Shown here piece after piece: positions 1 through 64,000 of a stretch of DNA of 64,000 nucleotides. Below the pieces are notes generated by a model. The model saw nothing but the letters and a program-made list of their open reading frames with translations, ran no database searches and had not been told where the DNA came from. The translations under genes and the position numbers were made by a program. This stretch comes from Sphagnum magellanicum (Eukaryota; Streptophyta; Sphagnopsida; Sphagnales; Sphagnaceae). The stretch covers positions 18,496,501-18,560,500 of the forward strand of contig CM038908.1 of assembly GCA_021904315.1 (NCBI GenBank), written 5' to 3'. Position 1 is the stretch's first letter, and every line of letters begins with the position of its first letter.

Positions 1-3000
1 TACTAATTTGCATCCCATTTCTTTTCAATGGAATGTAAATCCAATTTCATGGAATTCAAGAATCTAAATGTAATAGAATTCAATTCAAGTTGTGTGCAAT
101 GCCATTTCAATATTTTCATTTGAATGGAATTTGACTTCCACAATATCAATTCATTTTTTTCATAAGTTGCCCAAGTTACAATAGGAACGACAAATTCCCA
201 TTTTAGATCATTCCTTTTTACCGTTTCTTTTTCCATCCCTCATTTTTGTTCTTTAAAGAACAATGTTAAATTTTGAATTTATTTTTAATGGATGATAGAT
301 GTCTACATTTGTAACATCATATAATGTAATGCAAATTATTATTATTAGTTTCACGCCTTTGATTTCATTTTGAATAATTATTACATTTTAACATGACATG
401 GCAATCATAATCATACTCTTTGTCTCTTTTTTTTTTCTTCTTCAATTTGATTCAATCAACAAAACATTCAATTCTAGCCTTCAATTTATTTTTTATTGGA
501 AGCATTCAAATCAAGCATTATTTTCCTACATTTAAAGTTGAATGATGGCACATGCTTGGAAATGTAGCAATAACATTGTGAAATTAATTCAAGTTTTGTT
601 GTAACTTGTCATCCTTATCATATATGTTAATTATTCTTTGGATTTACCTAAAGTCTATGACTTTGAGCCGTTCACAACAATATAGCATTAGCTTGTGCAC
701 CCTAAAAATGAATCTTCCAAGGCTACTTATCTCGTTTTCATTCCTCTACCAACCTACGAGAATATGAAAAGGCGAATCAATTTTACCATTACCTTTGGGT
801 GAACAAGGTGGAGATTCATCAATTTAATAATCATTTTTTTAAATGTATGGAATGTACTATAATAGTTAAATTGATTTTTAAATTTAATTGTATGATCACT
901 TAGCTTCATTACTGAATAGTAATAACACTATTATTTAGTTATAATTTTTTTGAATTGACATTATATAACCTTGGATTAATCCAAAAAAAATTTCCTTATT
1001 CATAAGGTTCTAGTATGTATTAAAGTGTCAAGTATTTACTATGAGAACATTAGTTATTTGGTAGGAAGGAATTTTATCTAGAACATAATCATAAATGGAG
1101 AAAATCAACTCAATTTTTAGTTGAAAATTTCAATGCTTATAAAAGAACAAAATGAACATTAGCCATGACAAATAATTGATTTTTGCCACAAATATTTATT
1201 TATCATGTAATAAGACCTTTGGCATTTTAAATTGTTGTGGACACCTTAAATAAGATAAAAAGTCATGTTCCAATTTTTTTCAAATCAAGGTACCCCATTT
1301 GTTTGTGAGGTTAAAAATACCCCACACAAAATTATGTGGTTTTGCTACATGGTTGGGTTGCTTTGATTTTATTTTTAGGATTTTGAAAAACAATCATTGA
1401 TATCCATAGTCAAAAAGTATGTTAATGATTTGTACTATCTCTCCCACTTAAAAGGTTCAAAATTAGTGTGAGAGAGTAAAACTTGCAAAACAAAAAATTA
1501 AGAACATTTTTGTAAAACCATGTAAGTCACCAAATAAAATAAAATAAAATAAAATGTGTTGAACAAAGCTTGTTGGGGGATATTTAAGGTCTCCCTTACT
1601 ACTAGTATTTTGCTATTCTTATTGGATTATAATTAATATTATCTACAAGGTACAATTCCTATAGTAATCAAATGGAGGAATTATTTGTGTTAAGCAAGCA
1701 AATAATTGGAACAAATGAGGCATAAACTAAATGGTAGAAGAAAAAAAATTGATTTAAAAATCTAAGGGGTAAGGTTTCAAAGAAGACTCTTCTCACCTTC
1801 CAATTCAATGTTTTCAGACCTAATAATCACAACAAAATATTAAACACACCCCAAAGCTACTTGCAAAACTTAACCTTATTTTTTCCATGAAGTATTATCA
1901 ATAGATGAAAAAATACACATTCTTTTATTATAAAAATGATGCTACTATCCCTTAACTACACAATGATTTTACCACCACATTTTTAGTCTAATATTATTTT
2001 AAAGACAACATTATGTACTATTATTACTCCATACTAGTCACCATGGCTCTTTCACATAATCTTGTTTTAACATTTTTGCCCCAAATAAGTTTTCAAATAT
2101 TGAGACTTGTTTTCCATCATCTAAATGGTTTTGGTCATTAATTAAAATGGTTTGGCAACTATGTGTATTCCTTAAATTTTCACCTTAACAAAATTCAAGT
2201 CATTTAAAAATGGTCAACCAGACATCAATAGTTCATCAAAATTAAACAAAAGAAGAAGGAATATGTTATGTGAATATAATTTTTTTTTTCATGTATTAAG
2301 AGTAATGTGAATAGGTATACATTCGGAAACTTTAACCCAAAAAAAAGTTATGAACTTTTGAATGTCCTAAAATGGATTTTATTTTCAAATGTCCATATCA
2401 TATTCATTTTTTGATGGATTCAATTTTTTTTTTCAACATGTATGTTAAAGTGTTATCTAACTAAGTTTTTATGCATATAATCTATATTAGTCCATTAATC
2501 ACCTTGTAATCCCCCACTTCAATAATGATATCAAAATAAACTATCATTTTAACTTTATTAATTGAACTTTTTATGACTTATTTATTTATCAAAATTGATT
2601 CACCTTATGTTGCAATCACCTTTCAAGGCATTTTCTTTTTTTAAATCTCAAGAAATGTCATTCCAATGTAGTCCCACATAGACTTACAATTTTTTTTTCT
2701 AAGGAAATAAAATATATGATAAGAAGAATAATGCTTCCTATGGAGTCTAATTGATGGTGAAGTCCATGTGAATTTGTGGTGAATTTCGAACCCAATTTTA
2801 ACTATAGTTACACTAAACATTTTATTTACATGTTTTGCATTATAAAAGAAATTGAAAGGTATTTATGAAATGTGTCATCTAGCAATTTTTCAGGCGGTGA
2901 ATTTTTTTTTTTTTTTAATCCTTGGAATAATTTAGAATAATTTTTTTTGTAGAGTAAAATGTGGATTTTCACATAAAATTTATTACTTTTTCATAATCAT

Positions 3001-3825
3001 CATTTGAAAAATAAAAGAAAACATCATTTGTGTCATATCAGCCTAATCATACCAAAGCCCTCACCCCCTTGTCCTAGTCAGAAGGAATTAAGAAACACAT
3101 TTTAAGTTTTGAAATTTTAATTGTTATTATTAAATTTTAGGAGTTCCCACCAATGCCACTTCACAAGCTTGGCTATAACAAGTCCACATGCACACTATTC
3201 GTAAACATGCTTGTTGTTTTTAAGGTGAATTTAGTCATTCCTAGAATAACCATGTAATCAATCCTCACCCTACACAATCTCAATGTGAATGGGTACCCAT
3301 GCTTGCAACTTACCCCTACAACCAATTAAGAAAAACTAACTAATTGTAGGTACCCATCACAATAAAAATAACCCATGTCTAAGACTCACACCCACGACTA
3401 ACTAATAAAATAACTAAACGTATTCATCATAGAAAAGATTACTTTTGGAAACATCAACTTGTATCCATCAATGGAGTGAAAAGTGAATGTTCATGACCAA
3501 TTTTGGTGTTAGGAGAACGTGTCATAGTGTGGGCATTACGTTGTGGGAAACAAGGGTGGCAAAGCGCAAGGTTTCAAGTGTTAATGCTCATCAAGTGTTA
3601 AGCTCACATGATAGCGTCATTCCTAGCATATCAACCAACAATTGTGTTGCTCCAATGGCCAAAGTTCCCCATCACTATAACACTTGCATGAATGAGATCT
3701 CTCACTTGTGTTACAACTCTTCCTCATGTGAAAGATAATTTTGCGTAACTAGCTTGCCCACTAGGAATATGGAATTGTGCCCGAGAGCTCCCCTGATTTC
3801 ACCCAACAAATTTCCACTGAGGTTG

Positions 3826-3827
<2 letters not shown>
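1..3827. other. AT-rich intergenic sequence, no gene recognised
   Basis: Very AT-rich sequence with many homopolymer A and T runs and stop codons in all frames. The open frames here (for example 3487-3738, plus) are short, resemble no family I know and lack splice-site or codon signals. I see no RNA gene, intact mobile element or promoter that I could defend. Confidence 0.6.

Positions 3828-3856
<29 letters not shown>
3828..3856. repeat. (AC)n microsatellite
   Basis: About 14 uninterrupted AC dinucleotides. A short (AAT)n run follows at about 4070-4092. Confidence 0.95.
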
Positions 3857-3858
<2 letters not shown>

Positions 3859-4194
3859 CGAGGGGACCCAAACCCTACTGGAGCACAAAAAAGACAAAAG
3901 ACAAACCTACATGTTCACAAAACAACAAAATATTGACACCCAAAAGTCTTCATGAACTCGTGAAGTTGGCACAACATGTCCTTAAACAACACAAGATACT
4001 TTAAAGAACAATGCACAAACCACCATCACCACAAACCAAGAGTCAGGTTCATAACCAAGTCAACAAGGAATAATAATAATAATAATAATAACCCTAAGAA
4101 CTTTGCTGGCTATGGAGTGGAGTTAAGTTTTAAAACTCTCCCCACCCCTCTCTCCCAGTCCCAGCCCCCTCCCCCTCTGGTTTTGACCCGTGTG

Positions 4195-4437
4195 TCCTTT
4201 TTCCTGAGCGCCTCCACTGCTGCTACATATATTTTCACTGCTCCTACATGTACAACTACTATAATTACCTCGAACCTTGTGCATTAAATGCTGAGTTTCA
4301 GCATTTCATGCCCTCCCCCCAGATTTAATAAAACTTGCTTACTTTGGGGACCGCACTCAAAGAGGGGATAGGGGGGTGAAAAGAGGCCCAAAGACAGGGT
4401 GAAGACTGGATGACTTTAAGGAAAACTCTAATTTCAC
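4195..4437 (+). repeat. Dispersed repeat, copy 1 of an inverted pair
   Basis: The reverse complement of this block reappears at 9756-9985 with scattered substitutions and small indels. Shared landmarks in order are a block reading cctgagcgcctccactgctg, a stretch around 4250-4290 ending in gcattaaatgctgag, a block reading tttaataaaact, and a block reading gacagggtgaagact. Similarity stops at both edges, so these look like two copies of one dispersed element in opposite orientation, about 5.3 kb apart. I cannot assign a superfamily. Confidence 0.75.
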
Positions 4438-5034
4438 AGAGAAAGCAAAAATATAAGTCTTTGATAACAAACTATGGATAACTGGTTGTCAAACTGGGGG
4501 TAAGATAAACTCCTGAGTTACCCATAAAGTACCTGGAACTGGGGGGCACTGGATGGAATCCAGAAAGTCAGAATGAAAACAGTCCACAGGCAAACAAGAG
4601 GGGACCAAAAACTGGTTTTCTCACCCAAATTGGAGTTTTGCCCCCATTTTGTTGCCTTTCTTTACTCAGGCTCATTATTCTTCATTAAATCAAAGCCTTG
4701 TTAGAATAAGATCCCCCAAATCTTCTGAATTGATACCCAGTTTCATTAAACAATGTCCAGTTTTGCTCACTTTACAGATAGATACACACAAAAGTGCATG
4801 AAACAGGGATTACAGGGTCAAATTAGGGTCCAAAGCTAGCATGACTTTAGGATGAGTCAAATGTGTGCTATTTTTTTTTTAGTATTATCATAATTTCTAT
4901 GTTTGAATCTATCATGCTGAAAAAAATTTAATTTACATGCCACAAGATTATTTAAATATAAAATTTCAAATATTTAAAGAAAACCCAAATGACTTCTTCA
5001 GAACTGAAGAATAATCAAAAGTAACTTGGAAGCC

Positions 5035-5390
5035 AGTTTTGTTGCCCACCTTATCTATGTAGATTAGTCTCTGTTTGGGACTCACAAACAACCATATCCC
5101 AAGCAATGATAAAAATCAATTTAATTGTGTTGTGGTAAATTTTCAATTTATGATTACCTGGGATATGGCCATGGTTTTTTTTTCCCCCAATTTTTTAATT
5201 CAGAAATTGGAATTTTTTTTTCTGAAATTGCCCATTTTACTCTGAAAAAGTATATGTTTCCTATAAATAAATAAATAAATAAATAAATGAAAAAATAGCA
5301 AAAATTCACCACAAAAGGGATAAGGTTGTTTGTGAATCAAAAGACTGCTCTAGAATCTACATATATAAAGGGGGAATTGGTTTCATTGTT
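5035..5390. repeat. Imperfect inverted-repeat (foldback/MITE-like) element
   Basis: The left arm at about 5040-5100 (containing atgtagatt and cacaaacaacc) is the imperfect reverse complement of the right arm at about 5320-5386. A second internal inverted match, catatccca against tgggatatg, lies near 5092 and 5161. The total is about 350 bp with no coding capacity. It contains an (AAAT)n run near 5263-5289. This is most like a MITE or foldback element. I did not find a convincing target-site duplication. Confidence 0.5.
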
Positions 5391-5889
5391 CCTATTTTGT
5401 TGATTTCTTTCAAAACTCATTTAAATTTTAATACCCGACCTGTTCCCATAAACTCACTCAAGTCCTTCATTTGTCTTCGTTTGGTTTCCATAAGAAATTG
5501 CTAAGCTAGTTGCCCCTTCATGTACTCATGAGATTTTTTTTGCATTTTTTTAATATTTACTGATTTTCCAAATAGCCTAGACATCAATGTTTTTTATTTT
5601 AATTATTTTAATTATTTTAATTTATTTTATTTTTAAAATTCAGAATCAAAGAACTGTCAGTTCTGGGTAATTTTTCCAAAAATCAGAATCAAAGCACTGG
5701 TAGTTCCAATTATTATTTAAAAACCCTCAAAGCACCGTTGGATTTCACAAGAGACTTAACAAAGAACAGACAATTTTCCGAGGGTTTATTTGACTTTTTC
5801 AAAAATAAAATTGGGAACCATGGTTACATATGGGTTCCAACATGTACCCAAAGTTGGCAACTCGTTCACATTTTGTTTCTAATAGCCAG

Positions 5890-6121
5890 AGTGAACCACC
5901 ACACACCAACAAGGCAGGATGAATGGTGTGTGGACAGAAGAAAATACCCGTCTTTCAATATATTCCTATCCCATAGCAAACCATGGTGGTTAGCTATGTA
6001 CTAATCTAAAAGGGGCCAACAGAGTGAACCATCCATCACCCACCCAGTGTACAAGGCCAGGATGGATGGTGTTCTTGTATTCTTGTCTTATAGCAAACCA
6101 AGATGGGTTAGCTATAAACTA
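5890..6121. repeat. Two-copy diverged direct repeat
   Basis: Two diverged copies of about 110-130 bp follow one another. Each runs from gagtgaacca through a gcaggatgaatggtg-like or ccaggatggatggtg-like block to atagcaaacca and gttagctat. There is no coding potential. Confidence 0.6.
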
Positions 6122-8410
6122 AGAACATCTCCACCAACACACTCTATACAACATATTTTGGATGAAGATTACTAAAAATTTGTCCAAAAAGTTAGTTCAG
6201 TAAAATGACTTGTGGCTCAGCATTTGAGTTAGCATTTTTGACTTCTGACCACTTTTCATCACTCAAGTTCATGTCTATGAATTAGGCTTGGAATCACTAA
6301 ATAAATAACCTTGGATAAGAAAATTACTATTGCAGGGCTAAATGGGTTTGGGGTTTAGGGTTTAGCCCCAGGTTTAGGGTATGGGTGAAGCTGTTCTAAG
6401 GCTCTGAAGGCTAGAGTGAAGAAGCAGGAGTCACCAACAAGGCACCTAGCAGCTGACCACATGCCCAAACTCTTGTTAGATCTTAAGTTTGTATCAAAAA
6501 AGTCTAGGAATTTCTTTTGGCTGGAGGTCCTCTTGTTTTGATTATAAGCTCATTTTTATAGGCAGAGGGTGTCAGTGGCTTTTCAGAGAGTTCAGGCCAT
6601 CACTATCTTGGGCCGAGCAATTGTGGCAATAGGAGAAGCCTCTTCTAGGCTTGGTGTCTTTTCAAGATTTTCACCCATCTTCTTGCACGACTTGCTTTGT
6701 GCTACTGATGATGGGTTTAGGTCTTAAGATTCATGATTTCTCCTCTCAGGGATCCCCATTGTGTGTTCTGCACTTTCAGGTGTGGTCTTTTGTTTGGACT
6801 TTGATCCTTGTTTTTTCTCTTGTTCCCTTGCCAGGCTTTTTTCCTTTATTTATATTTATTCTTAGAACTTAAGTTTGTATCAAAAGTCTAGGACACTCTT
6901 TTGGCACTATGTCATTTGAGCACCAAAAAGTCACCAATCTAAAAGTTCAATTACATATAGTCCTTTGGATAGTCCTTTGGTTATTCAAAGTAGGTAGGTA
7001 CCTACCAATTTCTTTCTTCTTAATTTATTTTTAAAAATAAAATCAAAATTGGCACATGAGGAGTGCATTTTGGTGAAATTGTGGAAAACAACTACAAAAA
7101 CTGTCAAAGGAGACTGATGAAAGCAAGCTAGCCTACTTGGGTGCCTTTGAAAAAGAGCAACAAAAAGTGCAAAAAAAAAAGGTATGTTTAGGTTCATAGA
7201 AATACAATAACTAACATTTTTTTTTTGAGCAAGCCAATAGCAGCTCAATTGTTTCTGTCTCCAACTGCTCTTTGTACCAATACCTGAACTGATTTCAAAA
7301 TTGATATCAAAAATTATATATATATATATATTCAAAATTAATGATATATACCCTGTCTGAGACCTAGGGGTTTCCCTTCTTTTTCTTTTTCCAATTTTTG
7401 TTGTGGTAACAAAAATTTTGGAATTTTTCCCCCAAAAATTGCAAAATTAGTTGAATACTGTAAAAACTAGAAATTCCAGAAATTTCACGGATGTTTTAAA
7501 ATTTTAAAAAATTCATTGGTAACATCTTTAGCATATGCAAGAGAGCTTTGTTTGTCTCCATTTTCTTTCAAGTAATTGTGCACGGGAAAAGGCACAAGTG
7601 CCTTCTACCCTGTGAACTAAGGGTGCAGCCCAAGGTCCAGTGTGGGCGGAAGACACTGACACGAGTAGCCCTTGCCTTTTGTAACAAGGGGTGTGTCAAT
7701 TACACTATGGCCTTGCAATTTACATTTAAAAGCATCTTAAGGCAAAAGAAGAATTATGGAAAACTCGAAATATTTCACCATGCAAAAATATATTAATCTT
7801 CAAAAAATCCCTCTTAAAAAAAAACCAAAATCCTTCAAGATATTATTATAACTTTGTAACTAATCTCAAGTTTCAACACAAGCCAAAAAAATATCATCTT
7901 TCAAAAAATCCTCATATAATAAAAATAGACCTATTATTATTATTATTATTATTACCTAGGGGCCTATAAAAATCCCTTAAGCTACTATAACTCTATAATG
8001 AATCTGAACACAATAATATCCTTAAGGGCCTTGGTAAGCAAGGCCAACAAAGGATGTGGCCTTACATCATCTTTTTGCCACCCTAGAGAGCTTGCATATA
8101 AGATCCCCACACTCGAAGGAGAGATTACATGAGATCTCCTGCCCCAAGAAGAAGCCAGAAATTCCGTCTGGTAAGGCACCCCATAAATGATACACTACAG
8201 ATTTTCTCCCGAGGTTGTTCTGTGTTTTGTATTAAACCCCTGGAGATCAAGTTCTGGAGTTTTGAGGATTGAGAAAACTATCCAAAACTCTAGAAATGCA
8301 TCTTAAATTTTTTAATAGGGTGATGAACTATTTTGCAGATTAGCTCGTTGCCAGTCTTGAACTAAACTAACAAAATCCCATGATGCAGTTTCAAACTAAA
8401 ACTCATGGGG
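6122..8410. other. Intergenic sequence, no gene recognised
   Basis: Mixed AT-rich sequence. It includes a short telomere-like string (gtttagggtttag) near 6351-6366, a phrase repeated at about 6483 and 6870 (cttaagtttgtatcaaaa), an AT run at 7313-7331 and a (TTA)n microsatellite at 7932-7954. Slightly GC-richer islands at 7560-7720 and 7990-8180 do not read as any family I recognise in either strand. Confidence 0.5.
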
Positions 8411-9015
8411 AAATCCCATGCAGCAATTCCTGGAAAGGAAAACAGGAGTAACAGATCTAATTTTGAGGTATATAAATCCCATGCAGCGATTCCTTGAGAG
8501 GAAAACAGTAGTAACAGATTTAATTTGGAAGGATGTATGGAAATCCCATGCAGCGATTCCTTGAGAAGAAAACAGAAGTAACTGATTTAATTCAGAAGTA
8601 TGTATGTAAATCCCATGCAGCGATTCCTTGAGAGGAAAACAGAAGTAACTGATTTAATTCAGAAGTATGTATGTAAATCCCATGTGGCAATTCCTTGAGA
8701 GGAAAACAGAAGTAACAGATTGAATTCAGAAGTATGTATGTAAATCCCATGCAGCGATTCCTGGAAAAGAAAACAGTAGTAACAGATTTAATTCAGAAGT
8801 ATGTACGTAAATCCCATGCAGCGAATTCCTTGAGAGGAAAACAGTAGCTAGTAACAGATTTAATTCAGAAGTATGTATGTGAATCCCATGCGGCGAATTC
8901 CTTGAGAGGAAAACAGTAGCTAGTAACAGATTTAATTCAGAAGTATGTATGTAAATCCCATGCAGCGAATTCCTTGAGAGGAAAACAGTAGTAACAGATT
9001 TCAATTGAGGAGTAT
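8411..9015. repeat. 67-bp minisatellite, nine copies
   Basis: The landmark aatcccatg recurs at 8411, 8474, 8541, 8608, 8675, 8742, 8809, 8881 and 8953. The spacings are 63, 67, 67, 67, 67, 67, 72 and 72. The last two spacings are 72 because of small insertions (gcta, and an extra a in gcgaattc). Copies in the middle are almost identical. Open frames through this block are by-products of the repeat. Confidence 0.95.
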
Positions 9016-9755
9016 ATATAACTTATTTGCTGAGTGGATTGGATCTATGATTTGAGACTCGACTCCGAAGGTTCTAGAGAGAAACTTTTTCCCTGGGAAA
9101 AGAATCATCAGTAAAGGTTGATGATGGAAGGATCCCAATTCACTGACTTGAACCTGACACATATTCTTCACCTGCGTGTTTTGTTGTAATTGGGGGAGGA
9201 TCACTTCAAAGAGAGTAGGCTAGGTCCCAGTTATAATACTTTTTGCACACACCTCCTTCTTTTTTTGTGTTTCCTGGAGTTACTGACACAACTAAACATC
9301 ATCCTACTCCTCCCCTTGCAATTTCACTTTAGAGAATCATTGGCTCTTGCTATATATGGTTGAAAAACTTACAAAATCTTGATAGAACCTGAACTTCTTC
9401 CAATCTCATATGATGATGGGTTCACTCTTTATTGTGCTATTGGCTTCCAATGTGTTGTGTTGATTTGTTTCTTATCATTTTATTTGCTCTTTTCCACCCA
9501 CAAAACATTTAGTTGATATTTTCTTGTCTTTTCTTTTTTGGTCTTTCCCAAGCTTTGCTACTAAAGGACCCAAGTGATTTTTTATGCTTCATTTTTTTGC
9601 CAATTCTTTAAATAAATAAAAAGTTACAACTGTTCCTCTGATCCACTAAGTGGCCTCGAAAGAAAAGTCTTGAATTGGGCAGTTGAAGCCCCAAAACTGG
9701 ACTTGCCATTCTACATCTAGGGACCACCAACCCATCTACCATGAACTCAAAGCAC
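9016..9755. other. Intergenic sequence, no gene recognised
   Basis: No coding, RNA or repeat signal that I can support in this stretch. Confidence 0.5.
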
Positions 9756-9985
9756 TACTTATTAGAGTCATCTCTAAAGTCACCTTAAGTCTTCACCCTG
9801 TCTTTTGCGTCTGCTTTCACCCCCTTATCCCCTCGTTCAGTAGTATTCACAAAGTAATGAAATTTTATTAAATCCCAGTACGAAACTCAGCATTTAATGC
9901 ACAAGGTTCGAAAGTAATTATAGTAGTTGTACAGGTAGGAGCAGTGAAAATATAAGTAGCAGCAGTGGGAGGCGCTCAGGAAAAA
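9756..9985 (-). repeat. Dispersed repeat, copy 2 of an inverted pair
   Basis: Reverse-complement partner of 4195-4437, with the same landmark order read on the opposite strand: cttcaccctgtctt, ttttattaaatc, ctcagcatttaatgcac and gcgctcaggaaaaagg. The interior between the two copies shows no transposase or polymerase reading frame. Confidence 0.75.
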
Positions 9986-10829
9986 GGAGAGACAAAATGA
10001 AACTCAGTTTACCACCAAAATTCTTGGAAAAACCAGTCTGGGTACCAATTATTATTTCGTTTTGTAAAATTTTCATTCCCAGTTACGTGTTTGATGCCCT
10101 ATTATGCTGAAACTGACTCCGTTCTCGCCCCCTAATCGCGGGATCTTACAGATAATAAAGTTATGTGTAATTCTATTGTGTGTTCAACATGCTAAATGTG
10201 TGTTAAACAGGTATGGATGAACATAGAGGGTCAAGGGATGGACTGTGTCTCGGGTTGAATATGGTAGTAGCACCTTTAGAGAATCTTTTGGACTATGCAA
10301 GAATACTTTATTTCGAGCGTGGAATCTTCAAAATTAATTTATTTATTCAACAGACAGACGTGTTGAAGCTGCCCATGTACTACATTACATGAGATCAGAC
10401 CATTATCAATTATATCCGATGCCAGGATTCAGAACCCCACAAGCAAGCATATGGGTTATATGCATATGACCCACAAGCATGGGCCCTCAAGCCTATGGGT
10501 TATATATGTATATATAACCCACCCTAGAAACCTAAAGGAAAAATCTTTCAAGGTTTTTTCTTTTTCTTTTGACAATAGAATACAGCACCAAAATGGGTTG
10601 TTAATCCTTCTTGAAGATATATATGTACACAGCCGGGACTTGGCATATGAATAATGCACAAAGACTGAATCATTTTGAACCCCGTACATAACCTCCAGAA
10701 GTGTGTGGGCTGAGTTCGTATTGGTGTGCAGGAGCCCAGATGATGATGTTTGTATCCCCCCAAAATATGCCACCAATCCCCCTGACACAACAATACATTG
10801 TTACAAAGTATGTTCAGAACTTTGGTTCA
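9986..10829. other. Intergenic sequence with two small AT-rich palindromes
   Basis: No gene recognised. Two adjacent short palindromes occur near 10452-10471 and 10497-10520, the second with 11-bp arms (gggttatatat). They could extrude as hairpins but resemble no terminator or RNA gene. Confidence 0.5.
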
Positions 10830-11142
10830 CCATCCAAAATCACATATTGTCATACCATCCAAAATCACACATCATCATCCCATCCAAAATCACACATCAT
10901 CATCCTGTCCAAAATCACACTTCATCATCCCATACAAAATCGCACTTCATCATCTCATCCAAAATCACACCATCATCATACCCTCCAAAAATCACACATC
11001 ATCATCATCCCATCTAAAATCACACATCATCATCCTGTACAAAATCACACTTCATCATCCCATACAAAATCACACTTCATCGTCCCATCCAAAATCACAC
11101 CATCGTCATACCCTCCAAAATCACACATCATCATCCCATTCA
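10830..11142. repeat. 25-bp minisatellite with higher-order structure
   Basis: About a dozen copies of a unit close to catcatcccatccaaaatca. The unit variants (cctgtcc or cctgtac, ccatac, tcatcc or gtcccatcc, accatcatcatac) recur in the same order twice, giving a higher-order period of about 125-130 bp. Overlapping His/Ser-rich open frames in all three plus frames are artefacts of the repeat. Confidence 0.9.
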
Positions 11143-11767
11143 AAGGAAGGGGATCGGGGGTTTGCACCAGCATTACAACATTCACAAGATACCCGTGGAT
11201 TGGCCAGCTATAGGGGATTGGAAGACTGGATGTGAAATTGTGATTCCTTACTACATAATGGGATTTAAGGGCCACAATGAACCAGCACCATCCACCAGCG
11301 CACCATCCACTGGATGCCCATTATTGCTCAGTTGTGGATGAACCTCAACTGAGTTAATATTTGGTTTCACCTTGGTAACCAATTCTGTAAGAAATAGGTC
11401 TTATATATATAGGTAGATAGGTAGGAAAATAGGTCATTATTGAGAAAATAGATGGCTTATACCTAGGTAATGCTTGTTTTTACTACCTACTTAGTAACAA
11501 CCTGCTTGTGGGTTGTTAGTAAATAAGTTGCTTAAAAAAAGCAACCGAGCTAACCACCGTGGTTAACTAGGGAACTGGAACCCAACAGAAAACTGTTTCC
11601 TGACCACTTACCATCCATCCATGCTGCTGGTTGCTGGTTCACTATGGACAGATTTAAGTTCTCAAGTTGCTTCAGGTCCCTGCCTTGATACCCGGAGGGT
11701 ATCACATAACTTCCTCATGTCTGTGAAGCTGCATTGTTAGATCATTCATTAGATATTATAGGGATTA
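11143..11767. other. Intergenic sequence, no gene recognised
   Basis: No supported feature. Confidence 0.5.
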
Positions 11768-11839
11768 GGGATTTTATAGAGCATTCATTTGGAGGGGTTT
11801 AGGGTTTAGCTCCAAATGAAATGCTCTATAAAAAATCCC
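11768..11839. repeat. Near-perfect hairpin with telomere-repeat loop
   Basis: The left arm 11768-11794 and right arm 11810-11839 are reverse complements except for a few extra bases in the right arm. Both arms contain tatagagcat or its complement, and ccaaatga or its complement. The 15-nt loop 11795-11809 reads gggtttagggtttag, two units of the plant telomere repeat. There is no coding capacity. It could be a foldback element or a remnant of double-strand-break repair with telomeric filler. Confidence 0.8.
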
Positions 11840-11959
11840 AGCAGGTCTTTTGCTGCAGCAGAACAGCCTTTAGTAGTTGATCCCCACTAAAATCCCACCA
11901 GCCTTTTTCCAATGTATATGATCTTCACCATCATTCTCTCTCTCTTTTATCCTTAAGTG

Positions 11960-12082
11960 GCCCACCACACAAATATTTCAAGAAGAGAAGAAGGATAACC
12001 TAAAAATTGTCCAAACCCATTATGAGAAATATTTCAAGAAGCAAAGAAGGATAACCTAAAAATTGCCCAAACCCAACATGAA
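11960..12082. repeat. Tandem duplication of about 60 bp
   Basis: Two adjacent copies run from aatatttcaagaag to gcccaaaccca or gtccaaaccca, each containing aaggataacctaaaaatt. Confidence 0.85.
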
Positions 12083-12939
12083 TGAATGAGTGTTTTTTTA
12101 ACTGCATCATAGTTGTCCAGTTCTTTGCCCAAGTAGGTAGGAGGGCCGGTCTAAGTACACTTCAGAACTCAGAACACTGCCATGTTCTAGCCCAAGTTTT
12201 AATGGCTTTGGGGTTCAAAGATGGACCATAGGACTTCTCTGGGCGCTTCTATTTCCCTTTAGATCACCCCATTTGGTAAAAGGATACCCAAGATATCGCC
12301 TCCAAAACAAGAAGAGCTGTTGCTCTAGAAAAAGTCCCCACCAAACTAATCACGCTCCTATTTTCAAGCAATCGATGACATCCTATCAGTGCACATTGTT
12401 AAGTTGTCACTTGTTTTCCATCTATGCTATTACCAAACTCTCTCAACTCCAAAACCAACAAGTTCATTTTGAAACAATGTTCATTTTTATTCAATGGACC
12501 AAACTACAAGTTGGAAAAGGATTAAAAATGGATGGTGATAGGAGAAGGGTTTGTCCCTAAATCCCTAACTTCTTAAACATTTAAATTCATGTTCTTACGC
12601 ATTCCCTTTCTTATTGCGCTCTTGTGTGTGTAGCTCAACTCATGGCTTTGTGTTTTGACATTCTAATTATGGTTGTTGTCTTCATGTTTAGTACTACCTC
12701 TTGAAGTATAAGTGGGTACCCTTCCCAAGTTCTTATTGCTAACATCACATTTCCCCCCCAAACCAAATGTTACCTATGGTTGCAAATTTCACATGTTGGT
12801 CCTCATTGTCAACATGCTTAGTTGTGATAATGATAATCTTGTTTTTTTTAAACACATAGGCCTTGATCATAGTATTCTTTCTCTTATTCATACTAGCTAG
12901 TTGATTGTGATTGAACTAGTCCTCAACATTGTCTTGTTG
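12083..12939. other. Intergenic sequence, no gene recognised
   Basis: An open frame at 12273-12560 (plus, 95 codons) has no recognisable domain and no supporting splice or codon signal. I treat it as chance. Confidence 0.45.
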
Positions 12940-13450
12940 TTGTGATGGTAGTCATCTTCCTCCTATTCGCATAACCTTTTTAATTGTCTTCTTGATGGTC
13001 TTTAATGTCATCTTGCTAGTCAAGATGGTGGTCGTATTCCTCTTATTCATATAACCTTCTTGAGCATCTTTGTATGAGTCTTCAACATTATTTCATCAAG
13101 TCCTAGTGGTGGTCACCTTCCTCCTATTTGCAAAACTTTTCTAATCGTCCTCCTACTAATTTTCATTGTTGTTTTTTTAGTCATGGCAATGGTCGTCTTC
13201 TTCCTATTCACACAACCTTTCCAATCATCCTCCTTGGTCCTCAACATCATCTTGATCGTCATGATGGTGATCGTCTTCCTCTTATGTGCACAACTTTCCT
13301 TGTCATTCTGCAATTTTATTGATCTTGATGGTAGTCATCTTCCTTTTATTTGTACAACCTATTTGACCATCATTCTACTAGTCCCGATGGTGGTCATCTT
13401 CGTCTTGAGAACATTAATTCCCTTATTATAGTCGTCCTAGTCTTCATTGT
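12940..13450. repeat. Diverged minisatellite, about seven copies of 62-84 bp
   Basis: The phrase gatggtggtcatcttcctc and close variants recurs near 12949, 13026, 13110, 13188, 13264, 13328 and 13390, followed each time by a pyrimidine-rich ttcctattcacacaacctt-like block. Spacing shortens from about 77-84 to about 62. Overlapping open frames on both strands come from the repeat. Confidence 0.75.
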
Positions 13451-14239
13451 CATTGCCTTCATCCTTATTCTCATCCTATTTGGTTTTGATATTCATCGTG
13501 CTAGTCTTAATCCTACCTTTCCCCAAACCTCCTTTCAAGTTTCTCTTGTTTAAAGTTGTTGCATGTTTGTTACAATGCATTTTCTTGCTTGTTACTAGGC
13601 CCTTGCTTGCTTTCTAGCCATTCTTTGAATTTTTGTTGTCAAACCAAGGTTCATCCCCTATAACCAAATGGGTGTGCTCGTGATCCAACTTTTAAATTGC
13701 TATGAAAATTATATGTTATTTCTATAATTTCATTGCCTAACAAGGCTAAGATTAAAATTGCCCATTTTTGTTTTTCAAGTTCTTTTTGAATTGCTATTTC
13801 AACCCCCATTAATGAATTGGCAACTTAACAACTTGCTTTTATTGCCCTTTTCCCTTATTTGATTTTGCTTATTTCTATTCCTTTTTTTTAATTACTTTTA
13901 TCACATTATATTCAAACATTAATTTGAAATAACCACATGATTTTGTGAATAGTTGACTAATGACTCCCTACCATTCATCCTTTTCATAAGTAGATGTGGA
14001 AAGGACAATAAATTGTTAGTTGATAATGTTTATTGCGTTACGTGCTCAACATTCTAAATTTTTTATTCCACCTCCAATGTGAGCTCATTTATGTTCACAA
14101 TTATATTCATTGAGTCTATTGCAATTTCTTGATTTGTAGCTACATGACTCCTAGGTATATCCACATGATACCTAAATTGATCATTGACTTGTGAATCATG
14201 ACCTATAGATTCCATAGTTGTTATTATATTAATCAATTA
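13451..14239. other. AT-rich sequence flanking the transposase fossil
   Basis: No gene recognised. It may include the decayed 3' end of the transposon, but I cannot place its terminus. Confidence 0.4.
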
Positions 14240-15490
14240 CATTGTTATAGAATGTTTTCCCCATCACACAGTTTCATCTTCCTTGTTTGAAATGTATTCA
14301 TCCCCTTTTCCTTACTTGCGTTAATTAATGTGTACAAGTTGTTAAGGTTTGTTTTCTTTTCAACCATGACCTCAAGGTTAAATGGCCAAATCCATGTAAC
14401 TTTGAACCATGACATTATATTTTTTCTAATCAATACTTTAGAACATATAAAGGTTATCTTATCTAATTCCATGTAATTGTTATTAACCATATTTCTTTCT
14501 TTTGAAAGTTATTTTGGAAAGAACTTGTAACAAGTTCGTCTAAAGGTTAAAGTGTACATGATATATGTGAAGATAAAGTGGTAATGTCTAACCTAAATTC
14601 TTGTGCTTGCCAATTGAATGTAAATCACATGAATTCCATGCCCATTTAAAACTAACAAATGTTATTGGTCAAGGAAATTCCACTTAGTATTGACCTCTTG
14701 GAAATATATATCCATTATTTAAAAAGGAAATTAGTTGTCCATGTTTTTGTTTACATAGCCATACATGTTCTTGATTTTCATTGTTATATGTAATCGTCAT
14801 TCAACCTCTCCCCCTTGAAGATATAAAATGTTAACAAAGATATTCCAATTGTGTTAATAACACAATTAATAATCAATCATTCCCTCAATTTGGGTATTAT
14901 GTTTTATACTTGGTGCAACCCTTACTTGACCATAACACAACTTGCATTTACTTGCCTACCTATTTGGATTCATGTTTCATTTAATTCCATGTGTGATGTA
15001 CATTGTAATGATGTTTGTTGTACAAGTATTGTGAATTGTTGTATAAATTATGGTAGGATAATGCAATGAATCCTTGTGTTCAACTAATATTTAGTCCCTT
15101 TGCTTAATGAATGCTTAAATCAAAATGTTGATGCTTGAACCAATATTAGTAGTTATTCCATGATTCTCCATTCCAAAAAGGTATAATTCTTGGTTTGAAT
15201 TAAATCTATTATTTTTCATCTTTAGCCATTGTAATGTAATTAAAAGTTTGTGTTCATGCATTGTTAAAGTCTAAGCAACCATAGCCTAATCTTCTTTCTT
15301 TGTTAGCACATTAACTAGCCCACATTTCCTAGATTGTGTTTTGCCATTCAAATGACCAAAAATAGGTAAAGGTATGTTCCAATGTCTACTTGTCTTTCTC
15401 AATGATGTTGTCCCACTTTCAATTGCATCCATGGCCTCCTCAAAAATTTTGTTGGTCAATTTACCTCTCACATTGAATTGGCTACATCTA
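14240..15490 (-). pseudogene. Dead pogo/Tigger-type DNA transposase (psq HTH plus DDE domain)
   Basis: Read on the minus strand, a nearly full-length transposase can be followed through several frames. Near 15471-15286 an open piece has the psq-type helix-turn-helix pattern: AMDAIESGTTSLRK, then IPLPIFGHLNGK, then VLTKKED. After an in-frame stop it continues as LLITLQWLKMK near 15200. The DDE endonuclease follows in other frames: NCVINTIGISLLTFYIFKGE near 14850, LNGHGIHV near 14630 (normally LDGHGSHV, so the second catalytic Asp is changed) and PLDE near 14545. The C-terminal block NNYMELDKITF, then KNIMSWFKVTWIWPFN, occupies 14245-14490. Many stops and frameshifts show it is inactive. Domain order is that of CENP-B-like pogo/Tigger transposases. 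I found no terminal inverted repeats. No intact relative is in the window. Confidence 0.8.
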
Positions 15491-15744
15491 TTAACCCTTC
15501 ATTATTTTTTTGTTGATTTTGGACTAAAAGGAGATGAAACATTCTCCTTGTGGGGGAAAGCATAGTAAACTAAACTAGAAAATTACCTTGTAGCATAAAT
15601 GGAAAGTGGCCATTAAGTAGGTCTGGTTATATTGAATTCAAAAATATTATTTATTTTAATGTTTAATTATTTGAAGTTCTTGACTTTGTTACAACTATAT
15701 TTTTAAACTACATGTTTAAAGCAAGCTTATACATATTCATCAGA

Positions 15745-16535
15745 ATTCAAGCATATGGGTCAAAACACATTCAAAGGAGCCACAAGTGTTATTTTACATT
15801 AATCCAACACATCCTTTTTCCCCAATTTTTTTTTTCATACGAATGATTTTTTGAATGATTTTTTTACAACTTGTTATAGAAAATAATTAGAATTTTTGCA
15901 ATAAGTCAATTTTTTTCTTAGTCATTTGTGAATAAATACGAATTTGTAAAAATCTACAAATTCTTTGCAGATTTTATGTTTCATTTTGAAAAATGATGAT
16001 AATTTGAAATCATGCCCAAAAAAAAAGAAAAAAAAGTTGAATTTAATGTAATATAAACTACAAAATTTATTTAATACATCATGTACATTATATCTTTATA
16101 TGTGGCAAAACACTCTTGAAGTTTTGAAATTTTTTGAATTTTCAAATGTACATATTTTGAATTTTCAAAGTTTTAGAATTCCACATTTTTGAAATCATGA
16201 ATGTTTTTTAATGTGTCTAAAAGGTCATTATCATCTCATTTTTTTAATCATTAACTTATTTTTATTATATGAGTCCTTAAATGTCATTTTTTAATGACAA
16301 TTTTTCATTTCCAAAAGTTTTTAATTAAACCAAAATCTAAAATTGGATCAAATGGATTTTAAATTTGAGTTTGTTGACATTCATGTGTGTTAAAAATAAA
16401 ATGTGCTATGATTACCATGGTTTCAAATGGAAAAAAAAAAAAAAAATCTCTAATTTTTTATGATAAGATTTGACATTCAATGCCCTTTGTGGTTCCTTTG
16501 AATGTGTTTTGACCCAAATATCACAACTTGCAAAG
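15745..16535. repeat. Element with about 35-bp inverted termini, non-autonomous
   Basis: The block gggtcaaaacacattcaaag at 15757 returns as its exact reverse complement near 16504-16523. The match extends with one mismatch into the following gccacaa or accacaa. The 0.77-kb interior is AT-rich and non-coding. Flanks do not show a clear target-site duplication. It resembles a non-autonomous DNA transposon. It lies only about 250 bp from the pogo-like fossil, but I cannot show that the two are related. Confidence 0.55.
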
Positions 16536-18885
16536 TAGATTAAATATTGGGTCCATTGTATTTTTAAGTCAATGACATGCTAAATATACTAATGAATTTT
16601 GAATTTTTTCATAGTAAAATCAAAATATATTTAATGTCTAATGTATAAATAGGAATGAACATAATATTAACGTATTAGTTTCATTCCTATTTGTTACCTA
16701 TTTTTACAGTATTAAAAGATTTTGAATTTTGTATTCAACTCATCAAAACTCAATGGAAGCATGAAGGCTTCCATAATAGGACTTTTAAAGAAAATTGAAC
16801 CTACTTTCTTATGTTTATGTTGAAAAATTATCATATTTAAAATTTGGTTTGGCGAGACATTTCTTTTTAGTCTAGTTTACCACGCTTGGACCTTTGTCTT
16901 GTGATAGCTTGTCTTATAAATTATTTTTCCACCTACAAGTTGCATGTTCAAGATCATTATGATCTAGATCCCCTTGGCCTTAGCCTCTAACACATTGGAA
17001 GTGTGCAATTTAACCCTATAAGATACATGTATTTGAATTTCCTACATTAGCCCCAATAATCAAAAACATGTGTAAGGTTAAAGTACGTGTTAAATGCATA
17101 TGTTTCTAGCTTTTGTGAAGACTCAATGAAAGCACATGATTCCTTAAAGTCATCCCAAATTATGTAGGTTGTTAGTGTGTAAATTAAACTATAATCTCTT
17201 AAAGCTTGTGGAAACCTTTTTATTTTTAGGAATTCCTTGAATGATTTTTAGGAACTTCTAAACTTTGCACCCATATAAACCTTTTTGAATTATTTGTTGT
17301 AAAGTTCATTAATTTATTGTAGCCCTTCCTATATGATCTTTTGATTTTACCTCTACTTCCTGTTCTTGTGGTTCCTTTTTTATTATTGTCAAGTTGAATT
17401 GTGTTTGTCTTGTTCTACTTTCACTAGTTCGAGGTTTAATTTTTGTTGGTCTAATGTTACTTTGATGTATGGTCTTTGTTACTCTAGCCCATTTGCTTTC
17501 AAATCTAAGTTCTAACCTTCATCTTGTACTTCAACATTTTTGCACTAGGACATACGATTTTTGGGAAGGATTGGAGCTTGTTTCTTGTACTACTTGGTAG
17601 TTTTGACACACTAAAAGAATAATTGAGAGGAATATAGTTGAAAAGTTGAATTTCATATGTATCTAGGTTTTCCCCAAAACCTTATAAAGTTGATGATGTT
17701 GTTTTGGTGAGAAACCATTGTGCAAAAAATTGGTGGGAATTTGGAAGTTTTCCTTCAATAGTGTGTTGATTTGAATATCCAGAGGATTTTGCAATGATTA
17801 ATTAGGGATGTCATTTTTGTGCATTAGATTGTAGTTAAAGTTGTCACATTAATGGTTAGTTGTGTGTTGATTAACATGACACATAAACCCCCATCACAAA
17901 GCTATGTTTTTCCACACCAACACGGGCTTCTATAAAACCATCCCCAACTCATTCCTATAACCAAACACTAAAAATACATGCCCTAATTTGATTTCTTTTC
18001 ATTTTTGTGTTCAACTCAATGTCCATCACCAAGATTATTTATCCCCCCAAACTTTGGGTTCTATAAAATCAACCCAAATCACTCCCATAACCAAACATTA
18101 AAAGTAATCCCCTATCACAAGTCATATATATTGATATTTACTTATTTTTGTTGTTGTGGTCAATTCACTCCCCATCACTAAACACTATCATGTTTTAAGG
18201 TGGCCTTCTTTATGTGCATATATGCCTAAGTTTACTCTTATGGTCAAACATGAAAACTTAGTCAAATACATTAAAATTCTAGAAACAATTGTTCACACAT
18301 GAGCATTTGGTCATAGGCAATATCTACAACATTTATGAAGATTTGCACTCTTTAGGCATTGGGTGAAACGTTTAATTTTGGTGATGGACCCTTTTGCTGT
18401 ACTTTCAATTCCCCAAGTTTTTCATATATTTTTATGTCTAGTACATTTCAATATTGAACAATTGCCAATATGGAACCCATTTATGTAGAGATTGGTCCTA
18501 GTATCAAAGAACCAACCAAACTAGTATGACCTAAAACAATGTTAGCCTCGTATGAATACCTACTTGGTAGGGATATGATATATTACCAATTTAATATTAG
18601 GGTTATATTAATCTTGATATCAAGTATATACATGTCACATACCCAACCAAAAATCAACTTTGGACCTTAATACTATGACCAAATTATTATGTATTTTTGT
18701 AAAAATGTAATACTAGTACCAAACATTATGAAAGTTTTTTTTAATTCAATATTATTATCATGCTACTAGAAATGTTCTTAGAAATATTTTACCAATACTT
18801 GTTAATATGTTCAAAAGTTGATACCCATCATATTTTGCCTATCAACCTTTTTATAAATATTGTTTTACATATTCCCATGATCAAA
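16536..18885. other. AT-rich intergenic sequence with weak repeats
   Basis: No gene recognised. At about 17880-18180 a phrase with ataaccaaaca and taaaac recurs loosely. The minus strand of 17270-17560 has a Lys/Glu/Gln-rich, gag-like character with stops, too weak to call. Confidence 0.4.
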
Positions 18886-18962
18886 ATGGATACATAGTTC
18901 CAAACCTTTTGTAATACTTTTGTTACATAATCATAATTGGAATAGTGGTCATAATTACTATA
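18886..18962. repeat. Left arm of an inverted repeat around a gypsy fossil
   Basis: The stretch ccttttgtaatacttttgtt, with the following acataatcataattggaata and gtggtcataat, is the imperfect reverse complement of 20268-20335. The two arms enclose 1.3 kb that contains the Ty3/gypsy remnant. Confidence 0.65.
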
Positions 18963-19104
18963 GAATATGTAATTGCAATGTTAGTCACAATGCTATCAAT
19001 ATGATATCAATGTATTTCCAAGAATGTATAGGAATTTGATCATTCTTGGAATAGATTCAAGAATGAACAAATTCTTTTGCATTGTCATATGTTATTAATG
19101 AAAT

Positions 19105-19745
19105 TATAACCTTATGTGGTTTATTGTGATGTTTTGAAAAATGCAATGGGAAACATATTCTTTCAATTTGAGGAGGACAGTGATGATCATTTCATTCTTT
19201 TTATTAGTAGACAATTGATTGTTATAGATAAGATTTACATGATAAATGAACAAAAAGGTCTTTGTAGTCATCTTCTTGTTGAAAAAGTTTCATCATTATT
19301 TGTCAGAGTAAAAAGCCAAGGTTATGATTAACCACAAGGCATTCACATACTTTGTTAATAAATTCAACCCAAATCAAAGGCTTGCATGATGCTTGTTGTT
19401 AATGGAAAAGTTTGACCTAAATATTGTTCATTACTCAATAAGGCACCATGGGAATGTGCATGCCCTTTCAACGGTGCTGGACTTGGAGATCTTTAGAAGA
19501 TGATGAGTTCCCATACTCTAATTTGATGAACATTAATGTGGAAGAGGCATCAAAAAAATTCCAAAACATCATTCAATACTTGGATGACATGATGTTTCTA
19601 ACATGGGTTATGAAACTAATTCACGAGGACAAGGATTGTGCACAAGATTTGAAACTATTCAATCCTTGGTAATCAATCATATCATGAAGGTAACTATGGT
19701 GTTTTGAAGAATGTAGGAGGAAATGATGTTCATCGATCATTGCAA
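19105..19745 (+). pseudogene. Ty3/gypsy polyprotein fossil (RNase H region)
   Basis: Plus-strand frames spell a decayed RNase H domain of a Ty3/gypsy retrotransposon. First comes DVLKNAMGNIFFQFEED, then HFILFISRQL and IDKIYM at 19116-19260 (in intact elements an Asp-initiated segment with an F-S-K/R-L motif). After a frameshift it reads VMINHKAFTYFVNKFNPNQR around 19320-19385 (family consensus TDHKAL), then a stop. It continues with LLLMEKFDLNIVHYS and HHGNVHALS near 19390-19475 (consensus ADALS). Further decayed sequence runs to about 19745. A near-repeat of 19030-19100 occurs at 19795-19870 (ttcaagaatga, catatgttattaat-like). Stops and frameshifts make it inactive. Confidence 0.75.
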
Positions 19746-20267
19746 TAATTTCCTAATGAGTATAAAAATATATGTCAATGTAGAAAAGTTTGTTCCTTCT
19801 TGAATCTATTTCAAGAATGATCAAACTCCTTTACATTGACATATGCTATTAATATATTTCCACAAATTATAACAATATAACAACATTCCCTCTTCACAAT
19901 TTTATGAACACTGACTTGCATTCTAGCAATGGAACTAAAAATGTGGAATTGAAATGGGTTAACTAAACCAAGATTGAGTAGTTCATTACACAATCATGTA
20001 AACCTATGTTTTACTTTTGCAACATCACCACCTTATGTGGGAATCTCTTATTTCACATAACAACAACATCAATAAACCTTTTTACAGAAGCCAATTTTTA
20101 TTATCATGTTACATATGCTCCCAAGTCAAATGCCAAATCATTCCAAATTCACATTTTAAATATAAAAGGAAAATGGACCATAGCAATTGTGGTCATAATT
20201 AAGGTGAGGATTATTCCAATTGGCAGTTACTATTATGATTACAACTTGTATTATTTCAATTACAACT

Positions 20268-20335
20268 ACTATATTGATTATGACCATTATTCCAATTACA
20301 ACTATGTAACAAAAGTATTATGAAAGGTTTTGTTG
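20268..20335. repeat. Right arm of an inverted repeat around a gypsy fossil
   Basis: Imperfect reverse complement of 18886-18962; shared landmarks are attatgaccattattccaat and atgtaacaaaagtattat. Confidence 0.65.
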
Positions 20336-23300
20336 CTACATTACACTAAATACCATAAAAAACCTTTGTCACCCAAGTCCCATACCACTTCTTTCAAGCA
20401 TGGTTGTATTAATAACCCATTTGACCAATCAATGAATGTAACCCTATAATGAATGAAGAATGGAATGATATATTATGCCATGCATAATCCATTTGATTCA
20501 TCCATCCATGATTACATCAATGAATGACACAAAATAAACCTAGGTTTTTTCTCATAAGGCTAATGATTGTTTGATCTATGTGGATGTGATAGGTAATATG
20601 TTGTAAATGCAAATCAAGGATGAAAGACCTCCATGATCATGGCACATAGGTCATGGTTTATGAAACATGTTTTATAAACAATGTTTCATTAATTTCAAAC
20701 ATGACCTTTCCAATCATGTTATAAACATTCAAAAATACTTGAGAATCCTAAATAATGGTTCATTCCACTTGTCCATATCTTTGTTTTTAACTTCACTAGG
20801 AAGAAACTAGTCATTTTTAACCAACCAATTTGCAATTGCATATCATTTTCAATTTTGATACAATTATAATTTTTAATTAAAAAATGCATGTGGAATTTTG
20901 AAATTCTCGAATGGAATTAGAATCATTTTTTAATTGAATTGGGACAACACCATGTCAACCACGTAAATGGTTTGACTACATTGGTATATATAGTTGATAT
21001 TGCATATTATACACTTGACTTATAATTCACATGTTGACCACATGTTGACATCATGTGATTTGACATCACATCACATGTTTTTCATGTCATGCACATTTAA
21101 TAACATGGCACAACCAAATTTGAATGTTTGTTTATTTTCATGAACTTCACATGTTTTCTAAATTATTGACATTTCCTTAAGTTTGTCAAATGGTATTGGG
21201 GTAAATAATCCATGCCAATCCCCAAGGCATGTTTTTTATTCCCACAAAAAAAGATATGGGAGCTCCAAGATGGGGCTATAAAGATTTCATTAAGATGAAA
21301 TCAAAGTGAAATCAAGTTCTACAAACCGAAAAAAGACGAAAATTAATGCAAATTGAAACCAATTTACTACACAAACTTAAGTCACATGATATTCATTCAC
21401 ATGACCCACCATGGTTCAAACTTGGGAGGAATCACCACTCTTTTCCTTATATTATATTATAATATGATGATGGAGACTACATCAAAGCTATAGCGGAAGT
21501 TCTTGGGACTCCCAAGTGGGAGACATGAAATTACCAAATTGTGAGTCATATTATTTTTCAACCGCATAATTTCTTAGTATGAACTTTAATTAAAAATGTA
21601 TCAAAAGAAAAATTATAACCATTGGACATATCTTTCCAAATGTATGCAAGCTTTTATATCGGAGTTGGTTTTGCTCCTTTATCAAATGTCTTAATGATTG
21701 GGAGTTGAATTATCAATTTAATTCGTGACCATTCATTTGGCCATATAACTTATGTCTCATATTTTCAAATTGGGAACACAACCCCTTTCTAAATATTTAC
21801 TTTCCAAGATTTTTCCAATGGTTTAAAGAGAACCCAAATTGAACAAGGTTCGGTTTGATTCCCCAAACCTTGCTCCAAAGTTATGGGACACCCCAAAACT
21901 CCAAATTCCAAAGGTGGGAATGCATTCGGGCACTATTTTTAGCTCCTAATGACTTAAATAGGGATACGAGATTTTGGAATGGCTAAAATAACCCAACAAC
22001 TTCACATGCACTTCTTGGTCATTTCAACTATACAAACAAACCAAAATGGTGATTGATGCAATTTCAAGCCAAAACTATGTCACAAGCTAGCTATGGATTG
22101 AACAAATTAAACTCATTATGACTTATTAGATCCTTATTGGAGGCACTAGGTACCTCCCTATAAATATATTTTTGATGTTTATGTGGGGATGGCATCTTAA
22201 AGTACATTCTAATGGTTATTTGAAAAAAACTTCAAATTTATTGTTCTACAAATTTGGGGGGTTCATACTATGTAGAAAACTTAACAATATCGAACATGAA
22301 AATATACCACAAGTTGTATCTCTTGTTGAAAGACTTTCAAAATTGTGTGATTCAAGTCAATTGAACATCATTTTCCTCTCTACATGTCACCAAGGACATC
22401 CCATAACATACCCCAACATAGGTCATTGAACATATATTATGATTTTTATGATCAATCTTTAAAAATGAGACATTTCATTTTGTTTAATTTGTTGTTTAAG
22501 GTTAAAGTTCATCCATAATTGATGATTTTTTATCATCCATTTTTCATTCAATGAATAACATTCATCCATCGTTGTCCATTTTCCATTGATAGCATGTAGT
22601 TGGGAAAGAGCTCAAGATATTTTTTAGATAGTGGGTCTTATGAAAGTTTCCTTCAACAAGGTCTTCAAGTGAGGATAAATAAAAGTAATCCCCCTTCCTC
22701 CCCCCCCACCCAATTACCCCTATTATATTGTTCAACACCAATTTGAGGTCCAACCTTATATTTTAGTCATGTTCCTTTTGTTTTATGTTTTTAATTTTTT
22801 TCATGTTCTAAATAAATTTTTATCTTAATATTTATCTTACATGTTTCATGGCTACGTTTAGTTATTATGTTTCTTTATTGGACTTAAGTGAAACTTCTTG
22901 TTAATATATTTGTCCTAGTTTTTGTGTATATTGGGAATTCCTTACTTGTGGCAATTTTTATGTTGGTGGAATTAAATCAATATCTAAGCTTCAATATTAT
23001 TTTTGGAAAACTTTTGTTTTAAATCTTCAATGGATATGATTATTTTTTTAATTTAATTTTTAGGAATGGGAGCCCAAATTGTTGTAGTCATTTCAAGATC
23101 TTTTAATGCTACATATGTTATTTTGATCGAATTTAGTACATTCAATTCTTTTGCATTTTCATTTAAATTGATGTATTCATTCTAGTTGTCAACAACCACG
23201 CATCTTATTCAAAGTTCTTTGTGTAATATAATCTTTTACCATGGGTTTTGTATATCACTAGAGTACAATTTATTTGGATTTGTGAAGGAAATAAAAATGG

Positions 23301-26300
23301 GTAATGTATATATGATACCAAAAAAATATTTTAAATGATTATAACCAATTTGAGCTATGCATTGCTATACACTATCAATGACGATCAACTATTTTTATTT
23401 TTTCTTATGGTTTTCAATAATTTATCATTATTTATGTCAATGTCAAATTTAATTTAAGTTAATATCATTTCATGGACATGAAAAGATGCATGTAAAGTTT
23501 TTTTTTCATCTCCATGTTGGTGGATAGGGAAATATTGAGATAGTTATAAAATGGAGGTATTTATTGAGAAAGGTTGGAAATAATAATTATTAAGAAAGTT
23601 AATAGGGAAAGGAAGTAGTTATTGAGAAAGAAATGAAATAGTTAGGCTTAAAAATGAAGCACTTGTTTCCAAAATTGTCTTTGGAATGGTCCATGAACCA
23701 CCTTAAGAAAGGTTCCAAAAAATCCCCCATATACTAATTCCAATTATTCATCACTAGAATTTGTTTATTGTTTAACCTTGTCTTAAAATGATTCAAATGA
23801 TTTGAAAATGACCTACTTACATGAACAATATTGTATAAAATGAAGTAATGGTGTTTATTTGTTTATTTTTCTAAGTCATTTGAAGTAACCTACTTCCTTT
23901 CACCTACCCATTTTTTTGGATATGAAAAGGTTTTATGCAATAATTCACCTTCTCTTAAGCAACATGCATTTCATTGAAACATGAATGATGTTTGACCATT
24001 TTATTTTATTTATAAAAACAATTGCATTATGAAACAATAAACACTTTATGATAAACAACAAGTTTTGATAAGAAATCCTTTAAAGAATCATGTAAGCAAT
24101 TCTTGAATGTCCTTATCAAATATGAATGAAAGAATTATATGTAAAAAATGCTTCACCTTGTAACATTTAATAGAAATTTTTTAACTGATATTTTTTCAAG
24201 CAAGGTTTGGTAGCAAAATCTTTCAAAATAATATTTAAATAAAATCTAATTTCATCCACTAACATTTGACAACAATCCTTTAATCTTCACTAGAAGCAAA
24301 GTTTGACTTTAAATCCTTCAAAAAATCCTTTGAAAAATTATTGGCTTTACTTAAAACAATCGCAAACAGGTTGGAAATGAATTAATGAAATTAATGAACA
24401 TGTTCCATACATGCTTAATCACCATGTTTGGATAAGTGAAGTCTATATATTAAAATTCTTATTGTATTTTATTAGAAACCTACCAATACTAGGTGTTAAT
24501 CACCCAAATTTAAAGTTAATTGTATAATACCATAATCAATGCAATAAAAATATGGCTAATTTGATGCTCAAATCATAGATTTGATTATTATGATTTTGTT
24601 GAAAACTAAAGTGGTTTTACATCTTGATGGTTTCCTTAGATGGTTGTAGATGAAGTCACCAACTTCCATGTTCAGTTTCAAATCCACATAATGTTTGATC
24701 CTCAAATTATCTTATAATAAGTACATGATATCTTTTGTGACAACATTTCATGTAATGCCTATAACATGAAAGCAACTTTCAAGACTAGCGGTAAAAGAAT
24801 TCGTGACATTTATTGCATATGGCACCCACTTCACAAGTTTATAATTCATACATGTGAAATTCAAGTATTCAAAGGAATCAAATGTTTTTGATGAATAAAA
24901 CTAAAATTCAAAAATGGCTAGTTCAATGCAATAAAGATTATTACATGTGTACTACATGTGTACACATGGATCATGTCCTTCCTCACAAATATAAGCTTCT
25001 ATTGATGTATTGATTTTATGTTATGCATGTGAAGAAAAATATTCATGAAAATGTGGTGCATATAATTTAAATAATAATGACATTATTACAATGTGTTTGA
25101 ATAGGGAAGATGAATGAACAAGGTTTGATTTATGGATATTTCAAATTCCTTATGTTCTTAACTTGAATGGTTTTCACTTAATGGAAAAATTACATATGTA
25201 AAGTCTATGGTTGTCAATGTCCATTTTTCTAGGGACATCCTTAGAACTAAAAGGATGACAAAATAAGGTGTCCTTGGTAATTTTAAGTTTTAGGTAAGGA
25301 CTTTTTACTTTGGGTTTAAGATCAACTATGTCAAAGACAACCAAAAGGGAGGGATGCGAAAAATGACAATGCATTATTGGGGATGAAAGGGATGCTAAGA
25401 AAACAATGCAAGATGGTGAGGGGATGCAAAGGGACAATGAGGTTTGGCAACAATATGCTTGTGTTCAACCATTTCGGGGAAAAGAAGGAAAATAATGCAT
25501 GATATGTCAACAATGTTAAATTTATGTTGATGAGACAACAAGGGATGCTTGGGGATGCCAAGAAAAGTTGAAGGTGGTTTCATTGGTTACATTGGAACTT
25601 GTCATTTTATTGTGAATTCATCCATGGGGGATGTTAGGTCTTGAAGAGTACATGAAGAATATGGTGTGCATGTAATTGTTTTGTGGAAAACAACTATTTT
25701 TCGAATGAAACACAATGGGGATCATCGGGATGAAAATGAACATGTAATTTGGGGTGGTTTTAGAAATAACATAATACATATGGGTGGAAATGACAATTGC
25801 AATGCAAAATATGATGTAACATTAGCAAACATGCAATGCTAATAATGTTCAATTCCCATACTAATAGTGCAAGTTGGGCCATGCACCAATATATTAAAAA
25901 TAAACTATGGACAATTATCATTGTTACAATAAATGTTTATAATAATTGTTCCAATTTGGGAATATATATTAAAAATTTAACCAAAAAAATCATGGATGCT
26001 TTAATAAGGTCTACTTACTCCAAAGTATAAAAGGTCATAGAAAATTGATTAGTTTTGTTTTTCCATGTGTTATTTGGAGCAATCCCTTTACACCCATGTG
26101 CAGAACCAACATCCAACCATTGTTTTATTTTTGCTACATGTGTTAGTGTTCCTTTATTGATGGCATGGACGGGCATGTTCTAAATCTACTTCAACTTGTT
26201 AAAGTGTTGTTTGTATTAAACATTTTGATATTTGAGTAGTTTTTTCTTAACCACCTTTGAAAACCAAGATCCATAAGTTATAAGCTTTGGACATGACTTG

Positions 26301-28185
26301 GAGTATGGTTATGTGATATCTGTTTTAGCTTTGTATCAAATCATTTACAATTTCAAGTATGTGTAAATACATTTGTTCACCAACCACCTTGGTTGTGTTT
26401 GAATGCAAGCATATATTAAGTTTAGTGATTCATGTAACTTTAAACATGTTAATATGCAATTAAACTTTAGTCTTCTGTAATTACCTATTGTCTAGAAATA
26501 TCTAATGTGTCTTCTTTTGAATTATTTGGTTAAATGTGGAGGAAGGTAGTTATTAGATGAATGTTTATCACAACTTGTAAAGTTTTAGTCTTTTTATTTA
26601 ATACTAAATTGATACATGATATTGATATTTTATAATGTTAATGCTTTGCACAAATAGTAATTAGAGGTTTGAACAAAAGTGCATATTGAAGCCATTGTGG
26701 CAAAGTTCTTTGCAACAAAATTATTTTGTTGTTAATAGTCAACAACTATTATTTTGTGGCTGATAATCACAAAATATATATTTTTGAAAGCCTTTGACAT
26801 GGAGTATACTAGTGAAAAATTGTTGGCCAATGAAGAAATGGAAGAAAGGGGACTAGGAACGAGACACAATTAATTTGGACAAGATGAACAACAATTTTTC
26901 AAAAGAGATGCCATGTTGGGCTTCACATGCAAGAAAATGAACAAATTTTCCATGTAGGCATGTGTATTCCAATACAAAGTGAAAGACCTTGGAATGCTTT
27001 ATGTAATACTATAATTTAATTGGTTAATGGAAAGGTTCAAATATTGACATAATGACATAAATGTTCACTTATTTTTGCAAATTTGCATTACATTTCCTAA
27101 AGAAGAACAAACCTCAAATGTAGTTAAAATGGCTTTGGAATCAAAGATTTGCTTGTACATGATGAAACCTTGAAAATAAATAAAATGAAAGAATCTAATG
27201 AAAAATATTAAAAATATATTTAAGTAATGGAAGCCCTTCTAGCATTACTTTATGTCATTTCCTTAAAAGCAAATGAAGTTGCACCATTAATTGATACCAT
27301 TTGGTGAAGCTTTTAATTTTTATTATTTAATTAAAGACTAGCACTATTAATTAACATAGCCACTTTAAACTATGTTCATAATGAACACATTAGTAAACTT
27401 CCATAAAAAATATTATTTCCAAAACATACAAAGAGACTCACTAAAATGGGTCATCATTCAAAATACTCGAAATAAATAACCAATGTTTTTGTAAATTGTT
27501 GAAGATGGTTTGTGAGGTGGGAGGTTACTACTTACTACCATGGACTTTTTCAAAGACAAGTCACATGACTCCATGCGAAGTGCTAACAACAATACATGAT
27601 TTATGCAATTATATGATTTAAATTTGTAGTTTTTGTTCAATGCATTTGCTTGGTCGAACTTTCAAGTTTGCTTGCTAGTTGTAATGAAAGTTAACTTTAG
27701 AGAGTTTGAGTAATTATGCATTTCCTTTAATATTTGGTGGCTAACTTATTACATAACCCCTTGATATTAATTTTTTTTTTGAATTATGAGTTTTCAATAC
27801 ATTTTTTTGGTCATTACAAATTTCAACAACATGAACATAGAATTGGCCATTCAAATTGATGTATAATCATGTGTTGAAAGATTGTTTTTTAAACATCAAT
27901 CTTTGGATCTTCTTCCTTCCCTTTTTCATGATACAATACAAAGTGTCAATGTGAAATATTCACAAGAATTCGTCAAAATTTGTAATGAGACAGATCTTGT
28001 AAAACACATTTCCAAAAATGTTGTTCCAAAACATTCATTAAATTGTGATTATTTTATGTAGGATAAAAACTTCACCCAATTGTTAATATAAATAATAATT
28101 ACATTAAAATTATTTAAAGTTGTTATATTTAGATTAAGAAAGGTATTCTGAATAGTTGGGAAGGATATTGAATTTCCATATGTTG
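20336..28185. other. Long AT-rich intergenic stretch, no gene recognised
   Basis: Nearly 8 kb with stops in every frame and only short chance open frames (for example 22172-22429 plus, 25174-25583 minus, 27458-27640 minus). None resembles a family I know. Given that other parts of this half hold heavily decayed mobile-element coding sequence, some of this is probably the same kind of material beyond visual recognition. Confidence 0.5.
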
Positions 28186-28189
28186 GAAA

Positions 28190-28650
28190 AAAAACTATTC
28201 GAACCAAGCCTAAGTATGTTTTGAATGTAAACATTTCCAAAATTTTAATTGTATCGACCAAGAAGCCCTTTTAAATAAACTCAAAACTCTGCCTAGTCGA
28301 GCCAAATAGGTAAAAGCCTAGCTTAAAGCCGATATCATGACTAAATTGGGAAATAATCCTCAGTACATGGAAATCATAAATATGGGCACCTGTGGCATTA
28401 TCTTTTTTCCATTGCTAGCCAACATTAGTCTCCATGGGATGGAGACAGCTTTGAGGTAGTGGGCACTAAAAGCACACTTTAAAAAATTGATTCCAATACT
28501 GGTTAGATATGTCACAACTTTGTTGTACTTCACCAATCCAGGGAGGTCATAGAACATGCTTAGACATTCTTGGAGGAATGGTTAAAGTGCATGGGACTTT
28601 AATGTTTAAAAAACAAGCTTGTCATTGTAAGAGTAATTTATGGCTAGGTT
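28190..28650 (+). pseudogene. Fossil group II intron-type reverse transcriptase/maturase
   Basis: On the plus strand a decayed reverse transcriptase domain can be followed. Near 28190 it reads KPKYVLNVNISK (consensus KYVLEADIKG in group II intron proteins). After a frameshift it reads CIDQEALLNKLKTLPSRAK, a stop, then VKA, a stop, LKADIMTK, and MGTCGIIFFPLLANISLHG near 28378-28440. In intact proteins this last block is GTPQGG, I or V, SPLLANI-LHG. Then comes ILVRY near 28495 (consensus VRYADD, with the catalytic DD lost) and FLEEWLKCMGL near 28565-28600. About 150 codons in three frames with stops are visible, so it is dead. The LANI-LHG signature separates it from LINE and LTR polymerases. 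An open frame on the opposite strand at 28360-28557 is a shadow. Confidence 0.75.
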
Positions 28651-28864
28651 GGACAAATAACAAAAGGACAAAATAAATGAACTAAAATTCAATTGATAAT
28701 TTTTATTTGTTGAAAATGTATAAGCATTGTCTAACATCAATTGATGTTGTTAAGCATATAATAATAATGCCATGAACACATAATGACATGCTAAACATTG
28801 TAGTTTATTAGATTTAGAAATGACAAAATGGTTTGATTTCTAAAGTTGGATTAAGTATGAAAGC

Positions 28865-29100
28865 ATAGTTACCATGTCACATCATGCCATGTCAAATCAC
28901 AAATGACATGATGTGAGTCTAAGTCACATGTATTGGGTATTTCAAGAATATCAAACATATTCAAATATATAAGAAAATGATTTAAAATATTCCATGAATT
29001 TTAATGGTATATTCTTGAAATAACGATGTAAAATGATGTTGTGACATCACATCATGATATGACATGACAAATGACGTATAAACCTTGTGTCATGACCTTT
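28865..29100. repeat. Palindrome-rich, foldback-like stretch
   Basis: Blocks built on catgtcacatcat and acatgatgtga alternate in both orientations. The inner pair tatttcaagaatat and atattcttgaaata (28938 and 29011) forms an inverted repeat of about 75-bp separation. No coding potential; could be a small foldback element. Confidence 0.45.
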
Positions 29101-29899
29101 TTGACAACCATGTATGAAAATGATGTTGCAAGGGGTGCAAAATGCCCCCACCTAACGATGGAGTTTTGCCAATAATCAAACTTGCAAAACACACATTAAA
29201 CAATAATGCAATGGCATGGAACATGGTGCCACAATAGAGTTTCTAATGTGTTGATAGAAGTTGGTATTGCATATACATAACGTGTAAAAAATTAGAGAGT
29301 TAATGTAATATTTGTTTTCACAATAAATGAATATATTTTGAAATCTATTATTTTTTTGGGCTTCTAAGATAGTTTAAGAAGGTAGAAATGATTTTGGGGT
29401 GTGCAAATCAATGTGGTGTTTTTGGAATCCTACTTTAAATAAACTTTAAATCATTTTTGAATAAAAGTTTGTGTTTAACTAAAATCATATTTGCAATAAC
29501 TGGAGAGAAAAATATGGGACAATGATTATGTGCATTGATAGGTTATACAAACCTTTGGTTTTTTGTTTGTTTGTTTGGTTTATTTCGTTGCTTGCTTTAA
29601 AGGTGAGAAATTGTGAACATGAAAATGAAGAAAAACAATTCTTCATGGACATGGTGGTATATTTCAACCATCGTTTAAATTTATAAATCATGCATGCATA
29701 CCTTAATCAAATCAAGGATGGAAAAAAAACCAAAAAAAATAAAGAGTTTTTATGAGTACATTAAACTTGGAAACTTTATTCATTAGGGGTATGATGTAAA
29801 AGCAATAAAATAAAAAATAAAAATGGCAATAAAATGGACAATGAAGTGTTGTAAGCCCTAAAATTAAATGGTTCAATTAAATCATGCTAGACATAAGTA

Positions 29900-31640
29900 A
29901 GAAAAATGGTTTTGAATTGAATGTGAATTATGATTGATGGAAGGTTGAAATATAATCACATTTTGCAATTAAAAAAATTATAATTGTGAATTGAATTGAT
30001 TTATGATGAATTGAGAATCAAAGTAAAATCATGTTGTGTAACTCAAAATTAGTAACGCTCAAAATAATTATGAAATGTGGTGGATTGAATTGAATTGTAA
30101 CATGATATGGGATTGTACACATTAATTGGTCTCACACTTGTTGGATTCCCAATAAATGGTGGTTCAATCATCTGTCATTTCCTTCACATAGTTGGCACAT
30201 AACTTAACATCCACATTGCCAAACATTAATGATCTCATTTTCTTGCAATATGAACATGTTTTTTTTTTCAAAGGGACATCTTTATGTTAAGGGACCTTTC
30301 ACCTTCCAAACCATGATATTACTTTGAACTATTAAAAGTTCAATAAAAATTGTATTACCAAGGTAAGAGCAATGGTTTTGAATTGTGATTGATTAAAAAT
30401 TGAAATACAATTATGTTTTGTAATACAAAAATAATAATTGTGAGCTAGATTGATTTGTGATGAATTGAACATTGAAGTAGAATCATCTTGTGTAATCAAA
30501 AGAAGTAACATTCACATGATTATGAATTGTGATGAATTGGATTGAATTATAACATGAGATGGGATTGTACACATTAATGGGTGTCACAATTTAATAATTT
30601 GAATGCCAATAAACGGTGATTCAATCACCCATTATTTCCCTCACATACTTGGCATGTAGCATTCATGTTGCCAAACACTAGTGATTTCATTTTCTTGCAC
30701 ATATGAGCAAGTTTTTTTTTCAAAGGGACATCCTTATGTTGGGTGACCTTTCATCTTCTAAATCATGATATTACTTGGAACTATTAAAAGTTCAATAAAA
30801 AAAAAGATTATTCCCAAGACAAGAACAATGGTTTTGAAATGAAAGTGAATTATGATTGATTGAAAGTTGAAATATAATCTTGTTTTGTAATAAAAAAATA
30901 ACGATTACTACGAGTTGAATTGATTTGTGATGAGTTGAACATTGAAGTAGAATCATGTTGTGTAATCAAGAAAAGTAACGTTCAAATAATGATGAGTTGA
31001 GATGGATTGAATTGAATTTGTAACATGAGATGGGATTGTACACATTAATGGGTGTCACAACTTAGTTATTAAAATGCCAATAAATGGTGATTCAATCACA
31101 TAGTTGGCATGCAAACCAAACATCCATGTTGCCAAAACATTAATGATCTCATTTCCTATAACATGAACAAGTGTTTTGAAGTAGTATCCTTATGTTGTTA
31201 GGTGACCTTTCACCTTCTGAACCATGAGATTATTTTGAATTATTAAATGTTCAGTGGAAATTGGTTATTCCCAAATTAGTAAGAGCAATGGTTTTGAATT
31301 GAACATGAATTGTGATTGATTGAAAAGTTGAAATATAATCATGTTTTGTATCTAAAAATAACAAATTGTGAGTTGAATTGAACATTGAAGTGGACCCCAT
31401 GTATAATAAAAGAAAAGTAACGTTCAAATAAGTGTGAGTTGTGATGGATTGAAATTAATTTTTAATGTGAGATGAGATTGTACACATTAGTGGGTGGCAT
31501 AATTTAATTATTGGAATGCCAATAAATGAACAATAAATGATGTTTTTTCCTTTAGCACATTTTCCTTTAGCACCCTTTGTTAGGTGATTAGCTTTCACCT
31601 TCTAGGGCATGAGATTAACTTACACTATTAAAATTTCAAA
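29900..31640. repeat. Diverged tandem array, four copies of about 460 bp
   Basis: The landmark atggttttgaa recurs at 29906, 30372, 30828 and 31288, giving spacings of 466, 456 and 460 bp. Other landmarks recur in the same order in each unit: gggattgtacacatta (gagattgtacacatta in the last unit), aatgccaataaa, the gttggcat-like and atgttgccaaacat-like blocks (first three units only), gacctttcaccttc and ttaaaagttcaataaaa. Copies differ by many substitutions and small indels, so the array is old. I recognise no coding content. Confidence 0.85.
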
Positions 31641-33245
31641 GGAAATTACTTATTCTCAAAAAGGATTGTCACATTTCATTTTTCAACGATCATTTTGATT
31701 GTAACTTTAATTGGTTGATTTGAAAACATCGATTATGTTTTTTCATTTAAATTTTGCTATTAAATAATTCATTTTGTAACACCCACTATTGAATAGGTTT
31801 GATATTTAGGCATTGATGATTTGGAAAAAAAATGGAACATATTAAAAGGTTTGAAGGTACACTGATTAATTGAAGTAGAATAAACTTATTGCCCAACTAT
31901 ATGACTAAGCCAAATTAAGGGAAAAAAAAAAACCATTAGATGAAAAAAAAGAAAAAAAAAAGAAAAACATGAAAAGTGAACAAAAGGTATTGAAGAATGT
32001 TAGACCATTTAGGTTTAAATTGAATGAACATTTTTCATGAAGAAAAATTCATATGATAAAAATATTGGTGTTTGTTTGTTCGAGTCCTTTTGTATATATG
32101 TATTTACCTATATACCATAGTTTAGGGTTAGTTTCCACATGGTCAAAACGAATATATATAATAATAATAACTATATATATATAATGACAATGTTTCATCA
32201 AAATTGGTTTATGTAGGATGAATATTTTGGTGATTGTCATTATGATAATCCAAAATCATTATGAATTACAATTCATCATATATCAAACTTTCATTGGCAT
32301 TTTGCTTGACAAATTAAAAATGTATAAAAAATATTAATGGAACAAAATGACATATAATGAAATTTACAAAATTTTATTTTTTGAAAAGACAAAATTGATT
32401 ACAACAAAATTATTATGTCCACACAAAATAATTTAATCATTGTCATTGGTAGTGCAAAACAACACGAAACCCAAATTTGAAACTATTATTATTTCATGAT
32501 CTATTATGATATTGTCAAATGAAAGAATAAAATTATTTAGAACATAGTCTACCATATAAGTACGATGGTTTTCAACACCTTAACTTCATTTTTTCATGAT
32601 AATTAAATTCTCTATTTTAAAGACTATTTAATGAAAAAATGTTTTTTTTTTTTTTTTCATTTTACAAGGTTCAAAAAAATAATGGTGAACAATAACCAAC
32701 TTTCCCCTTTCATTATGATAATAAATTAAAGAAATCAGCAAGGGACAAAGCCATAGACAAGATTAAATTAATAATGAACTCTACTGATGAGATAACATGA
32801 TTCAAAATTGAAAAAAATGGGAATTTTGGGAAATTTTTCATAGTGTAAATTTCACTATTTTTTTTTTCTTTTATTTGGGTGGAAAAAATTGCCAAACTTG
32901 CAATATCACAAAATTGGAAAAAAATAGAATAAAATTCCTTGCAAGCAAGCAACATGGTTAAGTGATTTGATTGCAAAATGAATCAAAATTTTATAAATAA
33001 ATAAAAACAAATAGCAGCCTTTTAGTTAGGTCTTTGGCTAAAAAACAAAACTAGGGGGGAACTAACCAAGGGTTTACAACAATTAAGGTAGTAGGTTACA
33101 AAAGTGGGGATGAATAGATAGATAAATGGATGGATGGATGGGTGGATGATGAAATGGGATGAAGAAAGTCCCAATAAGTGACCTAACCAGCTTAAAGGTT
33201 AGCATGGTGGGCATAAAACTAATCACGGTTACTGTGTGCTCAAAC
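31641..33245. other. AT-rich sequence upstream of DCL1
   Basis: No gene recognised. Close to its end (33110-33145) is a short run of gatagata/atggatgg tetranucleotides. Promoter elements for DCL1 would be expected here or in the next 250 bp, but no TATA box stands out against the AT-rich background. Confidence 0.45.
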
Positions 33246-33488
33246 GAACGGATGTAAAACAACACGCAACAGATGTGAAACGGATGTCAAATAAACATGC
33301 AACGGATGTAAAACAATAATACTCAACGGACGTAAAACATTGAATGGATGTAAAAAGAACACTGAACGGATGTAAAGAAACTCTCAACGGATGTAAAACA
33401 ACTCTCCAACGGATGTAAAACAAGACTCAACGGACGTAAAACAATGAATGGATGTAAAGAAACACTCAACGGATGTAAAGCAACTCTC
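33246..33488 (+). repeat. Tandem array of start-stop repeats before DCL1
   Basis: About twelve copies of a unit close to CAACGGATGTAAAACAA, spaced roughly 17-22 bp, lie 260-500 bp upstream of the DCL1 start codon on the same strand. In eight copies ATG is directly followed by TAA (positions 33252, 33306, 33348, 33370, 33391, 33413, 33452 and 33473), and in one by TGA (33273). The remaining copies have ACG or ATGTCA instead. The order of unit variants is repeated once, so part of the array was itself duplicated. Whether it lies in the DCL1 transcript or in the promoter cannot be told from sequence alone. Confidence 0.85.
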
Positions 33489-33748
33489 ATCATCTTCGCC
33501 GACCGACCGGCGGTCGCCGCAGGTGGCTCGAAGGAGGAGGCGGGCGGAGAGGGAGGTGCGACGAGACACGAGGAAGAAGAGCTTTGCACAGACGCTCTTC
33601 AGCTCTCGCACGCACCCCTCCTCCTCCTTGTGCTCGCTCTCGCCTTCTCACGCAAGCCTGGATCTCCAGGCCTTGCCTTGTGCCTGTGTTGTTGTTGTTG
33701 TTGCTGCTGCTGCGGAGGAGGAGGAGGAGGAGGAGGAGGAGGAGCTAC
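33489..33748 (+). promoter_or_regulatory. Probable DCL1 5' leader
   Basis: Composition changes abruptly here from AT-rich to GC-rich with CTC/CTT-rich blocks and GTT, GCT and GGA trinucleotide runs (33690-33742), typical of plant 5' leaders. An ATG at 33584 is in frame with DCL1 but would add a 55-residue stretch dominated by consecutive Leu and Arg encoded by these runs. I therefore treat it as untranslated. An out-of-frame ATG at 33444 opens a 183-codon frame overlapping the start. Confidence 0.5.
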
Positions 33749-36700
33749 ATGGATTGGAGACGGCAACAAGAACAACAAACCCACAATAACAATAACGATA
33801 GAGGAGGAACTAGAAGGATGCGTCCTCTGGTGGACGAGCAGGGAGGAGGAGGTGCTGCTGTCGGTGGTCCTCGTCCTCCGGGAGGAGGAGGAGGAGGAGG
33901 AGGACAACAACAACAACAACAGCGAGCAGGAACTTTTGCTAGGACGCGAGCCAGTGATGAGGACGATGGCGGTTCCGAGCGCTGGAAGAGAGTGAAGGTA
34001 GACGGAAGAGAGTACGGGTTGCGTGGGAATTGGGAGTTGGATTTTTATAGGGATCGTGCTGCTTGGGAAGTTGGGAATTCGCAATTGGGAGAAGGGGGAG
34101 CGACGACGATGGCGTTGGGGATGATGGGTGGTGGTGGTGGGCAGGTGATGAGAGACGATTCAGCTGGACGGAGTCGAGAAGCTGAGAGGTTTAGTGGTGG
34201 AGTGGGGAGGGGACAAGAGTTGGAGAGGAGAGGAGGAGGAGGAGGAGGAGGTAGCAGGAGGATGCGGTCGCCCGAAGAAGTGGTGCTGCAACATGAGTCT
34301 GAGAGAGATGAGAGTAGCAGACGCAAGAGGTTGAAGCAAGAAGAAGGGCTGGGGAACGGCGGCAGTGGGAGAGGGAGAGAAATGGGATTTGCAAGTGAGA
34401 GAGACAGAGACAGAGAGAATGGACGTGATCTTCGCATGAGGGATTATGAGAGAAGAGGTCCTCATCTCGAAAGGGATGGATTCAGAGGAGGAGGAGGAGA
34501 AAGAACGGTTTTCAGGCCGCCTCCTCCTCGACTCAACAGAGAGGGAGACAGCAGAGAGAGAGGAGGAGGAGAGTTCCAAAGAGACCGATCGAAAATCAGG
34601 GAGAAAGACAGAGTAGGAGGAGGAGAGCCACGGAACGGGGAGCAGAAGAAGAAGATGGAGCAGCCAGCAGCAGCAGCAGCACCACCAGCCAAAGAGAGAA
34701 GGGGTGAGGAACAAGCTCGGAAGTACCAGCTGGAGGTTTTGGAACAAGCCAAGGTGAAGAACACCATTGCTTTTCTAGAGACAGGTGCAGGGAAGACTCT
34801 GATAGCAGTGCTGCTCATGAAGCACAAGTATGAAACCATGAGGCAACAGAATCAACGCATGCTGGCTGTTTTCCTTGTACCCAAGGTTCCCCTTGTTTAC
34901 CAGGTAAAAAAAAATTCTCTCTCTTCTCTTTCAAAGAAGAAGATCATCATCATTGTGAGTTCAACCCACCCATTCGACCGAATGCTGTCACATGACATCC
35001 ATGAAATTGTCACCCTTCAGATCCTTACTCTCATCATCCCACATTCAGCAGAGATGGAGAAGAGAATTCTTCTTGTACAGATAGATTGAAGAGAAGGTTT
35101 TTTTTTGCAGTTTGTTTTTCTGGGTTTGGGGTTTTTTGCTGATGGTTTCTCTCTTTTTTGGCCTCTCTCCTTTCGGGTTTGTGTGTGTGTGTGTGTGATT
35201 GTGACTGACTGACTATTTGCAATGTGGATGGCAGCAAGCGGAGGTGATTCGTGAAGGCACTGGATACCATGTTGGCCATTACTGCGGAGAAATGGGTCAA
35301 GATTTCTGGGATGCGAGAAGATGGCAACGGGAGTTTGATACGAAAGATGTGCGTAAAAGATGTTTCCCCATTTGAAAAGTCTGATCAAATGTTCAGGATC
35401 ACCATTATTGATCACTGTTTGCTGACATCCATTTCAGTTTTCTTATAAGTCTTACATTTGATGATGATGATGATGATGATCTTCTTCTTACAAGTCCCTT
35501 TTTGATGATGGGACTTGCTGAATCATCATCATCTTCCATGGCCCAAGCAGGAGAATCTGAAAAAGAACCAGGAATGCATGTGAGAAAGAGGAGGTGATGT
35601 TGTTGTTGTTGATGGGGGAGCATGTGTGCGTGTGTGCAGGTTCTGGTGATGACTGCGCAGATATTGTTGAACATTCTGCGGCATAGCATCATACGAATGG
35701 AGGCTATTCACTTACTGATTCTTGATGAGTGCCACCATGCAGTGAAGAAGCATCCGTATTCATTGGTCATGTCAGAATTCTACCACATCACAGCCAAGGA
35801 GAAACGACCGTGTGTCTTTGGCATGACTGCATCCCCTGTCAATCTCAAAGGTATGAAGGCAGGTTTTGAACTGTTTTTGAGGTGGTCCGATCACATCCAT
35901 CGAGTGTCAGTCAAAATGAAGAGCTCAATTTGTGAAGTTGAAAGTCTAGGAAGAAACAGTCTGCTGCTGTTTTTGTGGATTTTGGCAGCTGATTAGTGTT
36001 TTGAGGACAATATCGGGAATCACCAAGTTGACAATTGTGGTACTGGGCATCATATGAGCTGTGCAGGAGTATCGAATCAAGAAGATTGTGCAATCAAAAT
36101 TCGTAATCTGGAGAGCAAGCTGGACTCGATTGTGTGCACAATCAAGGATCGAAAGGAGCTGGAGAAGCATGTACCAATGCCCTCTGAGACGATGGTGGAG
36201 TATGATAAACCGGTACTGCTCTTCTCATTACGGGAGCAAGTGAAGCGGATGGAAGTAGCTGTGGAGGAAACTGCGAATTCAAGTCAAAAACGCAGCAAGT
36301 GGCGCTTCATGGGTGCTCGTGATGCTGGTTCGAAAGAAGAGTTGCGGCTGGTGTATGGTGTGTCTGAGAGGACCGAGAGTGATGGAGCAGCAAGCCTGGT
36401 CCAGAAGCTGAGGGCTATAATATATGCTCTTGATGAGCTTGGTCAGTGGTGTGCTTACAAGGTTAAGACATATCCCCTGTTGCCCTGGAGGACATAAGAG
36501 AGTTGTTGTGGTGTCCTGTTCATTGCAGGGACTTTGAGAATCTGGAAGTTGTCAACAAATTGTCCACAGTTTTTCCAGGATGGTTTTCTAGAGCTTTCAG
36601 AGTGTGAATGAACGGGATGATAGATCCTGGCACAAGACCCAACACATGATAGATGATGGATGGTGTCTAATTGTTTTTGTGTGGATTTGCAGGTGGCGCT

Positions 36701-39700
36701 GACATTTCTTACGAGTTTGCGGAATGACGAGCGGGTCAATCATCAGCTGGACGTAAAGTTCCAGGAATCCTATCTGAGGAAAGTGTGCATTCTACTGCGA
36801 TGCAATTTAAGTGAAGGGGCTGTGGGGAGTAATAAAGATGCAGCTGATATTCTTGGAAGCCAGGGTGATGAGGGTGAGAAGCTGGAAGAGCCTATGGATG
36901 TTGAGGAAGGGGAGCTTCCTGATACACAAGGTTTGGACACCCTTGATGCCCTTTCAGCTTCTCTTGCACTTGATATATCTTTTAGTGGCAAGCTCATTTG
37001 CTCTATGATCTAAATCTATGCACTAATTCTGTGATTGCAGTGGTTTCGGGAGGGGAGCATGTGGATGAGATTCTGGGAGCAGCAGTAGCAGATGGAAAAG
37101 TGACACCTAAGGTGCAGTCACTGATCAAGATTTTGCTTCGCTACCAGCACACTGATGATTTCCGAGCGATTATTTTTGTGGAGCGTGTAGTTGTGGCTCA
37201 GATCCTTCCCAAGGTACATAACAAGAGTTTGCCAGGTCTTGGATTTTTTTTCTAATGTTGTTTTCTTTGCCAGTTGTGGGAGTAAGAAAATGAGTCATGA
37301 TTCTGTTACGTTGTTCAGTAGAGGAGGATTTCACCTGCTGCTCTGCAGAGAAGAATCCCATCAGGCCAAATCCATGAGGTTGAGATGACTTGTGGTGACT
37401 AAACGTGGTGGTTTTTTGCAATTGGGTGTGGGTTTTTTTTTTTTGCAGGTTTTTGCAGAGTTGCCATCACTGAAGTTCGTGAAATGTGCCTGTTTGATAG
37501 GGCATAACAACAATCAGGACATGCGGACAAGGCAGATGCAGGAGACAATCTCCAAGTTCCGAGATGGACGGGTGTGCTATTCTCTTGGTTTAGTGTGAGC
37601 TTTCCTGGGGTGTAATTGATTGTTGTGGGTGATGGTTATCTGACAAAAGCCTGATAAAGCTTCTCTGGATTACTAGGTGGTCTTTGATGACATAGGCCTT
37701 AACTCTCAATGTTTTTGCTTGAGTTAACGCCAGTGTGATCAGTGATGACCTAGTGGCCCACCTGGGTACTACTTTTTCCTCTATGCAAAAAAGACATCTG
37801 CGTGGAAGGCTTCTGAGTTTCTGGGTATCCAGGTTTGCCCCTTCATCATGTGGTGGGTTCTTTTGTGTGGCATCCAAGTTTTTGTCATCAATGGCAGGTT
37901 TGATATGTCGGATGCCATAATCTGACTTCATATCTTTTTTTTCCCCTGTCAGAGCAACCATCTGCCTCTTGTGTATTGGTGTGGTTTTTCTGCAACAATT
38001 GGGTCTGTGTGGTCCAGCTTGCAGCACACAAATCTCTTGATTTTCTAAAACCCTGAATGTTGTCAGGAACTGCCCCCAATTCACTTATGCTCCTCTCTCA
38101 CACTTCCTTGGTTGATGAAGGAATTTGCATGAAAAAAGGTGCCTTAAAAAGACACATTGTACATGATGAATCAGGAGTTGCTATGTTTCTGTGAGGTTAT
38201 GTATCATGCTGAATTTCCTATTTGCAGTTTTGGTGATTGTTCTCTTGGTGGGTCCTGAGGTTGAAAGTTGGTTGAGCCTAGGTGACATTGCTGGTGGCAA
38301 CAAGCGTGGCAGAGGAGGGATTAGACATTCGCCAATGTAATGTTGTGATCCGGTTTGATCTTGCCAAGACTGTGCTGGCCTACATTCAGTCACGTGGTCG
38401 TGCGCGCAAGCCTGGCTCAGATTATATACTGATGCTTGAAAGGTAATGTGCCAGATGATGTCTTCTGGTGCTGCCTCTACTCTTTTAACATATTGTTGAT
38501 AGGTTGCTGCACATGAACACTTCTGTATTCTCATAGGAATTTGACCCCTCTGCTAAGCACTGTTGGAACCTCCTGAACCTTAGGCATAGTTATATGATTT
38601 ACAAAGGCAAGACTCTGGATGTATGTGGTGGTTGTGTAGAGCTTTCTGATTGGATAATCACAATTGAGATATGAGATTGGCTATGTGTTGTGAGATGTTG
38701 TTGTCAAATAAAAGCATGCACAGCTGCCCTTGTAGTAAACCCTTATGTCTCTTCTAAGTCTGGAAAATGCTTGGTGTCTGGTTTTGCTTGGGCAGGGGGA
38801 ATTTGACACATGAGGCTTTCTTACGCAATGCACGCAACAGCGAAGAGACTCTTCGGAAGGAAGCTATTGAAAGAACTGACATTGGGTCTTCAAGGGAGGC
38901 TGCAATACTGGCCTCCATTCAAGGTGTGGAGGGTGAGATTTATCAGGTGCCTGCCACGGGGGCAGTGGTGAGCTTGAATTCTGCCGTTGGTCTTGTTCAC
39001 TTCTACTGCTCTCAGCTTCCCAGTGACAGGTTTGTAGTCTGACTGATTTTATCCCATTTTACTTGACCTGCTTGCATTTCTGAGTGGAACTATTTCTGCA
39101 TGCTTTTAATTTTTTACCATTGACGCCTTTGATCAGCTATGTTTCTTGAGTGCTAGCCATCACCATGACCCAGTCTTCCTGTGTCTTCTGGAAATGCAAC
39201 AGGTACTCAATCCTGCGCCCTGAGTTCATAATGCACCAGCATGAGAAAGAAGGGGGTGTCATCAAGTACTCATGCAAGCTGCAGCTGCCTTGCAACGCCC
39301 CTCTGGAGACAGTTGAGGGGCCTATCTGTAGTTCCATCCGGGGTGCACAGCAGGTGAACCTGAACTAAGGATCTCATTCTGTCATAGGCTGTATTCCTGA
39401 ATCAAGGAGGCCCATAGAGGAAGATATATACAATAACCAATTATATGGTTTTTTCTGAGGAAATTTAAGTAATGAGGAAAGATTGTCATTTCCAGAAAAA
39501 AGAGAGAGTTAGCAATAGGATTTATTACTCAAGTTACCTGTGGGAAGTGATAAGAAAACACAAGTATATATCTGTTTCTTTTGTTTTTGAAAGTGGTGGA
39601 AAGGCTGTTTATGGACTGAGCTAAGTGTTGCAAGTCTTTTGTGCCACATTTGGTCAATGTGGAATATGTGTTTTGCAGGCGGTCTGTTTGGATGCATGCA

Positions 39701-42700
39701 GGAAACTGCATGCTATGGGTGCGTTCACAGACATGCTTTTACCAGACAAGGGAAGTGGTGAAGAGGCAGCTAAAGTAGATGGCAGTGAAGAGGGGGAGCC
39801 TCTTCCTGGAACTGCTCGACACAGGGAGTACTACCCTGAAGGCATTGCTGAGATCCTGAAGGTGATGGACATATTGAAATTCCTCTCTTTCAGGAGTTCG
39901 GGAAAGTTTTTCCTTTCTTCCAGATTTTTGCCATTGAATCTCAACTTTTATGAGGATGAGATTCTGACCTGAATGAGACAGGATTTTGCTCATATATCTA
40001 GAATCCATGTGTCACTGTGTCCTATGTTTTATCACCACAATTGGATGATGAATGTGATAGGAGGAGCTCATATGGTGTTTGTTGACAGGGTGATTGGATA
40101 TTAGCTGGAAATGATTGGGAGGCAAACAAAATGAGCAAGGTGTCGCTTTTTGTTTACAAGGTGGAGTGTGAAAATATTGGCTTCTCCAAGGATCCGCTTC
40201 TGACTGAAACATCAAACTATGCAATTCTTTTTGGCCAAGAGCTGAATTCAGAGGTGAGTACTTCTGGTTTACTGTTTGGGTGATGTGCTTCTCTCAAAGC
40301 CATTTTATGCTCTTTGTTAACTGAAATCTCAAGACTATGTGAAGCTCTGTAGGACAACAGCACAATGTTCATGAAAAGCCGCATGATATGGAACTGTGAC
40401 CTGGAGGAACTTCAATGCAGTAGCTCATGAGTTTGTGTTTGTGGTTTCATATGGCACCTTGCAGGTGCTAACAATGAGCATGGATCTATTTGTGGCAAGG
40501 ACCATGACCACAAGGGCATCTCTTGCCTTTTGTGGGACCATTGAGATGAATATGAGTGAGGTATTGAGCTGCTGACAGCTTAAGCAATTTTTCTTGGTAG
40601 CTTGAAGGACCTATGAAGTAAGGCCAAGAAGTTGGTTGATATAGCAGAAGTTTGAGTCTGACCCATTCTTGTCGTGAAAAAGCCTGGCTGGATTGCTTGA
40701 TTTGTTGTGGGTGTTGGTTCTGCAGTTGAATCTGATCAAGAGTTTTCATGTGAGGCTCATGAGCATTGTCCTGGATGTGGATGTGGAGCCAGCCACAACT
40801 CCATGGGACCCAGTGAAGGCTTATCTTTTTGCACCCATCTTGGAAAAACCTTCTGATGCAGCTGCAAGTATCCTGGATTGGTCACTAATACGAGGAACAG
40901 TCACTACAGACTCTTGGAACAATCCTCTACAGCGTGCACGACCTGATGTGTACTTGGGGACAGATGAGCGTGCTCTTGGTGGCGACCGAAGAGAGTATGG
41001 GTTTGGAAAGCTACGCTATGGTTTGGCCTTTGGACAAAAGGCACATCCGACTTATGGGATCCGAGGAGCCGTTGCCCAGTTTGATGTTGTTAGAGCAACT
41101 GGGTTACTGCCTATTCAAGATGTCCTAGAAACCGAAAAAGTGCAGGAAGTCGCTCCTGAGGGGAAGCTTCTCTTGGCTGATGGTCTTGTTGACACTGAAG
41201 GATTGGTTGGTAAAATTGTTACAGCAGTTCATTCAGGGAAAAGGTTTTATGTGGATTCAGTACGCATGGACATGAATGCAGATAGCTCATTTCCTCGAAA
41301 AGATGGCTACTTGGGTCCCTTAGAGTATACCTCATATGCCGACTACTACAAGCAAAAGTAAGTATATATGTGGGAACTGTCTGTATGTGCATCCTGAGAA
41401 AGAGCTTTGTGGGTATTGAACTTGTTGCACTGGTGACTATGGAAGTCTATGTGATTATCACCAAGTGTTGCCTCCTTGAAATTGGGTATATGGTTGGCTA
41501 GTCTCTATGTGTTTGTTGCTTGTAGCTCAGGTTTTTAGGGTTTTAGTGTTTAGGATGGGGCTGTGGCTTCTTATTTTGAAGTTGAATGCAGAATTGATGT
41601 CTGGTGAGGGATGTATGAATTAATTGGGGTGCAGATACGGAGTTGAGTTAGTCTGTAAAAAGCAACCTCTGCTCAGAGGCAGGGGAGTTTCTCACTGCAA
41701 GAATCTTCTTTCACCTCGCTTTGAAACTGCTGAGGGTATGTTGTTTCTTCTTGAGCTTGAAGTGTGGATCATTTGGGTTAGAGAAAATGATTTTCTGTTT
41801 TAGTGTGTAAGGTTTTTGATTGGTCTACAGTGTATAGCTGAAGTTGCGGAGGTTTGTAATAGATTCATTCGGAGGATGTGTGAATCCTGGTGAAATCTTT
41901 GCAGGTGGGACAACCAGTTCACTAGAGGCGTTAGACAAGACATATTATGTCATGCTGCCACCAGAATTGTGCTTAGTGCATCCACTTCCAGGACCCTTGG
42001 TGCGGGGAGCACAACGTCTTCCCTCTGTGATGAGGCGAGTGGAGAGTATGCTGCTAGCAATCCAGCTCAAGCATGAGATTGCATATCCCATTCCTGCTAT
42101 TAAGGTCAAAAAACTACTTGCACCTATGTGTTAACAACTATGATAGAAATGTTTGTGAGACTGCAGAAGAGAACAGAACTAATGAGGTTGGATTTGGCTA
42201 TTGCCATGGTTGTGTCTTCCTACACTCACACCTAATCTGCTGTGCTGTGCAGGTGCTTGAGGCACTGACAGCGGCTTCTTGTCAGGAAACTTTCAGCTAT
42301 GAACGAGCCGAACTGCTTGGTGATGCATACTTGAAATGGGTGGTGAGTCGAAGGTTGTTTCTAAAGTTTCCAAGCAAACATGAAGGGCAGCTGACACGCA
42401 TGCGACAGCAGACTGTCAGTAACTCTGTGCTCTACCAATATGCCTTAGAGAAGGGGCTTCAAAGCTACATTCAAGCAGATCGGTTTGCTCCATCACGATG
42501 GGCAGCACCTGGTGTGCCTCCTGTGTTTGATGAGGATACAAAGGATGGGGAAGAGCTAGACAAACGGAAACTGCCTACTGAAGAAGAGAAGAGAAAAGCT
42601 GAACAACAGGAACAAGAGGAAGAAGAAGAGGAAGGAGAGGAAGGAGAGGTGGAAACAGTTGTAGAAGTGGTGGATGATGATGATGCAAGCAACATGGAGG

Positions 42701-44722
42701 ATGGAGAGATTGAGGGTGATGCAAGTGCCTATCGGGTACTTTCGAGTAAGACATTGGCAGATGTGGTTGAAGCTTTCATTGGTATCTACTATGTGGAAGG
42801 AGGCCAACCTGCGGCTACCCATTTGATGAACTGGATAGGGATTCCTGTTGAATTTGATGCCATAGATGGAGAACAGGCACAGGCCGGTTGTCAAGTTCCT
42901 GAGACCGTGTTGCGAAGCATTGATTTCACAGCAATTGAAAGTTATGTTGGCCACCAGTTTCGGGAGCGGAGTTTGTTGGTGGAGGCTATAACACATGCCT
43001 CCCGTCCATCTTCAGGAGTGCCTTGTTATCAACGGCTCGAGTTTGTCGGGGATGCAGTCTTGGATCACCTCATCACCAAATACCTTTTCTTCAGCTATAC
43101 CGACCTGCCTCCTGGACGGCTCACAGACTTAAGAGCTGCAGCCGTGAATAATGAGAATTTTGCCCGTGTTTCAGTGAAGCATAAATTTCACCTCCATTTG
43201 CGTCATGGTTCTAGTGCGTTGGAGACTCAGGTAATTTTGCTGCAAGTTTGTGGGTTGGAAATCTGTCTTAAACTGATGCACCCAAATCTCAGAAATGGAT
43301 GTTGTGGGTTGTGAAGCAGTATCAAGTATCATCTCAGACAGTATTTGAGGCAGTTTTTTTGAACTATGATATGTGTTAGATGTTCAAGTATTGAGTTTTG
43401 TAGGAATATGACATATTTTGTTTCCAGATTCTGCTTTGTGGTTTGAGTGAGGCATGTTCGTAGATTTGCAAAAGTTTGAGAAGTAATGGGACTCTGTGTA
43501 TCTCCTGAAGTGTCCCAGTGATTCCATTTCACCTGTGTGTAAGATCATTTGTTTGACAGTTGACAGCTGATTGCTTGCAGATCCGTGATTTTGTGAAAGA
43601 CATTCAGACTGAGCTTGATAAGCCTGGAGTGAATTCTTTTGGGCTCGGAGATTTCAAGGCTCCAAAGGTGCTTGGGGATATTTTGGAGTCCATAGCCGGT
43701 GCTCTTTTCCTGGACACAGGCCTGGACACCAATAAAGTTTGGGAGGTGAGTTTGGTTTGTTTATTAAGCCTCTTCTCTCACCGTTTCTGTCCAGCTCTTC
43801 TGGCAATTTTGTTGATCTACCAATGAGGTTACAAGTTGCATCTTGGTGTCATAAAGTTCACTGCTGTGTTGTGGAATTTAGGTTTATGATAACATTTTCC
43901 TTTTATGTTTCCTGGCCAACAGGTGTTTGAGCCACTCCTACAACCAATGGTGACACCAGAAACATTACCCATGCATCCAGTGCGTGAACTGCAAGAACGC
44001 TGCCAGCAGCAAGCAGAGGGCCTGGAGTACAAGGCCACACGAGCAGGCAATGTGGCGACTGTGGAGGTCTATGTAGATGGGGTGCAGATTGGCTCAGCTC
44101 AAAATGCACAGAAGAAAATGGCTCAGAAGTTGGCTGCACGCAATGCACTCGTGATTTTGAAGGAGAAGGAGGTGATCAAAGAGCAAGCTGCAAAGGATGC
44201 TGCTGGTGAAGCTGGGGATGCCAACAACGGGAAGGCCAAAAAAAATGGGAATGCCCCCTTCACACGACAAGCACTGAATGACATCTGCTTGAAAAGACAA
44301 TGGCCAATGCCACAGTACAAGTACATTTTTTTTCCAGCCTGAATTCTACTTTGTTCTATTCTCTTATCCATGATCAGATGGGTACAGGATCAAATGCATG
44401 TTTTTGGTTTTTTGTGTCAACAAAATTCCTTCACTCATCTTCTTAGTGGATCAGATTGCATTTCTGCTCATGATGCATTGCTGCGGTATTCTGGTTAGAG
44501 TAGGAAGAGTGGGAAGTAGTGCTTTTTAAACAGGCCCAATTTCCTTACAGGTGTGCTGCAGAAGGTGGACCAGCGCATGCTAAGAGATTTACATATTCAG
44601 TGCGAGTGCACACCACTGACAAGGGGTGGACAGAGGAATGTGTTGGAGAACCGATGCCAAGTGTGAAGAAAGCTAAGGATTCAGCTGCAGTGCTATTGTT
44701 GCAGCTCTTGAAACGCGGGTAA
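33749..44722 (+). CDS. DCL1: DICER-LIKE 1, microRNA-processing RNase III
   Basis: Nuclear endonuclease that cuts pri- and pre-miRNA into about 21-nt duplexes, normally with HYL1- and SE-type partners. Twenty coding exons keep frame: 33749-34903, 35235-35348, 35640-35850, 36067-36461, 36693-36930, 37041-37213, 37449-37571, 38282-38442, 38796-39029, 39203-39353, 39679-39861, 40089-40253, 40465-40560, 40726-41357, 41635-41735, 41905-42104, 42253-43230, 43581-43745, 43923-44320, 44551-44722. Predicted 2014 aa (Arabidopsis about 1909). An Arg/Asp/Gly-rich N-terminus (1-330) precedes the helicase: ETGAGKT 344-350, DECH 452-455, MTASP, and QSRGRAR 839-845. Then follow DUF283, PAZ (roughly 1150-1380), RNase IIIa ([11 protein letters not shown] 1461-1471, with an acidic insert about 1543-1596), RNase IIIb ([10 protein letters not shown] 1705-1714) and two dsRNA-binding domains (about 1843-1908 and 1938-2012). 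All catalytic motifs are present. All introns are GT-AG. Intron 7 carries a miRNA-like hairpin. The start is the least certain point. Confidence 0.96.
37666..37760 (+). ncRNA. MicroRNA-precursor-like hairpin in DCL1 intron 7
   Basis: Inside intron 7 (37572-38281, among the longest in the gene) the sense strand folds into a long stem. Bases 37666-37705 face 37760-37721 with no bulge: 29 Watson-Crick pairs, 5 G-U pairs and 6 isolated one-base mismatches over 40 positions. A 2-nt bulge (37706-37707), two further A-U pairs and a 9-nt loop (37710-37718) follow. Evenly spread single mismatches and a small loop are what plant MIR precursors look like. A 21-nt duplex such as 37685-37705 with its partner has only three mismatches. 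In the moss Physcomitrium, intron 7 of DCL1a carries MIR1047. I recall that fact but not the mature sequence, so homology is inferred from position only. Expression is unknown. Confidence 0.65.
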
Positions 44723-47530
44723 CAAAGAACCTTTTTATTTCATGATGGGGTCTGCAAATTGCAGCAAAATTTTTGCAATGACACAGCATTGACTTTTCAG
44801 AAGTTGGAAATCAACTCGGGAAATTTGTGCAAGTGTATGGGCGAGGTTAAGGAATTCATTTATATTGTTATGTTTATGCTTTTTATTCATCAGCCAGTTT
44901 GGGCGAGCATTTGTGTGACATAAAAAAAAAAAAAAGCCATATCTAGCTGTCTACCAGTTGTATTGGGTTGCAAAAGAATTACAACTCAATCACTTTTTTC
45001 TGACTTGGAAAGACTTTACCACTGAAACCTCTTAAGCCTTGGGGCTGTGTACTAAATTTTACTGGTGAAAAGTTAGGACAGTACTTTTGTACTTGATGGA
45101 TGAACCTGTAATGCCCTGTTGAGATAAGGGCACTTGTGAGATTCTACATAGTTACTTCTGTTAAACCCTAAACTCTAAACCCTAAAGAGTCTACAAATTG
45201 TTGGTTGGTGGTTGATAGTTTTTGGGTTTTTTTGGCTCTTTCAGTTGATGGGTATGGTGGGATTTGTTCCTTCTCTTAAACCCTAAACTCTAAACCCCAA
45301 AGAGTCTAGGAATTGGTGGTTGATGGTTTGAGAGGTGATGGGTTACCCGGTTTTATGGCTTTTTGGGTTGATGGGTATGGTGGGATTTGTTCCCTGCCAT
45401 TGGAAAAAGGTATTAGGGAGACATTTGGAAACATTTGATATGAGGAATGAGTGGCACTCCCGGAGTATGCTACTACTCTTGTTTAAATCCTGCAGAAGTA
45501 GTTAAAAGCATAGAAGGATGTTAAAAATTTTCCTTTTATATTTTAATAGCCAAATTTGGCTATAATCAGGTTATGGATGATTGTCACCTCAGCTACATAA
45601 CAAAATTGAAAAAGAAAAAGAAATCACAGCTAATCAGGAGTCAGGACCATAAATTTGTTGCTCTTGGACACATGTAACAATAAGTAGACCTCTTCATGAT
45701 TTCATTTCATTTAAAAATTATCAAAACAGTAAAATCGCATCAACTTCAATGCGTTATACTCCTACACACACCTAATGCCTTCCAAACAAGGTTAATATCC
45801 CATGATCAGAATGAGAGAAACCATTAGTTCAGTGTAATTAGTCATGTGACACCATCCTCATCATGCAATGAGCCAAACACAATTTCAAGGATTTATCCAA
45901 ATTGAAAATTTGTGGGTTCTCCCAAATGTTCAAGTTTTAAGGTGGGGTGCGTGCTTGAAGACGTACAAAACAGCTACAGGAAAACACTCATCAAATCTTT
46001 AAGAGCTTATTCATGAGGATCACAATGTGAAAGGTTAAACATATGACGTGTTACAACAACAATTGATCATGAGAATCACCATGTGAAAGGTTAAACATAT
46101 GATGTGTTACAACAACAATTGATCATGAGAATCACCATATGAAACGATAAATACATGATGGATTTGAATGAATCAAATATAAAACTTGGCATCCTAATCA
46201 AACAAGCAACTCATTGCATAAATGGTTCTACGCTTTATGCCAAGTTCAATCAAAATCACAAATTACAATAAAACCATATCACTTGGCCACATAATTTGGA
46301 TGCAAAATGAATCTGACAGGAAAAAGCAACATAGCAAATCAAGCTAGATGTCTACCTGTCATTCACAAATTGGTTCCAAGTTTGAGCCAAAACATTATCA
46401 CCAAATCCTACTTGAATGAAGTCTTCTATGAGCAAAGCCAACAAAACCAAAATTTAAATGGAAAACAAAAAACTTCTTAATAGGGCATTTGAAAAAAAAC
46501 ACATGTATTTGGAATTGCAAGACTTGAGAAAGAGATATCCATTACATGATACACAAGAATATTCAACCTGGGCAGATCCAAGCATATGTGAGAAGAGTAC
46601 ATTCCTATGACCTGTACAGGATGCTAAATAAACACCATCAGTTACAGAAACTAACAAATTCTGACATCCAGCTGGTACAAACCTATGAGTGCCTTCTTGA
46701 GGTTACTTACAAGGATCTGGTGAAAAACTCCACAAAGCACTTTCAAGGTAAGCATGGAGATAGTTCTAGCCAAACCAAAACAAACATGAGGAAAACGAGT
46801 GCTGCCACAACCTTGTGTTACTCGCAGAGTATCAGACCATCACCTTCATCATGAATGCCACCTGAATGGCTGCAACTAGCTGCCATTAGTCCCCACTGAT
46901 GTATCATAGGTAAGTGTATAACAATCTGCTCAAAATTTCAGGCAAAACACTTATAAATGAATCTTCATCCTCTGTTTCTGTCAAATTTCCAGAGGCAATG
47001 GGAAGACTCAGTCACGATGTCAGCTAGTACTCAAGAGGCCACGAATCAAAAAAAGTCAATATTAGCCTCATCCAAGCTGCAACAAGCTTGTGAGGATGAG
47101 CTTAGTTTGATTTTAGCTTGCCCCTGTACAAGCAAGCATCTAATCCTAAAGGCATAGAGAGGCCTAAAGAGAGAGAGAGGGGGGCGGGGGGGTTTGTGGT
47201 TGGGGCCTAATGCACCCTGAACATATCCATTAAGCAGACCACTGGTGACTACTTGGATCCAGTACATCCACTTTAGCCACTGGAAAACATATCTATGAGA
47301 TCGCAGAGAGAACACTCCACAATAACACTCTGAAGGTAACTGTTGGGTGGGTGATTATTGTTAACATCCAACATCACACCTCCCAGCCCCTACCTTTTGC
47401 TTCATAGCTGGCAAAATATCTGAACCAGATATTCTTCTCTGAACTCCCACTTGTTGTGACAAACAGTTTGTCCTTTCATCATAAATTTGCATGACAGAAA
47501 TTGATGTCTGCTGCCTTACTGCAGCCTAGA
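44723..47530. other. Intergenic region between convergent DCL1 and RAB2
   Basis: Should contain both 3' untranslated regions. Contains a diverged direct duplication at about 45163-45271 and 45279-45393, each starting with a telomere-like taaaccctaaactctaaacc string, and a 56-bp tandem repeat (separate entry). Open frames at 46546-46854 and 46957-47157 (plus) resemble nothing I know. Confidence 0.5.
46014..46150. repeat. 56-bp tandem repeat, about 2.4 copies
   Basis: Units begin at 46014, 46070 and 46126, all with tgaga or tgagg followed by atcaccat or atcacaat. The first two copies differ at only a few bases; each includes aaaggttaaacatatga and ttacaacaacaattgatca. Confidence 0.95.
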
Positions 47531-50833
<3,303 letters not shown>

Positions 50834-51177
50834 CTTCTCAAGCTAGGCAGCCGTCGACACACTCTTCGTCTGTTTGTCACGGATGATCTCGTCAACTTTC
50901 CAAACGAGTCGTCTGCGATGTGGGAAGGACTAATCCTCTGTGGCGCCGTTGTTCACCAAAAGAATGTGAGTGAGAGCAAAGTGGAAACGAGAGATGGGTT
51001 TCAGGCCTGCTGGTTCTATGCTACAGCTGGACCTCAGATCACTCGACGACGCGCTTCCTGTGTTGTTGTGGCCCCGAGGTCTCATCGCTGTGGCGCCTGG
51101 AGGAGGACCCCGCCATCTCCAGGCGCGTCGTCTCCTCCTCCTCTGCCCACAACCCGCCGCTTTGCCGGCTATTTCGT
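50834..51177 (-). promoter_or_regulatory. RAB2 5' flank and probable leader
   Basis: Moderately GC-rich block immediately upstream of the RAB2 start codon, distinct from the AT-rich sequence beyond 51480. It probably holds the leader and core promoter. No individual motif can be assigned with confidence. Confidence 0.4.
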
Positions 51178-51382
51178 GTCATGTCTTTTGGCCCGTCATT
51201 TTGCCGGCCGTTTCTTTGTCATGTCTTTTGGCCCGTCGTTTTGCCGGCCTTTTCTTTGTCATGTCTTTTGGCCCTCGTCGTTTTGCCGGCCTTTTCTTTG
51301 TCATGTCTTTTGGCCCTCGTCGGTTTGCCGGCCCTTTCTTTGTCATGTCTTTTGGCCCGTCGTTTTGCCGGCCTTTTGTCCT
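51178..51382. repeat. 40/42-bp minisatellite, five copies
   Basis: The phrase gtcatgtcttttggccc or ggccctcg recurs at 51178, 51218, 51258, 51300 and 51342 (spacings 40, 40, 42, 42). Each copy ends in ttttgccggcc or a close variant. It sits about 350 bp upstream of the RAB2 start. On the RAB2 strand it contains an open frame (51400-51179, 73 codons) with a GPKDMTKKRPAKRR peptide repeat, which I regard as a by-product. A poly-C/CCT tract (51414-51445) follows. Confidence 0.9.
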
Positions 51383-51445
51383 ACAACCCCCAAGTTCCAA
51401 CTTTATTATATGTGCCCCCCCCCCCTTCTCCCCCTTCCCCTCCTC

Positions 51446-52871
51446 TCATTTTTTGTATCGAAAATTTCGTGAATTTCTTTAAAAATTAGAAAAATTAGTC
51501 AAATTTACAATTAAAAAAAAACCTAATGAAAGGATCACAAACTTAATTGATCATAAATAATAAAAAATTGAATTCTTAAACATATCATTATCCCAATAAA
51601 TTACAATAAACATTAATTTTGTCACAAGACATGCACAAAATATATATTTTAGTATGCTTATTCATATTATAGAACATGTGTTATATAATAATGATGTGAT
51701 GCATAAAACTTAATCAAGTTATCAAAATAAAATTTTAATCAAAAATTTACAAAAAGAAAGTAAGACATTAAAAAAAAATAGTTCATCTTTTTCTTTTTTT
51801 TTTGGGTTCATTAATTATTTTAATTATTTTTTTCACATAATGCACACATAATAAGGTGAATATCACTTGGTGTGTAACATTTTAAGTGAGTGCAAATGAC
51901 AACGAACGAAGAAGAAGAAAAAATATGTGCATGTCTAAACATAGAAAACTCATTATTGTTCATATGTCAATTGACATGAAATGTTGAAATAACCTTGATA
52001 AAGATGAATTTCGACCAAAGGTTACTGACGACATAATGCAATGTGTAACATATAATAAATCCTTTCATTATTTACACTGAGAATAAAAGCATTGGAAAAG
52101 CAAGAAAACAACAAATATCATTACGGACCAAAAAAAAGAGATTTTGAATGTTGTTGAAGTGAAAGCCACTAATTTATTCTTGTATGAAATTGAAATCTGT
52201 TCAATGTATTTGCATTCAATTCCAATTCAACAATTGGATTAAGATTCAATTAAAAACAAATGGTATGCAAATTGGTGGAGAATGTATTCAACATTTTTTT
52301 TTATGAATATTATGTTTAAAAAAAAATTTAATACACAAATATAAAAAGACACCTTTCCATGCCTCTTCACTTGGGAAATGGGCTAAACAAATTTCAATTT
52401 GAAATTGTTCAATCTACAATAATTTGAGGAAATTAAGGTTTATCCTACCTAAACCAACTCTAATGAATCATTGTCATTAGAATTGAACATGAGTTTTGAC
52501 ATTATCTTTTGCCACCCTTTTACGCATGTCCAATCTCCTATGCAAACAAAATTGAAATTTATCTTTTTAAAATTATTGGCATACAACCTTGCACACATTC
52601 ACACAAAATATTACACAAAAGCAAAAAAAATGTTGCATGAAAAAATATGGGTGTTGCCCCATGCACAAAAATGCACAAGTCCAAAAAAACCTTAACCAAA
52701 GTGATGAATGAATACAAGCTCTAAGTTTCAATAAGGGAGGAGGAGGAGGAGGAGGAGGAGATTCCTTCTCCAAGCCCTCCTTCTATTACTTCTACTTTTA
52801 AGGCCACCGCCACCACGAATTGATATAACCCTTCCTCCTACTACCAAGAAAATAACCATAAAAAATGAAAA

Positions 52872-52911
<40 letters not shown>

Positions 52912-53725
52912 GAAAAAGACACATACAAACATAGAACAAAATACAAGAGAAAAGAAAAAAAAAAGAAAGAAAAAAAACAAAACCCAAAAAAGAGAAAAAA
53001 AGAAAAGAAAAGAAAATAAGCTCTCAAAAAGAGAAAAGAAAAACGAAAAAAACAAGCTTTCAAGAAGAAAAAAGAAGATCAATAAAACAAGCTCTGAAAA
53101 AGAACAAAGAAAGAGCGAGAAAATAAGCTCTCAAGAAGAAAAAAGAATAGCAATAAAACAAGCTTTGAAGAAGAAAACAAGGAAAACACAGATTGTGGTA
53201 ACCTACCTAGTAATAGGATGGGGACTAGAGGGCAGGGAGAGACATAGACACCCTTCAAACTGAGATTTTGACAAACCAATCCTTGTCTCAAATCAATCTC
53301 TGCCCATTTTGTCATTTCTTGGTTAATCTCTCATACGGTACAAAGAGAAGGGATTTGCAGCACACTGTAATACAACATAATAAGGCATAATTACCTTGAC
53401 AGCGCTAGTCACACTAAATGCTTATATCCTCCTACAGCAATAGGAAATCTATGGGCTGTTTCTATTGTAATCACCTCATGACGTGGGCCACCAAAACCCT
53501 TGTTAATACAAACAGGGGACTAATCTGGTGTGATAGACTCAAAAACTAGAGGCCAAAAGAAAATTTGTTTCTAACAGTGACCAGAAAGAACAAAAAGGGT
53601 ATGTATAAGAGGAGAGACCAGCTCTCCAGATGTGAACAAGAACCTTTTTTCACTGAATTGTCAAATCCCTCCTGATTCTCAATATAGTTTGAACAAGCAG
53701 TAGTATATTTCTGTCATCATACATT
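51446..53725. other. AT-rich intergenic sequence with purine tract
   Basis: AT-rich and non-coding to about 52720. Then comes a strongly purine-biased strand at 52735-53180: a GGA run at 52737-52760, a 37-base poly-A at 52873-52909, and a diverged repeat of about 90 bp at 53010-53170 (aagctctcaagaagaaaaaag, caataaaacaagct). Lys-rich or Phe-rich open frames over this tract are low-complexity artefacts. The last few hundred bases should hold the desaturase 3' untranslated region. Confidence 0.55.
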
Positions 53726-56106
53726 TCAATCACTTTTGGGGATGATCTTTGGCTTCCGCATAGTCCTGCTGAAGGGCCCAACAGAGGGATCTGTTATGTA
53801 TTTGTAAATTACATGTGTCCATGACGTATGAAATGCAAGATGGTCATAAAACTCCGGGGCAATTTGCCGCACCTTCACAAGGCAGAGAAACAGTGCAAAT
53901 GAGTATGCGAACCAACTCTTGGCAGAATGGGATATTTTTGTGATCTATCTATCAACTTGTGTAACTTAAGAACATGATTTGAACAAGAAGAGTTTCTTTT
54001 TCTTTTACAGCCTCTAATATTTTCACCTAGAAGCCAAAATTGACAATGGGTTGAGCAGAGACCCCTGTCTTCAGAAGAAGGAAACCTCCAAAAGAAAAAA
54101 AGAGGCTCACCCTGTACAGTTTACATCCAGGAACTCGAGGGAAATCATGGTGTTCAACATGATACCCAACATTCCAAGTCAAGAGGTTAAGAGGCCCATA
54201 ATATGAGTACGTCTCCTGACCCTTCATGAAGACATAGTGCTCAGCTATGAAGTGGCCAGCAACTGGGTGCATGCCTCCCCCAAGAAATGTTGAAAGCACC
54301 AAATAGACCAATGCTTTCCATCCAGAAAAGTAAACCAGTACAGCATCGAATCCCAATTGGACGATGAAGTTGGAGGCTTCCCATAATCCTGGAGTCTTGG
54401 GGTTCAGAAAAAGGGGCCGGAGCGCGTAAAAGAAGAGCTGGCAAATGACCCACAAAACTTTCATCACAATATTGGTCACGACACGGCCCTCAGCATAGCT
54501 TGGGATGTCCATGTCAAAGCCTTCCACTCCTTGGAACCGGTGGTGCTCAAGATGGTACTTTTGGAATGTGATGGACATTGGGATGCTCACTGGCAGATTT
54601 GCAAATAAGCCAAGGAATCGATTGTAAATCGGCGTTGAGAATGCAAGGTTGTGGCTTAGTTCATGGATAGCCAGGAATAAGTTGTGGTTCAGAATAGCTC
54701 CAAAGCAGTAGGATACAGCAAGAAGTACAGGCCAACTCACTTCCTGCATATAGGTTGCTGTCCATGTCTGTAGCAACACAACTGCAACAATCTGCTATGG
54801 GCAAACAACAACATAAACCCAGAAAAAATTCAGAAACATGGGTTTCTCTAGATAAGGGGGAGAACCACAAAACAATTGCATTATAATTCTGAAATTCTAA
54901 GTGGTAGAGCCTGTTTGTCTATGTATTGACTTCGTGTTAAGAGTCCTTTTTCTTCAATCTCATCCTCTGTGATGTGTGCTAAGTTATGAAGACAAAACTG
55001 TTGATGGAAAGCATTTCTCAAACACTGCATTTTCTCCGAAGGGTTAGACCTGAAAAAGAATCCTGAAAGGATTTTCTTGTTGCTGCTATCATATGCATAC
55101 ATACACTGGATGTCAATCCCTTCAACTTCACTGGCCAAGATGTAAATTGGTATTGCTAACCATGGCACATTTCCAAGCATATTCTAGCTTCTTCTTACAA
55201 TGTAGTGAGATCAGGAATGCAGTGCTCTGTTTCTGAATTGTTGGCAATGTAGTTCTTTACAATGTATTGTCAAGAATCTGCTCTGTTTCTGAATTCCTAG
55301 CAAATGTACTTGTTTACAATGTAGTGTCAGAAATGCAGTGCTCTGTTTCTGAATTCCTGACAAATGTAGCCTTTTATGATGTGCCTGAGATCTGAAACTA
55401 GTTCAGGAATCAAATGCAAAACTTGCTGGTAAAAATCTGCTGATAGCCCTATCTGACATCTAGTGTAATCATGGATCTGAGCTTCCCAATCAACTCAATA
55501 GATGGATGAGGCTTCCTAATGCAATTCCTCGGTATATAATCTGCTGCGCCTCAGGATAGGTGGGTGTTGCAAACACAGCCCAGAAAGTGCTCTTCTGAGG
55601 TCCAAAGAAGCATGAGACGATTTTCTACTGACCTACATTGTCAGGGACTCTCCGTCCTTTGGAAAACGCATAGCAGATCCCCATACCTGGGCTAGACTCA
55701 AGAAGAAAAAACAGAAATTAAGGGGAGGAGGAAAAAAACCCACTCATTTCAACAACTTCCCTCACAAGACAACAGAAGCAACCAAGCAAGCAACCCAAAT
55801 AAATAAACACAATAAGAAGAAGAAGAAGAAGATTGCGAGTACAGATTCACTCGCCTGCGGTAATGCCCAAGGATCCGGTCCAAACAGCTCACGGATTTCG
55901 GGGTGCGCTGCCAGAATCTGCTTACGCCTGGTTGCATGTGGCTCGTCGCTTTCAGACCAAAAGAAGTCAGTAGCCATCATACTCTTCTTCCGCTTCTGGT
56001 TGATGGACTCCTCCTCCTCCTCTACCTCTTCCCCCGTAGCCGCAGCAGGAGGCGGCACCACTTCCGTAGCTTCAGGTGGAAAGCCTCCATCCCCTCCACG
56101 ACCCAT
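53726..56106 (-). CDS. DES1: Sphingolipid delta-4 desaturase (DES1-like)
   Basis: ER membrane desaturase that introduces the delta-4 double bond into the dihydroceramide long-chain base. Three minus-strand exons, 56106-55855, 54791-54111 and 53872-53726, give 359 aa (Arabidopsis about 332). The N-terminus carries a Gly-rich then acidic extension (EEVEEEEES near 26-34) before the conserved ATDFFWSESDEPHATRR, the DES N-terminal domain. The three His boxes of membrane di-iron desaturases are complete: HELSH 127-131, HLEHH 164-168 and HVEHH 295-299. Hydrophobic segments lie around 85-126 and 188-255. Intron 2 (53873-54110) is GT-AG. Intron 1 (54792-55854) has a GC donor (CAG followed by GCGAGT); no nearby GT keeps the frame into exon 2. 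The start has no competing upstream in-frame ATG with family similarity. A CT-rich leader lies upstream. Confidence 0.94.
55215..55395. repeat. Three-copy direct repeat in desaturase intron 1
   Basis: The phrase ctctgtttctgaatt recurs at 55225, 55281 and 55341 with similar following sequence (ggcaatgtag or gcaaatgtac or acaaatgtag). Intronic and non-coding. Confidence 0.85.
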
Positions 56107-57929
56107 CTCTCAAAAAAACACTACAAACCAATACAAAAAAAACGGCAATGCAAGGGAGGTGACGATGATCAACACCTCCACCACCACCACAAACCAACAA
56201 CAAGAACGCAGCAGTGGAGAAAAGATGAGCAAGAGTGTGAAAATACCCCAAACCACAAATTCATAAAAGGATCCCGTAAGAGACGCAGAAGGACGAGAAG
56301 AAGAAGAAGAAGAAGAAGAGAAGAAGGAAGCGAGCGAGCGAGCGAGCAAGAAAGAATGGAAAGAAAGGGCGGAAGCGGACGCGGTTGCAGGCGGAGTCAG
56401 GCAGCAGCGGCACCAGCGTTGCAACAACGACAGTAGTAACGGCGCCGCTCCATTCCCTGCGCTGATACCCTGTCCTCCAATATACCCGGAGGTTCCATTT
56501 TCGGAGCTGGTTTCTCAACACGTGATTGGATTCCTAGATTTTCTGCTTCTCTATTTGTCTTATAGCCAGATTTGGCTAAATCCTCTTGTGGCTGATCGCC
56601 ACTTTTGAAGCAACATGAGAAAATTGGAAAAAAAAAAACCCCACAATATACTGGTGACATACAACAACCCTATGTACTAAATATGGCGAGTTCAACCCCT
56701 TTTTTTCCCCCTCTACATATGGAGACTTTAGGCCTTTTTTCTTTTTCCCAAAAAAAAAAAAAACACCCTTTGGACACCTTGTAATGCCATTTTTTTCTGG
56801 TTGCCAAATGGTGAATTTAATTCGCCACAAAAAAAACCCTGATGTATATAATAAAAGATCCATCGAGTTTCATGAAAGAATGGACAAAGACTCGACAGCT
56901 TTAAGGTGGGTATTTGATTTTTTTGGAGAACCATGGTCATATATAATAATCAGGTATTTTGATTTTTGATAACCACAATTGTGTATCAAAACCAGGCATT
57001 TAATTTGATTTTTTTTGATAATCATGATTATCAACTTTGATACCCAGCTTGATACTCAACATGGATTTGATGCAGTTTCTAATACCCGTCTGACTCTGGT
57101 TGTGACTAATGTTGTGCATGTTAGCGTCAATAGCTGTATATATAGTGTGTGTAAATCGTCTGTAAATGTAAATGATTTACACTTCTGAGTCCAAACTTTT
57201 GACACTTTACACTGTTAGTCAGTTATGTGGATAATTTTTTTTAACACTTATACAAGGTCATTGTAAATATTTATCAAATACACTTAACACAGCCCTATGT
57301 AAATGTTTTGACAAGGTTTCACTCAGGTTAATATGTTAATATCATTGTTGGGCGGGTACCCAGTTTGGCAAGTTAGAATCGTCGAAACTTATCTGGTGCA
57401 ATTACCCAGCCCTAGGGTAGGAGGGTCAGATAATATTCTGATTGTAACATTGTGTTCAATGAGAGAGAAATAGTCTATAAGACTCCTTGATTTTCATGTT
57501 GGAATAAATGAAATCTCCTTGAAATTTTACTTTGGGAAGGTTTTAATGACGTGACATCGTCATCGTAAGATGATTTAGCTAGATTTGGCTACATATTAGA
57601 TATGAAAGTTGAAAAAAAAGAAAAAACCAAAATCCTTTTATATAATTTTGGCTACCTGTTGGAACTTATCATAAAAAATTTGGTGATTTGAATTTGAATT
57701 TTATTTCAAATTTTGATAAATTTGGGTCCATTATTTCCATGAAAAATCCTTGAAATTATAAATTTTTCACATCAAAACTTTGGCAAAATTTCACCCAAAA
57801 ATAAATAAATGTCGCTGTAAACCCACTCCAAGGGTTTCAGTCATTGTATTTTGAAAGAACTGTCGTCCCAAGAAAATCGTTTATGTTTGTTTACTATTTA
57901 TAATTTTACGTCCATTTGGGACCAGAAAG
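56107..57929. other. Desaturase 5' flank and intergenic sequence
   Basis: The first 350 bp contain (AAG)n and gcgagcgagcgagc runs that would be CTT-rich in the desaturase leader. Beyond 56520 the sequence is AT-rich. A stretch at about 57340-57530, ending in ggaataaatgaaatctcctt, has the look of a retrotransposon LTR tail with a polyadenylation signal. I found no second copy, so I do not call it. Confidence 0.4.
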
Positions 57930-60900
57930 TCCACTAGACAAAAGGTAGATCATGGAGGATAGATTGTCCTCTGGTACTGGCAACATGACACAAATTTGGC
58001 TAGGGTGACCGTGTTCGTAGTTTGCATGAGCTCAGCAAGAGTGCTTGTGTGGGTGAGGGGTAGGGTCAAACAAAAGTGTTCCCTAACTTTTTGCATATTT
58101 GGACAGACAAGGAGTAGGTGTTTTTCATCTTCTACCTTCCCCAAGTCACAGCTTCGATAAAGCCTCTTAACGTATGGCACACCTTTCCACACACTTAATA
58201 CTGCTTCAAGTTACATGTTGCCACACCGAAACCGGGCCATAGCTTTCCATAGCTGAACATAGTTGATGCCACACAAATAGCTTTCGCTCTCGTACGACAT
58301 ACCCTTGAAGCACAAGTATCTTATCTACATGTTGGTCTTAATCTTACGGTTGGTAAAAAACTTTTCAATGAAAGTTAGCCACATATTATCTTTCACCTTT
58401 TTTACATTCAACATTATGTGGGGAAATCCTGGAGGGGGTAGGGCCCCAGCCTCCTGGTTGATTGGGCCTCCTATCATAGATTTAACGCCAACCGGCTACA
58501 CTAGTTATAGCACGATTAACTTAACCATTTGAGCTCCCACCCGTACATTGTGTGTGTTGCACCAAAGTACTTGGCTCTTTGCCCAACCTTTTACCCCTGC
58601 AAGAGGAATTGGATGTATGTGCATTATCCTAGGAACCGTTCCTAGCGACAATTGAATAATCCCCACTTAGAGCGCACAGGTCCTTGTAAGCTGAGGCGCC
58701 ATTTCTAGCGGTGGTTGAATCGGAGGTAAAAAACTTGTCACCTCCTAGGGTTGATTTTGGAGTAGCCATTTTTTCACAGATCCAACCTTACATTTCTTTC
58801 TCATAGTAAGCATAATGAGCTGGGCTTCCCATGCCTTTCCCAAGATGCAGTCTTTAGTGACCATGCTCACACGATTATAGTATAGCAACGCTTGTCCCCA
58901 TGCAAAGTCTTCAAAGGAGAATTTGCCAAATTCTACTAGCATGATGAACGTGTTGGTTGTTTTTCGCACCTCGAGCAGGAATTTGAAGAACCCTTAGTAC
59001 ACTATTTCAATAGCCTTTATTTTCTTAAAGTTCACCCAAACCTCACATGCATAACTTGTTGTTGAACGCACCAACGTGTGAAAAGGTCACAACGTAGCTT
59101 AATGTCCATAATACATAGCTTCACACAACGGTGGTTTAGTGCAAATAGCGAACGCTTACTAGTAGCAACTAAATGTTCCACTACACTATCTAGGTTCGGG
59201 GTGGTCTCGAGCAGGATCCCCAGGTATTTGAAGGTTTGCACATGCTCAATAATGTCACTTTCAAACACAAATTTTTAGCATGGGTCAACATAATTGAACA
59301 CCATGACTTTCATTTTTTTCATGTTCATTGTAAATCCATGTTCAGCATAGAACTGTTGGAGTGCGTCTAACTGTTACTCCAGTCGCAACTCTGACTTCGA
59401 TGTTAGAGCAAGGTCATTTGCAAAAAACAATAACCATACATGCATGTCTATTAAGGCCGGTGCATCGCATTTTCTGTTGTCCAAGCACCCTTTAAAACAT
59501 CTAAATATAGCCCAAACAATAAAGGGTTAAGAGGACAACCTTGTTTCACACCTTGTTGGCACTTTAAGCTAGAGGTGACACCCCTGCTTGGGTGGTTGAT
59601 GTGTACGGTATCTTTGAATACATCGCCTATAGGCATCGCAAGAAGCGTCCCTCCACCTTGGGGCCAGCTAACACCTACCATAACACTTCACACGACACAT
59701 TATCGAACATCTTTTTGAAGTCCACAAAGTAATAATAAAGTGGCTTCTTTTTTGCCTTGTTTTGTTTTATCAGAGTTTGTAATATGAAGAGTTGGTCAAC
59801 AATGTGGTAGTATTTGCGAAACTTAGTTTGACCCTTGGCATGCAGCCCATGTTGTTCAGCCCATTCGTTCAACCTTTTGTCAAGGATCATAGCGAACAAC
59901 TTTGCTAAGACAAGCCCAACCGTTATCCCCATGTAGTTGTCAAATTCAAAGGCATTGCCCCCTTTAAAGAACGTGTGGACCACCCCAGTGGAAAGGGTTT
60001 TTGGAAAGCCTTTTGCCATAAAGTAGTTGAACAATGTCAATAGTGGCATGTGTAGCAACTCTCCAACATCCAAAATGAACTCAACTTTCATACCATCCAA
60101 ACCGAGTAGCCTTGTTCCTTCGTAGCTTTTTCAACGCCTGAAGCAGCTCAATAAGTGTGATATTTGTGTTCAGGGTGTGGCTAGGTGGAGGTTTGGTCAC
60201 TTGAACCGAGTGATCAGTTTGCAACCATATGGGTGGCAAAAACGAGCCAATTAGCCCATAGAAGCCTTCCAAAAGCGTAGCTGCACTAATCTTGGGTTTA
60301 GGGATCTATGGGCTGCCCTAAGTTTACTTTCCTAGTGTTTAGTGATGTGTGAATCGGGGTTGGCTTTCAGCCAGAGCTTCAGCTCACGTTACGTTGTATG
60401 GCAGTTAACGTCAAATTAGGGTTTATGGCAATGTTTCTCTCTGCAGCTCCCTCCTAAAGGCTTGTTGTCAAAAGTAGACTTTGTTGTAGCACCCATGTAT
60501 TGTTGTAGTAGGTCAATTAACTTGTCTGCCCCTAGATGCTTAATCAAGTCAACAACCCACATGTTTCCAAGACTCGTTGTTAGGGCAAGTTGATATTTTT
60601 CAGCTTTTGATTTATCATATTTGAACCTAGGCAAAAAAAATTTTGTTACAACCGTATGTTATGGTTCAACAAAACTATAATTGATGTTTAACCGTAGGCA
60701 CAATGACTTGTGGTCAGAGTCTCCTCGCATCACGTAATAACGAGTGTCATCTATTATCACCTCAAGGTGTGTAGCAGTTTGCCAAATGAGCCAATAATAT
60801 AATTGATAGTGCTATGCCCCCCATTTGCCAAGTAAATGAATTCCCCTGATTCATCATTAGGTGTTCGGCCCTTGAGGATGAACAACCTAGTGTCACAGCA

Positions 60901-62110
60901 TAGGTCCAGGAGCTCGCGGCCCTAATCGCTAACACTAGCTTCACGGTTACTCAGTCTTAGCGAGCTTAGGTGCCTGTAACAATTCACAAAGGTTGTTAGT
61001 GTCAATGGTATCTGGTAGTGTTGCAGTATGTGCATTAAAATCCCTTCCCAATAGTATTATGCCCTTTAGAGTTTGAACTTCAACAATATTTGCTACTAGG
61101 TTTTGGAATAAGGATTCGCTTTCGTGTTTGGAGCCAATAGGGGCAACGTACACCACGTAGACAAACAAGTTAGAGGCAGCACCCCTGCTGACCCGTAGCA
61201 ATAGATAAGAATTGTGCCTTCCTTCTTTCCATTGTGACAGGTTTGGGTTAAGGTGGCTACGAAAGTAAGTAACAAACCCCTCGCTATGTTTTATCGCTTT
61301 TGTTTTCCCCAACTGCACAATGCACGTTATCACAAGTGAGTCAAACCTTTCAATGTGTGGTAAATGTTGGTTTGGGAAATGCCAAGTTTCAGTTAATAAG
61401 ACAAGGTTAGCACCCTGAAACAACTCTAGTATTTGAACCCCCATTTCCAGTTTATTTACACCACCCCCGTGCATGTTCCATAATACCACGCATAGGTCTC
61501 TTTGGTCTTCACGCCCTTAGATAAAGGAGGGTGGGCAAATCTGAATGCCATCGATGAAGAGTTTGGCTACGCATTAGAAGGCGCGCTTATTTGCCGCCTT
61601 GGCTTCCTTGAATAACGGCCACAGCTCCAACTTGCGTGCTTGCTGTGTGGGCGTGAGGTTTTCGTCCAGGCCCAACTTGGTCCTTGCTAGGCCTTTGCGC
61701 CCTCGTAGTGTGTAATGGCGGTCTTCGTTCATTGCAAATTTGAGCAGCACCATGCTGGGTAGTGCACTTGTCATGGGGGCGAAGGCCCGCACAGTTGTAG
61801 GCTGTTTGCCGCATGGTGGCAATGACCTTGGCATGCAGCTTCATTTGGCCCTGCGACAACTTTGTGTTGAGCCACTACACCAATTCTTTTTTAGTCTCGC
61901 CTTCCTTGGCCTTGAAGCCTGTGAGGCACAAGTTGAGCTTGCATTCCTTTTGTTTAGGTGTGTCGACCAAGGTTTGCACAACCCAGTTGGCCACCTGACG
62001 CACGTTCTTAGCCATCACCGTGGTCCACTTGGGCTCCTCTGCAGACATAACCTTGGCTATGACAGCCACAGCCACCTCGCGTTTTATTAGCTGGTTGACC
62101 GCAAGGTTGT
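57930..62110 (-). mobile_element. Dead non-LTR retrotransposon (LINE)
   Basis: Minus-strand frames give the domain order of a plant LINE. An N-terminal ORF1-like part at 62110-61574 includes LNLCLTGFKAKEGETKKEL and, in another frame, LRGRKGLARTKLGLDENLTP. An apurinic-type endonuclease follows at 61489-60690 (TETW near the start, GRDFNAHTA where GGDFN is usual). The reverse transcriptase spans about 60300-59000: NYMGITVGLVLAKLFAMILD, KPLYYYFVDFKKMFDNV, QGVKQGCPLNPLLFGLYLD, then FANDLAL instead of FADDLAL near 59410, and FKYLGI. A zinc-knuckle-like C-terminus lies at 58192-57950 (CDLGKVEDEKHLLLVCP). Many stops and frameshifts plus the Asp-to-Asn change at the active site show it is inactive. 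Exact ends and target-site duplications are not visible. Confidence 0.88.
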
Positions 62111-62843
62111 TGGCGGCCGTGGGAGACCTTTAAAAAAAAAAAAAGAAAAAAAAACCTTTAATGCTTTATGCTGGGAAAGGCCTGGTCGCGCAAGTGTTGT
62201 ACATGTGTATCTTTTACCCATATATACCCGTCGAATATGGATAGGGTATACTCCTTGCCCTAACCAAAATTCATATCACAAATTACACAATGTCATACTA
62301 AACTATAGTAAATCATGAAATATTAATAATTTGGAAAATATAAAAATGGAATGAGATTTTGTTTTTTGTTTTTTTTGGGGGGGGTCAATGTGGAAGCTGA
62401 CCCTAGGCTTAGGGTGGTGGGTAACGCTAATATTGAAACTACGTGAAGGGTAGTCCACTCACAGTTTCTTTCTCGGGCGGAATGAGGACTCACGGGCAGG
62501 GTCGAAATGGTAGCGGGCAGAGGAACATACAAAATATCCAGAGGTGGAAAACAGGCGTGGACTTTCGACCTTTGGACTTTGGACAAGTTCAATGGCTGCG
62601 AGGAAATCCCGTGTGAAAAGGGCGACAATTTATTAGGGTTTGGCGCTCATGCTTCAGCCCAGGAAGAGGAGCGAGAGAAGGGAGAGGGGAGAGAGGGAGA
62701 CGGAAAAAGGGGTGTTGGACACGCTTGATTCGGATACTATGCAACGCAAGTCTCCGGTCGATTTCCGAACTACAATCTCGGAAGGAAAGCTGTTTGAGGG
62801 GGAGGTGGGGGAAACCGTGTTGCATTGTCCCTATCCTTGAAAG
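62111..62843. promoter_or_regulatory. AMSH 5' flank and probable leader
   Basis: Starts with an A-rich run at 62130-62152. The stretch 62450-62843 is purine-rich (GAGAGAGG-like at 62665-62710) and lies directly before the AMSH start, so it probably includes the leader. Open frames at 62507-62728 and 62640-62840 end just before the AMSH ATG and look like chance. Confidence 0.4.
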
Positions 62844-64000
62844 ATGAGGGGGGGTCTGAACATCGCTGCTAAGACTAGGAAGTTAGATGTCGACAATCGT
62901 CTGCCCCTCAAATTGTATTATCGCACAGCGGACAACCTTCTGAAACAGGTATGTTACCACTGCACCTATTATGCTGCTCGCGCCGGGATTCACTCTCTGG
63001 TATAGGTTTTGAGGGACTGATGGGTTGGCGATATACCACGTGAACTTCTTTTGCTAACGCGCTTTGTTGTGGCGATCCTGTACACAGGCTAGTATATATC
63101 GGGAGGAGAGGAATATCATAGATCTTTACATCCTTTTGCTACGATTCTCTAGGTATGTACTTTGCTGAACCGTTTGGAGCTGGTTTTGTCGACAGTGCTG
63201 AAATTGGGGTTTTCTCGCATTATGGAGCCACCATGCACAGTTTTCTTTTCCATAGAAAATTGTCTTTGTCTTTGATATACTGGTGGCTATCTTTCTGCTT
63301 TTATGTTTTTCCCATGTGTAATGATAAACTTCACATGGTATTGCTGAATTTTTGTGTCTGCAGCTTGGTTTCTGAGACTATTCCGGATCATCGTGATTAT
63401 CGCTTGTATGTGGGAGAGAAAGCTAAGTATAGAAGGGTAAGTAAGGATTGCAAACTTGGTCCAGATTTTATTATCCTTGATTTTAGGTTTTTTGCAGATG
63501 AATTGGTGTTTGTTTCATACTCCTGATTGGGAGTTTGTTCATCAATTGCATATCAAAGATGATGTTTAGAGTTTAAAAAAGATGACTCATCAAAGCTACA
63601 GGGAAAAACACTTGGTCTGTGTTGTTGCAGAGGTTGTTTGAGGTTGTTTCAGAGCTTGAATTGCTCAAGCCAGAGGTCCAGAAGCAAGTTGACCAGATTA
63701 ATAATCCATACAACAAGCCTTCTTCTTCCTCAAGCAATTCTTTTTCATCAGATTTGAGTGCCCCCCCTTCAGCTCCTTATGCCAGGAATCAGTCTTATGG
63801 CAATGCAAACTATGACAAGGTAGGACCAGGTTGGTCTTTCTACAATAATCTGATTCCCTGGCAGTCAGTGTAGAGAGTCCATGATTTATGTTGGTGTGTC
63901 AGAATAGAAGTTGCTATAGAAGAGTCCCTCTCCATCATGTCACATAAGTGTGTTTATCTTGAATCTGCAAAACTCACAGTCTACAATGACCATCGGCCAT
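62844..64000 (+). CDS. AMSH: AMSH-like ubiquitin thioesterase, 5' part only
   Basis: Endosomal JAMM-type deubiquitinase acting with ESCRT-III in membrane-protein degradation. Only the start of the gene is in the window: exons 62844-62948, 63088-63152, 63364-63436 and 63631-63819, then an intron running off the end. The 144 codons visible correspond to the N-terminal MIT/USP8-dimerisation region: KLDVDNRLPLKLYYRTADNL, then LVSETIPDHRDYR, then a Leu/Glu-rich helix LFEVVSELELLKPEVQKQVD, then a Ser/Pro-rich linker. The catalytic MPN+ domain would lie beyond 64000. The start is fixed by an in-frame stop two codons upstream (TGA 62838-62840) and by family similarity of the first residues. Exon phases match across all three complete introns. 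Confidence 0.92.

Follow-up and report, generated by a model that had tools for sequence, protein, structure and literature searches.

The window, a 64,000-nt stretch of contig CM038908.1 of Sphagnum magellanicum, holds an intact Dicer gene, DCL1, whose longest intron contains a long bulge-free hairpin on the sense strand. The gene was modelled from GT-AG sites and similarity to Arabidopsis DCL1 (AtDCL1) without transcripts, the start codon and UTRs being assumed, and in this model it has 20 exons, 19 introns and 2032 residues with no internal stop. Two stretches of the protein, of 498 and 839 aa, have AtDCL1 (7eld) as their best match among solved chains (E 5.8e-259 and 0, respectively). Elsewhere in the window, the stretch 54027-54794 (minus strand) encodes a portion of a fatty acid desaturase (Pfam PF00487), and weak reverse transcriptase and endonuclease family matches, below Pfam cut-offs, at 59675-61516 (minus strand) probably mark a decayed LINE-like element. 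Repetitive ORFs occur at 10692-11235 (plus strand), where two frames rich in HPIQNHTSSS-like units reflect a tandem repeat, and at 51000-51480 (plus strand), where three frames carry FCHVFWP-like units. The features of DCL1 discussed below are these:

33749..44722, plus strand: DCL1 gene, ATG to stop, from GT-AG sites and similarity to AtDCL1
37449..37571, plus strand: exon 7, ending ...ISKFRDGR
37572..38281, plus strand: intron 7, 710 nt, GTGTGC...CTAG
37666..37705, plus strand: hairpin 5' arm, starting 94 nt into intron 7
37683..37703, plus strand: candidate 5p 21-mer, a guess that assumes that DCL1 cuts the stem some 15-17 nt above its base
37706..37720, plus strand: loop region of the hairpin, 15 nt
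37721..37760, plus strand: hairpin 3' arm, ending 521 nt before the last intron base
37725..37745, plus strand: putative 3p partner of the 21-mer, with a 2-nt 3' overhang
38282..38442, plus strand: exon 8 of the gene model

The hairpin of intron 7

A first-pass annotation of this DNA had placed a microRNA-precursor-like hairpin on the sense strand of intron 7 of DCL1, and the fold, the gene model counted from the ATG and the AtDCL1 match all agree with that placement. Its account of the stem also holds: positions 37666-37705 pair with 37721-37760 over 40 ungapped positions without a bulge, 34 of them paired (29 Watson-Crick and five G-U) and the remaining six being single mismatches (one A-C, five other). 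The loop of 9 nt that it gave was wrong, since 15 nt lie between the arms, within which the MFE fold places a 3-bp helix and an end loop of 5 nt. Folding against shuffled controls, a check proposed at the same time, gave an MFE of -43.7 kcal/mol for 37666-37760 (plus strand) with a z of -7.2, and none of 200 dinucleotide shuffles was as stable. The antisense strand, too, forms a stable fold (-34.9, z -7.0), as is usual for an inverted repeat; for the whole of intron 7 the values are -220.7 for the sense and -177.3 for the antisense strand. Within the fold of the whole intron the stem keeps a mean pairing probability of 0.80 over its 40 positions, against a ceiling of 34/40 = 0.85, and of 0.73 when exons 7 and 8 are added. 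A test for selection on the sense strand, comparing G-U with A-C in the stem, gave 5 to 1 and was not significant (p 0.11).

Plant MIRNA precursors are recognised by a foldback whose duplex has few mismatches and whose bulges, if any, are small, and DCL1 cuts them about 15-17 nt above the base of the stem. With six single mismatches and no bulge over 40 ungapped positions the moss hairpin has the shape of such a precursor, as had been claimed, and it is a sense-strand hairpin within a DCL1 intron, namely intron 7 of a moss DCL1. This intron is the longest of the 19, the next having 353 nt, and if retained it brings in a stop nine codons in (RVCYSLGLV and then the stop).

We read the hairpin as an intronic MIR-type precursor that is cut from the DCL1 pre-mRNA and so provides negative feedback, and give this reading a probability of about 0.6. 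One form of it, a sub-case and not an alternative, is that the hairpin is the Sphagnum orthologue of MIR1047, inherited from a common ancestor with arms that have since drifted. The earlier statement that intron 7 of PpDCL1a carries Physcomitrium MIR1047 agrees with the literature (PMC3565333, PMC4429486, PMC10721683, PMC10379455), so that the intron number is seven in both mosses. AtDCL1 likewise has 19 introns, and its miR162 site lies at the junction of exons 12 and 13 (PMC4429486). The exon 12-13 junction of the moss gene falls between NSE and VLT, within a stretch aligned to AtDCL1 DAEVLS. We take the peptide at this junction to be the one encoded by the miR162 site. Since both genes have 19 introns and the junction coincides with that site, the intron numbers of moss DCL1 and AtDCL1 probably correspond one to one, and because the moss count equals that of AtDCL1 the same-numbered intron 7 is probably also at the same position as intron 7 of Physcomitrium and itself shared. 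Orthology of the hairpin on top of that of the intron is a possibility that we consider somewhat doubtful.

Frequency of comparable stems

When the DCL1 gene (10,974 nt) was shuffled 400 times with its dinucleotides preserved, just one shuffle held a stem of 34/40 with a loop of 3-30; in the gene itself the only such stem is that of intron 7. Under a double rule, requiring at least 34/40 paired positions and an MFE of -35 or below, one match was found in the 53 kb of the window outside DCL1 (19765-19849), one in another locus of the genome, L045, and one in the locus of a second Dicer gene, C6. The same rule gave no match in eight 10-kb genome slices, three of which held 32/40 stems with MFE -38.3 to -39.6 and two of which held 34/40 stems of weaker MFE (-22.7 and -28.2). 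Stems of such quality are thus less rare in real DNA than in shuffles, and the rate in the slices and the non-DCL1 window together, one double-rule match per about 133 kb, predicts about 0.04 matches in the 4.9 kb that the DCL1 introns comprise. In a 96-nt sliding scan of both strands of the window the intron-7 hairpin ranked third by raw MFE, below two loci with a G+C of 0.71 and 0.64. For each of the two background hairpins that were checked, similar sequence occurs in at least one further place: nearby and on another contig for that at 19765-19849, and elsewhere (76%) for that of L045. The former is AT-rich, with a 34/40 stem, and sits among nested inverted repeats, 75-85% alike, that occupy 18902-20330 of the window.

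These counts bear on the explanation that the hairpin has no function and arose in a long intron by chance or as an inverted duplication that is now decaying. The comparable stems at 19765-19849 and in L045 and the near-comparable ones in three of the eight slices are what it would lead one to expect; intron 7, as the longest, is the larger target, no target was found for the hairpin, and the comparison of G-U with A-C is not significant. Against it stand the shuffles and the low number expected in DCL1 introns, the survival of 40 positions without a bulge despite six mismatches and five G-U pairs, and the coincidence of the intron number with that of MIR1047 together with the occurrence of a like hairpin in C6. 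On balance chance seems rather unlikely to us, and the feedback precursor the better account.

Known MIR loci of the same genome served as controls. The values for the MIR166 loci, seven of seven, range from -0.385 to -0.478 kcal/mol per nt, and in this range lie the intron-7 hairpin (-0.46) and the C6 hairpin (-0.476); the comparison is a rough one because the windows were cut differently, those of the two hairpins being closer to the stem. The one MIR390 locus folded poorly, at -0.207 per nt and with no single clean stem in the windows tried, and for this reason a MIR can be neither established nor dismissed from its fold alone. Intron 14 of moss DCL1 (41358-41634, plus strand), the intron that holds MIR838 in Arabidopsis, likewise gives a weak fold (-0.214 kcal/mol per nt). 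Rfam gave no match at gathering score in the whole window, and a permissive search of intron 7 gave seven weak matches at chance level, the best being mir-964 at 20 bits, where the gathering score is 100. An Rfam search for MIR390 in the moss genome matched nowhere, and neither did its control.

A second Dicer gene, copy number and targets

Searching the genome with the protein of DCL1 exons 6-8 identified two further loci at E below 1e-10, C6 and C19, and no DCL3 gene among the matches at this cut-off. The latter is nearest to DCL4 and contains no stem of 32/40 or more. Among solved plant Dicers C6 is nearest to AtDCL1 (8.4e-52; DCL3 follows with 3.2e-40 and DCL4 with 2.3e-38), and since its matches to the DCL1 of the window are mostly 25-60% identical, C6 is a divergent relative. 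Its hairpin is the following:

C6:11064850-11064952 (L015:851-953, minus strand), on the sense strand of the Dicer gene: hairpin of 103 nt in a 2483-nt intron

Placed by eye and not from transcripts, the splice sites of this intron could enclose one more exon. The hairpin has an MFE of -49.0 kcal/mol (z -7.9 for the inner 95 nt) and a stem in which 38 of 44 ungapped positions are paired, and it shows a mean pairing probability of 0.97 when folded with the first 700 nt of the intron. It has a single genome match and, by eye, no clear likeness to the sequence of the DCL1 hairpin. The C6 locus carries another 34/40 stem of weaker MFE (-25.7). What is new here is this like hairpin in a second, DCL1-like Dicer gene. 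Hairpins in two of three Dicer loci are suggestive and not significant, because the background sample is small, and the pair could be due to chance, since comparable hairpins occur elsewhere in the genome.

The C6 hairpin lies 102 nt behind its 5' splice site and that of DCL1 94 nt. This similarity of position would fit a structural splicing element, a hairpin that shortens or shields a long intron and so sets splicing efficiency without being cut by Dicer, and the donor GTGTGC of intron 7 is not of the commonest form. A stem of 40 positions exceeds what a looping element needs, and with such an element the occurrence in a Dicer gene would be a coincidence; we regard this explanation as improbable. 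A mirtron was rejected, as the ends of the hairpin are not the splice sites: the donor is 94 nt away on one side, and 521 nt of intron follow on the other.

In the whole genome (438,994,042 bases) a 201-base query containing the intron-7 hairpin matched one place, itself, in a search that skips very common words and whose counts are lower bounds; no second copy was found, and a single match for 201 bases is not that of a repeat-derived siRNA locus. A 21-mer of the 5' arm, in one register and with three mismatches allowed, matched 16 places including itself against four for the control. Nine of the 15 others are mutually similar repeats that show no relation to the hairpin outside the 21-mer, and the near matches of this arm extend over at most about 18-30 bases of intron 7. 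Several of the loci concerned (L030, L035, L037, L040 and L041) are mutually similar repeats that have the word TGACATAGGCCTTA in common with the 5' arm, which is likely a coincidence. The 3' arm, also in one register, matched two places including itself, fewer than its reversed control (four), the other place being a stretch with only short ORFs. That the hairpin is a miniature, MITE-like transposon inserted into intron 7, as the resemblance of other hairpins in the genome to repeats might suggest, is very improbable and was dropped, given one good copy instead of many both for the 3' arm and for the query of 201 bases in a search that skips very common words, and near matches of the 5' arm that are short and mostly in unrelated repeats.

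No antisense site for the hairpin arms was found in the DCL1 region at up to five mismatches. Across the three Dicer loci the DCL1 hairpin has one site at a penalty of 5.5 and the C6 hairpin two overlapping ones at 6.0, which lie beyond the end of DCL1; we do not find these sites convincing. A genome search with one register per arm likewise gave no convincing trans target, which for a plant MIRNA gene would count as support and is not part of the definition, and a text search of the literature with six arm words of 14-18 bases matched only an unrelated bird paper.

Proposed self-limitation and known systems

If the hairpin is an intronic precursor, the DCL1 machinery would cut it out of the DCL1 pre-mRNA ahead of splicing, and cutting and splicing would compete. 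A cut would part exons 1-7 from exons 8-20, with loss of the transcript, and an intron 7 left unspliced would lead to the early stop, so that less DCL1 might be made by this route also. Abundant DCL1 would then mean less new DCL1, which amounts to a negative feedback loop. The hairpin may also yield a small RNA, but the loop would not require a trans-acting target, and because DCL1 holds no antisense site at up to five mismatches it is simpler to suppose that the loop acts in cis.

The C6 hairpin suggests that such a loop may extend beyond DCL1. Tentatively, moss Dicer genes could in general limit themselves through a Dicer-cuttable intronic hairpin close behind a 5' splice site, and such a loop might link the two Dicers as well, a generalization that we consider unlikely as it stands. 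The shape and not the small RNA would be what is kept, as the two hairpins are unrelated in sequence and lie in different introns. The Sphagnum lineage split early from that holding Physcomitrium. If the hairpin of peat mosses does act on its own gene, the self-limiting loop of moss Dicer would be either very old or have arisen repeatedly in the same gene. Among the matches listed from the open-licence literature, none describes in its title or abstract a hairpin within an intron of a Dicer gene from Sphagnum.

The closest known system is Physcomitrium MIR1047, which is likewise an intronic hairpin in intron 7 of a moss DCL1; for MIR1047 a mature miRNA has been named and a deletion phenotype reported, which sets it apart from the Sphagnum hairpin. 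Removal of the MIR1047 intron leads to salt hypersensitivity and ABA insensitivity, as related second-hand in PMC10379455 (primary source: Arif 2022). According to PMC3565333, no miRNA targeting PpDCL1a or b was known, which disagrees with the statement in PMC4053937 and PMC5426797 that miR1047 targets DCL1. Feedback through cutting of the pre-mRNA has been proposed for MIR1047 and for Arabidopsis MIR838 alike (PMC4429486, PMC3565333, PMC12825306). The latter, in intron 14 of AtDCL1 (PMC4429486, PMC12825306), thus shares with our hairpin an intronic position in DCL1 and the proposed mode of action, but it occupies a different intron, one that folds weakly in the moss. In Medicago the position of the DCL1 intron 14 hairpin is kept although the small RNAs differ (PMC4833791), and in this respect we count it as a like case, even if the intron is another one and small RNAs have been seen there. 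Finally, a stem-loop in the 5' UTR of AtDCL1 is bound by DCL1 (PMC12825306); both it and the moss hairpin lie in DCL1's own transcript, there in the 5' UTR, with the binding by DCL1 being that of AtDCL1, and here in an intron.
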